From: a virus
Virus record (IMG/VR): IMGVR_UViG_3300023180_000092
Span: 1-49,614 of that record
DNA: 49,614 nucleotides
Direction: 5' to 3' (one strand)
The position numbers were made by a program, and so were the translations under genes. Below the pieces are notes generated by a model. It did not search any database. It was not told the origin of the DNA and saw nothing but the letters and a program-made list of their open reading frames with translations. Shown in pieces: positions 1 to 49,614 of the stretch (positions are counted from its first letter, which is position 1; every line of letters begins with the position of its first letter).

Positions 1-227
1 CCGTAACAGATAAGGACAATCCTACCTCAAACTCATTTACTATTGAGGTACCTGGAAAAAGTAAAAGTGAAAACTTTAACTTTATGATCAACCTAAATAA
101 TCTCAGAATCATCCAGGGAGATTATGAAGTTGGTATCTCCAGCAAGATGATGTCCCGTTGGAATCATACTGAACAGGACGTCATCTACTGGATCGCATGC
201 GAAAAAACATCAGAGTATGGAGAATAA
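1..227 (+). CDS. 45: DNA polymerase sliding clamp gp45, C-terminal part (cut at left edge)
   Basis: The last 74 codons of a gene that begins before the window; reading frame starts at base 3. The visible C-terminus contains NFNFMINLNNLRIIQGDYEV and ends KTSEYGE, matching the last domain of T4 gp45 (two beta strands with an M-x-x-G-x-Y turn). gp45 is the trimeric processivity ring that tethers the polymerase to DNA and in T4 also activates late transcription. Directly downstream are its loader subunits gp44 and gp62, the same order as in T4, which supports the call more than the short sequence does alone. Confidence 0.85.
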   Translation, partial: VTDKDNPTSNSFTIEVPGKSKSENFNFMINLNNLRIIQGDYEVGISSKMMSRWNHTEQDVIYWIACEKTSEYGE

Positions 228-228
228 A

Positions 229-426
229 ATGGCAGAAAAGCAGAATAAGCAAGATACAGAATTTGTAGATCTTGCAAATCGTGTAGGACGCAGCACTATT
301 GCAGTGGTTGATACGATGGTTCAGCGTGGCGCACTCCGTGGTGAAGAACTCTCTACAATTGGTCAGCTTCGTGATCAATGTGTGCAGATCGTTGCCATGT
401 GCGAAGCTAAACAACAGGAAAGTTAA
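229..426 (+). CDS. small hypothetical protein between clamp and clamp loader
   Basis: Encodes 65 residues starting MAEKQNKQ. I choose the ATG at 229 over one at 217 because GGAG (219-222) sits at the right distance from 229, and it places the start just after the clamp stop at 225-227. The protein is hydrophilic and looks mostly helical, with two Cys near the C-terminus (DQCVQIVAMCEAKQ). I do not recognise the family. Its position between gp45 and gp44 suggests a small replication-associated protein, but nothing in the sequence gives a function. Confidence 0.6.
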   Translation: MAEKQNKQDTEFVDLANRVGRSTIAVVDTMVQRGALRGEELSTIGQLRDQCVQIVAMCEAKQQES

Positions 427-455
427 TTTACAATTAGCTCCAAATATTATATAAT
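427..455 (+). promoter_or_regulatory. sigma70-type promoter before gp44
   Basis: TTTACA (427-432), 17-nt spacer, TATAAT (450-455). It lies in the only real gap of this cluster, 24 nt before the gp44 start. Same architecture as the other TTTACW-17-TATAAT promoters in the window. Confidence 0.75.
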
Positions 456-479
456 GGACTTACTTGAACAGGAGTTAAT

Positions 480-1412
480 ATGTCAAACAATTTCCTATGG
501 GTAGAAAAATATCGCCCACAAAAAGTTTCTGAAACGATCCTACCTCCTCACTTACAGCAAACGTTTCAGAAGATGGTGGATACCGGTGAGCTGCAGAATA
601 TGCTTTTCACCGGTACTGCCGGACTTGGTAAGACCACTGTCGCTAAGGCATTATGTAAAGAGCTTGGTCTAGATTGTATTGTTATCAATGGGTCTGAAGA
701 AGGTAACATTGATACGTTACGTGGCAAGATCAAGCAATTTGCATCTACGGTTAGCTTCGGTGGTTCTTACAAAGTCATCATTCTAGATGAGGCAGATTAT
801 CTAAATCCACAATCAACTCAACCAGCACTACGTGGATTCATTGAGGAGTTTAGTGATAATTGCCGATTTATCCTAACATGTAATTTTAAGAATCGTATTA
901 TTGAACCACTACATTCACGTTGTGCAATATACGAATTTAATACAAGTAAAAAAGATCTTCAGGGTTTGTGTGCGCAATTCCTTAAACGTGCTCAAACGAT
1001 TTTAGAAAATGAAGGTGTAAGCTACGATCAGATGGCTATTGTTGATCTGATCATGCGTCATGCACCAGATTGGAGGAGAGTACTCAATGAACTTCAAAGA
1101 CGTTCTGTTCTGGGCGATATTGCTAGCAGCACTACTGATATGGGTGGATCCTTTAATGATCTATTCAAACACCTAAAAGAAAAAGACTTTAAGTCTATGC
1201 GCAAGTGGGTGGTTAATAATCTGGATCTAGACACAAGTGCTATTATTCGTGGTGTATATGATAACATGAATGATAAAGTCGAATCTCAATCTATCCCACA
1301 ACTTATTCTTATTTTGGCAGAATACCAGCACAAGGCAGCATTTGTTGCTGATCACGAAATCAACCTTGTTGCTTGTATGACTGAAATTATGTCTTCGGTG
1401 AAATTCTCATGA
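480..1412 (+). CDS. 44: clamp loader large subunit (AAA+ ATPase) gp44
   Basis: A 310-residue AAA+ ATPase of the RFC small-subunit/gp44 type. Visible landmarks are an N-terminal WVEKYRPQ box, Walker A GTAGLGKT (45-52), Walker B with DE at 103-104 (ILDEADYL), sensor 1 LTCN (132-135) and the SRC arginine-finger motif (146-148). Four copies with one gp62 open the gp45 ring and load it at primer-template junctions. The start has a GGAG Shine-Dalgarno sequence and a consensus promoter upstream. The stop overlaps the gp62 start (ATGA), implying coupled translation. Length is close to T4 gp44 (319). Confidence 0.95.
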   Translation: MSNNFLWVEKYRPQKVSETILPPHLQQTFQKMVDTGELQNMLFTGTAGLGKTTVAKALCKELGLDCIVINGSEEGNIDTLRGKIKQFASTVSFGGSYKVIILDEADYLNPQSTQPALRGFIEEFSDNCRFILTCNFKNRIIEPLHSRCAIYEFNTSKKDLQGLCAQFLKRAQTILENEGVSYDQMAIVDLIMRHAPDWRRVLNELQRRSVLGDIASSTTDMGGSFNDLFKHLKEKDFKSMRKWVVNNLDLDTSAIIRGVYDNMNDKVESQSIPQLILILAEYQHKAAFVADHEINLVACMTEIMSSVKFS

Positions 1413-1789
1413 ACCCATTTGAATACGTAAACAGTATTAATTACACCAAAAAAGATATTATGGAAGACGATGTTGCTGAAAAGGTGTACAATCCTTTTAT
1501 GGTTAATCGTAGCTTATCTTACTTTCAGGATACAGTTCTTGCAGCAAATGAAATGAATCGGTTGCATAATGCTGATAAGAAACTACAATATCATTTTTAT
1601 ATAAATATAGTTCGAAAGCGGAAACGTTTTTCAAAATGGTATAAACCTGAACTAGAAAATGATATAGAAGTGGTCAAAGAATACTATGGCTATAGTAATG
1701 AAAAAGCTCGTCAAGCTTTGGCTCTCTTATCATCAACGCAACTGAATGAGCTAAAAGAAAAGGTGAGTAAAGGTGGAAGAACAAAATAA
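1409..1789 (+). CDS. 62: clamp loader small subunit gp62
   Basis: A 126-residue protein starting MNPFEYVNSINYTKKDIM, translationally coupled to gp44 by a 4-nt overlap. Position and the N-terminal pattern (NPFEYVNSI followed by YNPFMVNRSLSYFQDT) fit gp62, the non-ATPase subunit that holds the gp44 ring open. It is shorter than T4 gp62 (187), as in many marine T4-like phages, keeping mainly the collar-like part. Ends in a basic tail. An internal TATAAATA at about 1597-1604 looks like a T4 late promoter by sequence, but lies inside the gene. Confidence 0.85.
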   Translation: MNPFEYVNSINYTKKDIMEDDVAEKVYNPFMVNRSLSYFQDTVLAANEMNRLHNADKKLQYHFYINIVRKRKRFSKWYKPELENDIEVVKEYYGYSNEKARQALALLSSTQLNELKEKVSKGGRTK

Positions 1790-1814
1790 TAATGTCCAGT
1801 GGACTCCATCTAAC

Positions 1815-2183
1815 ATGCTCGAGGTAACACTACGCGAGCCAGACGATTTCCTTAAAGTAAGAGAAACCCTCACGCGTATTGGTGTGGCATCTCGTAAAGA
1901 CAAGAAGCTATTCCAGTCTTGTCACATTCTGCACAAACAAGGCAGATACTTCATCGTGCACTTTAAGGAACTATTTTTGTTAGATGGGAAGAAATCAAAT
2001 TTAGAAGAAAACGATATTGCTCGTAGAAATACTATTGCTACATTGATGAGTGATTGGGGATTAGTACAAATGGCTAAGAAGGAAGATCTACAGTGTGCTC
2101 CTTTACGTCAAATTAAAATTATCCCTTTTAAAGAAAAAACACAATGGGAACTTTGTCCCAAATATAATATCGGTGCAAAGTAA
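1815..2183 (+). CDS. regA: RegA translational repressor
   Basis: RegA binds ribosome-binding regions of early phage mRNAs and represses their translation. The sequence MLEVTLREPDDFLKVRETLT and the block QSCHILHKQGRYFIVHFKE follow T4 RegA nearly residue for residue, and the C-terminus PKYNIGAK matches T4's PKYTIGN. I choose ATG 1815 because it gives exactly 122 residues, the T4 length. An in-frame GTG at 1773 preceded by AAAGG would add 14 residues and have better ribosome-binding context, so a longer form is possible. Same genomic slot as in T4 (44-62-regA-43). Confidence 0.93.
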   Translation: MLEVTLREPDDFLKVRETLTRIGVASRKDKKLFQSCHILHKQGRYFIVHFKELFLLDGKKSNLEENDIARRNTIATLMSDWGLVQMAKKEDLQCAPLRQIKIIPFKEKTQWELCPKYNIGAK

Positions 2184-2716
2184 TGCCTAAACTGTTATCT
2201 CTCCCAGATACATATTCTTTTCTCGATTCAGAAATCGGTATGAAAGAATTTACCTGGGAGAGAATGACACATCTAATAGATACACATCCACCACAAAGTA
2301 CGAAAATAAAAGGTGAATGTGGTTCTGCTACATTTCTTGAATTAGAAAAAAGACCGTCTTTACCAAGAAATGCTAGAAGAATAATAGAAGATTTAAAAAG
2401 AATATTCCCTGATAAACCTGTTACTTGTCATTTGTTTTTTGGTATTACAGATAGACATACTACATTTGGAATACATAGAGATCGTATGCATGTCTTATAT
2501 CTCCAAGTATTAGGTAGAGTTGATTGGGAAATACATCGACCTAGAATAGAAGATGCAATATCATATACTCTTAAACCAGAGAGATCTGTGATGGTTGAAA
2601 ATAAAATATTAGAACCTGGGATGATGGTATGGAATCCTATGGGAACCTTTCATCACTCGAAACCTATTGGAACAAGAATGGGATTATCTTTCGGAGTCGA
2701 AGGTCTTGTCAGATAA
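2183..2716 (+). CDS. JmjC/cupin-type 2OG-Fe(II) oxygenase-like protein
   Basis: 177 residues; start overlaps the RegA stop (TAATG). The segment HRDRMHVLYLQVLGRVDWEI (98-117) has the shape of the JmjC/cupin_4 ribosomal-oxygenase core: an H-x-D metal pair (H98, D100), a YLQVLG strand and a conserved W. A distal His (H157 or H158) lies in FHHSKPIGTRMGLSFG. In this family Fe(II) and 2-oxoglutarate hydroxylate proteins or small molecules. Substrate is not predictable. It is small for the family, so only the catalytic barrel is present. Motif reading is clear; function is inferred. Confidence 0.6.
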   Translation: MPKLLSLPDTYSFLDSEIGMKEFTWERMTHLIDTHPPQSTKIKGECGSATFLELEKRPSLPRNARRIIEDLKRIFPDKPVTCHLFFGITDRHTTFGIHRDRMHVLYLQVLGRVDWEIHRPRIEDAISYTLKPERSVMVENKILEPGMMVWNPMGTFHHSKPIGTRMGLSFGVEGLVR

Positions 2717-3170
2717 ACGTTTTTCAAATGTAGGATCGTGGGAAAACTGGACACGTATATGGAACACCGAGGTATTAGAGGTTATTGAAAATCTAGAAGC
2801 TCCTGCTGGTCCTATATACGATTTTGGTTGCTATCCTGGAATTCTTACAAGAAATTTAAGAAGAAAATATTTGCACCAACGTAAAGTAACGGGCTTTGAC
2901 ATACTAGAGTGTGATACAAAAAATACCGTGGTCTGCGATGTTTTTAGTATGCCAGAAGAGTACGATGTTCCTATCGCAATAGCAATTGATGATATTTGGT
3001 TAGAACGAAAAAAAGAACTTTTCCCATGGATCTATGAAAGGCTATTCCCAGGCGGTATATACATGACCCCGATGAAAAGCCGACATCATATTGTCCCAGA
3101 GTATGTGAGTGATTTACAACAGCTAGATTCCCCAGTACCATGGATTTACATAGGTAGAAAAAATGTTTAA
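2706..3170 (+). CDS. class I SAM-methyltransferase-fold protein
   Basis: About 154 residues from a TTG at 2706 preceded by AAGG; a TTG at 2667 would add 13 residues with a 50-nt overlap. IYDFGCYPGILTRNLRR resembles SAM-binding motif I (D-x-G-x-x-x-G), followed by VTGFDILE, where an acidic residue normally binds the ribose. The hydrophobic AIAIDDIW fits motif IV. No target-recognition domain is visible. Glycine content in motif I is lower than usual (GCYPG), so SAM binding is likely rather than certain. Substrate unknown. Confidence 0.5.
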   Translation: MSDKRFSNVGSWENWTRIWNTEVLEVIENLEAPAGPIYDFGCYPGILTRNLRRKYLHQRKVTGFDILECDTKNTVVCDVFSMPEEYDVPIAIAIDDIWLERKKELFPWIYERLFPGGIYMTPMKSRHHIVPEYVSDLQQLDSPVPWIYIGRKNV

Positions 3171-3240
3171 GACCGAAAATTTAAATCCTAAGAAGCCTAC
3201 TACATTTATGTATTTTCTAGAGAAAAGAACGTATAAATAA
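3163..3240 (+). CDS. possible 25-residue peptide
   Basis: ATG 3163 overlaps the end of the upstream gene and reads 25 codons (MFKTENLNPKKPTTFMYFLE...) to the TAA at 3238-3240. It fills an otherwise empty gap, but its last codons overlap the late-promoter sequence at 3232. No homology recognised. It may be chance. Confidence 0.25.
   Translation: MFKTENLNPKKPTTFMYFLEKRTYK
3232..3239 (+). promoter_or_regulatory. T4-type late promoter before hsp20
   Basis: TATAAATA, the T4 late -10 consensus read by gp55, located 58 nt before the small heat-shock gene. No -35 is expected for this class. Confidence 0.55.
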
Positions 3241-3248
3241 CAGCGGAT

Positions 3249-3261
3249 GCCGAATAGTTCG
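3249..3261 (+). other. small hairpin in the hsp20 leader
   Basis: CCGAA-TAG-TTCGG forms a 5-bp stem with a 3-nt loop, preceded by G and followed by GG, between the late promoter and the ribosome site of hsp20. It may be a 5' stabilising structure of the late transcript. Nothing shows regulation. Confidence 0.3.
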
Positions 3262-3297
3262 GGTCCATAACATAACCTTGCTTAACAGGAGGTCACA

Positions 3298-3762
3298 ATG
3301 ACTAAAGCAACTTTATTGCCACGAAACGCATTTCTTGGTTTCGATCACATCTTCGATCAGCTGGAAAATATTCACAGCCACGCGAAGGATACCTATCCCC
3401 CACATAACGTAGTTAAACACGATGCGTATCATTACGAAATCGAATTAGCAGTGGCTGGATTTAGTAAAGAACATATTGATATTGAAGTAAAAGATCACGT
3501 TCTGACTATCAAAGGTGATAGACCACAACGTCGCCCTCAAGAACTTTATGTTCATAAAGGTATCAGTGCTCGAAATTGGAGCAAGTCATTTAGACTGTCG
3601 GAATATACCGAAGTATCCGGAGCTGATCTAACGGATGGAATCTTGACTGTCAAACTTGAAGTCATTCTTCCCGAAGAAAAGCTGCCTCGTAAAATTTCTA
3701 TTGGAAACAACGAGGTAAAAAATGACAACAATAGCGCTGAACTACTCACAGAGTCTGCTTAA
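3298..3762 (+). CDS. hsp20: small heat shock protein Hsp20
   Basis: 154 residues with an alpha-crystallin domain at about 36-135. YEIELAVAGFSKEHIDIEVK and LTIKGDRPQRR are typical strands, and GILTVKLEVILPE is the conserved G-x-L hallmark near the end. Small Hsps are ATP-independent holdases. Hsp20 genes are widespread in marine T4-like phages and may assist late protein folding. Excellent ribosome site (AGGAGG at 3287-3292). A late promoter upstream suggests late expression. The next gene starts inside its last 14 codons in another frame. Confidence 0.93.
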   Translation: MTKATLLPRNAFLGFDHIFDQLENIHSHAKDTYPPHNVVKHDAYHYEIELAVAGFSKEHIDIEVKDHVLTIKGDRPQRRPQELYVHKGISARNWSKSFRLSEYTEVSGADLTDGILTVKLEVILPEEKLPRKISIGNNEVKNDNNSAELLTESA

Positions 3763-3958
3763 CGGATTTTGGAGAGTATTTAAAAACATTCTTCGAGGTG
3801 TAATGATAGGATGGATTCTGTCTCGTCAGACTAAAGCAAATCAATATATTGCTGCCCAGATGATTCATGAATATCCTGGTCACACAGTTGAATCACTTAC
3901 ACATGAACTTAATTCAAAATCTCTTGAAAAAATTAGAAGGGAATTTGGATATGAGTAA
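3722..3958 (+). CDS. hypothetical protein after hsp20
   Basis: 78 residues, MTTIALNYSQSLLN..., overlapping the 3' end of hsp20 by 41 nt. The stretch from about 16 to 32 (WRVFKNILRGVMIGWIL) is amphipathic or weakly membrane-seeking; the rest is helical and polar. Family not recognised. The strong hsp20-linked start (ATG after GAGGT) and tight packing with the next gene argue that it is real. Confidence 0.5.
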   Translation: MTTIALNYSQSLLNGFWRVFKNILRGVMIGWILSRQTKANQYIAAQMIHEYPGHTVESLTHELNSKSLEKIRREFGYE

Positions 3959-4088
3959 GTGGTTTAAAGACTTGATTAGAATGATTAATATGACCCCAAC
4001 TGAAAGATATCTGTCACAAGCTACAGATCGTTATGATCTTGAGCAAAGACAAAAAAATCTTGCACTTGGAAAGGTGAATTTATTCTAA
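3951..4088 (+). CDS. DUF3563-like small protein
   Basis: 45 residues from ATG 3951, preceded by GAAGGG. The pattern TPTERYLSQATDRYDLEQRQ resembles DUF3563, small proteobacterial proteins with a YLS/AQ-S-D-x-x-DLE-R core. Function of that family is unknown. Overlaps the previous gene by 8 nt. Longer upstream in-frame starts would run far into the preceding gene and lack a ribosome site. Confidence 0.5.
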   Translation: MSKWFKDLIRMINMTPTERYLSQATDRYDLEQRQKNLALGKVNLF

Positions 4089-4129
4089 TGTGGCCTTATA
4101 CTGACGAAGAAGTGGATTTTATTTCTTAA
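4088..4129 (+). CDS. possible 13-residue peptide
   Basis: ATG 4088 overlaps the previous stop (TAATG) and reads MWPYTDEEVDFIS before a TAA just ahead of the terminator. The coupled start is the only support. I cannot tell whether it is translated. Confidence 0.25.
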   Translation: MWPYTDEEVDFIS

Positions 4130-4137
4130 CATATATA

Positions 4138-4167
4138 AAGGGAGACGGGAAACTGTCTTCCTTTTTT
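4138..4167 (+). terminator. rho-independent terminator after the hsp20 group
   Basis: An 11-bp stem (4138-4148 with 4153-4163, two G-U pairs) capped by a GAAA tetraloop and followed by a T run. The GNRA loop adds stability. Confidence 0.85.
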
Positions 4168-4180
4168 ATTGGAGATTATT

Positions 4181-4780
4181 ATGTGGACACAAATTGACGT
4201 ATCATTTTTACCAGTACCAGATCCTAACCAACACGATCCTGAAGTAGGTAAACAGGCCTGGGGTTATCTACCCTACAATGATCCAGATCTTCTTGAATGG
4301 TTTGAATCTGTTGGTTATCAGAATAAAATTAAAACAGTTTTCGAGATAGGAACATTTGCAGGTTATTCTGCAACAATGTTCTTAGAAATGTTTCCTTTCC
4401 TAGAAAAAATAACAACTATTGATCCCAATCTCTTTTCTGTAAAAGCGGGTGTTGCACTAAAAGAAAAGTATGGTGATAGGGTAGAGTTCATACCGTCCAG
4501 TTCTGGTATGTACAAGGAGCGTGACCAAGTTGATCTAGTTTATATTGATGGTGATCATATACACCCTAAGCCAATGGAAGATATAGATATGGCTTTGGAA
4601 ATGAAGCCCAGATTTATTATGATGGATAACGTAGAATTACCAGATGTTAGAAGAGCAATAAAAAGATTTGAACTTATGGATCTAAAGTATGATCCTCAGT
4701 ATTTCTATTACACCAACACCCACAAGAATAGAAGATCTCCTGGCATTATAGGATTATTCAAAAATGTTACTGACAGATGA
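4181..4780 (+). CDS. class I SAM-dependent methyltransferase
   Basis: 199 residues starting MWTQIDVSF (ATG 4181, GGAG at 4171-4174; a TTG at 4169 is less likely). VFEIGTFAGYSATMFL is motif I, ITTIDPN the acidic motif II, DLVYIDGDHIHPKPMEDIDM motif IV, and FIMMDNV a following strand. The layout matches the Methyltransf_24 type (cephalosporin-hydroxylase/O-methyltransferase-like). The substrate could be a small molecule or a sugar. It directly follows a terminator and is coupled by a 17-nt overlap to the PP-loop enzyme. Confidence 0.75.
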   Translation: MWTQIDVSFLPVPDPNQHDPEVGKQAWGYLPYNDPDLLEWFESVGYQNKIKTVFEIGTFAGYSATMFLEMFPFLEKITTIDPNLFSVKAGVALKEKYGDRVEFIPSSSGMYKERDQVDLVYIDGDHIHPKPMEDIDMALEMKPRFIMMDNVELPDVRRAIKRFELMDLKYDPQYFYYTNTHKNRRSPGIIGLFKNVTDR

Positions 4781-5438
4781 TAGTGGTAATACTGTAGATT
4801 ACTTTAATCGTTTTCCTGAAGGACATAATATCGGTCTTGCATTATCCGGTGGTACGGATTCTGCATTACTCCTTTTTCTTTTAATTGAAATGGTATACCG
4901 TAGAAAAGAAAGAGTAAACATATATCCTATTCACGGATATGATACCTCTCGTAAAAATACTCAAAGCTGGCAAGCAGCAGAAAACGTACATTCCTGGATA
5001 GAATCATATTATTTAGATGCATGGGAAATGAAATCATTAAATTATTTGAAGCCTCTGGAAATCTTTTCATATGAAAAGGACGGTGATAGCAAAGAGAAAT
5101 ATCACCAACCACATTACCGTTATATGAAAGAAAGATATGATATACCATTTATCATCCGGGGTATGAGCCAAGGTATGCCAGAGGAGACTAGACCAAACCA
5201 AGACATTATACAAGACAAAGATCTGTATGAAATGGGGAACGATCCGAACAGTTGGGTCGTAATGCCATGGGCACAGGTCGACAAGAAATTTATATATCAT
5301 CAGTACAAAAAATATGATATAATGGAGTTATCAAAACTAACTGTGAGCTGTATAGGTGATCCGGGTCCTTGCCGAAAGTGCTTTTGGTGTCGTGAAAGAA
5401 AATGGGCATTTGGTAACTATGATGGGGGTTTACTTTAA
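4764..5438 (+). CDS. PP-loop ATP pyrophosphatase, QueC-like
   Basis: 224 residues. SGGTDS (28-33) is the PP-loop that binds ATP to adenylate a substrate. Four Cys (196, 203, 206, 209; GPCRKCFWCRERKWAFG) form a likely zinc site like that of QueC, which converts carboxy-deazaguanine to preQ0. No QueD, QueE, FolE or DpdA-like gene is seen here, so deazaguanine chemistry is only one possibility; other phage PP-loop enzymes look similar. Overlaps the upstream methyltransferase by 17 nt. Confidence 0.6.
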   Translation: MLLTDDSGNTVDYFNRFPEGHNIGLALSGGTDSALLLFLLIEMVYRRKERVNIYPIHGYDTSRKNTQSWQAAENVHSWIESYYLDAWEMKSLNYLKPLEIFSYEKDGDSKEKYHQPHYRYMKERYDIPFIIRGMSQGMPEETRPNQDIIQDKDLYEMGNDPNSWVVMPWAQVDKKFIYHQYKKYDIMELSKLTVSCIGDPGPCRKCFWCRERKWAFGNYDGGLL

Positions 5439-5457
5439 TCACATCCTGCGGTATAAT
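5429..5457 (+). promoter_or_regulatory. sigma70-type promoter before gp43
   Basis: TTTACT (5429-5434), 17-nt spacer, TATAAT (5452-5457), 26 nt before the polymerase start. The -35 lies over the last codons of the PP-loop gene. Confidence 0.75.
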
Positions 5458-5483
5458 ACTATCTACATTATGGGAGAATTGCA

Positions 5484-8024
5484 TTGAGCTTTTACACATC
5501 AGTTGACGTCTATATGAATCGTATCCTGTACCGTGGATACAACGATTCTGGCAAACGTATCACCGGACGATACGAATTTAAACCTACCCTATTCCTACCT
5601 GACCCTCAGGATTCTACAGACTGGAAGACCATGGACGGTGATCCAGTGGCTCCGTTACAATTCAATTCACCATCTGACATGCGTGACTTCACCAAGAAGT
5701 ACGATGGTGTAGAAGGCTTTCAGTACTTCGGTATGGATCGTGCAGTCTTCCAGTTCCTTGCCGAAAAGTTTCCCAATGATATTAAATTCAACAAAGGTCA
5801 TGTCAATGTGGTCAACCTTGACATTGAGGTTCACTCCGAAGATGGTTTCCCTTATCCAGAAGACGCACTTCATCCCATCACAGCTATTACTGCTAAGTCG
5901 TCACGGTCTGGTATCTACCACGTCTGGGGTCTAAAAGACTACGACGTATCACAATCCCCACACGATCATCTCATGATCAAGTACGTCAAGTGTGAATCTG
6001 AAACAGAATTACTCGTACGTTTCCTTAAGTGGTGGAAGGATGACTATCCAGATATTATTACTGGTTGGAACATCCGCTTCTTTGACATACCATATATCAT
6101 CAACCGTATTCTCCGTATTGGTTCAGAAGAAGCTGTTAAGTCTCTATCACCTTGGGGCGTTGTTCGTGAGAAAAAGGTTCAGTTCAAGAACAAGAATATG
6201 GATTCGTACATGATCGTTGGTATCAACGCATTAGATTACTACGATCTGTTTACTAAGTTCGGTTACAGTTACGGTGCACAAGAATCATATGCGCTTAACC
6301 ATATTGCAAACGTTGTCCTTGGTGAACGTAAACTATCCTATGAAGAGTTCGGTTCACTACGTAATCTGTACAACGAAAACCATCAGCTTTATATCGACTA
6401 TAATATTAAAGACGTTGAACTTGTAGAACGTATTGATGAAAAGATGGGTCTAATTGAACTTGCTATGACACTAGCCTACAAAGCTGGGGTCAACCTCACA
6501 GATGTATTTGGTACTACATCTATCTGGGATTCTATTGTATATCGTGAACTAAATAAGAAAAAGATCGTGGTACCAATTATGGATCGTGCTAAGGCATCAG
6601 AGATTGCTGTAAAGTTTGCGGGTGGATACGTAAAAGAACCACAGATTGGTATACACGAATGGGTGGTTAGCTTTGACTTGAACTCACTGTATCCTAATAT
6701 CATTGTACAGAACAATATGTCACCAGAGACATTAATTCGAGATGGATTGTTACCCCTTGTTCCTGGAACATTGAATGTTAAGGTACCTAATCCAGATAAA
6801 GAAGGCGAAATGATTGAAGTACCGGTGTCTAGCCAAAATCCTAAAGGTGCAGTTGCGGCAAACGGTTCAATGTACTCACACGACCGTCAGGGTGTTATGC
6901 CAGAGATCATTGTCAAGTACTATGATGAACGTAAGACTACTAAGCAGGCTATGCTTGCTGCACAACGTAAGTATCAGAAGGAAAAGACAAAAGAGTTGGA
7001 ACGTGAGATTAGTCAGCTCGAAAACAAACAGATGGCTATTAAGATTCTACTCAATAGTTTGTTTGGTGCACTCGGTAACAAATACTATCGTTACTTTGAT
7101 CTACGGATTGCCGAAGGTATTACCCTCCACGGTCAGTTCATTATCAAATGGTGTGAACGTACAATCAATGATGAACTGAATAAACTTCTTGATACTAACG
7201 AGGATTATGTTATCGCTATCGATACTGATTCGGTATACGTTAACTTCTCTAAGTTTGTAGAAAAGTTTCAACCCGAAGATCCTGTTCAGTTCCTATCCAA
7301 AGTCTGTGAAGAACACTTCAACCCTATGTTTGAAAAGTCCATGGAAGAATTGGCTGAACACAGTAACGCATACACGAACCGTATGGTTATGGAGCGTGAA
7401 GTTATTGCAGATCGTGGTATTTGGCAGGCAAAGAAACGTTATATCCTCAACGTACATAACTCTGAAGGTGTTCAGTATGCTGAACCGAAGATGAAGATCA
7501 TGGGTATTGAAGCTATCAAGTCTTCAACCCCACAAGTCTGTCGGGATAAGTTCAAAGACGCTTTCAAGCTTATGATCGCTGGTGATAAAGATGCTACCCA
7601 AAAGTTCATCCAGGACTTCAAAAAAGAATTCAAATCTCTTCGCCCAGAAGAAGCAGCATTCCCTCGCGGTGTTACAGAGTTAGATAAGTGGGCTGATCGT
7701 CGTACCATTTATTCAAAAGGTACACCGATCCATGTACGCGGGTCACTGCTCTATAACCACTTGCTGCAGCATCACAGTCTAAAGAACTACGAAGAGATCA
7801 AGAAGGGTAACAAGATCAAGTGGGCTTATATGCTTATCCCTAATCCAATCCGTGAAAATGTTATCGCATTCCCTGATTACCATCCAGTAGAATTTGGATT
7901 AGATAAGTACATCGATTACAACAAACAGTTCGAGAAAACATTCCTTGAACCTCTCGAACCTATTCTTGAAGCCATTGGCTGGCAAGCAGAAGAACAATTA
8001 ACTATGGATGATATTTTCGGATGA
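5484..8024 (+). CDS. 43: family B DNA polymerase gp43
   Basis: 846 residues, near the T4 length (898). Exonuclease motifs: DIE (113-115), D201 in WNIRFFDIPY, and Y306/D310 in YNIKD. Polymerase motifs: DLNSLYP (398-404), KILLNSLFG (520-528) and DTDS (580-583). The C-terminus MDDIFG resembles a clamp-binding tail. The start is TTG at 5484 after GGGAG; no ATG gives the expected N-terminus, which matches T4 gp43 in MSFYTSVDVYMNRILYR. A TTG start may keep synthesis low. Replicates the genome with the gp45 clamp and proofreading. Confidence 0.97.
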   Translation: MSFYTSVDVYMNRILYRGYNDSGKRITGRYEFKPTLFLPDPQDSTDWKTMDGDPVAPLQFNSPSDMRDFTKKYDGVEGFQYFGMDRAVFQFLAEKFPNDIKFNKGHVNVVNLDIEVHSEDGFPYPEDALHPITAITAKSSRSGIYHVWGLKDYDVSQSPHDHLMIKYVKCESETELLVRFLKWWKDDYPDIITGWNIRFFDIPYIINRILRIGSEEAVKSLSPWGVVREKKVQFKNKNMDSYMIVGINALDYYDLFTKFGYSYGAQESYALNHIANVVLGERKLSYEEFGSLRNLYNENHQLYIDYNIKDVELVERIDEKMGLIELAMTLAYKAGVNLTDVFGTTSIWDSIVYRELNKKKIVVPIMDRAKASEIAVKFAGGYVKEPQIGIHEWVVSFDLNSLYPNIIVQNNMSPETLIRDGLLPLVPGTLNVKVPNPDKEGEMIEVPVSSQNPKGAVAANGSMYSHDRQGVMPEIIVKYYDERKTTKQAMLAAQRKYQKEKTKELEREISQLENKQMAIKILLNSLFGALGNKYYRYFDLRIAEGITLHGQFIIKWCERTINDELNKLLDTNEDYVIAIDTDSVYVNFSKFVEKFQPEDPVQFLSKVCEEHFNPMFEKSMEELAEHSNAYTNRMVMEREVIADRGIWQAKKRYILNVHNSEGVQYAEPKMKIMGIEAIKSSTPQVCRDKFKDAFKLMIAGDKDATQKFIQDFKKEFKSLRPEEAAFPRGVTELDKWADRRTIYSKGTPIHVRGSLLYNHLLQHHSLKNYEEIKKGNKIKWAYMLIPNPIRENVIAFPDYHPVEFGLDKYIDYNKQFEKTFLEPLEPILEAIGWQAEEQLTMDDIFG

Positions 8025-8728
8025 GGAATTACATATTTGATGTAGACGGTACGCTCACACCTAGCCGGGGTCAGATGGACAAAGAGTTCGCAAACTTCTT
8101 TGAACATTTTGCTACACACAATGCAGTGTACCTCGTAACAGGAAGTGATAGGTATAAAACTCTAGAACAAATACCGATTGAGCTTTATTATCTTTGTATT
8201 AGCGTATACCAACAGTCTGGCAATGAAGCGTGGCAACAAGATCACTGTGGTTATCGATATGAATGGAAAGTTCCAGAAGATCTTATGTTCTTCTTAAATG
8301 AAAAGTTAGCTGAAAGTAAGTTCCATAATAAAGCTACTAATAATATAGAAGTTCGTGGTGGGATGGTTAACTTTGCGATTCCAGGTCGGCCATGTTCACT
8401 CGAAACACGACATCTATATAAAGAATGGGACGAGCACAAACGCGAACGTGAAAACATTGCAGCAGAGGTAATGGAAAAATTCCCTGGTATTACTGCTCAA
8501 GTAGCTGGCGAGACTGGGATCGATATCTTTGAAGAAGGTAAGGATAAGGGGCAGGTAGCAGAATGGTTACCACATCCTATTACGTTCTTTGGTGACAATA
8601 TGCAGGTTGGCGGCAACGATCATCCACTTGCAGTAAAGCTTGAAGGTTACAGTGGATCTAAATCTGTTCAAGTAAATAACTGGGAAGACACATTTAGGTG
8701 TTTACAAATGATTGAAAATGGGGTATAA
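8021..8728 (+). CDS. PMM2-like HAD phosphomannomutase/phosphatase
   Basis: 235 residues. DVDGT (7-11) holds the HAD nucleophile D7 and acid D9; VTGSD is motif II. NIEVRGGMVNFAIPGRPCS (108-126) and GDNMQVGGND (191-200) match eukaryotic-type phosphomannomutases (PMM2: FRNGMLN, SPIGR and GDKTMPGGND). That family interconverts mannose-6-P and mannose-1-P, the precursor of GDP-mannose. Length is close to PMM2 (246). Starts within the gp43 stop (ATGA). It probably supplies sugar phosphates, or is a phosphatase derived from PMM. The fold is clear; the activity is inferred. Confidence 0.7.
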   Translation: MRNYIFDVDGTLTPSRGQMDKEFANFFEHFATHNAVYLVTGSDRYKTLEQIPIELYYLCISVYQQSGNEAWQQDHCGYRYEWKVPEDLMFFLNEKLAESKFHNKATNNIEVRGGMVNFAIPGRPCSLETRHLYKEWDEHKRERENIAAEVMEKFPGITAQVAGETGIDIFEEGKDKGQVAEWLPHPITFFGDNMQVGGNDHPLAVKLEGYSGSKSVQVNNWEDTFRCLQMIENGV

Positions 8729-8729
8729 T
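8701..8729 (+). promoter_or_regulatory. promoter giving a leaderless message for the MazG-like gene
   Basis: TTTACA (8701-8706), 17-nt spacer, TATAAT (8724-8729). Six nt separate the -10 from ATG 8736, so the expected +1 is the A of the start codon. Confidence 0.75.
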
Positions 8730-8735
8730 AGAATT

Positions 8736-9146
8736 ATGAAAAATTGGCATGAAGATATTTGGGATATGCATTTCAAGTTTGGTGTTCATGAATGGATCAT
8801 GAATAACATCAACGATAAAGAAAAGCTGGCCAAGTTCCTAGAATTCCGTATGAACTTTTTACGTGAAGAGCTAGATGAAACACAGAGTGCAATCGACAAT
8901 AAAGATCCACAGGAAATCGTAGATGGCCTAATTGATCTTTGCGTTGTTGCTATTGGTACACTTGACGCTTTCGGTGTTGAACCACAGCGTGCTTGGGAGC
9001 AGGTACATAATGCAAATATGGCTAAGAAGGCAGGCATTAAGAAAGAACGTCCTAACCCTCTTGGTCTTCCCGATTTGATGAAACCTGAGGGATGGACAGC
9101 ACCAGATCATGATGACAACACAGGGTATTTCCCTAACGCTCTTTAA
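8736..9146 (+). CDS. all-alpha NTP pyrophosphohydrolase (MazG/dCTPase-like)
   Basis: 136 residues from ATG 8736. LREELDETQSAI and EIVDGLIDLCVVAIG carry the metal-binding E-E-x-x-E ... E-x-x-D pattern of the all-alpha NTP pyrophosphatase superfamily, which includes MazG, HisE and T4 gp56-type dCTP/dUTPase. The C-terminal part KKERPNPLGLPDLMKPEGW...P is as in many phage MazG-like proteins. It could remove dCTP, fitting the dCMP hydroxymethylase in this genome, or act as house-cleaning MazG. It appears to be transcribed without a leader. Overlaps the next gene by 38 nt. Confidence 0.75.
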   Translation: MKNWHEDIWDMHFKFGVHEWIMNNINDKEKLAKFLEFRMNFLREELDETQSAIDNKDPQEIVDGLIDLCVVAIGTLDAFGVEPQRAWEQVHNANMAKKAGIKKERPNPLGLPDLMKPEGWTAPDHDDNTGYFPNAL

Positions 9147-10059
9147 GAGTCAGTTTGACAACAAGACTGATAAACGTATGGATCTCTCTAACTTTGACGA
9201 GTTAGAGAAACTTCTCTATGGTTTGTCTAAGCAACCAAAGAAAGGCAAAAAAGATGCAGAACTTATTTCGCCTGCTGTATACGAAGCTGGTACTACTCGG
9301 GCCAACAAAAACGTTACTGCTTGGGCAGGTTGGTGTGCTGTTGATGTTGATGACCTTACGATTGATGGCAACGTAAAAGATGTTGTTGATAATTGGTGTG
9401 GTGATTGGCGTTATATTTGTTATAGTACCGCCAGCTCTAAAGAACATCAACCTAAGTTTCGAATTGTCTTCCCAGTGTCACGAGATATTGGATCCGAAGA
9501 AATTGGACATTTCTGGCACGCACTCAACACTCACCTTGACTCTGCCGGAGATCGTCAAACTAAAGATCTTAGCAGAATGTACTATGTTCCTGCGACTTAC
9601 GATAGCGCTTTTAATTTTATTTTCTCTGGTGGAAGCATCCCTATTGATGTGGATGATCTTCTCATCAGGTATCCATATGTAGATAGGGCTAAGAGTGGTG
9701 GTACGTTTCTCGATCGACTACCTCCTGAACTTGCAGACGCCGTAGTACAACATCGTAAATCTAACATTGAATCCAAAAATAACGATGTTGTTTGGTCAGG
9801 TTATGCAGACTGTCCGTTCTTCCCAAAGAAACTTGCATTGGAATATAGAGTTATTACAGGAACTGGTTGGTACCACAAAATGTACCAGATAATGGTAGCA
9901 ACTGCAGCAAATGCAATCAAACGTGAGTATCCTATTACTGCACAACAGATTGCAGAACTATGTCGAGAACTGGACGTCGAGACAGGTAACTGGTACGAAA
10001 ATCGTCCATTGGAAACTGAAGCAGATCGTGCTTTAGAATATGCTTATAGGAACTGTTAA
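9109..10059 (+). CDS. archaeo-eukaryotic primase-like (AEP/Prim-Pol) protein
   Basis: 316 residues (ATG 9109; ATG 9112 also possible). The N-terminal half has WCAVDVDD (76-82; a D-x-D pair), then CYSTASSKEHQPKFRIVFPVS (104-124; an S-x-x-H element) and TKDLSRMYYVPA. This order and spacing resemble the catalytic core of AEP-type primases and RepB/Prim-Pol proteins. The C-terminal part is helical. Since gp61 is encoded at 42324, this would be a second, unrelated primase-like protein. Homology is by motif only; it may be a nicking or replication accessory protein. Confidence 0.5.
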   Translation: MMTTQGISLTLFKSQFDNKTDKRMDLSNFDELEKLLYGLSKQPKKGKKDAELISPAVYEAGTTRANKNVTAWAGWCAVDVDDLTIDGNVKDVVDNWCGDWRYICYSTASSKEHQPKFRIVFPVSRDIGSEEIGHFWHALNTHLDSAGDRQTKDLSRMYYVPATYDSAFNFIFSGGSIPIDVDDLLIRYPYVDRAKSGGTFLDRLPPELADAVVQHRKSNIESKNNDVVWSGYADCPFFPKKLALEYRVITGTGWYHKMYQIMVATAANAIKREYPITAQQIAELCRELDVETGNWYENRPLETEADRALEYAYRNC

Positions 10060-10227
10060 ATGAAAATGAATCTTATGACAAAGCTGGAAGCTCTTGATGA
10101 AATCATTGAGGATCTTAGAGATCACATACAACCTCATGATACAGGACATATCCATACAACTATTAATGTTCTTACACACGAACGTAATAAACTACGAGAT
10201 AAAATTGCAGAGGCGATACAGCGATGA
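10060..10227 (+). CDS. small helical protein
   Basis: 55 residues, MKMNLMTKLEALDEIIEDLR..., between the primase-like gene (starting at the last base of its stop) and the cupin gene (4-nt overlap ATGA). Predicted almost entirely helical with heptad-like Leu/Ile spacing, so it may form a coiled coil. Family not recognised. The gapless packing on both sides supports it as real. Confidence 0.55.
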   Translation: MKMNLMTKLEALDEIIEDLRDHIQPHDTGHIHTTINVLTHERNKLRDKIAEAIQR

Positions 10228-10718
10228 AAGCGGGAAAAGTATGGGGCACAACAGAGCTCATTGAAGCTAATGGTGCATTAGAGTTTCACCGTATTGAAAT
10301 GGAAGCAGGTGGGGTATGCTCTAAGCATCTACACCGTTACAAATGGAATGGATTCTATGTAGAGTCTGGTAAGATGCTCGTACGCGTGTGGCAGCGCGAC
10401 TATGATCTTGTAGATGAAACCGTTGTTGGACCTAATCAATACACAAAGGTAAAGCCTGGTCTATATCATCAGTTCGAATGTTTAGAGTCAGGTGTAGCTT
10501 ATGAACTATACTGGGCAGAATTTAATCACAATGATATTGTACGTGAGACTGTTGGCGAAATGAAATATGAATTAACAGAATCGCCTGGTATTACAATAGA
10601 TATTGATAACGATGAATTCCCTGATATTACAATAGGTATTGATAACGATGGTAGCTACATCAGCTGGCCTGGTGAAGATGGTGGTCCAGAAGATTTTAGT
10701 ACTGGAGGGAGAGTATGA
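10224..10718 (+). CDS. cupin-domain protein with acidic tail repeats
   Basis: 164 residues. HLHRYKWNGFYVESGKMLVRV (about 36-56) and KPGLYHQFECL (about 78-88) form the two cupin motifs with H-x-H and a distal His. This resembles the phosphomannose-isomerase type II/cupin_2 barrel. After the barrel an imperfect duplication, GITIDIDNDEFPD and DITIGIDNDGSYI, is visible. Could isomerise or bind a sugar phosphate, which would fit the PMM-like enzyme, but that is inference. The start overlaps the preceding gene by 4 nt and it ends coupled to the next gene. Confidence 0.65.
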   Translation: MKAGKVWGTTELIEANGALEFHRIEMEAGGVCSKHLHRYKWNGFYVESGKMLVRVWQRDYDLVDETVVGPNQYTKVKPGLYHQFECLESGVAYELYWAEFNHNDIVRETVGEMKYELTESPGITIDIDNDEFPDITIGIDNDGSYISWPGEDGGPEDFSTGGRV

Positions 10719-11164
10719 TGTACAAAGGGAAAGTTACAAAGGAATTTATTGAACGTAGAAACCAGTTGGTTGCTGAAGATAATAGACCAGAGAGCCAAGA
10801 GTGGAAAGAACGGCAATGGGACTTTGAATTTCCCGAACATCATCAGTGTTCTATCCCCTCATCTGGTCATAAGATCTTTGAAGGCTATGAAGCAGATACC
10901 GAACATGACTTCTTTGGTCGGTGTGACTTCAAACATGTAAATCGATTTAATGAAATCCATATTTCTAAGTATATCCGTAAGGCTATGGAGAAGGGTAAGA
11001 TCGATCACATTGTCCCTTGGAAGTTTTCTCCACATCCATCCCTCTGGGCTAATACACTACAGGAAGGTGACGTAGTCAAATATGAAATTATTGACTATAT
11101 CCCAGTAGATGAAATTTTATCTGGAAAAAATCAAATTAGGGGGTTTACAATTAATATGAAATAG
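10715..11164 (+). CDS. hypothetical protein
   Basis: 149 residues (ATG 10715 or 10718), coupled to the cupin gene. Contains aromatic and charged stretches (ESQEWKERQWDFEFPEHHQC, FKHVNRFNEIHISKYIRKAM) and no membrane segment. I do not recognise the family. Its last codons contain the -35 and spacer of the next promoter. Confidence 0.6.
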   Translation: MMYKGKVTKEFIERRNQLVAEDNRPESQEWKERQWDFEFPEHHQCSIPSSGHKIFEGYEADTEHDFFGRCDFKHVNRFNEIHISKYIRKAMEKGKIDHIVPWKFSPHPSLWANTLQEGDVVKYEIIDYIPVDEILSGKNQIRGFTINMK

Positions 11165-11172
11165 TGTATACT
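11144..11172 (+). promoter_or_regulatory. sigma70-type promoter
   Basis: TTTACA (11144-11149), 17-nt spacer, TATACT (11167-11172), followed by a leader containing AGTAACAATTAGGAGACAC (11178-11196), a 19-nt sequence found again at 29337-29355. Confidence 0.75.
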
Positions 11173-11202
11173 AGTATAGTAACAATTAGGAGACACTATA
11201 TC

Positions 11203-11391
11203 ATGGGTAAACTCAAAAACTACGTAATGGAAGCAGACGAATTCGCTCAAGAGCATTATAATGCACCTCGTGAGGAATTTGTCATGATGACTAAATTCTA
11301 CTTCGACGATCGTTTGCTAGAACAACGAGCTATTCAGCAGTTCGATGAAATTCGCTCTGAGCTCAATGCATATTTCCAGGGAGTACTATAA
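11203..11391 (+). CDS. small hypothetical protein with a dedicated promoter
   Basis: 62 residues starting MGKLKNYVMEADEF. The ATG at 11203 follows the GGAG of the duplicated leader. Acidic and helical (DDRLLEQRAIQQFDEIRSEL). No family recognised. Having its own strong promoter and leader points to high early expression, as for small host-takeover proteins of T4-like phages; that role is only a guess. Confidence 0.6.
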   Translation: MGKLKNYVMEADEFAQEHYNAPREEFVMMTKFYFDDRLLEQRAIQQFDEIRSELNAYFQGVL

Positions 11392-11642
11392 TGGATACTA
11401 AAGCTATGGACCTAATCCAAAAGATGCCAGAAGACGTTGCTCGTGCATATGCTATTTCCATTATTGAAAAGCGGAGTGCACGTACCATCAATCAGAAGAC
11501 TGCAAAGAACAGAGTAATCTATGATTTGCATGGTGCACCAGATAAAGGTGAAATTGTTCGTATTATGTACAATCAGCTTCTAGCATCTGAAGGTCTTCGC
11601 ACTACTGGCTCAGCATGGGGTAAGCATTATGACAACATATAG
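11391..11642 (+). CDS. small hypothetical protein
   Basis: 83 residues, MDTKAMDLIQKMPEDV..., starting within the stop of the preceding gene. Helical, with a basic middle (EKRSARTINQKTAKNRVIYD). Not recognised. It overlaps the following gene by 14 nt and is probably part of the same early operon. Confidence 0.55.
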   Translation: MDTKAMDLIQKMPEDVARAYAISIIEKRSARTINQKTAKNRVIYDLHGAPDKGEIVRIMYNQLLASEGLRTTGSAWGKHYDNI

Positions 11643-11925
11643 TTGGGAAAGATATGCATCACATAAGATTTCTCAAAATGTTAACATGGCTGTTCCATTC
11701 TATCTTATGGCTGCATATGCTTACTATCAGGAAGACGATCCAATCTTCTCTGATTCGTTTTTTGACAACCTATCCCAGAAGCTTCTGAAAGAATGGGATA
11801 ACGTTACACACTGGCATAAAGATCTTCTTACTAAATCAGATCTTGAAGCTGGTACCTATCTGGGTGAATATCCAGAACGTGTAAAAGGTGGTCTGAAAGC
11901 TCTTCGTCAAGTGAGGATTCGATAA
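11629..11925 (+). CDS. hypothetical protein conserved-looking in T4-like phages
   Basis: 98 residues starting MTTYSWERYASHKISQ. Aromatic-rich N-terminus, then a HWHKDLLTKSDLEAGTYLGE block and a basic end. I have an impression of similar proteins in T4-like marine phages but cannot name a family. Its stop overlaps the start of the hydrolase gene. Confidence 0.55.
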   Translation: MTTYSWERYASHKISQNVNMAVPFYLMAAYAYYQEDDPIFSDSFFDNLSQKLLKEWDNVTHWHKDLLTKSDLEAGTYLGEYPERVKGGLKALRQVRIR

Positions 11926-12443
11926 TGTTTAAGAAGATCATATCAGCTGTACTATCTGCAGCACTTGTTACTGGATGTATGAAAGCTGCACATTCAACAG
12001 ATCACTTCTCAGAGTCTATTAAATGTCTTGCAGACAATATGTACTGGGAAGCTAGGAATCAGCCATTTGCTGGCCAGGTAGCAGTGAGCAACGTGGTGTT
12101 GAACAGAGTAGATGATCCACGTTTTCCTAATACTGTCTGTGAGGTAATTCATCAAGGACCAACTAAAAAGTCTTGGAGTGATCCCACAGTATATTATCCA
12201 GTACGTCATCGTTGTCAGTTCTCTTGGTACTGTGACGGTAAAAGTGATGAGATACCAGAATCTGATCGGGAGATGTACCAGCACATGCGAAGTGTAGCAC
12301 TCAAGGTTTATACTGGTTGGTTCGGTGACAACACATTTGGTGCAACACACTACCATGCAAGTTACGTTAAACCAGATTGGGCTGCAAGTAAAACAAGAAC
12401 GACTAAGATCGGTCTTCATATATTTTATAAGTGGGAACAATGA
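11925..12443 (+). CDS. SleB-like cell wall hydrolase, lipoprotein
   Basis: 172 residues. N-terminal KK, a hydrophobic stretch and LVTGC (14-18) form a lipobox, so the protein is probably exported and lipid-anchored at C18. The mature part (CLADNMYWEARNQPFAGQVA, then VVLNRVDDPRFP and CQFSWYCDG) is the Hydrolase_2/SleB fold with the conserved Glu in YWEAR (E42). SleB-like enzymes cleave peptidoglycan glycan strands. A lipoprotein form is unlike a cytoplasmic endolysin and may act at the envelope without a holin. The only lysin-like enzyme in this window. Confidence 0.8.
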   Translation: MFKKIISAVLSAALVTGCMKAAHSTDHFSESIKCLADNMYWEARNQPFAGQVAVSNVVLNRVDDPRFPNTVCEVIHQGPTKKSWSDPTVYYPVRHRCQFSWYCDGKSDEIPESDREMYQHMRSVALKVYTGWFGDNTFGATHYHASYVKPDWAASKTRTTKIGLHIFYKWEQ

Positions 12444-12871
12444 AAATAGGATTTACAGCGTCTACATTTGACTTGCTACACGCTGGACACATTTCTATGT
12501 TGCGAGAAGCAAAAAGTGTATGTGATTATCTAATTTGTGGTTTACAAGTAGACCCAAGCTATGATAGAATAGAAAAGAATAAACCGATACAAACACTTGT
12601 TGAACGTTACACACAGCTTCAGGCTGTAGGATATGTCGATGAAATCGTACCTTATCAAAGCGAAGCAGATCTGCTCGATATCATTCAGATGTATCCAATC
12701 AATGTACGTATCATTGGTGAAGAGTATCGCACTAAAGATTACACTGGTAAATCAGAATGTACTATGCTTGGTATTGAGATTTACTATAACGAACGGAACC
12801 ACCGGTTCTCTTCTAGCGACCTGAGACAGAGAGTAGCTAATGAACAAAGTAACAGGAAGAAATCTGGGTGA
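12440..12871 (+). CDS. cytidylyltransferase (TagD/glycerol-3-phosphate type)
   Basis: 143 residues from ATG 12440, overlapping the hydrolase stop. TFDLLHAGH (9-17) is the nucleotide-binding H-x-G-H motif and FSSSDLR the distal I/S-S-x-x-x-R motif. Single-domain enzymes of this kind transfer CMP to glycerol-3-P, ribitol-P or similar, making activated headgroups for envelope polymers. It may feed glycan or lipid modification. The exact substrate cannot be read. Confidence 0.75.
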   Translation: MKIGFTASTFDLLHAGHISMLREAKSVCDYLICGLQVDPSYDRIEKNKPIQTLVERYTQLQAVGYVDEIVPYQSEADLLDIIQMYPINVRIIGEEYRTKDYTGKSECTMLGIEIYYNERNHRFSSSDLRQRVANEQSNRKKSG

Positions 12872-13577
12872 AGGCTTATTCAAGCTACGTCACCTACTAT
12901 ACCATCAGGGATATGAAATACAGACAGCATCGTGGCAGGGTACCGAGTCTCCTCCTGTTTTTTTAGAGGTACTACATGCTGATCTGACAGCAAAGATGAG
13001 TGATGATCCGCAAGAAGCATCCGATCTTTGTAATGCCACGCAACCGTGGGCAGATGTCCACTTTGCAGAACGTGTTGGTGGTGAACCACTTAATCCACCA
13101 CCTTCACATACGATGTGGCTGAAAGATACTGATCAGTATTTGTCTGGTCAGGCTTTCAGTCACTCGTACCCTGAACGTATGTGGGCACCAAGTATGGATG
13201 GTATCAGGTTCAAAACTGGTAACCTTGGTGATGCAGTAGAACTTCTAAAGAAAGATCCTACTACTCGTCAATGTTATATCCCTATGTGGTTTCCAGAAGA
13301 TATTGTAGCTGCCAATGAAGGTGAACGTGTACCTTGTTCCTTTGGTTGGCACTTTATGGAACGTGGTGATGAACTACATTGTTCTTATCACATGCGTTCG
13401 TGTGACGTAGTTCGTCACTTACACAACGATCTGTACTTCGCAAACAGACTTGGTCTATGGTTAATTGAGCAAAGTGGTCTCACCTGTAAAATGGGGTATT
13501 TACATTTCAGCTCAACTAGTTTACACTGTTTTAGTAATGATCGTTTCGCACTTGGTAGATTGATTGGAGTAGAATAA
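12840..13577 (+). CDS. 42: dCMP hydroxymethylase-like (T4 gp42 family)
   Basis: 245 residues, against 246 in T4 gp42. The thymidylate-synthase-fold catalytic Cys is C166 (RVPCSFGWHF). YHMRSCDVVRHLHNDLYFA (183-201) aligns with T4 gp42 NMRSNDVVFGFRNDYAW. The Asn that selects dUMP in thymidylate synthases is Asp here (D197), the hallmark of dCMP-specific members. The product would be 5-hydroxymethyl-dCMP. Canonical ThyA and ThyX are encoded elsewhere, so this copy is not needed for dTMP. It could instead be a dCMP methylase. Overlaps the cytidylyltransferase by 32 nt. Confidence 0.75.
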   Translation: MNKVTGRNLGEGLFKLRHLLYHQGYEIQTASWQGTESPPVFLEVLHADLTAKMSDDPQEASDLCNATQPWADVHFAERVGGEPLNPPPSHTMWLKDTDQYLSGQAFSHSYPERMWAPSMDGIRFKTGNLGDAVELLKKDPTTRQCYIPMWFPEDIVAANEGERVPCSFGWHFMERGDELHCSYHMRSCDVVRHLHNDLYFANRLGLWLIEQSGLTCKMGYLHFSSTSLHCFSNDRFALGRLIGVE

Positions 13578-14869
13578 TGTGTGGCTTTGTAGCTTATCCT
13601 GTTGGTAAGAATCCAGAAACAGTAATACGTTCTATTGGCTATCGTGGCCTAGAGAATTACATTGGTTATAGAGACTGGCAAGGTTTTACATTTGCACACA
13701 CGTCACTACCATTTGTTAATCTAGACCCACTCTTTGCTATCCAGCCGAACACATACAGTGTCCCAGGATTATTCGTTGGCGAAGTATTCAATTATGACAC
13801 AGATTATGCTTCTGACGTAGAATATGTTCATAATGCATTTCATAATCATGGTACAGATTGTTTTCATGACTTTGATGGATTCTGGACATATGTCACAATG
13901 ATTGATAATCATTTGTTTGGTATGACAGACTTCCTGGGTATTAAACCATTATATTACCGTACTGATGTAGAAGCAATGGCTTCTGAGATTGAGGTATTAA
14001 AGCTATTTGGTAAAGTTACACTCGACGAAACATTTATGTCGAACACAATGAAATGGGGTTACTCCCCTGATCCACGTACACCGTACAATGAGATCAAACA
14101 AGTTCCACCTGGTCATTATGTACATAAAGGCCAGGTACACAGTTACTGGAATTGGGACAAAGTTGAGTATGGAGACCTATACCAAGACATGAAGCGTTCT
14201 GTCTCCGCGCGTCTTGGTGGTCAGAGAGAAGTTTCTATTCTTCTCTCAGGTGGTCTCGATTCCAGTATCATCTACGGACTGCTGAAAGAACTTGGTCGTG
14301 ATGTTACCACGATCCACGTAGATAATCATGAGAAAGACTTCGCACACTTAGTCTCCTCCTCCCTCGTCGACGTCACTCTTGATGAAGTCAGTGATCTTGA
14401 CGCAGTCCGTATCCACCAATCACCAGTCGACCTCGGGTCCGTTAAACCACAAATTGCTATGGCTAGAAAGCTACGTGAGTTAGGATTCCATGCAGTGTTG
14501 ACTGGTGATGGTGCTGATGAATTATTCGGTGGTTACCGACGTGCAAAAGAATATGATAGTCAATATTCAGATATATTCTGTGAACTACCATATTATCACC
14601 TTCCGAAGTTAGATCGTACTATGATGCGTTCTACAATCGAACTTCGTGCACCTTTCCTCGCACCTTATATTGTAAAGCACGCACTAAAAACGCCATACAT
14701 ATTAAGAGACGGTGAAAAGAAGGTTCTAAAAGAAACCTTTAAGGACATTGTTCCAAAGGAGATTATTGATCGTGATAAACATCCTCTCAAAACTAAAGAA
14801 ATCCACGCCTCCCCAACCGCCAAAAGAGGTACCAATGACAACCTCTTCAGACAACTCCAAGTGGGATAG
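13577..14869 (+). CDS. asnB: glutamine-hydrolysing asparagine synthase
   Basis: 430 residues. Residue C2 (MCGFVAY) is the N-terminal nucleophile of class II glutamine amidotransferases. The synthase domain has the PP-loop SGGLDSS (224-230) and GDGADELFGGY around 315. AsnB makes asparagine from aspartate, glutamine and ATP; family members also amidate other carboxylates. It is shorter than E. coli AsnB (554), as in several phage and small bacterial versions. The start is in the preceding stop. It could act in amino-acid supply or in modification of a glycan. Confidence 0.85.
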   Translation: MCGFVAYPVGKNPETVIRSIGYRGLENYIGYRDWQGFTFAHTSLPFVNLDPLFAIQPNTYSVPGLFVGEVFNYDTDYASDVEYVHNAFHNHGTDCFHDFDGFWTYVTMIDNHLFGMTDFLGIKPLYYRTDVEAMASEIEVLKLFGKVTLDETFMSNTMKWGYSPDPRTPYNEIKQVPPGHYVHKGQVHSYWNWDKVEYGDLYQDMKRSVSARLGGQREVSILLSGGLDSSIIYGLLKELGRDVTTIHVDNHEKDFAHLVSSSLVDVTLDEVSDLDAVRIHQSPVDLGSVKPQIAMARKLRELGFHAVLTGDGADELFGGYRRAKEYDSQYSDIFCELPYYHLPKLDRTMMRSTIELRAPFLAPYIVKHALKTPYILRDGEKKVLKETFKDIVPKEIIDRDKHPLKTKEIHASPTAKRGTNDNLFRQLQVG

Positions 14870-15287
14870 TAGATATATGCAACTTGCTAAGACTGTAGCA
14901 GGTTGGTCAAAAGATCCTTCAAGTAAGATTGGCGCCGTTGCTGTAAGCAGCAAAGGCCAAGTTTTGTGTACAGGATATAACGGATTCCCGCGTGGTGTTG
15001 ATGATAGTCTTACAAGATATTACGATAGAGAACTAAAATATAAGATGGTAGTTCATGCAGAAACGAACGCTATCTTTAACGCTACATATAATGGTGTATC
15101 ACTCGATGGTGCTACAATGTATGTTTATGGATTACCTGTTTGTTCAGACTGTGCAAAAGGACTAATCCAAGTAGGGATTAAACGAGTCGTTATCCATGGC
15201 GAGATTGCTGATCGATGGAAAGAATCATGGAAACTAACAGAGCAGCTATTTAGAGAAGCTGGTGTAAAATGGGAATTTATTAAATGA
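14835..15287 (+). CDS. cd: dCMP deaminase
   Basis: 150 residues from ATG 14835. Zinc-binding HAETNA (H74, E76) and PVCSDC (C103, C106) are the CDA-fold active site. GYNGFPRG is typical of deoxycytidylate deaminase, which makes dUMP for thymidylate synthesis. With ThyA/ThyX and the dCMP hydroxymethylase it sits at the branch point of dCMP use. Overlaps the end of the asparagine-synthase gene by 35 nt in another frame. Confidence 0.92.
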   Translation: MTTSSDNSKWDSRYMQLAKTVAGWSKDPSSKIGAVAVSSKGQVLCTGYNGFPRGVDDSLTRYYDRELKYKMVVHAETNAIFNATYNGVSLDGATMYVYGLPVCSDCAKGLIQVGIKRVVIHGEIADRWKESWKLTEQLFREAGVKWEFIK

Positions 15288-16099
15288 CAGAAGAATTTGA
15301 AGTAGAACAAAAACACCTTGATGCTGAATATTTTAATATCGGTATTGTTGGTACTAATACAGCAGCTAAAACACTGGAATATGCTTTTAAACATAAACCA
15401 CGTAATGCTGTAATGGTAGTTGATAATATCAATAAGCATATTGAAGATCTTATTGAGTTCGAACCACAGATTACTTTCCTTTGTAATGAAGTTACTATGG
15501 ATGATGATGGTGTAGTAGAAGCATCGCAGCTTGAAGATGCTATACTACAACTATCAGCCAAGACCAATGGTGGTATTGTTATTAAGACCCCGTTACCTAT
15601 GGATTTGGTAGAAAGAAATTGTAAGAATCAGAAAGTGGTTTACTATCCTGATCTGTATTTCGGTAAAGATAACATCGAGTCTCGACTAAATGTTCCTTAT
15701 ACATGTCTTGGTGGTACACCGAACAGTACAATGGCAGTTGCAGAGATTATTCATAGATTCTCTACATTTTCAATTGGACATTTTCATCATATTACACCAA
15801 CAGAGGTATGTTTTATTGAACAGGTAACTGGTGCTATGCTTACTATGAATTCCGTGTTTGCTGCACAGCTACATGATACTGTAAAAGAATTTGGTGGGGA
15901 TTATCACACTATTGCTAGTATCCTAGCATCTGATGGACGTATTGGTACACATGGACTTCGGCAACCTAACACAGATGATACTATGGGTGAAAGCTCACAA
16001 CAGGCAAAGGATGCACTAAAGTCACTGAAAAAGTTCAGTGATAGGTTTACTTTACTTGAAGAGTGTGGTATAATGAATGATCGTTACCAGGAAAGATAA
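15284..16099 (+). CDS. nucleotide-sugar dehydrogenase-like protein lacking catalytic residues
   Basis: 271 residues. NIGIVGTNTAAKTLEYAF is a Rossmann start, and the layout follows the intact dehydrogenase at 26412: PDLYFGKDNIESR corresponds to NPEFLTERNAAND, and ASDGRIGTHGLRQP to ASDPRIGPSHTKVP. The catalytic Lys (NSFLATK in the intact copy) falls at MLTMN, and the Gly-rich Cys motif is absent. It is probably a paralog without dehydrogenase activity, perhaps a regulator or partner, or an enzyme with changed chemistry. Coupled to dCMP deaminase by 4 nt. Confidence 0.6.
   Translation: MTEEFEVEQKHLDAEYFNIGIVGTNTAAKTLEYAFKHKPRNAVMVVDNINKHIEDLIEFEPQITFLCNEVTMDDDGVVEASQLEDAILQLSAKTNGGIVIKTPLPMDLVERNCKNQKVVYYPDLYFGKDNIESRLNVPYTCLGGTPNSTMAVAEIIHRFSTFSIGHFHHITPTEVCFIEQVTGAMLTMNSVFAAQLHDTVKEFGGDYHTIASILASDGRIGTHGLRQPNTDDTMGESSQQAKDALKSLKKFSDRFTLLEECGIMNDRYQER
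16046..16074 (+). promoter_or_regulatory. sigma70-type promoter before the uvsX pair
   Basis: TTTACT (16046-16051), 17-nt spacer, TATAAT (16069-16074), inside the end of the dehydrogenase-like gene and 24 nt before the next start, which has its own AGGAAAG ribosome site. Confidence 0.7.
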
Positions 16100-16305
16100 T
16101 GTCTGTACTTAAACTAAAAATTCATAAACGTATGGATGAATTGCAAGAGATGATGGAAAGTAATCGTCATCTGGAAGATCCTGACAGTGTTCAGGAACAT
16201 TTGTACACAGTATCTAAATTCTGGTCAGTACTCTCAGAAGAGGATCGTGATTATATTCACTGTGCTCAACACGCTATTGAAGAAAAGACGAAGTGGAATG
16301 TATAA
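16099..16305 (+). CDS. small helical protein before UvsX
   Basis: 68 residues, MSVLKLKIHKRMDELQEMME..., helical with mixed charge. It starts in the preceding stop and its stop overlaps the UvsX start (TAATG), so it is co-transcribed with and coupled to uvsX. A recombination-related accessory role is conceivable but nothing shows it. Family not recognised. Confidence 0.55.
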   Translation: MSVLKLKIHKRMDELQEMMESNRHLEDPDSVQEHLYTVSKFWSVLSEEDRDYIHCAQHAIEEKTKWNV

Positions 16306-17342
16306 TGTCAATTATGGATAAATTGAAAAAGAACTCAAAGATCAAGTCAACATCTGTGTTGGCTGATTCCCAGTTCTTTAATAAAAAAGATATGATCACG
16401 ACCGATGTGCCAATGATTAACGTTGCACTATCTGGTGATCTAGAGGGTGGGCTAACACCAGGACTTACAGTTCTTGCTGGTCCATCCAAACACTTTAAGA
16501 CGTCATTTGCGTTGCTAATGGCTTCTGCTTATTTGAAAAAGTATGATGATGCAGTCATCCTATTCTACGATTCAGAATTTGGTTCACCCCAATCATACTT
16601 CCAACAGTTCGGTATCGATACCAACCGTGTACTGCACACACCAATCACCAACGTCGAAGAGCTCAAGTTTGATATTATTAATCAGCTTGAACAGATTGAC
16701 CGGGAAGACAAGGTCATTGTTGTTATCGATTCGATTGGTAACGTAGCATCAAAGAAAGAACTTGAAGATGCTATCAATGAAAAGTCTGTGGCAGATATGA
16801 GTCGTGCTAAAGCACTAAAAGGTTTGTTCCGTATGTGTACACCTTACCTTGCTATGAAAGATATTCCAATGTTGGCTGTCAATCATACATATCAGGAAAT
16901 GGGTCTGTTCCCTAAAGCTATCGTTTCTGGTGGTACTGGTATCTACTATTCAGCAGATAATATCTGGATCATTGGGCGTCAGCAGGACAAAAAAGGTACA
17001 GAGATTAAAGGTTACCACTTTGTTATTAACGTAGAGAAATCACGTTATGTGAAAGAGAAATCTAAAATCCCTATTAGTGTATCTTGGGAAGGTGGTGTAC
17101 AACGTTGGTCTGGTCTACTTGAAGTAGGTATGGCTGGTGGTTATGTAGAAAAGCCATCACCTGGTTGGTATCAGCAGGCTGGATCTGAAAACAAAGTACG
17201 TGAAGCAGATACACTGAAGTCCGACTTCTGGTTACCTATTATTCAGAATACAGACTTTAAGGATTTTGTTGCTAAACAATATAAGATTGGGGAACAATCT
17301 GTTGTGTCTATGGACGAGATTGTCGAAGAGGACATGTCATGA
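16305..17342 (+). CDS. uvsX: UvsX RecA-like recombinase
   Basis: 345 residues. Walker A is the unusual GPSKHFKT (59-66), as in T4 UvsX (GPSKSFKS). KVIVVIDSIGNVAS is Walker B, and the DNA-binding loop region VNHTYQEMGLFPKAIVSGGT follows. The C-terminus is acidic (MDEIVEEDMS), as needed for contact with other recombination proteins. UvsX carries out strand invasion for recombination-dependent replication. Starts in the stop of the 68-residue gene and overlaps the next gene by 4 nt. Confidence 0.95.
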   Translation: MSIMDKLKKNSKIKSTSVLADSQFFNKKDMITTDVPMINVALSGDLEGGLTPGLTVLAGPSKHFKTSFALLMASAYLKKYDDAVILFYDSEFGSPQSYFQQFGIDTNRVLHTPITNVEELKFDIINQLEQIDREDKVIVVIDSIGNVASKKELEDAINEKSVADMSRAKALKGLFRMCTPYLAMKDIPMLAVNHTYQEMGLFPKAIVSGGTGIYYSADNIWIIGRQQDKKGTEIKGYHFVINVEKSRYVKEKSKIPISVSWEGGVQRWSGLLEVGMAGGYVEKPSPGWYQQAGSENKVREADTLKSDFWLPIIQNTDFKDFVAKQYKIGEQSVVSMDEIVEEDMS

Positions 17343-17671
17343 AACAGAATAAAGATTACGAATTAGTTCCTGCAGATGAAGATCAATGGCATGTTCGTAT
17401 CCTAACTGGCGAATTCACTGAAACTGTATTTCAATTTGGATCAATTACTATTGATGAAGATTATGAAGATAGTGATGAAGGTGGTCTAATGAGATATAAC
17501 TTTGATATTATCTCAACACCAGATCCTATGATTGCTTCTGATAATATTGATGAGAATATGCCACTACAAGAAACCGTTGCAAACATTTTGGTTAGTATCA
17601 TGGAGGACATTGTAGCTCCTGGTCTAGCGGAAGAAGCTAATGAAAATTCTGATAATGGGTCTGCCGGGTAG
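17339..17671 (+). CDS. acidic hypothetical protein after UvsX
   Basis: 110 residues, very acidic (GSITIDEDYEDSDEGGLMRY, EANENSDNGSAG). Likely beta-strand core (HVRILTGEFTETVFQFG). Similar acidic proteins follow uvsX in other marine T4-like phages as far as I recall, but no function is known to me. Overlaps uvsX by 4 nt and the next gene by 32 nt. Confidence 0.6.
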   Translation: MKQNKDYELVPADEDQWHVRILTGEFTETVFQFGSITIDEDYEDSDEGGLMRYNFDIISTPDPMIASDNIDENMPLQETVANILVSIMEDIVAPGLAEEANENSDNGSAG

Positions 17672-18086
17672 TGGTAAGACCTGGTTAGCAAAACAATTAG
17701 CATACCACTTTCTAGTACCACATCACAATGCTGATACCTATCGTGAATATAATGATGATTGGGACTTCAGCGAAATGGGTCGTGCTCGTCAGGCAAGACG
17801 TATGAGTATGCAGTGGGGCATTTTAGATTTTGTTTGTCCAACTGAAGCACTTCGTCGTATTACCAAGCCTGACTATATAATATGGATGGATACGATCACA
17901 GAAGGTCGGTACCAGGATACAAATAAATTATTTCAATCTCCAGAAGTGTACGATGTAAGGATCATAGAATGGATTGGACAAAACCTACTACACAACTACT
18001 TGGAAGATTTCAACCCTGGCATCAAGGGCATACAGAGCTTTTTAAACGAGCGCATGCCACTACTGGGCAGTGTGTTCTCCTCGTAA
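17640..18086 (+). CDS. APS-kinase-like P-loop kinase (frame overlaps next gene)
   Basis: 148 residues. GLPGSGKTWLAKQLAYHF (7-24) is a Walker A as in adenylylsulfate and small-molecule kinases, followed by NADTYREYNDDWDFS and GRARQARRMS. The kinase domain plausibly ends near YDVRIIEW (about residue 111). The last 40 or so residues lie over the nucleotidyltransferase start in another frame and look unlike a domain. The pair may therefore be a split or frameshifted fusion. The phosphate acceptor is unknown; APS is only the nearest family. Confidence 0.65.
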   Translation: MKILIMGLPGSGKTWLAKQLAYHFLVPHHNADTYREYNDDWDFSEMGRARQARRMSMQWGILDFVCPTEALRRITKPDYIIWMDTITEGRYQDTNKLFQSPEVYDVRIIEWIGQNLLHNYLEDFNPGIKGIQSFLNERMPLLGSVFSS

Positions 18087-18337
18087 GAAAAACCCCACTT
18101 GACGAAAATAACCCCCTCGACGTAGTTAAGGTCATGGACAATATTGTCGAAGCTTTAACTACCGAGGGGTTTACTTTGGATGAAGATTATATTATAATGG
18201 TAGTACCAAACATCACTGATATTTCTTATGGTCGTGATGTCGGTTACTCTATTACACAACATGATCTTGGTGAAGACGTACATAAAATCTCTGCAACAGA
18301 GATCAGAAAACAAATGAGAGCACGCGGAGAGATATGA
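17969..18337 (+). CDS. nucleotidyltransferase (NMNAT/cytidylyltransferase fold)
   Basis: 122 residues. LLGRFQPWHQGH (10-21) is the H-x-G-H active-site motif, and ISATEIRKQM near the end is the second nucleotide-binding motif. The domain is complete. Its frame is -1 relative to the kinase at 17640, with a 118-nt overlap. I see no classical slippery heptamer at the junction (17966-17985). Substrate could be NMN, a choline/ethanolamine phosphate or a sugar phosphate. Confidence 0.7.
   Translation: MDWTKPTTQLLGRFQPWHQGHTELFKRAHATTGQCVLLVRKTPLDENNPLDVVKVMDNIVEALTTEGFTLDEDYIIMVVPNITDISYGRDVGYSITQHDLGEDVHKISATEIRKQMRARGEI
18170..18198 (+). promoter_or_regulatory. internal sigma70-type promoter before gp41
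   Basis: TTTACT (18170-18175), 17-nt spacer, TATAAT (18193-18198), inside the nucleotidyltransferase gene, 135 nt before gp41. The perfect spacing fits the phage's promoter class, but its position inside a gene lowers certainty. Confidence 0.55.
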
Positions 18338-19698
18338 TAGCAAATATAGAACAAACTGTCCTTCGTAACCTACTGGTCAACGAACCGTATATGCGCAAAG
18401 TGTTACCGTTCATCAAACCAGAATACTTCGAAGGTGTATACCAAAAGCTATTCAAAGAAGTAGCTAAGTATGTGGCAAAGTACAACCGATTGCCAACTGC
18501 AGAATCATTTAAGATTGAACTTGATGATTCCAATCTAACCGAAGAACAATACCGTCACGCAGTAGAAATCATCCCAGAGATCTTTAAGAAAGAAGAAGTG
18601 GATGATGAATGGCTATATGACAAGACAGAGAAATGGTGTCAGGATCGTGCACTGTATAATGCAGTCATGGAATCAATCAATATTATTGATGGTAAGCATG
18701 CCACACTAACAAAGAATGCACTACCAGATATCCTTACAAAGGCACTTGGTGTTTCATTTGATACAAATATTGGTCACGACTATATTGAAGATGTGGAATC
18801 ACGTTACGAATTCTATCACAACAAAGAAGAACGTATCCCATTCGATCTACATCTATTCAATGAGATCACTAAAGATGGTGTACCGAATAAGACACTCAAC
18901 ATTGCTCTGGCTGGTACTGGCGTTGGTAAGTCTTTGTTTATGTGTCACGTTGCTGCAAGTGTACTATCACTCGGTAAGAATGTTCTTTATATTACCATGG
19001 AGATGGCAGAAGAACGTATTGCTGAACGTATCGACGCTAATCTATTGAACATCCCTATTGACCAGATGGAAAATGTATCAAAGGGTATGCTTACTGAAAA
19101 GGTAAACCGTCTAAAGACAAAGACAAATGGTAAACTGATTATTAAGGAATATCCAACAGGTGCAGCGAATGCTAACCACTTCCGAGCACTACTCAACGAA
19201 CTGAAGTTAAAGAAATCCTTTGAACCAGATATGATCTTTATTGATTATCTAAATATCTGTGCATCATCACGTATGAAAGCCATGGGAGGATCTATCAATT
19301 CATACACTTACATTAAAGCAATTGCTGAAGAGTTACGTGGTCTTGCGGTCGAGTTCGACTTACCGATCTTCTCTGCAACGCAGACGACTCGTTCAGGTTA
19401 TACTAACTCGGATCCTGGGCTTGAAGATACGTCCGAGTCTTTTGGATTACCCGCTACCGCTGATCTAATGTTTGCCCTTGTATCTAGTGAAGAACTAGAA
19501 CAACAAGGACAGATTATGGTCAAGCAATTAAAAAATAGATATAATGATCCAAACAAGCACAAAAGGTTCATTCTAAATATAGATAGAAGTAGGATGAGAC
19601 TTTTCGACGCAGAGGCACAAGATCATGATTTAGTACAAGACACACCAGCGTTCGATAACGGTGAGATAGCAGAACGCTTTGCAGATTTTAAATTATAG
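18334..19698 (+). CDS. 41: replicative DnaB-like helicase gp41
   Basis: 454 residues (T4: 475). Walker A GTGVGKS (194-200), the DnaB family strand NVLYITMEMAEERIAERID, and Walker B MIFIDYLN with D304. An arginine-finger region VKQLKNRYNDPNKHKRF is near the end. The N-terminal ~130 residues are the helical collar domain. It unwinds DNA 5'-3' at the fork with gp61 primase (42324). Overlaps the nucleotidyltransferase by 4 nt. Confidence 0.95.
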   Translation: MIANIEQTVLRNLLVNEPYMRKVLPFIKPEYFEGVYQKLFKEVAKYVAKYNRLPTAESFKIELDDSNLTEEQYRHAVEIIPEIFKKEEVDDEWLYDKTEKWCQDRALYNAVMESINIIDGKHATLTKNALPDILTKALGVSFDTNIGHDYIEDVESRYEFYHNKEERIPFDLHLFNEITKDGVPNKTLNIALAGTGVGKSLFMCHVAASVLSLGKNVLYITMEMAEERIAERIDANLLNIPIDQMENVSKGMLTEKVNRLKTKTNGKLIIKEYPTGAANANHFRALLNELKLKKSFEPDMIFIDYLNICASSRMKAMGGSINSYTYIKAIAEELRGLAVEFDLPIFSATQTTRSGYTNSDPGLEDTSESFGLPATADLMFALVSSEELEQQGQIMVKQLKNRYNDPNKHKRFILNIDRSRMRLFDAEAQDHDLVQDTPAFDNGEIAERFADFKL

Positions 19699-19707
19699 GA
19701 GAATATT

Positions 19708-19953
19708 ATGGGAAAGAAAAGATCACGGGCACATCAGGTATCAAAAGGTGAACGACGGCCACTCGATCGTGCAATACAAAAGGCTACACGTCGTGAATAC
19801 AGAAACCGCTTTGAACGTCATATGAATCAGCTTCGAGCACATCTTGCTGGTAAGCCAACAATGATTACTATTGCTAATCCTAACCCACAGGAAACCAATA
19901 AGCCATTCATTCGTGTTCCTGGTAAAGAATATTTTAATAAAACAGGTCGATAA
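19708..19953 (+). CDS. small basic protein
   Basis: 81 residues, MGKKRSRAHQVSKGERRP..., strongly basic N-terminal half (RREYRNRFERHMNQLRAHL) and a Pro/Asn-rich tail. Good ribosome site (AGGAG). Possibly nucleic-acid binding because of charge. Family not recognised. Confidence 0.6.
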   Translation: MGKKRSRAHQVSKGERRPLDRAIQKATRREYRNRFERHMNQLRAHLAGKPTMITIANPNPQETNKPFIRVPGKEYFNKTGR

Positions 19954-19956
19954 ATT

Positions 19957-20631
19957 ATGAAAGCACGTTTGATATCTGCAAGCTCTCCTACCAATCACTT
20001 TGTTGGTATTGAAAGCGTACAAGATCTTATTGCACACGCAGCACGTGTGTCCAATCCAGGTAATCAGAATAATAGTGATACAGCAGGCAAGCTACTCAAC
20101 TACTTGATTAAGCACAAACACTGGTCACCGTTTGAAATGGCTAGTGCATGTATTGAGGTGGAAACTACACGTGATATTGCACGACAGTTATTGCGTCACC
20201 GTAGCTTTTCTTTTCAAGAGTTCAGCCAACGTTATGCTGATCCTACTAATGAGCTTTCATTTGTAACACGTGATGCACGTCTGCAAGATCCAAAGAATAG
20301 ACAAAATAGTATTGAAACATCTGATACAGCCTTACAGGCTTGGTGGCATGCACAACAAGAATTTTTAATTGAGCACACTAAAAGAATATATATTGAGGCA
20401 ATAGAAAGAGGTATAGCAAAAGAACAGGCACGTGCCGTACTACCAGAAGGTAACACTGTTTCACGACTATATGTAAATGGTACTATCCGTTCCTGGATTC
20501 ATTACGTTGAACTACGTAGTGGCCATGGTACACAACTAGAACATATTGAACTCGCGCGCGAGATCGGCCGGGCGATCACAGCTATCTTTCCAATGATAGA
20601 GGATTTTATTCATGGAAGTACAGATTCGTAA
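19957..20631 (+). CDS. thyX: flavin-dependent thymidylate synthase ThyX
   Basis: 224 residues. The ThyX signature R-H-R-x-x-S-x-x-x-x-S-x-R is present as RHRSFSFQEFSQR (80-92). WSPFEMASACIEVE and the C-terminal LRSGHGTQLEHIELAREI are family features. ThyX methylates dUMP with FAD, NADPH and methylenetetrahydrofolate and does not consume the folate ring as reductant. The phage also encodes ThyA plus DHFR at 43.3-44.7 kb, so two dTMP routes exist. Its last 20 nt form the left copy of a direct repeat. Confidence 0.93.
   Translation: MKARLISASSPTNHFVGIESVQDLIAHAARVSNPGNQNNSDTAGKLLNYLIKHKHWSPFEMASACIEVETTRDIARQLLRHRSFSFQEFSQRYADPTNELSFVTRDARLQDPKNRQNSIETSDTALQAWWHAQQEFLIEHTKRIYIEAIERGIAKEQARAVLPEGNTVSRLYVNGTIRSWIHYVELRSGHGTQLEHIELAREIGRAITAIFPMIEDFIHGSTDS
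20612..20631 (+). repeat. 20-bp direct repeat, left copy
   Basis: ATGGAAGTACAGATTCGTAA, identical to 21438-21457. It includes the thyX stop codon and also the start codon of the glycosyltransferase gene. Confidence 0.9.
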
Positions 20632-21457
20632 TAAAGAAATCCTTACAGACCCCGACAGCTATATTGATCTTAAACCTTTAAATGATTTAAAAGTCTTAAT
20701 CTGGCAAACCCACGTAGAACATTCTTATAACTATTTTGGTACATCGCCAGAACAGATAGAAGATTATAGAACAAATAGGAGCAGCTATAGTAACTTTTAT
20801 AAGTTTAGTTCTTATACATGTAAAAGATATGCTGAACGATGGGGATTTGATTACAGATTTGATCTGTACGAAGAAGAAGAATATGAGCCTTTTGTATTTG
20901 GCCAATCAAACTTCGATCAGTTTAAAGCTACAACATTTTTTAAAAAATATGATGCTGTTTTATATTTAGATACTGATGTTTTAATTATGCCATGGGCAGA
21001 TAATATTATAGAAGAATATTCACCAGAAAGAGATTGGAGTAATATATTTGTTAATACCATAATTGGGAATAAGTTAAAAAATGTTTATCTGCATCGATCC
21101 GGTTCCTGTAATACTGGTGTAGTTCTATACTTTAAAGAAGCTGCTGGGGGTGCAATAGATGTAAAACTTAGATCCAAAAGGTTTCTGAAAAACATAATTG
21201 AGGAAAATGCAGGTTTGTTAACCACCTTTCGATCTGGGCAATTTGATGACGATAAATTTTTTTATCTATTACATAATAAACTAGATGGATCTAGACTATG
21301 CCATTTGGATGCCAAGTATAATACGGATTTTTATAGTTATAATCAAAATCTAGAAAATATATCGTTTTTACATTGTTCTGGCGAGATGAAACAGTATATA
21401 GAAAGAATATATAATAAAGTATACGATGGAGATCGAGATGGAAGTACAGATTCGTAA
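20612..21457 (+). CDS. glycosyltransferase (GT-A-like, DxD) between direct repeats
   Basis: 281 residues. KKYDAVLYLDTDVLIMPWAD contains the D-x-D metal motif after a hydrophobic strand, typical of GT-A transferases such as GT8. SGSCNTGVVLYFK and QFDDDKFFYLLHNKL fit the acceptor side. The gene starts and ends in copies of a 20-bp repeat, so both it and its downstream neighbour begin MEVQIRN. It is richer in A/T than its neighbours. It looks like a cassette inserted between thyX and the oxygenase. The acceptor could be DNA, a virion protein or an envelope glycan. Confidence 0.7.
   Translation: MEVQIRNKEILTDPDSYIDLKPLNDLKVLIWQTHVEHSYNYFGTSPEQIEDYRTNRSSYSNFYKFSSYTCKRYAERWGFDYRFDLYEEEEYEPFVFGQSNFDQFKATTFFKKYDAVLYLDTDVLIMPWADNIIEEYSPERDWSNIFVNTIIGNKLKNVYLHRSGSCNTGVVLYFKEAAGGAIDVKLRSKRFLKNIIEENAGLLTTFRSGQFDDDKFFYLLHNKLDGSRLCHLDAKYNTDFYSYNQNLENISFLHCSGEMKQYIERIYNKVYDGDRDGSTDS
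21438..21457 (+). repeat. 20-bp direct repeat, right copy
   Basis: Same 20 bases as 20612-20631. It contains the stop of the glycosyltransferase and the start of the 2OG oxygenase. Confidence 0.9.
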
Positions 21458-22109
21458 CAGTGAGCTGATTGAACAGCTTGATGGTTTTATAAATGACTTT
21501 TATGCCATTGAGGGATTCGATGATCCTGTATTCCACATGTACGACCCAAAGGATGCCAGAGAAAATGGTATTCTATATACGTCAGAAGAATATCTTCACA
21601 AACAAATGGCACTTGGAAGTAAGCACACTGGATTCCCTGAACAACACTTTTCACAACCTGTTGGTCAGATGGCACAAAGGAATCCGGATCAGTTTGCTGA
21701 TGTTGCTTTCCGTGTAAGAAAAAAATTCCCAGAAGTTTTAGGCGTTCACTCGAGCGCACTATTCAACTATTATCCACCCGGTGGTTTCGTTGGTTGGCAT
21801 ACTAACTGGAATGCTAATGCCTACCAGATTCTTTTCACTTGGTCTAAGACTGGTGACGGATATTTCCGTTACTGGGATAATCAAGAAAAGAAAATTGTTC
21901 ACATCGAGGATAAACCAGGTTGGCAATGTAGATGGTACTACTTCGGAAGAGAGGATGAACCAGATTATCATTGCTGGCACGCAGCCTATGCAGGATGTGA
22001 TAGATTTACACTTGCATATAAATTTGTCAACGATAAGATTGGTACCGATAAGGATAGACAAGCTATTATCATGAGGGACCAGCTCATAGAAGAAATCGAG
22101 GAAGAATAA
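21438..22109 (+). CDS. 2OG-Fe(II) oxygenase-like protein with HxN metal motif
   Basis: 223 residues from ATG 21438. YYPPGGFVGWHTNWNA (111-126) gives the metal pair H121 and N123, where most 2OG enzymes have H-x-D. The distal His is H181 (HCWHAAYAGCDRF), with R189 for 2-oxoglutarate. The strand QILFTWSKTGDGYFRYWD completes the double-stranded beta-helix. Such proteins are frequent in marine T4-like phages; targets are unknown. Its start codon lies in the right copy of the 20-bp repeat. Confidence 0.65.
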   Translation: MEVQIRNSELIEQLDGFINDFYAIEGFDDPVFHMYDPKDARENGILYTSEEYLHKQMALGSKHTGFPEQHFSQPVGQMAQRNPDQFADVAFRVRKKFPEVLGVHSSALFNYYPPGGFVGWHTNWNANAYQILFTWSKTGDGYFRYWDNQEKKIVHIEDKPGWQCRWYYFGREDEPDYHCWHAAYAGCDRFTLAYKFVNDKIGTDKDRQAIIMRDQLIEEIEEE

Positions 22110-22110
22110 A

Positions 22111-22335
22111 ATGGCACACATTTCTACTTACTGGGCCGGAAACGGTAAAGAAGGTTACGCAGAAGTTCATAAAAATATTGAAGAAGGAGGATGCTTCATT
22201 CGTTATTTTGATAGTAATGGTGTAAGATTTTTCACAGAAGAGTTTCCTGGTAAATCGATTCATTATGTTGAGGATGCTGCAGAGAATTGGGCACTAGGTA
22301 TAAAAAAACTCGGAGGGGATTTACTTCTAGGTTAA
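22111..22335 (+). CDS. small hypothetical protein
   Basis: 74 residues, MAHISTYWAGNGKEGYAEVH..., alpha/beta mix with EGGCFIRYFDSNGVRFFTEE. No membrane segment. The family is not recognised. Its 3' end contains the first base of a promoter for the kinase gene. Confidence 0.55.
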   Translation: MAHISTYWAGNGKEGYAEVHKNIEEGGCFIRYFDSNGVRFFTEEFPGKSIHYVEDAAENWALGIKKLGGDLLLG

Positions 22336-22348
22336 CATTTGGTATAAT
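22320..22348 (+). promoter_or_regulatory. promoter with near-leaderless start (dNMP kinase)
   Basis: TTTACT (22320-22325), 17-nt spacer, TATAAT (22343-22348). ATG 22358 is 9 nt past the -10, leaving a leader of about 3 nt and no ribosome site. Confidence 0.7.
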
Positions 22349-22357
22349 AGTTTTATT

Positions 22358-22852
22358 ATGAAAATATTGATAATTGGATATGGTCGGCATGGCAAAGATA
22401 CAGTAGCAGAGTATCTCCGTGACCACTATGGCTTAACGTTTAAGTCGTCTAGTATGCACTGTGCAGAGAATGCGGTGTTCCCTGCACTACGTGGCATGTA
22501 CGGTTATAATACTGTAGAAGAATGCTTTGCCGATCGTTCTAACCACCGCACAGAATGGTATGATCTTATCTCAAAGTATTGTGAATCAGATCCTGCCCGT
22601 ATTGGTCGTGAGATCTTCGAAGTCTCTGATATGTACTGTGGTCTGAGAAACAAACGTGAGTTTCATGCCATTCGCAATAATGGTCTTGTAGATGTTACTA
22701 TCTGGGTTGATCGTTCAGATTGGTTACCAGCTGAAGATAAATCAAGTAATACACTTGAACCTTGGATGGCTGATTATGTTATCGATAACAATCGTGACCT
22801 TGATGAGCTTTATTGTAACGTAGATGATCTAATGAGGAACATATGCAAATAA
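22358..22852 (+). CDS. deoxynucleoside monophosphate kinase-like (gp1-like)
   Basis: 164 residues. GYGRHGKDTVAEYL (7-20) is the P-loop of the dNMP kinase family, and LTFKSSSMHCAENAVFP a substrate-binding segment. T4 gp1 (241 residues) phosphorylates dGMP, dTMP and hydroxymethyl-dCMP; this one is shorter. With the dCMP hydroxymethylase it would complete hm-dCDP formation. The family assignment is reasonable; specificity is inferred. Confidence 0.65.
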   Translation: MKILIIGYGRHGKDTVAEYLRDHYGLTFKSSSMHCAENAVFPALRGMYGYNTVEECFADRSNHRTEWYDLISKYCESDPARIGREIFEVSDMYCGLRNKREFHAIRNNGLVDVTIWVDRSDWLPAEDKSSNTLEPWMADYVIDNNRDLDELYCNVDDLMRNICK

Positions 22853-23748
22853 AACCTATACAAAATGGTGTGGCTGTTGAGATAACAGATATTGATATTA
22901 CAGCCTTTGATAAGAGTAGTGATTATGATTTTGTAAGAGATACGTTACATAAACATCTTGTTGTGGTTATTAAAAATCAATCTACTAATCCATGGGAATA
23001 TACACGTTTCATAGAAAATATAGGTAGAGTTGCTAACTATAATCAATTTGGATTTACTATAGATGCTGAAGAATATCCACGGGATCAAGTAGTTCCTACT
23101 AATCGGTTTAAAGGTGATACTTGGCGTTATCCTGTACAACGAGTAACAGGAAAAAAGAAAAAAGGTAAGTTTACTGGTATATTTGGTACAGGTAAACTAG
23201 ATTGGCATGCTAACTTAAATGGGCCAGATCGCGCTGATGGTGTTGCACTACAAGGATGGGAACATTGTGAAAATACATCGACATCATTCCTGAACACTAA
23301 TCTAGCATATAATGACTTGGATCCGGATATGTTAGATGAAATAAAAGATCTCTATTGTGAATATGAATATGCACCTGAAGTTTGGGCTGAAGGCTTACCT
23401 GAAGACCAACTTCGTCGTATGAAACAAAATTCAAATAAGTATAAAATGTGGTTAATCCAAGAGAACCTAAAAGGCGTAAAGGGTCTTTATTTTTATACGA
23501 ATAATAGATGTAAACTCATTTGTCCTGATCAGAGCCTTTATAATGAAATACATGATCATCTGTTTCAGGACAAATACATATATCAACACTGGTGGGAACC
23601 CGGTGATATTGTATTAATGGATCAGCTCTTGACTTTGCATAAGCGTGACCAAAATGATACAGAAATATTACAAAAGCGGGTATTACATAGAATTACTTTC
23701 AGAATTTCTAATGAAAATGGTTTTATAGCACGTAGAAACGATATATAA
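22843..23748 (+). CDS. TauD-like 2OG oxygenase with HxN metal motif
   Basis: 301 residues. KLDWHANLNGPDRADGVALQ (118-137) is the TauD/TfdA metal motif, with H122 and N124 in place of H-x-D. The distal His H266 is in LTLHKRD, and R283/R287 in LHRITFR would bind 2-oxoglutarate. The family hydroxylates small molecules such as taurine, betaines or amino acids. A Lys-rich loop (TGKKKKGKF) precedes the motif. Overlaps the kinase by 10 nt. Confidence 0.7.
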   Translation: MQIKPIQNGVAVEITDIDITAFDKSSDYDFVRDTLHKHLVVVIKNQSTNPWEYTRFIENIGRVANYNQFGFTIDAEEYPRDQVVPTNRFKGDTWRYPVQRVTGKKKKGKFTGIFGTGKLDWHANLNGPDRADGVALQGWEHCENTSTSFLNTNLAYNDLDPDMLDEIKDLYCEYEYAPEVWAEGLPEDQLRRMKQNSNKYKMWLIQENLKGVKGLYFYTNNRCKLICPDQSLYNEIHDHLFQDKYIYQHWWEPGDIVLMDQLLTLHKRDQNDTEILQKRVLHRITFRISNENGFIARRNDI

Positions 23749-23761
23749 AGATTGTAACGGT

Positions 23762-23815
23762 GAAGCAAACCAAAAGGTATACTGGACACGGGGGCAGTAC
23801 CCGTCGCCTCCACCA
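23762..23815 (+). ncRNA. ssrA: permuted tmRNA, acceptor piece
   Basis: Ends with the tRNA-like 3' half: T-arm stem ACGGG/CCCGT (23788-23792, 23800-23804) with a 7-nt loop GGCAGTA, acceptor strand CGCCTCC (23805-23811), discriminator A and encoded CCA (23813-23815). The acceptor strand pairs with GGGGGCG at 24054-24060 over 7 bp, placing a G-U wobble at the third pair, the alanine identity element. ATACT (23779-23783) can pair with GGTAT (24075-24079) as helix P2. The 5' boundary is estimated. The T-loop is not the usual TTCRANN. Confidence 0.85.
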
Positions 23816-23834
23816 TAAACACATTGGAATATCA

Positions 23835-24041
23835 TTGAAGGCAACAAAAAAAAGAACCTTAGTCAAAGCACTTATATACAGATGTTGGGTTATACTTTCA
23901 ACTTATATTATGTTATTGATTACTGGACAAGATTATACAACAGCAATATTACCTGTTATCATTATAAATCTTGTTTGGACTACAAGTTATTACTTGTATG
24001 ATAGACTTTGGTTGCGAATCAAATGGGGTCTTCAAGACTAG
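23835..24041 (+). CDS. DUF2061 membrane protein inside the tmRNA intervening segment
   Basis: 68 residues from a TTG at 23835 with GGAA 5 nt upstream. A longer frame from GTG 23760 would read through the tmRNA acceptor piece and is rejected. KRTLVKALIYRCWVILST, LLITG, and YYLYDRLWLRIKWG match DUF2061, a small two-helix membrane protein family with unknown function. TM segments are at about 10-30 and 37-55. The gene occupies nearly all of the 238 nt between the two tmRNA halves, so its mRNA must be part of, or compete with, the tmRNA precursor. Confidence 0.8.
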   Translation: MKATKKRTLVKALIYRCWVILSTYIMLLITGQDYTTAILPVIIINLVWTTSYYLYDRLWLRIKWGLQD

Positions 24042-24053
24042 TGTGCTTATGAT

Positions 24054-24220
24054 GGGGGCGAACTAGGATCGACAGGTATTGAATAGGTGAGTGGAGTTAC
24101 ACGGTTGATCGCGTAATAGATCAATGAAGTAAATGCAAACGATAACTTTGCACCTCAGGATATGCGCTTAGCAGCGTAGGTCCTATGCGCCCGCCGGAGC
24201 GTGGAAACAGAATCCGGCAC
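24054..24220 (+). ncRNA. ssrA: permuted tmRNA, coding piece with tag ORF
   Basis: Begins GGGGGCGAACTAGGATCGAC, the conserved 5' tRNA-like half of tmRNA. A hairpin TTGATC/GATCAA (24105-24110, 24119-24124) sits where pseudoknot 1 is expected. The resume codon is GCA at 24135. The tag frame 24135-24179 encodes ANDNFAPQDMRLAA then TAG, close to the Caulobacter tag (ANDNFA start, AA end). A GCCGGA/TCCGGC hairpin (24193-24198, 24213-24218) closes the 3' side. tmRNA rescues stalled ribosomes and tags the nascent protein for degradation. The 3' end is estimated. Confidence 0.88.
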
Positions 24221-24250
24221 TATTCTTCTCAAACAAAAGGAAAAAAAAGA

Positions 24251-24604
24251 ATGAATAAATTTACAGTACTAACTGTATCTGCTCTGGTGCTTTCAGCGAC
24301 GGCAGCCTCAGCAGAAGAAGCAGGCCTCGGCCTAAATTTCGGTGGTTCAGCAGAAGTTGAATATAGTCTTGAAAATGAAACTTGGTCGATGGAAGCTGGG
24401 CCAGATCTAAGCTTCGGATCGGTCTCTATTTCACCTCGTGCATATTCGGAAATTTCACCAGCTAACGTAATTAGTTTTGAAGGCGTTGGTGTTGAAGCTG
24501 AATATGATATTGGTACAAGTGGTCTATCGGTATACGGTGCGACCCAAACTGACGGGGATTTGGAATATAAAGATGCACAAATCGGTGCGCGTTTCAGTTT
24601 CTGA
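24251..24604 (+). CDS. exported beta-rich protein (signal peptide)
   Basis: 117 residues from ATG 24251. MNKFTVLTVSALVLSATAASA (1-21) is a clear Sec signal peptide with ASA|EE cleavage. The mature part alternates polar and hydrophobic residues (AEVEYSLENETWSMEAGPDL, VGVEAEYDI, AQIGARFSF) and ends in Phe, as in outer-membrane beta-barrels. It is too short for a full barrel by itself, so it could oligomerise or be periplasmic. Cytoplasmic phages rarely encode such proteins. It lies directly after the tmRNA and before a 10-bp hairpin. Confidence 0.65.
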   Translation: MNKFTVLTVSALVLSATAASAEEAGLGLNFGGSAEVEYSLENETWSMEAGPDLSFGSVSISPRAYSEISPANVISFEGVGVEAEYDIGTSGLSVYGATQTDGDLEYKDAQIGARFSF

Positions 24605-24616
24605 TATATAAGTTAT

Positions 24617-24640
24617 GACTGGGGGATAACTCTCCCAGTC
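24617..24640 (+). terminator. strong hairpin after exported protein (terminator-like, no T run)
   Basis: GACTGGGGGA (24617-24626) pairs with TCTCCCAGTC (24631-24640), a 10-bp stem with one G-U pair and a TAAC loop. No T tract follows, so it may be an attenuator or mRNA 3' stabiliser rather than an intrinsic terminator. Confidence 0.5.
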
Positions 24641-24657
24641 AAACCACAGAGTATACT

Positions 24658-25341
24658 ATGAATAATACACACTTACTTGAACAACACAATGGAACACGAA
24701 TAGAAATTTTTCGTGATGTATTCCCAGACTATAAAGAGAATAGAATATTTGATTATGGTGGCGGTCCAGGCGGTCTGTTTGAAAATCATGATATAGATCC
24801 AAGTAAGTATACTGTATTAGATTTAGATAGTAATGCTCTGAAACAGTTGAACCAGAGACGTCCCGAGGTTAAAACCCACTACTACGATCGTTACAACTGG
24901 ATGTATAATCACGCAGGTAAAAAAGAATTTAATTTTCCTGATGTTGATAAAAATCAAGATTACATTTATGCACACAGTGTATTCAGTCACACAGATTTAA
25001 AAGAAACCAAAAAGACGATAGAATGGTTTCTTTCTTTTAATTTTAAAAAGATTATGTTTTCTTTTCTTGATGGTAATAATCGTCGTCACGTTGATCACTT
25101 TAAGTCTAAGAATGCTGGAAAGACAAAAGTACCTTGGCCAACAAAAACCAAAACTGTTTGGTATTCATATGATTATGATATGATAGTAGAGGATAAAGAA
25201 GAAGCACCTTATAAGGATGTTAAGTATTTCCGTGCGTTTTATGATCCGAAATATTTGGTACACGAACTAAAAAAGGTAACACCGAAGGTTAATTATTATC
25301 AGCCTTACAGAGGTGTACCTTATATTGTTATTCTGCCGTAA
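24658..25341 (+). CDS. class I SAM-methyltransferase-fold protein
   Basis: 227 residues. RIFDYGGGPGGLFENHD (29-45) is SAM motif I, TVLDLDSNAL motif II and YIYAHSVFSHTD motif IV/post. The C-terminal half is rich in Tyr and Lys and has no recognised domain. Target unknown; the third methyltransferase-fold gene in the window. Its end overlaps the convergent minus-strand gene by 14 nt. Confidence 0.65.
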   Translation: MNNTHLLEQHNGTRIEIFRDVFPDYKENRIFDYGGGPGGLFENHDIDPSKYTVLDLDSNALKQLNQRRPEVKTHYYDRYNWMYNHAGKKEFNFPDVDKNQDYIYAHSVFSHTDLKETKKTIEWFLSFNFKKIMFSFLDGNNRRHVDHFKSKNAGKTKVPWPTKTKTVWYSYDYDMIVEDKEEAPYKDVKYFRAFYDPKYLVHELKKVTPKVNYYQPYRGVPYIVILP

Positions 25342-25831
25342 CGCAACCTACTATATGAATTCTAGGGTATTCACCCCCGTTAAAAGCAGTGTGTTCCAAT
25401 CTTGTGTCTGTCCAGTACATTTTCCCCGCCTCAAGCGTATAACATTGATTACCAACCATCATCCTACATCCATCATTTGTAGAAATAGGTATATGAATTC
25501 TTGGCGTTTTATCCTTGTGCACCGACATTACTTTCCTTGATTGTAGTTTCATAACTCTTGTTCGGAACATACCAAATTCATTAATATAATGATTGATTAG
25601 CTTTGCCTCTGGGAAAAGTGGATATATAAAATTTTGTTCTTTTGTTTTGAGGTTTAACCCACTACCTGTACCAACATCCCATTCAGTATGGGGATCAGCG
25701 TTTTCCATAGTACTTTGTAGAGAAATTTGTTTATATCCCTCTAGTTTATACTTTTCAATAATTGTAGTCAATTCTTTTACTATACCATCAACATTTACTG
25801 ACGTCTTGATTATCTCTACATCGCGAATCAT
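25328..25831 (-). CDS. aspartyl/asparaginyl beta-hydroxylase-like 2OG oxygenase
   Basis: 167 residues, the only confident minus-strand gene. VHKDKTPRIHIPISTND (104-120) gives the metal pair H105/D107; the distal H147 (LEHTAFNGG) and R157 (RIHIVG) finish the site. This matches the Asp_Arg_Hydrox fold common in marine phages. Possible targets are host or phage proteins. Its start lies 3 nt from a rightward promoter; no clear leftward promoter is seen. Opposite orientation suggests a recent acquisition or independent control. Confidence 0.75.
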   Translation of the reverse strand: MIRDVEIIKTSVNVDGIVKELTTIIEKYKLEGYKQISLQSTMENADPHTEWDVGTGSGLNLKTKEQNFIYPLFPEAKLINHYINEFGMFRTRVMKLQSRKVMSVHKDKTPRIHIPISTNDGCRMMVGNQCYTLEAGKMYWTDTRLEHTAFNGGEYPRIHIVGCVTAE

Positions 25832-25834
25832 GGG

Positions 25835-25863
25835 TTTACTTTTTTGCCCTCTTTTGATATAAT
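25835..25863 (+). promoter_or_regulatory. promoter giving a leaderless message (UDG-like gene)
   Basis: TTTACT (25835-25840), 17-nt spacer, TATAAT (25858-25863), then 6 nt to ATG 25870. The expected +1 is the start codon. Confidence 0.75.
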
Positions 25864-25869
25864 AGCATT

Positions 25870-26232
25870 ATGAAACACGTACTATTTATAGGCATGAATC
25901 CACCCAAGAACAAGATGATGACTCAAGGACAGTCATATAAACGCTTTTGTAAGTGGTTAGAAACGCTGGGAACTATAAATAACTTTGCGTTCACCAACTT
26001 ACATTGGGATCCTGACTGGGATAAGAAAACAGTGGACCATGCCTTTCTTAAGGCACAAATAGGTGAACACAACAAATTAGTAGCCTGGGGAGGCTTAGTA
26101 TCAAATCATCTAACAAAGATGGGGTTGGAACATTTTATGTTTCCACATCCTTCCCCGTTAAATAGGCAAACCAATGATCAGAAATTTCTCCAACTAAAAT
26201 TAAAAGAACTTAAACTATACATGGAGTCGTAG
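25870..26232 (+). CDS. uracil-DNA-glycosylase-superfamily-like protein
   Basis: 120 residues. VLFIGMNPPKNK (4-15) resembles UDG motif A (G-x-x-P), and FPHPSPLNRQ (91-100) motif B (H-P-S-P-L). WGG in the middle fits the family core strand. It is shorter than typical UDGs and lacks a visible Fe-S cluster. It might act on modified bases, relevant if phage DNA carries them, or be a non-catalytic family member. A leaderless start is predicted. Confidence 0.5.
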   Translation: MKHVLFIGMNPPKNKMMTQGQSYKRFCKWLETLGTINNFAFTNLHWDPDWDKKTVDHAFLKAQIGEHNKLVAWGGLVSNHLTKMGLEHFMFPHPSPLNRQTNDQKFLQLKLKELKLYMES

Positions 26233-26233
26233 T

Positions 26234-26428
26234 ATGGCTACTGTAGGTCACAAAATATTAGTCCCTGGAAAAATGTTACACAGTCCGTCTGGTAAAAAGG
26301 ACTGGGTAGTAGTAAGTAGAGATGATAATACTGACGAAGTACGTATTGCGTGCGTGTCTAAATACATGGTTAAATCAACTAAAGAATTAACCGAATGGGA
26401 ATTAATTGAAAATGAGAAAAAAGAGTAA
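26234..26428 (+). CDS. small hypothetical protein
   Basis: 64 residues, MATVGHKILVPGKMLHSPSG..., beta-rich (KDWVVVSRDDNTDEVRIACV), perhaps an SH3-like barrel. Follows the UDG-like gene by one base and overlaps the dehydrogenase by 17 nt. Family not recognised. Confidence 0.5.
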   Translation: MATVGHKILVPGKMLHSPSGKKDWVVVSRDDNTDEVRIACVSKYMVKSTKELTEWELIENEKKE

Positions 26429-27257
26429 AGGTCTAAGAATCGGTATTGTTGGATATGGATTTGTAGGTAAAGCCGTAGAATTTGGTTTTAAAAATAATAA
26501 TAACGAAATTAAAATTATCGATCCAAAACATAATACTTTTGTCGATGATTTACAGGGATTCTTTCCTGATCTTACATTCGTATGTGTCCCAACTCCTATG
26601 GGCGCTGATGGTGCTATCGATGCTGGCATCATAGAAAAGGTCATGCAGAATCTTAGTATGGTAACTGGTACAATTGTTATTAAATCAACGATTACACCAG
26701 ACCTTGCTGATAGATTGTGTGCACCGGATAACGTTGTTTATAATCCAGAATTTCTTACTGAAAGAAATGCTGCAAACGATTTTATTAATCCACCTATGCA
26801 TATTCTTGGTGGTATTGAAGAATACACAAATAAAGTTGAAGAATATTATAAAAAACATAGTAACTGTAATCCAGCACCAGCATATCATATGACTGCACCA
26901 GAAGCAAGCTTCGTAAAGTATGGGGTTAACTCATTCCTTGCTACAAAGGTATTATGGTTTAATCAATATAAAGACTTAATCGAAAAACATGGTGCTAAGT
27001 ATAACGTTATCGCTAACGCTATTGCTAGTGACCCTCGTATTGGTCCATCACATACAAAAGTACCAGGACCAGATGGAAGAAAAGGATATGGTGGTGCATG
27101 TTTCCCAAAGGATACCGCTGCCTTATATACATTTAGTAACATAGAACTATCCGTATTAGGTGAAGTCATTGAAGCAAATAATCAGTACAGATCTGAATAT
27201 GAACTTGATGATAGAGAAAAAGAACAAAATGTAATTTTTTTGAAAAAAAGTTCATAA
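26412..27257 (+). CDS. UDP-glucose/GDP-mannose 6-dehydrogenase
   Basis: 281 residues from ATG 26412. GIVGYGFVG (11-19) binds NAD; NPEFL (111-115) is a family motif; K179 (NSFLATK) and C230 (GYGGACFPKDT) are the catalytic Lys and the Cys that forms the thiohemiacetal. It oxidises a nucleotide sugar twice to the uronic acid. The C-terminal nucleotide-binding domain of full-length UGDH (about 390-450) is missing, so this is a minimal form. It would use UDP-glucose or GDP-mannose from the host or from the PMM-like enzyme. Confidence 0.85.
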   Translation: MRKKSKGLRIGIVGYGFVGKAVEFGFKNNNNEIKIIDPKHNTFVDDLQGFFPDLTFVCVPTPMGADGAIDAGIIEKVMQNLSMVTGTIVIKSTITPDLADRLCAPDNVVYNPEFLTERNAANDFINPPMHILGGIEEYTNKVEEYYKKHSNCNPAPAYHMTAPEASFVKYGVNSFLATKVLWFNQYKDLIEKHGAKYNVIANAIASDPRIGPSHTKVPGPDGRKGYGGACFPKDTAALYTFSNIELSVLGEVIEANNQYRSEYELDDREKEQNVIFLKKSS

Positions 27258-27263
27258 AGGGGG

Positions 27264-27292
27264 TTTACATTTGATTAGAATAGCGATAGTAT
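27264..27292 (+). promoter_or_regulatory. promoter before the DUF932 gene
   Basis: TTTACA (27264-27269), preceded by GGGGG, then 17-nt spacer and a weaker TAGTAT (27287-27292), with a 36-nt leader and GGAGA ribosome site. Confidence 0.6.
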
Positions 27293-27328
27293 ATTCATAT
27301 CAAATAAACAAACCTGGAGACTTATATT

Positions 27329-28300
27329 ATGGCACATATGGTAGAAATGATCGATGGCAAAGCTCAAATGGCGTACGCAGGTGAACTTCCTTGGCACGGT
27401 CTTGGTACTAAGGTTAGCAACGATCTTACCCCACAGCAAATGATGGAAAAAGCTGGCGTGGACTGGAAGGTTCATGAAGTCGAATCATTTGTAGAATTCA
27501 ATGGCAAAAAGATGCCAACTGGTCAGAAATCACTTATCCGTGAAACTGACGGCAAGATCCTTACTAATGTTGGTAAAGACTGGCATCCTTGCCAAAACGA
27601 AACAGCATTCGAATTCTTCAACGAGTACGTACTCGCTGGTGATATGGAAATGCATACAGCTGGCTCACTACGTGATGGTCAGTACGTTTGGGCATTGGCT
27701 AAGGTCAAAGAGTCATTCGATCTATTCGGTGGTGACCAGGTAGATTCCTACATGCTCTTCAGCAACCCACACGTCTATGGTAAATCTATCGACGTTCGCT
27801 TCACACCAATCCGTGTAGTCTGCAACAACACCCTTACCTTTGCACTCGATTCACAATCACAACGTGCAGTCAAGGTTGGACACCGTGCACAGTTCCAGCC
27901 AGATATGGTAAAGGAACAACTTGGTATTGCACACGAGAAATTTGCCAAGTACAAAGAAATGGCTCAGTTCCTTGGTTCTAAGCGCTTCTCTGTAGACTCT
28001 CTTATTCAGTACTACAATGAAGTATTCCCGCTCACATCTGGTAAAGATAAGCAGGACGTTATCAACCTTGAAACTATTTCTCGTCAGGCAAAGAATGCTT
28101 ATGATGTTCTGGAAACACAGCCTGGTGCAGAATATGCTGAAGGTACTTGGTGGCAGGCATTCAACAGCGTCACTTTTGTTACTGATCACGTACAAGGTCG
28201 TAACGCTGACAACCGCTTGCACAGCCAGTGGTTCGGTCAGAATCAGCTTCGTAAAATCAAAGCAGCAGAAAAGGCAGTCGAGTTCGCGCTCGCTGCCTAA
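27329..28300 (+). CDS. DUF932 phage/plasmid protein
   Basis: 323 residues. PWHGLGTKV (21-29), then DGKILTNVGKDWHPCQN, YMLFSNPHVYGKS and IRVVCNNTLTFAL follow DUF932 (phage/plasmid-like TIGR03299). Members are found in phages and plasmids; the role is uncertain, possibly DNA metabolism or defence-related. Codon usage is G/C-richer at third positions than neighbours, which suggests strong expression. Own promoter and a good ribosome site. Confidence 0.85.
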   Translation: MAHMVEMIDGKAQMAYAGELPWHGLGTKVSNDLTPQQMMEKAGVDWKVHEVESFVEFNGKKMPTGQKSLIRETDGKILTNVGKDWHPCQNETAFEFFNEYVLAGDMEMHTAGSLRDGQYVWALAKVKESFDLFGGDQVDSYMLFSNPHVYGKSIDVRFTPIRVVCNNTLTFALDSQSQRAVKVGHRAQFQPDMVKEQLGIAHEKFAKYKEMAQFLGSKRFSVDSLIQYYNEVFPLTSGKDKQDVINLETISRQAKNAYDVLETQPGAEYAEGTWWQAFNSVTFVTDHVQGRNADNRLHSQWFGQNQLRKIKAAEKAVEFALAA

Positions 28301-28306
28301 TCTGGG

Positions 28307-28335
28307 TTTACTTTTCAAAACAACTTTGGTATAAT
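28307..28335 (+). promoter_or_regulatory. promoter giving a leaderless message
   Basis: TTTACT (28307-28312), 17-nt spacer, TATAAT (28330-28335), 6 nt to ATG 28342. Confidence 0.75.
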
Positions 28336-28341
28336 AGAGCT

Positions 28342-28536
28342 ATGAAATACATACACCCAAACCACGATCATGTGTACTACGTCCAAGAGGATATGTGGGG
28401 CGTGACAGTTAAACAACTGACCCGCGGAGAACCTATTGGTAGTGGTACCAAACTTGAAATGAACAAAGACCAATACGCAAATTTCAAACGTATGCTTGTT
28501 GAAGGAGGATGGAATGAGCAATCAGCGAAGAGGTAA
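28342..28536 (+). CDS. small hypothetical protein (leaderless)
   Basis: 64 residues, MKYIHPNHDHVYYVQEDMWG..., beta-rich N-terminus and a helical end (QYANFKRMLVEGGWNEQ). Family not recognised. The TATAAT box ends 6 nt before the start codon, leaving no room for a ribosome site. Overlaps the next gene by 23 nt. Confidence 0.55.
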   Translation: MKYIHPNHDHVYYVQEDMWGVTVKQLTRGEPIGSGTKLEMNKDQYANFKRMLVEGGWNEQSAKR

Positions 28537-28732
28537 TTGGAAACCAGCACGTCTTGATAATGGCATGCAGCAAATGAATCTACGTAACTTCTTTCGGGAA
28601 TGTAAAGAGTTATTGGAGGAAGAAGGTCAGGAAGATGCTGCTTTCTATTTCGAACAGTGTATGGACGAACTGAATGCTGGTCGTAACCTACCAGTGGATC
28701 GCCGCAAGATCGCACATATTTTGGGTCTGTAA
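28514..28732 (+). CDS. small hypothetical protein
   Basis: 72 residues from ATG 28514 after GGAGG. Helical and acidic (FFRECKELLEEEGQEDAAFY), with a C-terminal VDRRKIAHILGL. May bind a partner through the helix pair; no family recognised. Ends just before a perfect 21-bp palindrome. Confidence 0.55.
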   Translation: MSNQRRGNWKPARLDNGMQQMNLRNFFRECKELLEEEGQEDAAFYFEQCMDELNAGRNLPVDRRKIAHILGL

Positions 28733-28735
28733 AAC

Positions 28736-28756
28736 TTAACGTAACCGTTACGTTAA
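28736..28756 (+). promoter_or_regulatory. perfect 21-bp palindrome (operator or hairpin)
   Basis: Arms TTAACGTAAC and GTTACGTTAA flank a single C. As DNA it is a textbook dimeric operator; as RNA the loop would be small. It lies 4 nt after one gene and 56 nt before the Na/Pi transporter. The half-site ACGTTAA also occurs in each unit of the tandem repeat at 29624. Confidence 0.55.
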
Positions 28757-28812
28757 TTCTACGCTATTTCAAATAGATATAACTATATTAGTTACTAACA
28801 GAAGGCACAATA

Positions 28813-29286
28813 ATGTCTAAGAAACTTTGGAAAAAGGTAAAGAAAATGGATTTAGGTAATCCCATAATTACAGCTCTTGTAGGACTAGTTATATTCTATA
28901 TTGGGCTGAAGACGTTCTCTGGTGGTATGAAGTCAATGGGGAATATAGAACATCTCTCATGGTTCACAGGTAATGTGATCTATATGTTTATTGGTGGTAT
29001 TGTCATGACCCTCTTATGGCAATCAAGTTCATTATCAACTACAGCAATTATAGCTTTAGTAGCTTCAGGAGCAGTTCCACTACCAGCAGCAATAGCAGCA
29101 GTACTTGGAGCTAATATAGGAACAACCGGCACCATATGGTTAGCCGGTCTTTTAGTATCTGATGGTATACCAAAAGGGGATACATTACGAATAGCTATGG
29201 CACATACCGGTATGAACCTTATGATGGCCATAATGTTATTACCATGGGTTCACCATATTGCGAAATATCTTAGTAGATTTGGATAA
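28813..29286 (+). CDS. half-size Na/Pi cotransporter (NptA/PNaS family)
   Basis: 157 residues, with hydrophobic segments at about 18-35, 55-70, 76-112 and 128-150. QSSS (70-73), followed by TTAIIALVASGAVP and LGANIGTTGT (98-107), is the repeat signature of SLC34/NptA transporters, which import phosphate with sodium. Full transporters have two such inverted repeats; only one is encoded here, so a homodimer or a partner of the host protein is implied. Would raise phosphate supply for DNA synthesis. The preceding palindrome may regulate it. Confidence 0.8.
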   Translation: MSKKLWKKVKKMDLGNPIITALVGLVIFYIGLKTFSGGMKSMGNIEHLSWFTGNVIYMFIGGIVMTLLWQSSSLSTTAIIALVASGAVPLPAAIAAVLGANIGTTGTIWLAGLLVSDGIPKGDTLRIAMAHTGMNLMMAIMLLPWVHHIAKYLSRFG

Positions 29287-29302
29287 AAAATGAAAAAGGG
29301 GG

Positions 29303-29331
29303 TTTACAGCCTCTTTTTTTTGTGACATAAT
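29303..29331 (+). promoter_or_regulatory. sigma70-type promoter with duplicated leader
   Basis: TTTACA (29303-29308), 17-nt spacer, CATAAT (29326-29331), then the 19-nt leader AGTAACAATTAGGAGACAC (29337-29355), identical to 11178-11196. Confidence 0.7.
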
Positions 29332-29356
29332 AGTACAGTAACAATTAGGAGACACC

Positions 29357-29605
29357 ATGAAATATTACATCGACCTTGATATTGCTTGGGATTGCCCAAA
29401 AGAGGAATTAGAACACCTGGTTGAAAAACATCGGATGACTATTGCAATTTGCAAAGATCCCTGTGGTCCAGGTGGTGGTAATCCAATCTGGCGGTTCTAT
29501 TCACGTTATAAGAACCGTATCAAAAATTTCCTATATCATGATTATTGTATGGGGGATAAAGAACATGCAGATTGGTTTGCTACACATATTGTCGAGCGAG
29601 TATAA
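29357..29605 (+). CDS. small hypothetical protein with duplicated leader
   Basis: 82 residues, MKYYIDLDIAWDCPKEELEH..., with GPGGGNPIWRFYSRYKNRIK. Cys and aromatic rich. The leader is shared with the gene at 11203, so both may be under one post-transcriptional control. Family not recognised. Confidence 0.55.
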   Translation: MKYYIDLDIAWDCPKEELEHLVEKHRMTIAICKDPCGPGGGNPIWRFYSRYKNRIKNFLYHDYCMGDKEHADWFATHIVERV

Positions 29606-29623
29606 ACGCGGTTAAGCCTGCAA

Positions 29624-29703
29624 ACGACGTTAAACTAAGACGACGTTAAACTAAGACGACGTTAAACTAAGACGACGTTAAACTAAGACGACGTTAAACT
29701 AAG
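29624..29703 (+). repeat. tandem repeat, 5 x 16 bp
   Basis: Unit ACGACGTTAAACTAAG, five exact copies, followed by a further ACG. No variation between copies and no spacers, so not CRISPR. Length is not a multiple of 3 and the frames are not used. Each unit contains ACGTTAA, the half-site of the palindrome at 28736. Confidence 0.95.
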
Positions 29704-29790
29704 ACGCAGGTGGGAATGAAGAGCCCTCACAAGAAATCTTCAAAGGAAATGGTCCGTTCGTCCTTGTAAAAAATTAAGGAACGCGAAGAA

Positions 29791-29822
29791 AGAGCCAGAC
29801 TTTTCAGTCTGGCTCTTTTTTT
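29791..29822 (+). terminator. rho-independent terminator
   Basis: Perfect 11-bp stem (29791-29801 with 29806-29816), loop TTTC, and a T run. Separates the early/middle half from the late region. Confidence 0.93.
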
Positions 29823-29823
29823 A

Positions 29824-29831
29824 TATAAATA
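29824..29831 (+). promoter_or_regulatory. T4-type late promoter of the capsid-cargo region
   Basis: TATAAATA right behind the terminator and 34 nt before the first capsid-targeted gene. Confidence 0.65.
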
Positions 29832-29864
29832 GAAAGGTAAATTTTTAATTCAATGGGTTAGCTG

Positions 29865-30881
29865 ATGTTAAAATTTAGACAGTATCTTATGGAGAAAGGT
29901 ATGCTATTCAAAGTTAAACTGACCGCTGGTGAACTTTTAAAACCAGGTCGAGAGGGTCGGGGAGACACTTTAATAGCAAAGCTAAAAGATAATGATCCTT
30001 TCATTCTTTCTAACGGTCAACAAGTTACCATACGTTCGAACGACGAACAAATCAAAGCAATAAGACAACATTTAGATAATGGAGATCGCAAAAGCCTAAA
30101 TGACCTTAGGTTTGCTGGTACAGACGGTGGCAATTATAAATTATCTGACCTTGCTAAGACTGCAGAATTCGGTGGTAAACCATCCGGATACTCAGTAAGA
30201 GGTGAGGACGAAGCACTAACTGCTTTCAGAAAAGAATTACAGAAAGCTTTTGATGAAGATACCGTACCTTACATCTTTATTCAAATTGGTAGAAAAACCG
30301 AAAAGGTTGCTAACATCGAATCAACCCCAGGCACTCCTAAATCAGATTTCCATATGGAAGACGAAAATGGTAATGAGGTCTTTTGGCTTTCGCATAAAGT
30401 TGGGAGAAGAGCAAACGACTTCCAGCAGTATGGAGGTATGCCAGAGCTTAAAGGTGAGAATTCTAAAGATATGGAAAGCTTTGTTGATGCAGTTAAGGAA
30501 GAACTAAAAACGCTTGGCGCAACCCGATTCCCCATGAAAACAGCCTTTGCGAGAAAAGTTAAAGATCAAAATATTAAATTGAAAACTTTATTTGGTAAAG
30601 AATACAAAGCGGGGGCAGGAGGAGCATCCCGCCAAAATATTGATGTACTTTATCAGGGCCCTATGAAATTAAAGAAATTAAGATATAAGGGTAAAATACC
30701 CGTTTATACTATTACGTCAAATCATACTATTTTACATGGCAAAGTAGGTACGGGAGATTACGAGCCTTACTACTATGTAAGACCAGAACAGGCAAAAAAT
30801 CAGTTCGGCATTGGTGGCGCAAGATTTTTCATTGTAGCAAAGGCTACAGCTCTTAAAAATAGAAACACAAAGGAGATATAG
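29865..30881 (+). CDS. capsid-targeted protein of unknown function
   Basis: 338 residues. The N-terminus MLKFRQYLME has the T4 internal-protein capsid-targeting pattern (M-x-x-F/Y-x-x-F/Y-I/L-x-E) with a gp21-type cleavage point after E10. The body contains TPKSDFHMEDENGNEVFWLS and HKVGRRANDFQQYGG, which I remember as a pattern of phage proteins but cannot assign. D...(S)HK could be a degenerate PD-(D/E)XK nuclease core, but the acidic residue before x-K is missing. Late promoter directly upstream. Probably packaged in the head. Confidence 0.6.
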   Translation: MLKFRQYLMEKGMLFKVKLTAGELLKPGREGRGDTLIAKLKDNDPFILSNGQQVTIRSNDEQIKAIRQHLDNGDRKSLNDLRFAGTDGGNYKLSDLAKTAEFGGKPSGYSVRGEDEALTAFRKELQKAFDEDTVPYIFIQIGRKTEKVANIESTPGTPKSDFHMEDENGNEVFWLSHKVGRRANDFQQYGGMPELKGENSKDMESFVDAVKEELKTLGATRFPMKTAFARKVKDQNIKLKTLFGKEYKAGAGGASRQNIDVLYQGPMKLKKLRYKGKIPVYTITSNHTILHGKVGTGDYEPYYYVRPEQAKNQFGIGGARFFIVAKATALKNRNTKEI

Positions 30882-31631
30882 ATGATCGGTGGCCTTTATA
30901 ACAGATCTTTACTTTTTGCTAAACTAGCAGCTATAGCATACCAAGACGAAATTAGTTCGGAAGAATTAAAAGAATTAGGATTTACAGATAAAGAATTTTA
31001 TAATAGAGACGGTGCGCAAGCCTGGCGCTTTGAGAATGATACAGATATTGTTATTGCATGTCGTGGTACACAACCAAATCAATGGAATGATTTAAAAGCA
31101 GATCTTAGGGCTACACCAGTTAGAGCAGAAACAATTAGTAGAGTTCATAAGGGCTTTAAAACAGAGGTAGATGATCTCTGGCCAATGGTACTAGAAGATC
31201 TAAAAGAAACCAAAAAGACTCTTTGGTTCTGTGGTCATTCACTTGGTGCAGCAATGGCTACAATCATGGCAGGACGTTGTTACTATGATGATAGGTTACC
31301 AGATCCTGAACAACTTTATACGTTTGGATCACCTCGTGTTGGTTGGGGTAGATATGTAAGAGAATTTAAAACAAAACATATTCGCTGGGTAAACAATAAC
31401 GATATTGTTACACGTGTCCCATTTGCTATTATGGGTTACAGACATGATGGTGAAGAACATTATATGAATGCCTACGGAAAAGTACGTCCATTGACTGGAT
31501 GGCAAAGAGTAAAAGATAGATTCCGTGGTATGTGGATGGGTATTAAAAAAGGTAAGATTGATAACTTTAGTGATCATAGTATGAGTGAATATATTAAAAA
31601 TTTAGAGAATCATATTAAGGAAAACGGTTAA
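30882..31631 (+). CDS. class 3 lipase (alpha/beta hydrolase)
   Basis: 249 residues. GHSLGAA (118-124) is the nucleophile elbow with S120; D174 (NNNDIVTRVP) and H232 (DHSMSEYI) complete the triad in the correct order. FGSPRVGW is a lipase-3 hallmark. It has no signal peptide. Late position suggests use in lysis (membrane lipids) or incorporation in the virion. Found in several marine T4-like phages. Confidence 0.85.
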   Translation: MIGGLYNRSLLFAKLAAIAYQDEISSEELKELGFTDKEFYNRDGAQAWRFENDTDIVIACRGTQPNQWNDLKADLRATPVRAETISRVHKGFKTEVDDLWPMVLEDLKETKKTLWFCGHSLGAAMATIMAGRCYYDDRLPDPEQLYTFGSPRVGWGRYVREFKTKHIRWVNNNDIVTRVPFAIMGYRHDGEEHYMNAYGKVRPLTGWQRVKDRFRGMWMGIKKGKIDNFSDHSMSEYIKNLENHIKENG

Positions 31632-32365
31632 TGCCTCGATTGGCTCCATCACAATATCTTGAACACCAGGGAATACAAATTGCAGCTGGTAATGTGCTTC
31701 ATACAACGTCAGTGCATAAATTCGGTGCTGTACCTTCTATGAGTATTAATAATACTGGTACAATCTGGGACGTGAATGACACACTTTATCCTTGGTCAAC
31801 TTTCTCTTCTGCAGCAGTTGTTAATGTTGAAAGAAACAATGTCGCTGATGAAGGTAAACAAATTACCATACAAGGTCTAGATGCAAATTATAATTTAGTT
31901 GAAGATACTGTTACTATTGCTGGAGCTGATACCCTATCTACACAAACTTTTATTAGAGTATTCCGTGCTTTTAAAAGCGCTGGAGCAATAAATGTTGGAG
32001 ATATTGATCTTGAATATGGTGCCGCTGGCGGAACAACTGTAGCAAGAATTAATGCCGGTAAAGGTCAGACACTTATGGCGATTTATACAGTTCCAGCTGG
32101 ATATACAGCATTTCTCCTACAAGGAACAGCGACTTGTCAATCTGGTGCAGATGCAACTGGTGATATGTTTGTAAGATATTTTGGCCAAGACGCATTCAGG
32201 ACAGGTCATAGTTTTGAGGTCTCTGGCGCAGGCGGTCAATATTTTTATCCTTTTGCAGTACCAATTAGAATTCCAGCAAAAAGTGATATTGATGTTCGAG
32301 CATCAGTAAGATCAAACAATGCTAGACTAACAGCTGCCTTTGATATAATATTAGTAAAAGATTAA
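31631..32365 (+). CDS. virion structural protein, beta-sandwich
   Basis: 244 residues, beta-strand and Gly/Ala/Thr rich (SMSINNTGTIWDVNDTLYPW, AGKGQTLMAIYTVPAGYTAF), few charged residues, no Cys in the core except one. Resembles decoration or fibre-type structural proteins of T4-like marine phages. Starts in the lipase stop. Role in head, neck or fibre is not determined. Confidence 0.6.
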   Translation: MPRLAPSQYLEHQGIQIAAGNVLHTTSVHKFGAVPSMSINNTGTIWDVNDTLYPWSTFSSAAVVNVERNNVADEGKQITIQGLDANYNLVEDTVTIAGADTLSTQTFIRVFRAFKSAGAINVGDIDLEYGAAGGTTVARINAGKGQTLMAIYTVPAGYTAFLLQGTATCQSGADATGDMFVRYFGQDAFRTGHSFEVSGAGGQYFYPFAVPIRIPAKSDIDVRASVRSNNARLTAAFDIILVKD

Positions 32366-32369
32366 TGGG

Positions 32370-32398
32370 TTTACTTTTAATTCGAAAGACGGTATAAT
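32370..32398 (+). promoter_or_regulatory. promoter giving a leaderless message (ligase-like gene)
   Basis: TTTACT (32370-32375), 17-nt spacer, TATAAT (32393-32398), 6 nt to ATG 32405. An early-type promoter in the late region. Confidence 0.7.
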
Positions 32399-32404
32399 AC
32401 AACT

Positions 32405-33634
32405 ATGGAAAACTTCAAGAACTATATTACTGAACAAAAGAATACCCATATGACCCACATTGAAGATAAGGTCATATATGGTGGAGTGAATGGTACACGT
32501 CAGGCTATCAACGCACTACGTGAATTAAGAGATATGTTAGGAGGCAAACATGCAGGTTCTGTTTCTGTTAAGTGGGATGGTGCACCTGCTATCTTCGCTG
32601 GTACTGATCCTCGTGATGGTAAATTTTTCGTTGCAAAGAAAGGTATTTTTAACAAATCTCCCAAGGTCTACAAGACACCAGCAGATGTTGATGCTGATAC
32701 TTCTGGGGATTTGGCTGATAAGCTTAAGCTCGCACTTAAGCACTTACCCGAACTTGGTATAAAGGGAGTAATACAGGGTGACTTCTTGTACGGTCCAGGA
32801 GACGTTAAAACATCTAAAATCGGCGGTGAATCATATATTACATTCCACCCCAATACAATTGTATACGCAGTTCCATCAGGAAGTCCAGCAGCGAAAGAAA
32901 TTAAATCGGCGAAATTGGGGATTGTGTGGCACACGACATACAAAGGACGAACATTCGAAACAATGAGAGCGTCGTACGGTGTAGATGTTGCCAAGATGCG
33001 TAAGTCTAGAAACGTTTGGTCACAAGATGCTATGTTACGTGACATGACAAGCTACACTATGTCAAAACAAGAGACGGACGAAGTGAATACATACTTGAGT
33101 GAAGCTGGAAAGATATTCAATAAGATTTCTAGTTCTACACTCAAGCAACTAGAATCGAATCCAATGTTAGCACAACATGTAGAGCAACATTCAAATAGTT
33201 ATGTACGTGCTGGTGCGCTTCCACCAGATCCATCGAAAAGAGTAGAAGCACTTATTAAGTTCATTAAAGACAAGTATCAAAAAGAGATTGATAAAAGGAA
33301 ATCTGAAGCAGGTAAAGGTGCACAACAGAAAAAACTAGATGCTATCCTTGAATTCTTTTCAGAAGATAATAAAAATAATTTGAAATTAATGTTCGAACTA
33401 CAAAAAAACATTGTATTAGCAAAGTTAAAACTTATAAATACATTAAATAAACTATCTAATGTGAAGACCTTTGTTAAAACGAAAACAGGTTACAGGAGTA
33501 CAGGCCCTGAAGGTTATGTAGCAATTGATAAGCTTGGTGGTGATGCGGTAAAGATTGTTGACAGAATGGAATTCTCGTACAACAACTTTTCGCCTGATAT
33601 TTTAAAGGGATGGGATAAACCGGGAAGAAACTAA
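32405..33634 (+). CDS. ligase/nucleotidyltransferase-like protein (DUF6267-like) with capsid-targeting N-terminus
   Basis: 409 residues. N-terminus MENFKNYITE matches the capsid-targeting consensus with cleavage after E10. SVKWDGAPAIF (54-64) resembles ligase motif I K-x-D-G with K56; GVIQGDFLYG (121-130) could be motif III, and EGYVAIDKLGGDAVKIVD near 370-387 motifs IV-V. So it may be an ATP-grasping ligase or capping-type enzyme carried in the head. Motif spacing is unusual and no OB domain is visible, so activity is uncertain. An early-type promoter precedes it. Confidence 0.6.
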   Translation: MENFKNYITEQKNTHMTHIEDKVIYGGVNGTRQAINALRELRDMLGGKHAGSVSVKWDGAPAIFAGTDPRDGKFFVAKKGIFNKSPKVYKTPADVDADTSGDLADKLKLALKHLPELGIKGVIQGDFLYGPGDVKTSKIGGESYITFHPNTIVYAVPSGSPAAKEIKSAKLGIVWHTTYKGRTFETMRASYGVDVAKMRKSRNVWSQDAMLRDMTSYTMSKQETDEVNTYLSEAGKIFNKISSSTLKQLESNPMLAQHVEQHSNSYVRAGALPPDPSKRVEALIKFIKDKYQKEIDKRKSEAGKGAQQKKLDAILEFFSEDNKNNLKLMFELQKNIVLAKLKLINTLNKLSNVKTFVKTKTGYRSTGPEGYVAIDKLGGDAVKIVDRMEFSYNNFSPDILKGWDKPGRN

Positions 33635-34110
33635 TGGCAGAGAAATTAGGATTCAAGCATTTTATGACAGTCAACTATCGCCCAGGCGAAGATGACTTAA
33701 CTAACTATAGAGCACACAAAAGACGTCGTGGCCAAGGCGCCGGAAGTGATGCTGAATATTCTTCAACAAATCCCCCAGAAGAAACCGACGAGGCTCTAAC
33801 CCCTTCGCAGAGGCTTGCACGTGGTAGACAAGCACGTAAGAACAAGTCTAAGCTAAAAATGGGAAGAGCAAGAGCAGCTCGTAGAATTGCATCTATGCAG
33901 GTTCTAAAAAAACGTGCACGTAAATCTGCACGTAAGGCACTCTATAAGAAACTCGTTAAAGGTATCCCAAAAACAGAACTATCACCAGCACGCAAACAAG
34001 AGATTGAAAAGCGTCTTGAGAAACCAGCTTTCCAGGCTAGAATTTCTAGAATGGCTAAGAAGACACTCAAAGACGTACGTAAAAAAGAATTAGCAAGAAA
34101 GCGTAAGTGA
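33634..34110 (+). CDS. very basic virion/DNA-binding protein
   Basis: 158 residues, with an Arg/Lys-rich helical body (RARAARRIASMQVLKKRARK, ARKALYKKLVKGIPK) and a disordered N-terminal region (ENPP-type linker SDAEYSSTNPPEETDEA). Common in marine T4-like phages next to capsid-cargo genes. Charge suggests contact with packaged DNA. No catalytic motif. Its stop overlaps the next start (TGATG). Confidence 0.6.
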   Translation: MAEKLGFKHFMTVNYRPGEDDLTNYRAHKRRRGQGAGSDAEYSSTNPPEETDEALTPSQRLARGRQARKNKSKLKMGRARAARRIASMQVLKKRARKSARKALYKKLVKGIPKTELSPARKQEIEKRLEKPAFQARISRMAKKTLKDVRKKELARKRK

Positions 34111-35576
34111 TGATCGGTTCATTCCGCCAGTATCTGGTCGAAGAAGAAAAGGTCGTTTATTTTTCCTTTGGAAGAATGAACCCACCTACTATTGGCCACG
34201 GTAAATTATTAGATAAGTTAGCAGCATCTGCAGGACGTAATCCATATCGAATGTACGTATCACAATCTGTTGACCCTAAAAAGAATCCACTAGAATATAG
34301 ATCCAAAGTTAAATTTATTCGTAAGATGTTTCCGAAACATGCACGGAACGTTCTCCTGAATAATAAAGTAAAGAATGCAATGGAAGTTGCATCAGCACTA
34401 TATGATGAAGGTTACCGTAAGATCGTAATGGTTGTTGGTAGCGATCGTATGAGAGAATTTGATGTTCTTCTCAATAAGTATAACGGTCAAAAGGGTAGGC
34501 ATGGTTTCTACAACTTTATGGATATTAAAGTTATTTCTGCTGGTGATCGTGATCCAGATGCAGAAGGTGCTACAGGTATGTCTGCATCTAAAATGCGTAC
34601 AGCAGCATCTGATAATGACTTTACAGCATTCTCACAAGGTCTACCCAAAAACTTCTCTAACGCAGATTCAAAAGCACTCTTCAATGCAGTACGCAAAGGT
34701 ATGGGTCTAAAGGAACAGACTGAATTTAAGAAACATGTACAACTTGAACCAGTATCAGAGATAAGAGAAAACTACATCGATGGTAAACTATATGAAGAAG
34801 GTGATCAGGTAGTTATTCTAGAAACAGGTCAAGTTGGTAAAATCAAACGACTTGGTGCAAACTATGTTATTATTGAAGCTGAAGAGAATGTGTATCGTAA
34901 GTGGCTAGACGATGTAGAAAAAGTTGATGGACATAAGATTGAATACGATACTGCGGAATTCAGTATGCCAAAGCCACTACAAGAAGAATCACAACATCCA
35001 AATATTTGGGATAACATCCGTAAGCGTAGAGCAAAAGGTCTTCCACCACGTAAGCCTGGCGAAAAAGGTTATCCAAAGACTCTTGATCTACCTGAAGATG
35101 GTCCGTGCTGGCCCGGATACAAACAGGTTGGTACCAAGATGAAGAACGGTAAAGAAGTTCCTAACTGTGTACCAGAATCAACTGTAAACGAAAAGATTGA
35201 CGTCAGGCAAGATCCAGATATCGATGAGCTTCCAGGTTCACAACCAGCTACATTTCAAAAAGGTATTAAATCAAAATCTACAAAGGCAGCACGTCATCGT
35301 CATTTCCAGAGAATGACAAAGAGACGTGATGATGATCCAAGTGCTTATAAAGATGCACCAGGTGATAAGAAAGCTCGTGCAAAAGGTACTAAGCCTTCAC
35401 AGTACACAAAGAAGTTTAAACAGATGTACGGTGAGCAGATGGATCCGGTGGATGTAGCCAAACAAAGAATCGATAGAGAAAAAGCAGCTGATGCAAGTCG
35501 TCACGATAGTATGCTAGACCGTGCACGTACAAAAGCAACAAAAATGAAAAATAGAGATACGAAGCCAAATGTATAA
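34110..35576 (+). CDS. nucleotidyltransferase with capsid-targeting N-terminus and long tail
   Basis: 488 residues from ATG 34110. MIGSFRQYLVE is the targeting peptide. VVYFSFGRMNPPTIGHGKLL (15-34) is a nucleotidyltransferase core where the second His of H-x-G-H is kept (T-I-G-H); GMSASKMR is the distal motif. After about 200 residues comes a basic, probably disordered region with MKNGKEVPNCVPE and RHRHFQRMTKRRDDDP stretches. A packaged enzyme that could modify a nucleotide or cofactor on entry is conceivable; the first motif His is replaced, so it may be inactive. Confidence 0.65.
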   Translation: MIGSFRQYLVEEEKVVYFSFGRMNPPTIGHGKLLDKLAASAGRNPYRMYVSQSVDPKKNPLEYRSKVKFIRKMFPKHARNVLLNNKVKNAMEVASALYDEGYRKIVMVVGSDRMREFDVLLNKYNGQKGRHGFYNFMDIKVISAGDRDPDAEGATGMSASKMRTAASDNDFTAFSQGLPKNFSNADSKALFNAVRKGMGLKEQTEFKKHVQLEPVSEIRENYIDGKLYEEGDQVVILETGQVGKIKRLGANYVIIEAEENVYRKWLDDVEKVDGHKIEYDTAEFSMPKPLQEESQHPNIWDNIRKRRAKGLPPRKPGEKGYPKTLDLPEDGPCWPGYKQVGTKMKNGKEVPNCVPESTVNEKIDVRQDPDIDELPGSQPATFQKGIKSKSTKAARHRHFQRMTKRRDDDPSAYKDAPGDKKARAKGTKPSQYTKKFKQMYGEQMDPVDVAKQRIDREKAADASRHDSMLDRARTKATKMKNRDTKPNV

Positions 35577-35829
35577 TTTTAAGACATATCTCAAAGAGAA
35601 CGCTGAAGCAGCTCTTAAAACAAAAGCTGATAAAAGTGGTTTCTCTTTAAGTATTCTTCGTAAGGTTTATAAAAGAGGTGTAGCAGCTTGGAAGGTTGGT
35701 CATAAACCAGGAACTACACCACAACAATGGGGTATGGCACGAGTGAACAGTTTCATTACTGGTGGTCGTACAAGAGTCAAAGGTGACCCTGATTTATGGG
35801 CGCAGCAAAAGGGGAAAATCAGGAAATGA
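35569..35829 (+). CDS. DUF5824-like capsid-targeted protein
   Basis: 86 residues. MYNFKTYLKE is the targeting consensus. LRKVYKRGVAAWKVGHKPGT and TPQQWGMARVNSFITGG match DUF5824, a domain frequent in T4-like cyanophages and relatives with unknown function. Overlaps the preceding gene by 8 nt. Confidence 0.75.
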   Translation: MYNFKTYLKENAEAALKTKADKSGFSLSILRKVYKRGVAAWKVGHKPGTTPQQWGMARVNSFITGGRTRVKGDPDLWAQQKGKIRK

Positions 35830-36872
35830 TAAAGCTGAAAGATATTCGGAAAAAGAAAAAAGACGATAAGGCCACAATGAACGCCAAGATTGATCCTAAA
35901 GAAAAGGATCAAGAGGTATCTTCTGACGTAGAAGAATCTGTGAATGAAGCAGAAATGACTGCAGCCCAGAAAAAGAAACGTGAAGAAATTGTCCTGAAGA
36001 TGAAGGATAAAGAAGATGAGTTCAAAAAGAACTACGGTGATCGCTGGAAAGAAGTTATGTACGCCACTGCTACAAAGATGGCAATGAAAGAAGAAGTTGA
36101 ACTTGATGAGGATTTAGCTGCTGATATTAGACGTGAAAAAGAAAAGCAAGCTAGAAATAAAGCACGTACTGCTACTGCAAACACAGAAATTGATAGAAAT
36201 AAAGCAACTGATAAACTTCATAAAATGGGTCTGAATCGTAGTATGGATAGAGCTAAACACTATGACGCTCGTATGAAATTATCTGGTCTTAGAAAAGAAG
36301 CTGCACCTAAAATTGATGACAAGAAATATTCTGAATATATGGCTTCACGTCAAAAACCAGTGAGACAATCTTCAACTAAAAAATCGTTAGCTGATATTCG
36401 CAAAAAAGCAGAAATATACAAAAAGGAAGAAATTAATTTGTCTAAAAAAGAAGAAATCTTCGAGGCGAATGAACAAACATTAAATACACTCATTGAAAAA
36501 ATACACAATCATGTCCTCAATGGAGAAGATTATAAAACAGTTATTAATGAAATCACAACAATTGGAAATTTTGGTTGGTCTTCTAGAGAATTAACAGAAT
36601 TATATATTGAAAAATATGTTGATATAAACGAAGAAATTAATTCTTCATTAGCGGCACTTTATGAAAAGCATGTTAATGAAGGTGAATTAACAGATATTGC
36701 GAAAGAGCGTATTGCTCGAGAAAAGCAAAGAGATAAAATTAAACATCTACAAATGATTGCACGAGCAAAGGTTAAAGATTTAAAAAAAGAAGATACACCA
36801 TCTGACAGAGAATGGGGTACTGATAGTCTTACTGCAAAATACAAAAAAGACACCCCAGGACAAAATGATTAA
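35826..36872 (+). CDS. charged, helical virion-associated protein
   Basis: 348 residues from ATG 35826 (overlaps the previous stop; an upstream ATG at 35796 is less likely). Contains EIVLKMKDKEDEFKKNYGDR followed by WKEVMYATATKMAMKE, a segment I know from T4-like marine-phage structural proteins, then Lys/Glu-rich helices. VNEAEM and ELDEDL-type L/V-x-E points could be prohead-protease sites. Likely a prohead core or internal head protein. No enzyme motif. Confidence 0.6.
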   Translation: MIKLKDIRKKKKDDKATMNAKIDPKEKDQEVSSDVEESVNEAEMTAAQKKKREEIVLKMKDKEDEFKKNYGDRWKEVMYATATKMAMKEEVELDEDLAADIRREKEKQARNKARTATANTEIDRNKATDKLHKMGLNRSMDRAKHYDARMKLSGLRKEAAPKIDDKKYSEYMASRQKPVRQSSTKKSLADIRKKAEIYKKEEINLSKKEEIFEANEQTLNTLIEKIHNHVLNGEDYKTVINEITTIGNFGWSSRELTELYIEKYVDINEEINSSLAALYEKHVNEGELTDIAKERIAREKQRDKIKHLQMIARAKVKDLKKEDTPSDREWGTDSLTAKYKKDTPGQND

Positions 36873-37158
36873 TTTTAAGACATATATATCTGAAGGTATA
36901 AAACTTAAACTTATCCGTGGCAAAACACAAGATGTTCTTAAGATGTGGGAAAAAGGTGATAAGACTTGGGTTGAACTTAGAGGTAAGCCTGGATTTGAAA
37001 ATAAATACGATCCTAGAGACCCGCTACACAAGGCAATTACAGCGTTAGGTAAGTCAGCAAATATATCCGATTTTGTAAACGGTGAAGAAGTTAGTATAAA
37101 TCCAAAACATCCGGATGGCAAAAAAGCTTTAGATACAATAAAAAAGTTAATGAAATGA
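36865..37158 (+). CDS. small capsid-targeted protein
   Basis: 97 residues. MINFKTYISE, then a basic body (GIKLKLIRGKTQDVLKMWEK). Cleavage after E10 would leave an 87-residue, Lys-rich internal protein. Function unknown; as for T4 internal proteins it may enter the host with the DNA. Confidence 0.6.
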   Translation: MINFKTYISEGIKLKLIRGKTQDVLKMWEKGDKTWVELRGKPGFENKYDPRDPLHKAITALGKSANISDFVNGEEVSINPKHPDGKKALDTIKKLMK

Positions 37159-37349
37159 AATCGTTTAAACAGCATATAAATGAATCAATTCCCCCAGAGG
37201 TGGCGATGGCAGCTGTAGCGGCTCCTGTCGCTATCCCTGCGGTGAAAGCTGTTGCTAAAGGAACGTATAAAACTGTAAAAGGTATTTTTAAAGCAAAAAA
37301 AGCAGCGACTAAAGTAGGACAGAAAGTAGCAAATAGGTTAGTAAAATGA
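37155..37349 (+). CDS. capsid-targeted Ala/Val/Lys-rich peptide
   Basis: 64 residues. MKSFKQHINE, then EVAMAAVAAPVAIPAVKAVA, a hydrophobic run, then a cationic tail (KAKKAATKVGQKVANRLVK). The mature part resembles an amphipathic or membrane-active peptide. If delivered with DNA it could act on the inner membrane; this is inference. Coupled on both sides by 4-nt overlaps. Confidence 0.6.
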   Translation: MKSFKQHINESIPPEVAMAAVAAPVAIPAVKAVAKGTYKTVKGIFKAKKAATKVGQKVANRLVK

Positions 37350-37585
37350 AAAACTTTAAAGATTTTGTTGTTAAAGAAAATTTAATATCAGAAGAATTTG
37401 ATTACGTTGTTAGGGTAGAAGACTTGCCTGATATGTATATGAAAGCAAAAACACCTTCTGAAATTAAAAGAAATCTTAGAAAAATTTTAAGAGATCCTAA
37501 TACTTTAATATCAGTTGAGCGTATACTTGCAACTGATTTGAAAAAAATATTTAGAGCTAAAGCCACAGGACAAGAAGAAGAATAA
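37346..37585 (+). CDS. capsid-targeted small protein
   Basis: 79 residues. MKNFKDFVVKENLISE has the same beginning but the L/I-x-E site falls at LISE (13-16), or after VVKE. Body helical with basic RNLRKILRD. Starts in the previous stop. Confidence 0.55.
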   Translation: MKNFKDFVVKENLISEEFDYVVRVEDLPDMYMKAKTPSEIKRNLRKILRDPNTLISVERILATDLKKIFRAKATGQEEE

Positions 37586-37809
37586 TGAAAAGGTTTAGGC
37601 AATTTATTGAAGGTTCAGAAACTTGGGAAGCAGGCTATAAACGTCGAGTTGTAAAAACAACTAAACCTGAACATAAAGAAAAAGGCCATAATTGGAGAAT
37701 TAAAGGTAAAGATAGACCTGAGATTTCAATTAAACTATATAAAGAAAAACCATCTTACAAAGAATTTACAAAGCAAATGAAACGTGTTGCAGGTCATGAG
37801 TTTGGTTAG
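37585..37809 (+). CDS. capsid-targeted-like small basic protein
   Basis: 74 residues. MKRFRQFIEG keeps the aromatic pattern, but the site reads FIEG, so cleavage by the L/I-x-E rule would be off by one residue (F-I-E). Body strongly basic (KTTKPEHKEKGHNWRIKGKD). Function unknown. Confidence 0.5.
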   Translation: MKRFRQFIEGSETWEAGYKRRVVKTTKPEHKEKGHNWRIKGKDRPEISIKLYKEKPSYKEFTKQMKRVAGHEFG

Positions 37810-37820
37810 GAGAAACACAA

Positions 37821-38180
37821 ATGACAGACTATAAACAATTAGTAGAAGAATCTATCTTGGTTTACCTATCAGAAAATGATGATCATACAGTATTAGTAAA
37901 AGAGCCGCCAAATCCTTTTAGTCCAGACGCAAAGAGAATGCATACACTTCGTCATTCTAGTCGAGGAACAATGACTAAGCTTAAAAAAGGTATGTCCGAT
38001 CATGAAAAGAAACATATGTCAGGCGCATATATGGACGACACAGCTATTGTACATAGAAAAACCGGTAAAACTATGGCACATGTGATGCGCTTTAATGGTA
38101 AAGACACAAAACCTAAAACTTTTGGCGAAGTTCGTAAAGAGATTCAGGCACACATTTCAAAGCACCACCCAGAGAAGTAA
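37821..38180 (+). CDS. possible capsid-targeted protein
   Basis: 119 residues. MTDYKQLVEE is a variant of the targeting peptide, with LVE and YLSE as possible cleavage points. The body has HTLRHSSRGTMTKLKKGMSD and several His (HISKHHPEK). Family not recognised. Ribosome site GGAGAAAC. Confidence 0.5.
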   Translation: MTDYKQLVEESILVYLSENDDHTVLVKEPPNPFSPDAKRMHTLRHSSRGTMTKLKKGMSDHEKKHMSGAYMDDTAIVHRKTGKTMAHVMRFNGKDTKPKTFGEVRKEIQAHISKHHPEK

Positions 38181-38181
38181 A

Positions 38182-38538
38182 ATGGATAAATTTAGTAAAT
38201 ATACAGAAGAACGAATTGACGCGATTTGTGAAGAGTGTAATCTATATGAAGATTTGGAAATCACCGAAGCAGAGTATCAAGGTAAAAAAGTTAAACTAAA
38301 CGATCCTATTCGTACTTCAGAAAATCCAAACAAAAAATTTAAAGTTTATACTAAAGGGGAAAACGGCGGCATTGTAGTAGTTCGTTTTGGTGATCCACAT
38401 ATGGAAATTAAAAGAGATGATCCTGCAAGACGTAAAAACTTTAGAGCAAGACATAACTGTGATAATCCTGGACCTAAGTGGAAAGCACGCTATTGGTCAT
38501 GTTATCAATGGCGGGCAGGTGCAAATGTAGATAATTGA
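38182..38538 (+). CDS. conserved T4-like virion protein
   Basis: 118 residues from ATG 38182. VVVRFGDPHMEIKRDDPARR and RARHNCDNPGPKWKARYWSC belong to a block I recall in many marine T4-like phages. Two Cys (NCDN, YWSC) may bind metal. The N-terminus MDKFSKYTEE is a weak variant of the targeting motif. Probably an internal head or structural protein. Confidence 0.65.
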   Translation: MDKFSKYTEERIDAICEECNLYEDLEITEAEYQGKKVKLNDPIRTSENPNKKFKVYTKGENGGIVVVRFGDPHMEIKRDDPARRKNFRARHNCDNPGPKWKARYWSCYQWRAGANVDN

Positions 38539-38622
38539 TAAATATAGCAGAAAAAGATGAATTAAAGTTTGGTAATTTAGAAATATATAAACAATTAAAA
38601 CCAAAACCAAGGAGAATAAAAA

Positions 38623-38901
38623 ATGGCACTTTGGGCAAAAACAGACGCAACAGCTTCAAGACCAAAATGGTTAGAAACAAATGCAAATAATACAAATAAA
38701 TCTAATGATGAAGATCTTGCGGTTTTTATTGATACTGCAGAGGCAGGAGTAGCAGCCAACCGTTCAAAAGGTTTAAAAACACCAGGTTGGAATTTGTATT
38801 GGACAACACACAGCGGTACTCGCCATCGTGTTGAGCCATTAGTTGTAATGAAAGTTTCTTCTGGCGATGCAGGAGATAACGACTCGTTCCCTAATTCCTA
38901 A
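38623..38901 (+). CDS. virion structural protein (conserved small)
   Basis: 92 residues. MALWAKTDATASRPKWLE, EAGVAANRSKGLKTPGWNLY and TRHRVEPLVVMK match a small structural protein in most marine T4-like phages. Role likely at the head surface or tail. Strong AAGGAG ribosome site. Confidence 0.7.
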   Translation: MALWAKTDATASRPKWLETNANNTNKSNDEDLAVFIDTAEAGVAANRSKGLKTPGWNLYWTTHSGTRHRVEPLVVMKVSSGDAGDNDSFPNS

Positions 38902-38917
38902 TTAGTAAATTTATATC

Positions 38918-39292
38918 ATGAAATTAGGAGAATCAACCTTTCCTCTCTACGCTGCAAAACATTATGATAACCCGCATTGTTCTGACATTGCAGAATTTGA
39001 AGAAGATCTAAAACGTTTTCAATATCTTAGAAAACTTTTTGGTAGATATAATCAAACTGGAGAGCTTAAGGAAAGGTTGATTCTAAATCATCTAATAATT
39101 TTGTATAATTGCTTTGGTGTAGAAACGACAAATATGTTATTCATGAAACTCGATGAATATCATGAATATTTAAAACCGTTTGTGGTATACTTAAACTTTA
39201 TGCCAGAATTTATTGAATATGAAGACGAAAGAATTCATAGCAGACATATTAAGAGTGACGAGCTGATTATAAAAGTTTTAAAGGAAATATAA
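38918..39292 (+). CDS. conserved T4-like protein (DUF7207-like)
   Basis: 124 residues. YAAKHYDNPHCSDIAEFEED and LKERLILNHLIILYNCFGVE are characteristic of a conserved helical phage protein in the late region of marine T4-likes. No catalytic motif; function unknown. Confidence 0.65.
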   Translation: MKLGESTFPLYAAKHYDNPHCSDIAEFEEDLKRFQYLRKLFGRYNQTGELKERLILNHLIILYNCFGVETTNMLFMKLDEYHEYLKPFVVYLNFMPEFIEYEDERIHSRHIKSDELIIKVLKEI

Positions 39293-39293
39293 A

Positions 39294-40340
39294 GTGGTTG
39301 TAGATCTATTTTTAGTATATCAATTTATAAGAAGACTAGCTACGCCTTTTGAAAAATGGCCTGCGTATGAGGCTGGTGTAATAGACGGCGATGGTAATAT
39401 TCTTATAAAGAAAAAAGATCGTCTTTTGGTATCTCAAAGGAAATCTTTTGGTATCTTTGATCTAATGATATTAAAACTAAAAAAACTACTAGGTAAAGTT
39501 CCCGGTGGTAAAACTAGACTTGCATCTTATGCTGCAGCTATATGGCTTATTAAAGAGTGGAAACATTTTTCTGAAGACAGTTTGCTTAATGAATCTGTTA
39601 CTGAAAAACAAATTGATGAATCATTAGAATTGTTTTTGATTCGATATAATCATTATAACACACTTGTAGAAAATGTCAATGGAAATTTAATAGAAAAATT
39701 AAAAGCAACCGATGATATGGGTAAATGGATTGATGATTTTCAGAAATCAGATGCACCACAATTCAAAGGCAAGTCAAAAGAAAAACGTCGCCAAATGGCA
39801 ATTGCTGCTAAGTACGGCGCAGAGCGTGACGTAGGCCTTAGAGAATGGGTATGCGGTCAATGTAACTGTGAACCGTGTATTTGTGAAAATGATGGATTGG
39901 ATGAACTGTCATTATCAGTAAAAGATCTTGAAAGACTTAAAAAAGGCTTGAAAAAAGAGAACCTTGAAGAAGTAGCCGCAATAGCACGTTGGAAAAAAGC
40001 TGGACCAAATGGTGAAATACAAGCTACTATTGGTGGAAAGAAATATCAAATAGAAAAATCATTAGATCATAATGAACGCCATAAAGGTGAATGGAAAGTT
40101 ATGGTTTGGGATAAACGTAAGAATAGCTGGGAATGGGAAACTACTGAATATGGTAAAGCCAATGCTAAAGCATGGATTGTGGACCGCATGAATGAAGAAC
40201 CAACAAATACTGTAGGCGGCGGAGCTATTGCAGGTATGGATGCAGGCCATATGTCAAAAGCCGCGCAAAAGAAATGGGTACAATCAAATAAAAGAAAAAG
40301 AAAAACTATTAGAGATGTTATGAAAGGCGGATTAGTATAA
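39294..40340 (+). CDS. conserved late protein with Cys cluster
   Basis: 348 residues from GTG 39294. DLFLVYQFIRRLATPFEKWP and PGGKTRLASYAAAIWLIKEW are conserved in marine T4-likes. The middle has SDAPQFKGKSKEKRRQMAIA and a CGQCNCEPCIC cluster that may bind zinc. The C-terminal IARWKKAGPNGEIQATIGG part could be a separate beta domain. LLNE and LVE could be protease sites. Likely virion. Confidence 0.65.
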   Translation: MVVDLFLVYQFIRRLATPFEKWPAYEAGVIDGDGNILIKKKDRLLVSQRKSFGIFDLMILKLKKLLGKVPGGKTRLASYAAAIWLIKEWKHFSEDSLLNESVTEKQIDESLELFLIRYNHYNTLVENVNGNLIEKLKATDDMGKWIDDFQKSDAPQFKGKSKEKRRQMAIAAKYGAERDVGLREWVCGQCNCEPCICENDGLDELSLSVKDLERLKKGLKKENLEEVAAIARWKKAGPNGEIQATIGGKKYQIEKSLDHNERHKGEWKVMVWDKRKNSWEWETTEYGKANAKAWIVDRMNEEPTNTVGGGAIAGMDAGHMSKAAQKKWVQSNKRKRKTIRDVMKGGLV

Positions 40341-40474
40341 TTAGCTTTTTTACAAAATCAATTGATGAAGAACAGTGGGAAAGATGGAAGTCCGCTGTAA
40401 TTGGAGATTTAGCAATTGTTGCGTTAAGTAATTCTTTTGCTATAATAATTTTTCAAAATTCTTCAAGACTTTAA
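40340..40474 (+). CDS. possible small membrane protein without a normal start codon
   Basis: A 44-codon open frame beginning ISFFTKSIDEEQWERWKSAV and containing a hydrophobic stretch (IGDLAIVALSNSFAIIIF) fills the gap. No ATG/GTG/TTG is in frame after the upstream stop; it would need ATT or ATA. The regular composition suggests it is coding. A TATAAT at 40431-40436 may also make part of it a promoter. Confidence 0.3.
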   Translation: MSFFTKSIDEEQWERWKSAVIGDLAIVALSNSFAIIIFQNSSRL

Positions 40475-40484
40475 GGAGAACAAA

Positions 40485-40655
40485 ATGGCAAAATTGCAAG
40501 GAACAACCGAAGATAATAGCTCATCACAACAATCAAACACCCTACAATTATCTTCCCGTGGTGTTGGAATTATAAATAGTATTAGTCTAAATAGTGATAG
40601 CACAAAATCCGTAAAAGTAGTAACTCTAAAACAAATAAAACAAACGAAGGAATAG
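40485..40655 (+). CDS. small Ser/Asn-rich protein
   Basis: 56 residues from ATG 40485 with AAGGAG upstream: MAKLQGTTEDNSSSQQSNTL..., VVTLKQIKQTKE at the end. Low complexity, beta-prone. Family not recognised. Contains the late promoter sequence at 40571. Confidence 0.5.
   Translation: MAKLQGTTEDNSSSQQSNTLQLSSRGVGIINSISLNSDSTKSVKVVTLKQIKQTKE
40571..40578 (+). promoter_or_regulatory. possible late promoter before gp67-like gene
   Basis: TATAAATA, 81 nt before the prohead core gene, inside a small coding frame. Confidence 0.4.
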
Positions 40656-40659
40656 AAAA

Positions 40660-40914
40660 ATGTCATTAAAAGATATTACTCAAGCAGCAGTAGATAAAAA
40701 TCCACTTGCATTAAAAACCGCAGTAGAAGCAGAACTGAACCAAAGAGTAGTTGATGCATTACAAGCAAAAATGGAAAATGCATTTGCTGTGGAAGAAGAA
40801 TTAGATCTAGACGAAGAAGAATTGGATCTCGAAGAAGCTAACGACGAAGAGGATGAAGAAGACGAGGACGACGAAGACGAGGATGAAGAAGACGAGGATG
40901 AGGACGACGATTAA
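40660..40914 (+). CDS. 67: gp67-like prohead core protein
   Basis: 84 residues. The helical N-terminal half (LKDITQAAVDKNPLALKTAV) is followed by a run of about 40 almost purely Asp/Glu residues, the composition of T4 gp67, an acidic core protein that is degraded by gp21 in head maturation. Position among late genes supports it. Confidence 0.7.
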   Translation: MSLKDITQAAVDKNPLALKTAVEAELNQRVVDALQAKMENAFAVEEELDLDEEELDLEEANDEEDEEDEDDEDEDEEDEDEDDD

Positions 40915-40928
40915 GTCGTTTATTAGCA

Positions 40929-41378
40929 ATGGCTAAGCTTTATCTTATTATTATTGTCCTAGGAATTCTGGGTGGTGTCGGTTACGGCGCTAAATCATAT
41001 TATGAATGGTCAGAAGCGACTATTGCCACTTTACGTGAAAATAATGTTAAGCTAAAAAGTGCAGCTGAAACTCTTCAAAATACTGTAGAGAAAATGGCAG
41101 CCGATGCTCAAAAAAATGAGCAATTAAATAAAGATCTTACTAAAAGATTACAACAATCTCAAGAACACCTTGATAAATTAAGAGGCGCTTTTGCAAAAAT
41201 AGATTTAACTATGGAGGCATTAACAAATGCACAAGGACTTGAAGATAGAGTCAATAGAGCAGTGGAGAAACTTATTGGTTGGATTGCCGAAGAAACTGAT
41301 CCTAATCCTCCTACCGATGATACTTCTGACGGGGTGTCTGGGGAGAACGCCGGAACCGGAAGTAGTAGTAACAACTGA
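40929..41378 (+). CDS. inner-membrane spanin (Rz-like)
   Basis: 149 residues. One N-terminal membrane helix (5-22, LYLIIIVLGILGGVGYGA) is followed by a long periplasmic coiled coil (ENNVKLKSAAETLQNTVEKM...) and a Pro/Asp-rich tail. This is the Rz layout. The lipoprotein partner starts inside it in another frame (41227). Together they fuse inner and outer membranes in the last step of lysis of a Gram-negative host. Confidence 0.75.
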   Translation: MAKLYLIIIVLGILGGVGYGAKSYYEWSEATIATLRENNVKLKSAAETLQNTVEKMAADAQKNEQLNKDLTKRLQQSQEHLDKLRGAFAKIDLTMEALTNAQGLEDRVNRAVEKLIGWIAEETDPNPPTDDTSDGVSGENAGTGSSSNN

Positions 41379-41673
41379 ATACCAAGAAAGAAATATTCCT
41401 ATTCAGGAACATCCTAAGGGTGTAGAATGGAACCCAGTTCCTTGGTTTGTTATAACTGAAGACAATCTTGAAGAAAAAATAGCAGAAATTGAAAGCGCAA
41501 CAGGTAACGTTGTAATTTTTGCTATAACACCAAAAGGTTATGAAAATCTCGCGATTGGTATTGCAGAACTTCGTCGTTATATCAAAGATCAACAAGCTAT
41601 CATTGCTTATTATGAAGAAGCAATAATACCAACTGAACCTGAACCTTCAGAGGAAGATAAAAACACTGAATAA
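41227..41673 (+). CDS. outer-membrane spanin lipoprotein (Rz1-like)
   Basis: 148 residues, overlapping the i-spanin by 152 nt. The hydrophobic LILILLPMILLTGC ends in a lipobox with C37. The mature part (VEWNPVPWFVITEDNLEEKI, NVVIFAITPKGYENLAI, ELRRYIKDQQAIIAYYEEAI) resembles o-spanin-like proteins of marine T4-likes. Larger than lambda Rz1. Confidence 0.75.
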   Translation: MHKDLKIESIEQWRNLLVGLPKKLILILLPMILLTGCLGRTPEPEVVVTTEYQERNIPIQEHPKGVEWNPVPWFVITEDNLEEKIAEIESATGNVVIFAITPKGYENLAIGIAELRRYIKDQQAIIAYYEEAIIPTEPEPSEEDKNTE

Positions 41674-41688
41674 AAAAATTATATAATT

Positions 41689-41696
41689 TATAAATA
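41689..41696 (+). promoter_or_regulatory. possible T4-type late promoter
   Basis: TATAAATA, 60 nt before the next gene, though a terminator-like hairpin lies between. Confidence 0.4.
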
Positions 41697-41711
41697 TTCA
41701 TATTATAAAAA

Positions 41712-41744
41712 ATGGCCTTGTGAGTAACGAGGCCATATTATTTT
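41712..41744 (+). terminator. terminator-like hairpin after the spanins
   Basis: ATGGCCTTG pairs with CGAGGCCAT (9 bp, one G-U) around TGAGTAA, followed by a weak T-rich end. Confidence 0.6.
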
Positions 41745-41755
41745 AAAGAGACACT

Positions 41756-42223
41756 ATGGCTGATAACGAAGTAAATACACTAAAAACTGACGTTGCTCTT
41801 ATAAAAAAAGATATAAGACAAATTGAGCGTGTGTTTGATAAAGTTGATGGTGCCATTTCGGATATGTCAGAATTGCATACAATTGCAGCGGTTCAAGAAG
41901 CAATATTAGAAAGTGCTGAAAGAAGACTAACGATGTTAGAAGAAAATATAGCCAAGCAAACGGAAGAAGAATTATCATATCGTAAAGAACTTCGTCAATC
42001 TCTTGAAGATATGAAAAATCAGACCGTAAAAGAAAGAGATAAGCGCCATAAAGAAGTTTTAGATTCTATTCAAAATGTCCATGAAACTCTTATTTCAAAA
42101 TTAGATAAACAAGATAAAAGAATAACGGCTCTTGAAAATTGGAGATGGTATATTCTTGGCGCGACCGGAGCATTAGTTTTCCTCCTCACTAAATTTAATA
42201 TGATTATGTCATATTTTTATTGA
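41756..42223 (+). CDS. coiled-coil protein with C-terminal membrane anchor (DUF7201-like)
   Basis: 155 residues. A long coiled coil (KTDVALIKKDIRQIERVFDK...) ends in one TM segment (131-150, WYILGATGALVFLLTKF). Tail-anchored topology as in DUF7201-type phage proteins; may be a lysis or superinfection-related membrane protein. Leader contains GAGACAC as in other early genes. Confidence 0.55.
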   Translation: MADNEVNTLKTDVALIKKDIRQIERVFDKVDGAISDMSELHTIAAVQEAILESAERRLTMLEENIAKQTEEELSYRKELRQSLEDMKNQTVKERDKRHKEVLDSIQNVHETLISKLDKQDKRITALENWRWYILGATGALVFLLTKFNMIMSYFY

Positions 42224-42248
42224 CATTTTCCGTTCCGTTGGATAATAT
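42220..42248 (+). promoter_or_regulatory. tandem promoter P1 (consensus -35)
   Basis: TTGACA (42220-42225), 17-nt spacer, TAATAT (42243-42248). Unlike the TTTACW class it has a perfect host sigma70 -35. Confidence 0.75.
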
Positions 42249-42263
42249 AAACACATATTTTAA

Positions 42264-42292
42264 TTGACATTTTCTGTTTTTTTGGTTAGAAT
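42264..42292 (+). promoter_or_regulatory. tandem promoter P2 (consensus -35)
   Basis: TTGACA (42264-42269), 17-nt spacer, TAGAAT (42287-42292). Shares TTGACATTTTC with P1, 44 nt away, suggesting duplication. Leads into gp61, DHFR and ThyA. Confidence 0.75.
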
Positions 42293-42323
42293 AGAAAATA
42301 TCCAATATGTAAAGCGAGACAAA

Positions 42324-43343
42324 ATGGTCGATTTTGTAGATCTTCATTATGCAACAATGTTATCAGGGCGCCTTGAGCGTTTTAGAGTTAAATCAACAAA
42401 TCCTTATAAAATAAATTTTAGGTGCCCAGTTTGTGGTGACTCACAAAGATCACAAGCAAAGGCTCGTGGTTGGTTACTCGAAAAAGACAATTCTTTTCGC
42501 TTTTATTGCCATAATTGTGGCGCAAGTCAATCTTTTTCTTATTTTCTACAAAACATTGATAGTTTGGCATATAATGATTACATAGCAGAAAAGTTTGTAA
42601 ATAAGACAAAAGACAAATCAACAGAAGAAATTAACGATGAGCAATTTAAGACAAAGGCCCCAAAGTTTAATAAAAAGAATCCTTTATTAAAGATTAAAAA
42701 GATAAGTCAATTAAAAGCAAATCATCCTGTAAAACAATATATAATGAAACGTGGTATACCACCCGAACATCATTATAGAATGTATCTTGCAACAAAATTT
42801 AAAACTTGGATTAATGAAATTATTCCAAATAAATTTGAAAACGTAGATAAAGATGAGCCTCGTTTAGTAATACCTTTCTTTGATGAAAAAGGGAAAATGT
42901 TTGGAGTTTCTGCTCGAAGCTTTGATCCAAATACTTCTTTAAGATATATTACAATTATGTTTCAAGACCGACCAAAAATATTTGGCTTAGACAAAGTGAA
43001 TATGAATAAAACGTACTTTGTAGTTGAAGGTGCTCTTGATAGTATGTTTCTTTCAAATGCAGTTGCAATGGCAGGTGCTGAAGGAAGCACAACCGCATTA
43101 AGTAATCTTAAAAATGCAATTTTTGTTTTTGATGCGGAGCCGAGAAACAAAGAAATCCATAAAAGAATGGAAAAAGTAATTGCCAAAGGTTATAGAATAT
43201 GTATATGGCCATCAAATGTTCCAGCAAAAGATATTAACGAAATGATTCTTGCAGGAAAAACGGACGTTGAAAAAACTATACTTGATAATACATATTCTAG
43301 CCTAGAAGCAAATCTAAAATTAATGGCTTGGAGAAAAACATGA
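42324..43343 (+). CDS. 61: DnaG-type primase gp61
   Basis: 339 residues (T4: 342) from ATG 42324. CPVCGDS (34-40) and FYCHNCGAS (60-68) form the zinc finger; YFVVEGALDSMFL is the toprim EG-x-x-D core, and FVFDAEPRNKEI its second acidic motif. It synthesises RNA primers with gp41. Overlaps DHFR by 4 nt. Confidence 0.95.
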   Translation: MVDFVDLHYATMLSGRLERFRVKSTNPYKINFRCPVCGDSQRSQAKARGWLLEKDNSFRFYCHNCGASQSFSYFLQNIDSLAYNDYIAEKFVNKTKDKSTEEINDEQFKTKAPKFNKKNPLLKIKKISQLKANHPVKQYIMKRGIPPEHHYRMYLATKFKTWINEIIPNKFENVDKDEPRLVIPFFDEKGKMFGVSARSFDPNTSLRYITIMFQDRPKIFGLDKVNMNKTYFVVEGALDSMFLSNAVAMAGAEGSTTALSNLKNAIFVFDAEPRNKEIHKRMEKVIAKGYRICIWPSNVPAKDINEMILAGKTDVEKTILDNTYSSLEANLKLMAWRKT

Positions 43344-43819
43344 TTAGAGCAATATTGGCCTGTGACGACGATTGGGGTATTGGTAAAGATGGCGACTTAC
43401 CATGGCCACACAATCCTGCTGACCTCAAATGGTTTAAAGAAAACACAACAGGTGGGGTGGTGGCAATGGGTAAAGCAACTTGGGATAGTTTACCAAATAA
43501 ACCGTTACCTAATCGCAATAATATTGTCGTTACAAGTAGTGAAAATGATTATAACGGTGGTGGTTACCACTATATGAAGTTTAATACTGCTAAAACAGAA
43601 CTTACTAATATGGATAGACTTCAAGATGTTTGGATTATTGGTGGTGCACAACTTGTGTCAGGCCTACTATCAATCATAGATGAAATATGGTTAAGTCGTA
43701 TAGCAGGGGTTTATAATTGTGATGTGTTTCTTCCTCGTGATATGATAGAAGCAACGTTTGAATTATATAGTAGCCAAAAAGAAGATGGTATATATGTTGA
43801 TAAATGGAGAAGTTATTAA
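43340..43819 (+). CDS. frd: dihydrofolate reductase
   Basis: 159 residues from ATG 43340. DWGIGKDGDLPWPHNPADL (15-33), a GKATWDSLP motif and WIIGGAQL are DHFR landmarks. It regenerates tetrahydrofolate consumed by ThyA, next to which it is encoded as in T4. The catalytic acid is probably D32 in NPADLKWFK. Stop is in the ThyA start. Confidence 0.93.
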   Translation: MIRAILACDDDWGIGKDGDLPWPHNPADLKWFKENTTGGVVAMGKATWDSLPNKPLPNRNNIVVTSSENDYNGGGYHYMKFNTAKTELTNMDRLQDVWIIGGAQLVSGLLSIIDEIWLSRIAGVYNCDVFLPRDMIEATFELYSSQKEDGIYVDKWRSY

Positions 43820-44709
43820 TGCAACAATATAGAACCCTTATTAAAGATATTATAACACACGGAGAAAAGACAGAAGATAGAACAGGTATAGGAACTCGTT
43901 CTATTTTTGGTTATCAAATGAAATTTAATTTGGAAGAAGGGTTTCCTGCTGTTACAACAAAAAAATTAGCTTGGAAATCTGTAGTTGGTGAACTACTTTG
44001 GTTTCTTGAAGGTAGTACGGATGAAAGAAGATTGGCGGAACTTACTTATGGAAAGGATAGAGAAGATCTCGTAAATAAGAATACTATTTGGACCGCAAAT
44101 GCAAATAAACAAGGTATTGATCTCGGGCATTATAATGATGAGTATATAAAAGAACTTGGTCCTGTGTACGGATCTCAATGGAGAAAATTTTCGTATTATC
44201 AGGATGACCCTAGAGGCATCGACCAAGTAGCTAGAGTTATAAAAGAAATCAAAGATAACCCAGACTCAAGACGTATTATAATGTCTGCTTGGAATCCTAT
44301 GATGCTAGACAATATGACTTTACCACCATGTCATATAATGGCTCAATTTATCGTAAGAAATGGCAAATTAAGTTGTCAGATGTATCAAAGATCTGCCGAC
44401 GTTGGTTTAGGAGTTCCATTTAATATTGCTTCATACGCACTCCTTACGCATATTATAGCACGTGAATGTGAATTAAGTGTTGGTCAATATGTTCATACGA
44501 TAGGAGATGCTCACATATATAACAATCACATATATGATATGGTAGCAATGCTAGATCGTGAGCCGTATCCTCTTCCAACACTTGTAATTGATAATTCTTT
44601 TAATCTTATAGATAGATTAGCAACGCGTTTTAGAAAAGAAGATGCATCATTATTTACTCTTAAAAATTATCAACATCACCCTGAAATAAAGATGGATATG
44701 GCGGTATAA
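43819..44709 (+). CDS. td: thymidylate synthase ThyA
   Basis: 296 residues. Catalytic C171 (LPPCHIMAQF), N202 in GVPFNIASYA for dUMP recognition, RTGIGTRS at the phosphate site. Standard folate-dependent enzyme, no intron. ThyX is also encoded, and a gp42-like paralog carries Asp instead of this Asn. Its C-terminus KMDMAV matches the family. Confidence 0.95.
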   Translation: MQQYRTLIKDIITHGEKTEDRTGIGTRSIFGYQMKFNLEEGFPAVTTKKLAWKSVVGELLWFLEGSTDERRLAELTYGKDREDLVNKNTIWTANANKQGIDLGHYNDEYIKELGPVYGSQWRKFSYYQDDPRGIDQVARVIKEIKDNPDSRRIIMSAWNPMMLDNMTLPPCHIMAQFIVRNGKLSCQMYQRSADVGLGVPFNIASYALLTHIIARECELSVGQYVHTIGDAHIYNNHIYDMVAMLDREPYPLPTLVIDNSFNLIDRLATRFRKEDASLFTLKNYQHHPEIKMDMAV

Positions 44710-44756
44710 AAAAAAATAAAAAAAGTATATTTCATATGCTAAGCTTGTTGGGACAT

Positions 44757-44764
44757 TATAAATA
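44757..44764 (+). promoter_or_regulatory. possible late-type promoter before nrdB
   Basis: TATAAATA in the AT-rich 170-nt gap. Late timing for nrdB would be unusual, so chance in AT-rich DNA is possible. No clear sigma70 promoter is seen in the gap. Confidence 0.3.
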
Positions 44765-44879
44765 TTCCACAATATATGATCATATATAGTAAAATAATCC
44801 CTACTAAATACAATATATACTATTCATTTGAATGGTAGAATGATTTGTTCACTTACAATAAAAAAGAAAGGTTATAGAC

Positions 44880-46208
44880 ATGCTTGAAAGTAATCTTGCT
44901 AAAGCAGAAACTATCCCATATACAAACGGTGTAGTACACGGAGAACATCCTTTTACAAGACCAAATATAAATTATGTTATTAAAAGGGACGGAACTACTG
45001 AAGAATACAAAGAATTGAAAATTCAAAATGCCGTATCTGGTGCAATGAAATCAATAGGTATCAAAAGTAAAAAATTAGCAGAAGAAGTAAGCAATGACGT
45101 AACAGATTTATTAGTAAAAGAATTTAACGATGCAATAATTAATGTTGACTCTATTCACACTGCAGTTGAAAATATAATTATGGACATGGGTCTTCATGAT
45201 TTGGCACGTGAATATATTCTTTATCGTTTTAATAATCAACCAAACATCTTTCGTAAGAGAACAAATTTAAAGCCATATGAATATCCTCAAGTAGTTGAGT
45301 TTACTGATGCTATTCGTCATTCATATTGGGTTCATACAGAGTTTAATTATTCTTCTGATATTCAAGATATGAAAGTCCGTATGACACCTGAAGAAGTTGA
45401 TATTGTAAAGAAAGCAATGCTGGCTATTTCTCAGATTGAAGTTGCGGTTAAAACGTTTTGGGCAAAGATTGGTGATAAGTTTCCAAAACCTGAAATTCAA
45501 GCTGTTGGCGTAACATTTGGCGAGTCTGAAGTTCGTCATGCTGATGCTTATTCAAATCTTATTGAAATTATGGGTCTTAATCAAGAATTTGAAAAAATTA
45601 TTGAAGTTCCTGCTATGAAAAAACGTATTGCTTATCTTGAGCAATCAATTGCACAACCTGTAGATGATAAAGACTATTTTCATAAAATTATTTTATTCTC
45701 GATGTTTGTTGAGAATGTATCATTGTTTAGTCAATTCTTAATTATGATGGCATTTAATAAACACAAGAATTTATTAAAAGGCATTTCAAACGCTGTAGAA
45801 GCAACATCTAAAGAAGAAGATATCCACGCACGTTTTGGATTTGAATTAGTAAACATTATCCGAGAAGAAAACCCTGAGTGGTTTGATAAAGACACAATAA
45901 ATGAAGTGAATAGACTTTGCCGTGAAGCCTTTAAGGCCGAGTCTTCAATCGTTGATTGGATCTATGGTGATTCAGATCTTGACTTTTTGCCAAAAGCAAC
46001 TGTTAAAGAATTCCTAAAACATCGTTTCAATCAATCATTAACAGCTATAGATATGAAGCCTCTCTACGAAGTAGATCAAGAAGCGGTACAAAGTACCGAT
46101 TGGTTTGTTGAAGAAATTTTGAGCACAAAGAATATTGACTTCTTTGTCAAACGTAGTACTGCATATTCTAAAAAGACCAAAGCTTTCACAGAAGACGATC
46201 TATTTTAA
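44880..46208 (+). CDS. nrdB: class Ia ribonucleotide reductase beta subunit with N-terminal ATP-cone
   Basis: 442 residues. Residues 31-115 (NYVIKRDGTTEEYKELKIQN..., REYILYRFN) are an ATP-cone, the allosteric domain normally on NrdA. The ferritin-like core has E217-x-x-H220-x-x-x-Y224, with Y224 as the radical Tyr. The C-terminal AFTEDDLF tail docks to NrdA. ATP-cones on NrdB are known for a few bacteria, where dATP drives inactive beta tetramers. Good AAAGG ribosome site. Confidence 0.92.
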   Translation: MLESNLAKAETIPYTNGVVHGEHPFTRPNINYVIKRDGTTEEYKELKIQNAVSGAMKSIGIKSKKLAEEVSNDVTDLLVKEFNDAIINVDSIHTAVENIIMDMGLHDLAREYILYRFNNQPNIFRKRTNLKPYEYPQVVEFTDAIRHSYWVHTEFNYSSDIQDMKVRMTPEEVDIVKKAMLAISQIEVAVKTFWAKIGDKFPKPEIQAVGVTFGESEVRHADAYSNLIEIMGLNQEFEKIIEVPAMKKRIAYLEQSIAQPVDDKDYFHKIILFSMFVENVSLFSQFLIMMAFNKHKNLLKGISNAVEATSKEEDIHARFGFELVNIIREENPEWFDKDTINEVNRLCREAFKAESSIVDWIYGDSDLDFLPKATVKEFLKHRFNQSLTAIDMKPLYEVDQEAVQSTDWFVEEILSTKNIDFFVKRSTAYSKKTKAFTEDDLF

Positions 46209-46247
46209 GCTATTCTAATTCAGGCAATTTATTTTAAGAGGAAAAAT

Positions 46248-47936
46248 ATGAAAAAATTTTATTGGCTCAACGACGATTCACGCACATTTTTGTCAAGAGG
46301 TTATTTAAGTAAAGGTGAAAAGCCGGAAACGCGTATTCGTGAAATTGCGAATAAAGCTGAATGGTATCTAAAGGATATGGCTAAGACTGAGGAAGTAAAA
46401 CAAAAATATGATGGATTTGCAGATAAGTTTTATGAATATATGAGTCGCGGATATTATTCTCTTGCATCTCCTGTATGGGCAAACTACGGCAAAACTCGCG
46501 GTCTACCAGTTTCTTGTTTTGGTTCATTCATTGATGATAATATGGAATCTATTTTATACGGCGTTGCAGAAAATGGAATGTTAATGAAAAATGGTGGCGG
46601 CACATCTGGATATTTTGGAGCAGTAAGACATCGTGGATCGCCAATTACTGACCAAGGAGAGTCTTCAGGATCTGTCCATTTTATGCAAATGTATGATACG
46701 CTTGCATCTGTTGTGTCACAAGGTTCCGTCCGACGCGGTTTCTTTGCAGCTTATCATGACATTGAACATCAAGATGCAGATGAATTTTTAGATATAGGAA
46801 CAGAAGGCAATCCAATACAAGGGTTAACCACAGGGATTACAGTATCTGATAATTTTATTAATGAAATGAGGGATGGCGATCCTGAAAAGAGACGTATATG
46901 GGCAAAAGTTTTACAGCGTAGATCTGAAATTGGATTTCCATATATTCTTTATAAAGATAACGTAAATGATAATAGACCACAAGTTTATAAAGATAAAGAT
47001 ATGTCTATACACGCATCAAATATGTGTGCAGAGATAGCATTGCCTTCTTCAGTTGATGAAACTTTTACTTGTGTTCTTTCGTCTTTAAATTTACTGCATT
47101 GGGACAGTATTATTGATACTGATGCAATTGAAGTTCTAACAATATTTCTTGATACTGTATGTGAAGAATTTATTCGTAAAACTGAAAATAAAGAATATCT
47201 TAAAAGAGCAAGAAATTTTGCAATAAGACATCGTGCTCTTGGTGCAGGTGTATTAGGATGGCATTCTTATCTTCAATCAAATATGATAGGCTTTGAAACA
47301 AAAGAAGCTGCTCAGAAGAATCTTGAGATTGCAAAAACATTCCGTGAAAGAACACACAACGCATCAAAAGAAATGGCTATTAATTTTGGAGAACCTGAAA
47401 TTCTTAAAGATTATGGAATGCGTAATACAACAACAATGGCTATAGCTCCAACTAAATCATCAAGCTTTATTCTTGGTCAAGTATCACAATCAATTGAACC
47501 CGAGTTTAGTAATTGCTACGTTAAAGATTTGGCTAAGATGAAAGTTACAATTAAAAATCCATATCTTGAAAAATTATTAAAGAAAAAAGACAAAGATACT
47601 CCTGAAATATGGGAATCAATTCGTAATGCTGATGGATCGGTACAACATCTTGATATTCTTACACAAGAAGAAAAAGAAGTTTTTAAAACATTTTCTGAAA
47701 TTAATCCATATACTATTTTAGACCAAGCTAGTATTCGTCAACAGTATATAGATCAAGGTCAAAGTTTAAATCTTATGTTAGATCCAGATATGACAGTTCG
47801 TGAAATTAATCAATTATACTTATATGCACATAATGCTGGAATTAAAAGTTTATATTATAGTTATTCTATGTCTGCGGCTCAATCATTGACTCGTAAACGC
47901 GTGATGTCAACGGAGTGTGCAGCCTGCGAAGCATGA
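46248..47936 (+). CDS. nrdA: ribonucleotide reductase alpha subunit lacking ATP-cone
   Basis: 562 residues, short for NrdA (about 750). Starts [20 protein letters not shown] directly in the barrel region, with no ATP-cone. SCFGSF holds the first redox Cys; NMCAEI is the N-x-C-x-E active site; the C-terminal ECAACEA contains the redox-shuttle Cys pair. The missing regulatory domain is on NrdB, so overall activity control moved between subunits. Confidence 0.93.
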
Positions 47937-47937
47937 T

Positions 47938-49131
47938 ATGAGCCATTTACATTATTTTGAAAAAGTGCTAAAAGGTTATAAAGACGACGGTAAATATAGA
48001 GTCTTTAACGATATTTTAAGAGAGCGTGGTAGATTTCCTCGCTCAATTTGGTATGGAAAGTATGCTCCTAAAAATATTGTAAACTGGTGTTCAAACGATT
48101 ATCTTGGTATGGGTCAAAACCAACACGTTATTGACTCAATGCATACCGCATTAGATCAAACTGGAGCAGGATCAGGTGGTACTCGTAATATAGGCGGAAC
48201 GTCTCACTATCACGTTACACTTGAGCGTGAATTAGCAATACTTCATAAAAAACAAAATGCTTTATTATTTACAAGTGCATATGTGGCAAATGAATGGACT
48301 CTTATTGCGTTGAGCCGCATTATTCCAAACATTTGTTTTATTTCAGATACTAAAAATCATAATTCTCTCATTATGGGGATAAAGCACAGCCGTGCTGATA
48401 AAATTCTATTTCATCATAATGATATGGAAGATCTTGAAGAAGCTTTAGTAATAGCTATTAGCAACGGTCAAGTTCCTTGTATTGTATTTGAGTCAGTGTA
48501 TTCTATGGACGGGGACGTATCGCCAATTGAACAAATTCTTGACTTAGCTGACAAGTACAATGCTATCACATATATTGATGAGGTACATGCAGTTGGGTTA
48601 TATGGTAAAACAGGCGCAGGTTATTGTGAGCACCTAGGCGTTGAAAGGAGGATAGATATTATAAATGGAACACTCGGTAAAGCGTTTGGTGTACAAGGTG
48701 GTTATATTGCTAGTGATAATATTATTATTGATGCTATTAGGTCCGTGGCTGCAGGATTTATTTTTACTACCTCAATCAGCCCAGCCGTCTGTGCAGGGGC
48801 TCTCGCCTCCATCAAATATCTCCGTGACCACACTTCCACCCGTGAACGACATCAAGAACGCGCAGCCAAATTAAAACAATTGTTGGCAGAAGCTGATATT
48901 CCAGTTCATCCAAATTCTTGCACTCATATAGTCCCTGTGATGGTTGGAGACGCATTTAAATGCAAGGCCGCAAGTGATAGACTTTTAAATGAATTTGGGA
49001 TTTATATTCAACCAATTAATTACCCAACAGTTGATGTAGGAACGGAGAGATTAAGAATTGCACCTACACCATTTCATACAGACGTTATGATGGTTGAATT
49101 GATTGAAGCATTAAAAAAGGTTTTAACTTGA
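47938..49131 (+). CDS. hemA: 5-aminolevulinate synthase
   Basis: 397 residues from ATG 47938. [11 protein letters not shown] (50-60), [32 protein letters not shown]214 in [12 protein letters not shown] and PLP-binding K248 ([15 protein letters not shown]) match alphaproteobacterial/mitochondrial ALAS rather than KBL or Bio[16 protein letters not shown] is ALAS-specific. It condenses glycine and succinyl-CoA to ALA, the committed step of heme synthesis in alphaproteobacteria. Length is the bacterial norm. Follows nrdA by one base. Confidence 0.93.
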
Positions 49132-49196
49132 AATTAAAAAGTCATTATTGGAATTGGTTTGGTTATGAAGCATTGGAGCACTTACAATGGCTGTAA
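49128..49196 (+). CDS. possible 22-residue peptide
   Basis: TTG 49128, overlapping the hemA stop, reads 22 residues rich in aromatic residues ([20 protein letters not shown]) and runs 10 nt into the next gene. Coupled starts on both sides are the only support. Confidence 0.3.
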
Positions 49197-49465
49197 AAGT
49201 TTTCTTTATCGCTAAAATGAAAGACCTCAATGACGAATACAAGGACATGAGCAAACGTATTCGTGAACTAGGCGAGGGACATCCTGGATTTATCAGTATT
49301 GAGAGTGAAGAAATCGGTGATATTGAAATTACTGTTAGTACCTGGCGCAGCCGTGAAGATGTTGCAGATTGGGCAAGAGACCCAGAACACGTAGAAGCAA
49401 AAAAACGTGCCATGGAATGGTATGAGTGGGTACGTGGAATTCATGTGGAGACTGTAGATGACTAG
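49187..49465 (+). CDS. ABM-type small alpha/beta-barrel protein
   Basis: 92 residues. HPGFISIESEEIGDIEITVS then TWRSREDVADWARDPEHVEA has the layout of antibiotic-biosynthesis monooxygenase (ABM) domains, including the S-x-W-x-x-x-x-x-x-x-W and H pattern. ABM proteins include heme-degrading IsdG/HmuD types, which is suggestive next to ALAS, but most ABM proteins are uncharacterised. Good ribosome site (GGAG). Confidence 0.65.
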   Translation: MAVKVFFIAKMKDLNDEYKDMSKRIRELGEGHPGFISIESEEIGDIEITVSTWRSREDVADWARDPEHVEAKKRAMEWYEWVRGIHVETVDD

Positions 49466-49614
49466 AATAGCGGTTTGTTGGAGTGGCCAGTCAAGAATAC
49501 ATCGACTAAATGACGTTGATAATAATCAGTATTATCATTGGAACAAAATCTGGGATCTGCACCAGTGGGTGTTACAAGATTTTGATGTAACGCATTATGA
49601 TCATACCTGGGATG
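49458..49614 (+). CDS. 5' end of a gene starting MTRIAVCWSGQSR (cut at right edge)
   Basis: 52 codons visible. The opening I-A-V-C-x-S-G-Q-x-R is like the start of several putative glycosyltransferase-type proteins (AVCLSGQPR). The remainder is aromatic and His rich. Assignment needs the missing part. Confidence 0.4.
   Translation, partial: MTRIAVCWSGQSRIHRLNDVDNNQYYHWNKIWDLHQWVLQDFDVTHYDHTWD

Follow-up and report, generated by a model that had tools for sequence, protein, structure and literature searches.

The window analysed here is a 49,614-nucleotide stretch of DNA from an uncultured marine T4-like virus, in which about eight to ten neighbouring genes, within positions 29865–38538, carry an N-terminal tag of the kind that loads proteins into the T4 head. 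Ten such N-termini had been pointed out in the initial annotation and all of them are found in the sequence. The tagged genes and some of their neighbours are listed below (virion detection of homologs is as published for the cyanophages):

29865..30881, plus strand: cargo candidate of 338 aa, leader MLKFRQYLME; phrog_13937 (E=7e-52)
31631..32365, plus strand: phrog_8198 protein, no leader; 37% identity to virion-detected S-CREM2 gp176
32405..33634, plus strand: DUF6267 protein, leader MENFKNYITE; PF19782 (E=1e-106)
33634..34110, plus strand: very basic protein of 158 aa, no cleavable leader here (LGFKHFM)
34110..35576, plus strand: NMNAT/cytidylyltransferase-like protein, leader MIGSFRQYLVE; phrog_3041/395 (E=1e-73/2e-70)
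35569..35829, plus strand: DUF5824 protein, leader MYNFKTYLKE; PF19141 (E=5e-16)
36865..37158, plus strand: orphan cargo candidate of 97 aa, leader MINFKTYISE
37155..37349, plus strand: basic protein of 64 aa, leader MKSFKQHINE; start inferred
37346..37585, plus strand: protein of 79 aa, leader MKNFKDFVVKE; weak phrog_696 match
37585..37809, plus strand: basic protein of 74 aa, variant leader MKRFRQFIEG
37821..38180, plus strand: protein of 119 aa, leader MTDYKQLVEE
38182..38538, plus strand: DUF5754-like protein of 118 aa (phrog_7595), variant leader MDKFSKYTEE
38623..38901, plus strand: 'head protein' of phrog_613 without a leader, resembling virion-detected S-SZBM1_136
39294..40340, plus strand: phrog_18642 protein; C-terminus EEPTNTVGGGAIAGMD resembles the gp23 post-cleavage arm and is followed by a basic tail

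With the T4 leader MKTYQEFIAE as template, we composed the motif ^M.{1,4}[FY]..[hydrophobic or His][hydrophobic, Thr or Ala].E, which is present on 7 of the 14 called genes in 29865–38538 and on none of the 65 elsewhere in the window (Fisher test, 1.2e-6). Shuffling of the first 25 residues gave a mean of 0.10 and a maximum of 3 matches (20,000 trials), and no match was found at 338 internal Met positions. The motif was composed after the window had been seen, so that loci other than the window test it better: across 80 related ones from IMG/VR, 224 of 1172 starts carry it, as against 8 of 5716 internal Met positions. A looser motif was dropped, since it returned 8–15 matches per genome, many of them spurious. 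By family, the leader is present in 8/14 homologs of the phrog_13937-type protein encoded at 29865, 68/79 DUF6267 orthologs, 67/83 homologs of the NMNAT-like protein and 40/52 DUF5824 homologs. The single ortholog of ORF 36865 (in L114) also has it, and homologs of ORF 37346 have leader-like N-termini.

The three tagged ORFs beyond the seven matches have variant leaders or an alternative start. The leader of ORF 34110 begins at the ATG at 34110, the listed ORF beginning upstream, at the GTG at 34107. For ORF 37155 the gene caller chose a later ATG (37206); the overlap of the 37155 start with the preceding stop by 4 nt (ATGA) is in favour of the earlier codon. ORF 38182 is nested in a longer listed ORF (38095). 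Some genes of the stretch are untagged, namely those at 30882 (a lipase), 31631, 33634 and 35796; the 33634-type proteins of C48C1 and G003 do have leaders (MLSFKQFVSE and MVLRFKDFIKE, respectively).

Mutagenesis of T4 IPIII has assigned residues 4 and 7 of the leader to targeting, and residues 8 and 10 to cleavage by gp21 (PMC9026906). In the main families conservation falls on these same four positions, with residues 5 and 6 free: aromatic residues at 4 and 7, a hydrophobic residue at 8 and Glu at 10 are all found. Residue 7 is Phe, Tyr or His in 41 of 43 distinct DUF6267 leaders, and Glu occupies residue 10 in 41/43, 32/39 and 32/39 of the distinct leaders in the three main families. The predicted cleavage sites of ORFs 37346, 37585 and 38182 are imperfect. 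Cleavage of the first two is doubtful because Glu is at residue 11 in ORF 37346 and at residue 9 in ORF 37585, in whose family residue 10 is usually Gly; the ORF 37585 product may be targeted and yet uncut. Of 14 homolog leaders in the ORF 38182 family, 6 have Asp at residue 10. The leader behaves as a module: it directly precedes KNTHxxHxED, with which the leaderless cyanophage DUF6267 proteins begin (alignment A1), and in the S-SCSM1 NMNAT it lies about 100 residues ahead of the domain.

Cutting of the leader by a gp21-type protease was part of the initial proposal. The window encodes no protein matching PF03420, as it is a 49.6-kb fragment; PF03420 was found in all eight complete or near-complete relatives, as well as in the T4 control. 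The gp23 cleavage sites of relatives (FLTE|, FLAE|, FLSE|, FLGE|, LLGE|) align with T4 FLTE|AE, the matching site being present in C48C1, G001, G002, Melnitz, HTVC008M and DLP6 (by alignment to T4) and weaker in G003. The same L-x-E site is seen on most major capsid proteins of the gp21-bearing relatives; gp23 is not encoded in the window.

An alternative, which we regard as improbable, is that the leader is an uncut docking peptide, holding its proteins on the assembly machinery or the prohead, so that their only role would be as scaffold or inside the cell that makes the particles. T4 offers precedents, in that Asp at residue 10 stops processing but not targeting and IPIII also affects head assembly (PMC9026906), and the 37585 and 38182 families are often without Glu10. 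However, the frequencies of Glu10 given above would be needless for pure docking, and published virion studies detect orthologs in purified particles.

Those published studies bear out the expectation that leader-bearing proteins are found in virions, in related cyanophages. NMNAT-like orthologs of ORF 34110 are present in virions of S-CREM2, S-SCSM1 and S-SZBM1, and each carries the leader: MKNFSSFLTE|A in S-CREM2 gp154 (Table 3, PMC10665884), MKSFLQFLKE|A in S-SCSM1 ORF91 and MRFRQFIIE|A in S-SZBM1_140. The ORF 34110 product shares 43% identity with the S-SCSM1 protein and 36% with that of S-CREM2; in all three cyanophages the ortholog lies at the corresponding locus. The S-CREM2 virion also contains a SAM hydrolase with the leader MKDFDSFLEE and an APH/ChoK-like kinase with the leader MKRFDAFLTE; gp6 and gp14 of this phage are virion-detected, leader-bearing enzymes encoded far from the locus, and its Cas9-named gp12 has RFASFMAE near the N-terminus. 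The cargo locus of S-CRM01 encodes a kinase with the leader MISFDQFLSE, and kinases were found in S-CRM01 virions, according to PMC10665884. Across all S-CREM2 proteins, the association of leader and detection is modest (4/52 vs 2/147, P=0.04; 3/52 vs 0/147, P=0.02, for the tight motif).

In S-SCSM1, the leader is absent from several of the proteins that this locus encodes and that were detected in virions, and a second entry route therefore exists. The DUF6267 proteins of the cyanophages aligned lack the leader, and since the leaderless DUF6267 is not among the listed S-SZBM1 virion proteins, it is by its leader alone that DUF6267 is predicted to be packaged. The consulted passages of the S-CREM2, S-SCSM1, S-SZBM1 and S-CRM01 virion reports make no mention of a targeting leader, and the largely open-access literature searched had nothing relevant on capsid targeting in cyanophages; it contained no virion proteomics of the phage of the window or its close clade, and no N-terminus mapped at the predicted cut.

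That the enzymes are abundant late proteins co-purifying with particles, their common N-terminus having spread within the locus by recombination or gene duplication and not for targeting, is a still more remote explanation. In its favour, the S-CREM2 authors raised contamination themselves (PMC10665884), NMNAT was detected by few peptides (2–3) and the leaders at 35569 and 36865 have a stretch of DNA in common. Against it, the other leaders are dissimilar at the DNA level, the conserved positions are the functional ones, the leader stands ahead of unrelated families, and S-CREM2 gp6 and gp14, encoded far from the locus, also carry it, with a similar sequence in gp12.

The suggestion that the cargo includes enzyme-like proteins is right, as the DUF6267 and NMNAT-like families are tagged, although the lipase at 30882 is not. 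The KWDG, QGD, EGYV and VK motifs of DUF6267 follow one another as they do in covalent nucleotidyltransferases (ligase superfamily), and K-x-D-G-A-P, QGD, EG and K are invariant in 27 sequences; it is a putative ligase-like covalent nucleotidyltransferase. It had no PDB sequence match, and its model (pLDDT 64) no PDB fold match by Foldseek. The family is abundant, with 456 records from phages and no fewer than 600 stretches in IMG/VR; no papers on it or on DUF5824 were found in the largely open-access literature searched. ORF 34110 has the FGRMNPPTIGH (TIGH) and MSASKMR motifs of the NMNAT/cytidylyltransferase family, of the (H/T)xGH and SxSxxR types, and scores below the cut-off of Pfam PF01467; within phrog_3041, DUF5824 is fused to NMNAT. 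In ORF 29865, a conserved SDF-x(10)-FWLSHK-x(8)-QQYGG block resembles a PD-(D/E)XK core; its model (pLDDT 75) gave no significant PDB fold in Foldseek, with YaeQ and DrdV at E of about 0.6–0.7. As the models are of low or moderate confidence and Foldseek returned no significant match, the ligase and nuclease assignments stay at the level of motifs. PDB sequence searches with alignments A1 and A2 and the NMNAT domain gave no useful match, and none of ten proteins, chiefly encoded around the DUF6267 slot, was assigned a family by Pfam. As judged from sequence, the cargo of the locus includes a hypervariable, partly nuclease-like slot just before DUF6267. A crude PD-(D/E)XK regular expression was more frequent near this slot (27/88 proteins) than among all locus proteins (46/411), but the sets overlap and the comparison, made post hoc, is given no weight.

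Like T4 IPI, IPII and IPIII, the tagged proteins share a ten-residue leader with aromatic residues at 4 and 7, a hydrophobic residue at 8 and Glu at 10; one leader type stands on several unrelated proteins, and the genome group encodes gp21. For T-even phages, varied cargo sharing a single leader has been described before (PMC9026906, PMC3012670). In contrast to the T4 internal proteins, which are only small and basic, many of the marine cargo proteins are enzyme-like, with sizes reaching 340–490 aa; the marine locus is elsewhere, between gp41 and gp61, and the tag sequence varies from gene to gene. No locus protein had a significant phmmer match among all called T4 proteins, IPI, IPII and IPIII included. 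T4 Alt, an ADP-ribosyltransferase, is likewise an enzyme that is taken into the prohead core, undergoes gp21 processing and is injected (PMC9026906); the cargo shows no match to it or to any other called T4 protein. T4 gp61.1 (54 aa) has the leader MKTFKEFIKE and a mature part that copies the gp23 arm, and its gene adjoins gene 61 in the gp61–gp41 interval, the position of the marine cargo locus; no functional study of it was found in the largely open-access literature searched. The C-terminus of the phrog_18642 protein resembles the C48C1 gp23 arm (z=6.7), and the 39294..40340 product is a possible counterpart of gp61.1. P1 Dar and the SPN3US ejection proteins, the latter processed by a prohead protease, are head proteins packaged and delivered to the host, and would be functional analogues only.

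We consider it very likely that 29865–38538 is a head-cargo locus, whose tagged proteins are packaged, cut by gp21 and ejected into the host, and the evidence supports the initial interpretation as largely right, with neither of the two outcomes that would have refuted it observed. For the phage of the window itself, we infer targeting, cleavage and injection, as well as the enzyme functions. Each tagged protein would bear an N-terminal capsid-targeting sequence of about 10 residues, whose aromatic residues 4 and 7 would be recognised by the prohead core, so that the protein is built into the scaffold core. During head maturation, gp21 would cut at [ILV]8-x-E10, freeing cargo that would stay with the DNA and leave with it for the host when the particle infects. 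Enzymes and basic proteins would make up most of this cargo: DUF6267, NMNAT-like, DUF5824, small basic and variable nuclease-like proteins.

It is probable that T4-superfamily phages of this kind deliver diverse enzymes into the host along with the genome. More tentatively, and with somewhat less than an even chance of being right, the leader may be a general tag with which marine T4-like phages load and inject a modular enzyme kit, including the slot protein, with a pan-T4, gp61.1-type protein that mimics the gp23 arm in the same system. The kit would comprise the ligase-like DUF6267, the NMNAT-like nucleotidyltransferase, kinases, SAM hydrolases and the hypervariable nuclease-like protein, and the slot might turn over because its protein acts against the defences of the host or of rivals, by attack or by blocking. 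If true, this would account for the recurrent metabolic enzymes in cyanophage virion proteomes. Proteomics authors have doubted whether the NMNAT, kinase and SAM hydrolase of virions are genuine cargo or contaminants, and the leader offers an answer; the 10-residue motif may also serve as a predictor of virion-carried unknown proteins in these abundant marine viruses. The families DUF6267 and DUF5824, which have no described role, would gain a testable place, that of proteins delivered with the DNA, before phage gene expression.

The window, an IMG/VR record of 49,614 bases, holds part of the genome of a marine-type T4-like phage, and its recognisable translations belong to replication and nucleotide metabolism (clamp loader, DNA polymerase, UvsX, helicase, thymidylate synthase and ribonucleotide reductase); it contains no gp21 family match, and no gp20-gp23 block was recognised in it. 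All ten N-termini listed in the initial annotation are present. A single motif, built on the T4 leader MKTYQEFIAE, was found on 7 of the 14 called genes inside positions 29865-38538 (the cargo locus) versus 0/65 outside (Fisher, 1.2e-6), with a mean of 0.10 for shuffled N-termini and 0/338 for internal methionines. An eighth good leader, MKSFKQHINE at 37155, is uncounted since the gene caller took a later start; the start at 37155 is favoured because its ATGA overlaps the preceding stop. The leaders of ORFs 37346 and 37585 are out of register with the motif. Directly ahead of the locus lies a short Na/Pi-cotransporter-like protein (28813-29286; PF02690), and several relatives (L057, L080, L081, L100, L106) have comparable short proteins ahead of theirs.

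The leader recurs in related phages. A DUF6267 search matched at least 600 stretches of IMG/VR; in the 80 loci retained from these, the motif was present at 224/1172 starts versus 8/5716 internal methionines. It was carried by 68/79 DUF6267 genes (one of the six search peptides, MENFKNYI, was the leader itself, a mild bias for DUF6267 and none for neighbour genes), 67/83 NMNAT-like genes, 40/52 DUF5824 homologs and 8/14 relatives of ORF 29865, the nuclease-like candidate. The tagged proteins cluster into 18 groups, the largest joined through fusion proteins and some singletons probably due to chance. Mutagenesis of T4 IPIII has shown that residues 4 and 7 mainly govern targeting, and residues 8 and 10 processing (PMC9026906). 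Among distinct DUF6267 leaders, with residue 4 F or Y by construction (the anchor column), 41/43 have F, Y or H at position 7, 43/43 a hydrophobic residue at 8 and 41/43 E at 10; residues 5 and 6 are free to vary, and NMNAT and DUF5824 leaders show the same column pattern. In the families of the variant leaders of ORFs 37585 and 38182, residue 10 is often G or D; since Asp10 in T4 permits targeting and not cutting, these proteins may be packaged uncut. In the DUF6267 alignment, tagged members read ITE/QKNTHMTHIED (the slash marks the predicted gp21 cut) where cyanophage members begin MSKNTHLEHLED or MAKNTHLEHLED, the leader being a module added at the natural start; in the NMNAT of cyanophage S-SCSM1, it lies about 100 residues ahead of the enzyme domain. 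Small genes following phrog_18642 homologs (L092, L127 and others) have LLKRFRKYIEDNG-like C-termini, resembling the leader motif.

The related phages C48C1, DLP6, Melnitz, HTVC008M and P-HM2 all encode a gp21-type protease (PF03420), as do G001-G003, the longest three of the IMG/VR relatives. With cut positions placed by alignment to T4 (FLTE/AEIGG), the gp23 sites read FLTE/TGPTNS (C48C1), FLAE/TPTMNT (G001), FLTE/AAPAGA (G002), FLSE/AAPTNS (Melnitz) and LLGE/AAPTNQ (DLP6).

Leader-bearing proteins are among those detected in published virion proteomics of related cyanophages. Table 3 of PMC10665884 places in S-CREM2 virions a cytidylyltransferase, gp154 (MKNFSSFLTE), a SAM hydrolase, gp6 (MKDFDSFLEE), and an APH/ChoK-like kinase, gp14 (MKRFDAFLTE), together with the Cas9-named gp12 (leader-like RFASFMAE at about residues 17-25) and gp13 (MKDLHSFLTE); by the detections listed there, the tight motif occurs in 3/52 virion-detected versus 0/147 undetected called proteins (P = 0.02). 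The S-CREM2 genes gp12-gp15 (OR473000 7704-13331, minus strand), in which gp12 is named CRISPR-Cas9 nuclease and its neighbours gp13-gp14 have leaders, are possibly a second cargo locus. For S-SCSM1 (PMC9602691), whose NMNAT begins MKSFLQFLKE, GenBank marks much of the block between helicase and primase as virion protein. PMC9146016 reports NMNAT 140 (MRFRQFIIE) and its neighbour 139 in S-SZBM1 virions and does not list the DUF6267 protein 141, which is without a leader. A kinase in the S-CRM01 locus starts MISFDQFLSE, and kinases, of which this may be one, were identified in S-CRM01 virions according to PMC10665884. The NMNAT-like ORF of the window is 43% identical to the S-SCSM1 protein and 36% to that of S-CREM2; untagged ORF 31631 is 37% identical to virion-detected S-CREM2 gp176, and untagged ORF 38623 has a virion-detected relative, S-SZBM1_136. 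These relatives of tagged and untagged genes alike argue that the locus holds virion proteins, with predicted tagged cargo beside untagged particle proteins.

The NMNAT-like assignment of ORF 34110 accords with the TIGH and MSASKMR in its sequence. In the DUF6267 family (ORF 32405, MENFKNYITE), the invariants KWDGAP, QGD, EG and VK occur in ligase order in the alignment; structural confirmation of a ligase was not obtained by PDB sequence search, structure model or fold match to the PDB. Because PHROG families fuse DUF6267 with NMNAT (phrog_455) and NMNAT with DUF5824 (phrog_3041), a functional link among the three is suggested. The slot directly upstream of DUF6267 (L049-L128; 29865-30881 in the window) is hypervariable, with many unrelated fillers of about 250-460 aa, several of which combine a leader with D...(E/S)xK blocks characteristic of PD-(D/E)XK nucleases; that the fillers are nuclease-like is a lead only. 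Residues ~330-365 of ORF 34110 (34110-35576) form a GPCWPGYKQVGTKMKNGKEVPNCVPE segment, matched by PHROG 28131, 9737, 4359 and 27523, and S-CREM2 gp160 contains the similar CWPGYEKKGTKKMFGKEYNNC; the two may represent one small domain in common.

The usual position of the locus in these phages is between gp41 and gp61/nrdA. T4 itself has a leader-bearing gene in the same place, 61.1 (NC_000866 18966-19130; L168), which adjoins gene 61 on the gp41 side. Its uncharacterised 54-residue product consists of the leader MKTFKEFIKE, then DMVAGDSGGNPENISIGTTSGAVVNKGP, then a basic tail; a gapless alignment of 32 residues (z = 10.8) pairs it with FLTEAEIGGDHGYNATNIAAGQTSGAVTQIGP, the cleavage junction and arm of gp23. 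Further gp23-arm copies near gp61 are S-CREM2 gp160 (z = 15.7) and S-SCSM1 ORF97 (z = 14.4), both virion-detected, with weaker copies in Melnitz, S-SZBM1_134 and the C-terminus of window ORF 39294 (39294-40340). Matches to gp61.1 by tblastn occur in 1386 phage records, some annotated as major capsid protein, an upper figure because gp23 itself may be among them.

The proposal of T4-type capsid targeting is thus supported by the leaders, by the gp21 protease and gp23 cleavage sites of relatives and by the virion-detected, leader-bearing NMNAT orthologs; that of a larger, more varied and enzyme-like cargo is borne out by the tagging of the predicted NMNAT-like and DUF6267 proteins. For the window phage, cleavage, injection and function are predictions from sequence. 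The targeting mechanism is already known from T4; its scale, its cargo and its marine distribution appear undescribed in the literature searched.

What the first reader, a model, noticed from the sequence alone, without database searches (positions are those of the whole stretch)
47938..49465. Phage 5-aminolevulinate synthase next to an ABM (possible heme-related) protein
ALAS is the control point of heme synthesis in alphaproteobacteria. A phage copy, with a small ABM-fold protein behind it, suggests takeover of tetrapyrrole metabolism to sustain respiration or NrdB-type iron enzymes during infection. Placement directly after nrdA links it with DNA precursor supply.
Basis: partly seen in the sequence, partly recalled or inferred. 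Interest (0 to 1): 0.72.

Follow-up and report, generated by a model that had tools for sequence, protein, structure and literature searches.

The report
Phage heme-precursor enzyme beside ribonucleotide reductase
A marine T4-like phage carries a real copy of the enzyme that makes the first building block of heme; such phage enzymes were described in 2024, but the gene neighbours that nearly always travel with it, and their rearrangement here, appear not to have been described.

Summary
Window 47938-49131 is an intact 397-aa 5-aminolevulinate synthase (ALAS; TIGR01821 564 bits, cut-off 339), not BioF/Kbl, with the catalytic Lys248 in place. It lies in a 49.6-kb fragment of a T4-like marine phage. 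Phage ALAS (valaS) is already published and active (Wegner et al. 2024, PMC11480375), so this is a new member of a known kind.

Three points go beyond the text of that paper. (1) In 78 of 81 related viral loci a class I ribonucleotide reductase gene lies directly upstream, although three different reductase cassettes alternate. (2) In 75 of 80 loci a DUF454 membrane protein follows; a search started from DUF454 finds ALAS upstream in 71 of 80. (3) The window lacks DUF454. Its ALAS was spliced into an iron/Fe-S cassette: 23 bp after ALAS, the last 13 codons of an FTR1-like permease survive, running into the ABM gene.

The ABM fold is supported, but nothing ties ABM to heme; its usual neighbours are ferredoxin, FTR1-like, NifU-like and IscA-like genes. 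In passing: a Neisseriaceae genome with no recognised C5-pathway genes carries a phage-type ALAS.

The parts
44880..46208 (+). nrdB, class I ribonucleotide reductase small subunit with an N-terminal ATP-cone
   Evidence: Pfam PF00268 202 bits and PF03477 57.5 bits
46248..47936 (+). nrdA, ribonucleotide reductase large subunit, NrdE-prime type
   Evidence: TIGR02510 756 bits, cut-off 602
47938..49131 (+). alaS (valaS), 5-aminolevulinate synthase, 397 aa, begins 1 bp after the nrdA stop
   Evidence: TIGR01821 564.5 bits; phage clade in trees; catalytic residues present
49132..49154 (+). 23-bp junction between alaS and the iron/Fe-S cassette; no similarity to L082 or L084
   Evidence: position-wise comparison
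49155..49196 (+). remnant of the 3' end of an FTR1-like permease gene ([13 protein letters not shown], stop), overlapping the ABM start
   Evidence: 12 of 13 residues match L082 FTR1-like residues 166-178, tblastn E 0.002; identity to L082/L084 begins abruptly at 49155
49187..49465 (+). ABM-fold protein, 92 aa
   Evidence: structure prediction and fold search; relatives L082-L084 and L312-L320
49458..49613 (+). start of a protein of unknown family, cut by the contig end; resembles by eye the 258-aa ORF after ABM in L082
   Evidence: no Pfam match; compared by eye with L082 5272-6048

Best explanation
[quoted passage not shown] It is expressed with the reductase genes directly upstream and keeps tetrapyrrole (mainly heme) synthesis going in the infected cell, outside host control of ALA formation. 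Shown here: family membership, intact active site, phage clade, conserved position after class I ribonucleotide reductase. Shown by others for a related phage enzyme: ALA synthesis and complementation. Inferred: co-expression with nrdBA, activity of this copy, benefit through heme and respiration. The ABM protein is a neighbour brought by recombination, not a partner.
For: TIGR01821 equivalog score well over cut-off, rivals under theirs. R21, N53, T82, N84, S136, H141, D214, H217, T245, K248, T364 and R373 are present and invariant in 24 phage sequences; their roles are from my knowledge of the R. capsulatus structure. The window falls inside a supported phage clade. 78 of 81 loci have a class I reductase gene upstream, 64 of them within 20 bp, in three cassette types that change at least 5 times on the alaS tree. 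Published complementation, loss of activity in K250A, and ALA measurement for phage CB_2 vAlaS.
Against: No expression or enzyme data for this copy. The host is unknown. Escape from feedback is only weakly argued: the heme ligand His342 is Lys341 here and the Cys400 tail is absent, but most alphaproteobacterial ALAS lack the motif too (PMC6154995). The conserved locus could reflect shared ancestry and recombination at a common site rather than function.
Confidence: 0.82

Rival explanations
1. The enzyme is an alpha-oxoamine synthase of another specificity (BioF, Kbl or a serine palmitoyltransferase relative) and makes no ALA.
For: Same fold and cofactor; the family scores are substantial (bioF 308 bits).
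Against: All rival models fall below their curated cut-offs while ALAS is far above; closest structures are ALAS; the tree puts it beside alphaproteobacterial ALAS, away from the two distant Omnitrophota homologues used as outgroup.
Confidence: 0.03
2. ALAS and ABM form a heme make-and-break pair, with ABM acting as an IsdG-like heme-degrading monooxygenase.
For: ABM-fold proteins include heme-degrading enzymes (own knowledge); the two genes are 55 bp apart; predicted ABM fold.
Against: No other retrieved phage alaS locus has this ABM. ABM lies instead after FTR1-like or NifU-like genes and before APRT and IscA-like genes, or upstream of a psbA-like gene. A permease remnant separates the two genes. 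IsdG was not among the 50 listed fold matches, which is inconclusive.
Confidence: 0.05
3. ALAS mainly serves corrinoid, siroheme or bilin synthesis rather than heme for respiration.
For: Published phage cassettes pair alaS with heme oxygenase and bilin reductase (PMC11480375); heme oxygenase lies 2-3 kb from alaS or DUF454 in L229, L230 and L231.
Against: No heme oxygenase was found near alaS in the 80 marine loci or in the window. The neighbouring reductases are class I, not B12-dependent class II.
Confidence: 0.12
4. The alaS-ABM junction is an assembly chimera.
For: The junction lies 480 bp from the contig end and an exact 30-mer across its left part occurs in no other IMG/VR contig searched.
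Against: The longest match between the left flank and the cassette is 10 bp, too short for a typical k-mer misjoin; alaS is complete and ends at its own stop, and the remnant is in register with the ABM start.
Confidence: 0.1

Closest known systems
Viral 5-aminolevulinate synthase vAlaS (Wegner et al. 2024, PMC11480375; phage CB_2)
   Same: Phage-borne Shemin-pathway enzyme, active-site residues kept, heme-regulatory His/Cys lacking, found in myovirus-type aquatic phages
   Different: No heme oxygenase match in this window; alaS directly follows an nrdBA block and is followed by ABM; the paper's text mentions neither ribonucleotide reductase nor DUF454 (its figures could not be seen)
Alphaproteobacterial ALAS (R. 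capsulatus HemA, 2bwn; 7x98)
   Same: Full-length alignment, same catalytic residues
   Different: Roughly 50-58% identical to most alphaproteobacterial sequences sampled, separate clade in the tree, short C-terminus without the regulatory Cys
ABM (antibiotic biosynthesis monooxygenase) fold proteins such as SnoaB and B. subtilis YqjZ
   Same: Predicted fold; weak sequence match to YqjZ (E 8e-7)
   Different: No family-level assignment; function unknown; phage context is an iron/Fe-S cassette

Membership tests
5-aminolevulinate synthase (TIGR01821, EC 2.3.1.37) | Score over the curated equivalog cut-off, with BioF/Kbl/SPT under theirs | tested here: met
   564.5 against 338.6 bits; rivals below their cut-offs
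5-aminolevulinate synthase (TIGR01821, EC 2.3.1.37) | PLP lysine and succinyl-CoA/glycine residues (R21, N53, T82, N84, K248, T364, R373 in window numbering) | tested here: met
   present; invariant in 24 phage sequences
5-aminolevulinate synthase (TIGR01821, EC 2.3.1.37) | Groups with ALAS in phylogeny rather than with KBL/BioF | tested here: met
   (two distant homologues as outgroup)
[quoted passage not shown]
   shown only for the related CB_2 enzyme
Published viral alaS (valaS) group | Phage contig and a clade apart from cellular ALAS | tested here: met
   clade with 99/96 support that also holds SAR11 L092/L093 and Neisseriaceae L091. The published sequences themselves were not available for the tree
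Published viral alaS (valaS) group | hemO-pcyA/X-alaS cassette (optional) | tested here: not met
   no heme oxygenase match in the window by tblastn; the published group includes stand-alone genes, so this does not exclude membership
ABM fold family | Dimeric alpha/beta-barrel fold | tested here: met
   predicted monomer model only, pLDDT 81
IsdG-type heme-degrading monooxygenase | Asn-Trp-His catalytic triad and heme turnover | not tested
   no structure-based residue comparison was run

The most novel reading that the evidence does not exclude
Aquatic phages carry a two-gene tetrapyrrole module, alaS-DUF454, in which the DUF454 (YbaN-like) inner-membrane protein handles or moves heme or its precursors, and which is kept beside class I ribonucleotide reductase through repeated swaps of the reductase. 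The enzyme can also move into bacteria and take over ALA synthesis, as in Neisseriaceae PsAf.
Probability: 0.35. Interest if true: 0.62.

Novelty: new member of a known kind. Interest (0 to 1): 0.4.

Why it matters
It confirms that phage ALAS is widespread (555 matching stretches in IMG/VR) and gives two testable neighbours. DUF454 has no known function, and its linkage to alaS in phages, with reported association of DUF454 with haem oxygenase genes in bacteria (PMC12282271), points to heme handling. The lasting link to ribonucleotide reductase suggests alaS is expressed with DNA-precursor genes. A bacterium relying on a phage-type ALAS would be a natural complementation experiment.

Tried and rejected
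BioF/Kbl identity: rejected. ALAS in annotated isolate phages: the 19 tblastn hits are at about 29-35% identity, are BioF/Kbl wherever annotated, and many look like bacterial contamination in 'phage' records. ABM as a conserved ALAS partner: rejected. DUF454 next to cellular alaS: not seen by tblastn in the cellular loci; in sampled alphaproteobacterial loci DUF454 sits, by eye, beside cydC-like, hemW-like and sdhCD-like genes (not confirmed by profile). Structure of the FTR1-like protein of L082: pLDDT 48, unusable; L082's copy matches no Pfam family, but relatives L313 and L319 score 24.3 and 24.9 bits to PF03239 (cut-off 25.3). Feedback-resistance as a phage adaptation: weakened, since most alphaproteobacterial ALAS lack the motif. 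Neisseriaceae PsAf truly nested among phages: not proven; a phage-only clade is not rejected (AU p 0.32). Host of this phage: not found; nearest named record is C48C1 by DNA polymerase (52.8%), with no host given and no alaS hit.

Full report
What is there. The ORF at 47938-49131 (+) starts one base after the nrdA stop and encodes 397 aa. It scores 564.5 bits to the ALAS equivalog model TIGR01821 (cut-off 338.6), while BioF, Kbl and serine palmitoyltransferase models stay under their cut-offs; the nearest solved structures are ALAS enzymes. Residues that I know as substrate and cofactor residues of R. capsulatus ALAS, including the PLP lysine (K248), are present and invariant across 24 phage sequences. 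The window is a 49.6-kb virus record from a T4-like phage; its DNA polymerase is 52.8% identical to that of Phage C48C1, classed in Kyanoviridae. No PHROG contains the ALAS.

Is it known. Yes. Wegner et al. 2024 (PMC11480375) reported valaS in marine and freshwater phages, complementation of an ALA-auxotrophic E. coli strain, and ALA synthesis from glycine and succinyl-CoA. The window gene is a new member. 555 IMG/VR stretches matched the query patterns and encode a relative; the best 80 were kept.

Phylogeny. The window is sister to L002 (91%) within a supported phage clade. Phage ALAS and ALAS from two SAR11 (Pelagibacteraceae) bins (L092, L093; in L092 next to a hemN-like gene seen by eye) form a group with 99/96 support. 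Grouping those SAR11 genes with the other alphaproteobacteria is disfavoured (AU p 0.029). The order of freshwater phages, marine phages and SAR11 inside the group is unresolved (83/33).

Ribonucleotide reductase linkage. In 78 of 81 loci (80 relatives plus the window) a reductase gene lies directly upstream: 30 with NrdB-ATP-cone/NrdE-prime (gap 0 to 7 bp), 29 with class Ia nrdA-nrdB (16 at -4 to 0 bp, 13 at 255-284 bp), 19 with NrdE-like plus glutaredoxin-NrdB (18 at 7-20 bp, one at 329 bp). On a tree built from 56 distinct viral sequences plus three others the cassette type changes at least 5 times, 2-3 changes being forced by well-supported branches. The loci are related, so these are not 78 independent cases. 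Only L055, L056 and L080 lack a reductase.

DUF454 linkage. In 75 of 80 loci a DUF454 (PF04304) gene follows on the same strand, in 56 of them within 400 bp; three of the five without it end less than 175 bp after alaS, and L055/L056 truly lack it. Starting from DUF454, 71 of 80 viral loci have alaS upstream, including six divergent loci (55-56% ALAS identity) at 2-14 bp; many of these are the same contigs as, so the two counts overlap. L231 keeps DUF454 and heme oxygenase without alaS in the stretch. Published hints: DUF454 co-occurs with haem oxygenase near T11SS genes (PMC12282271) and rises under iron restriction (PMC7970244). The main text of PMC11480375 mentions neither DUF454 nor ribonucleotide reductase. 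The function of DUF454 remains an inference.

The window's junction. DUF454 is absent from the window. From 49155 on, the sequence matches L082/L084: the last 13 codons of an FTR1-like gene (12 of 13 residues, tblastn E 0.002) running into ABM. In L082 and L084 the order is FdxA ferredoxin, FTR1-like, ABM. Wider relatives show FeS_assembly_P, FdxA, FTR1-like, NifU-like, ABM, phosphoribosyltransferase, IscA-like and MazG genes. So recombination removed the ferredoxin and most of the permease from in front of ABM, or placed the nrdBA-alaS block there. A chimeric assembly is unlikely (no match longer than 10 bp between the left flank and the cassette) but not excluded; the junction was not found in other contigs.

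ABM. The predicted fold is ABM-like (pLDDT 81; Foldseek 1.7e-7; VIA Z 15.3 to SnoaB). A shared fold shows no function; a heme role is not supported by context.

A bacterial case. Neisseriaceae bacterium PsAf (taxid 2815356) carries an ALAS 65% identical to the window's among genes that look bacterial, inside the phage-containing clade (99/98). Its 1.8-Mb genome has hemB (449.9 bits) but no glutamyl-tRNA reductase or HemL over cut-off. This fits capture of a phage-type ALAS in place of the C5 pathway; direction of transfer and genome completeness are not proven.

Mechanism and confidence. Most likely the phage makes ALA with its own enzyme, produced with its nucleotide-reduction genes, to sustain tetrapyrrole synthesis. 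Steps shown: identity, integrity, clade, conserved locus. Steps inferred: activity of this copy, co-expression, benefit.

Noticed in passing
L091 5983-7170 (Neisseriaceae bacterium PsAf, G009): A phage-type ALAS in what looks like a bacterial chromosome that has hemB but no recognised GluTR or HemL: apparent replacement of the C5 pathway.
   Followed up: partly
Pelagibacterales genomes (order of G001, 30 drawn): hemB in 30 of 30, but ALAS over cut-off in only 4, GluTR in 0 and HemL in 0: most of these genomes have no recognised ALA-forming enzyme, at odds with the statement in PMC11480375 that Pelagibacteraceae use only the Shemin pathway.
   Followed up: partly
L087, L090, L143 (Rhodobacteraceae bin Water_Bin34): The three ALAS genes of this bin lie inside the phage clade; that of L087 is identical to the one of phage contig L029. 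It may be the sponge-symbiont bin named as an exception in PMC11480375, and is probably misbinned phage DNA.
   Followed up: partly
L313, L315, L317, L319, L082-L084: A phage iron/Fe-S gene set: FeS_assembly_P, FdxA ferredoxin, FTR1-like permease with REXXE motifs, NifU/Nfu, ABM, IscA-like.
   Followed up: partly
L305 4001-4276 (Marine virus AG-345-D19): A 51% relative of the ABM protein directly upstream of a gene that looks by eye like psbA.
   Followed up: no
L174, L175, L222: DUF454 kept near an nrdA gene without alaS between them.
   Followed up: no
window 48630-48879: A short stretch of alaS with 44% G+C against 37.6% for the window, possibly a recombination patch.
   Followed up: no
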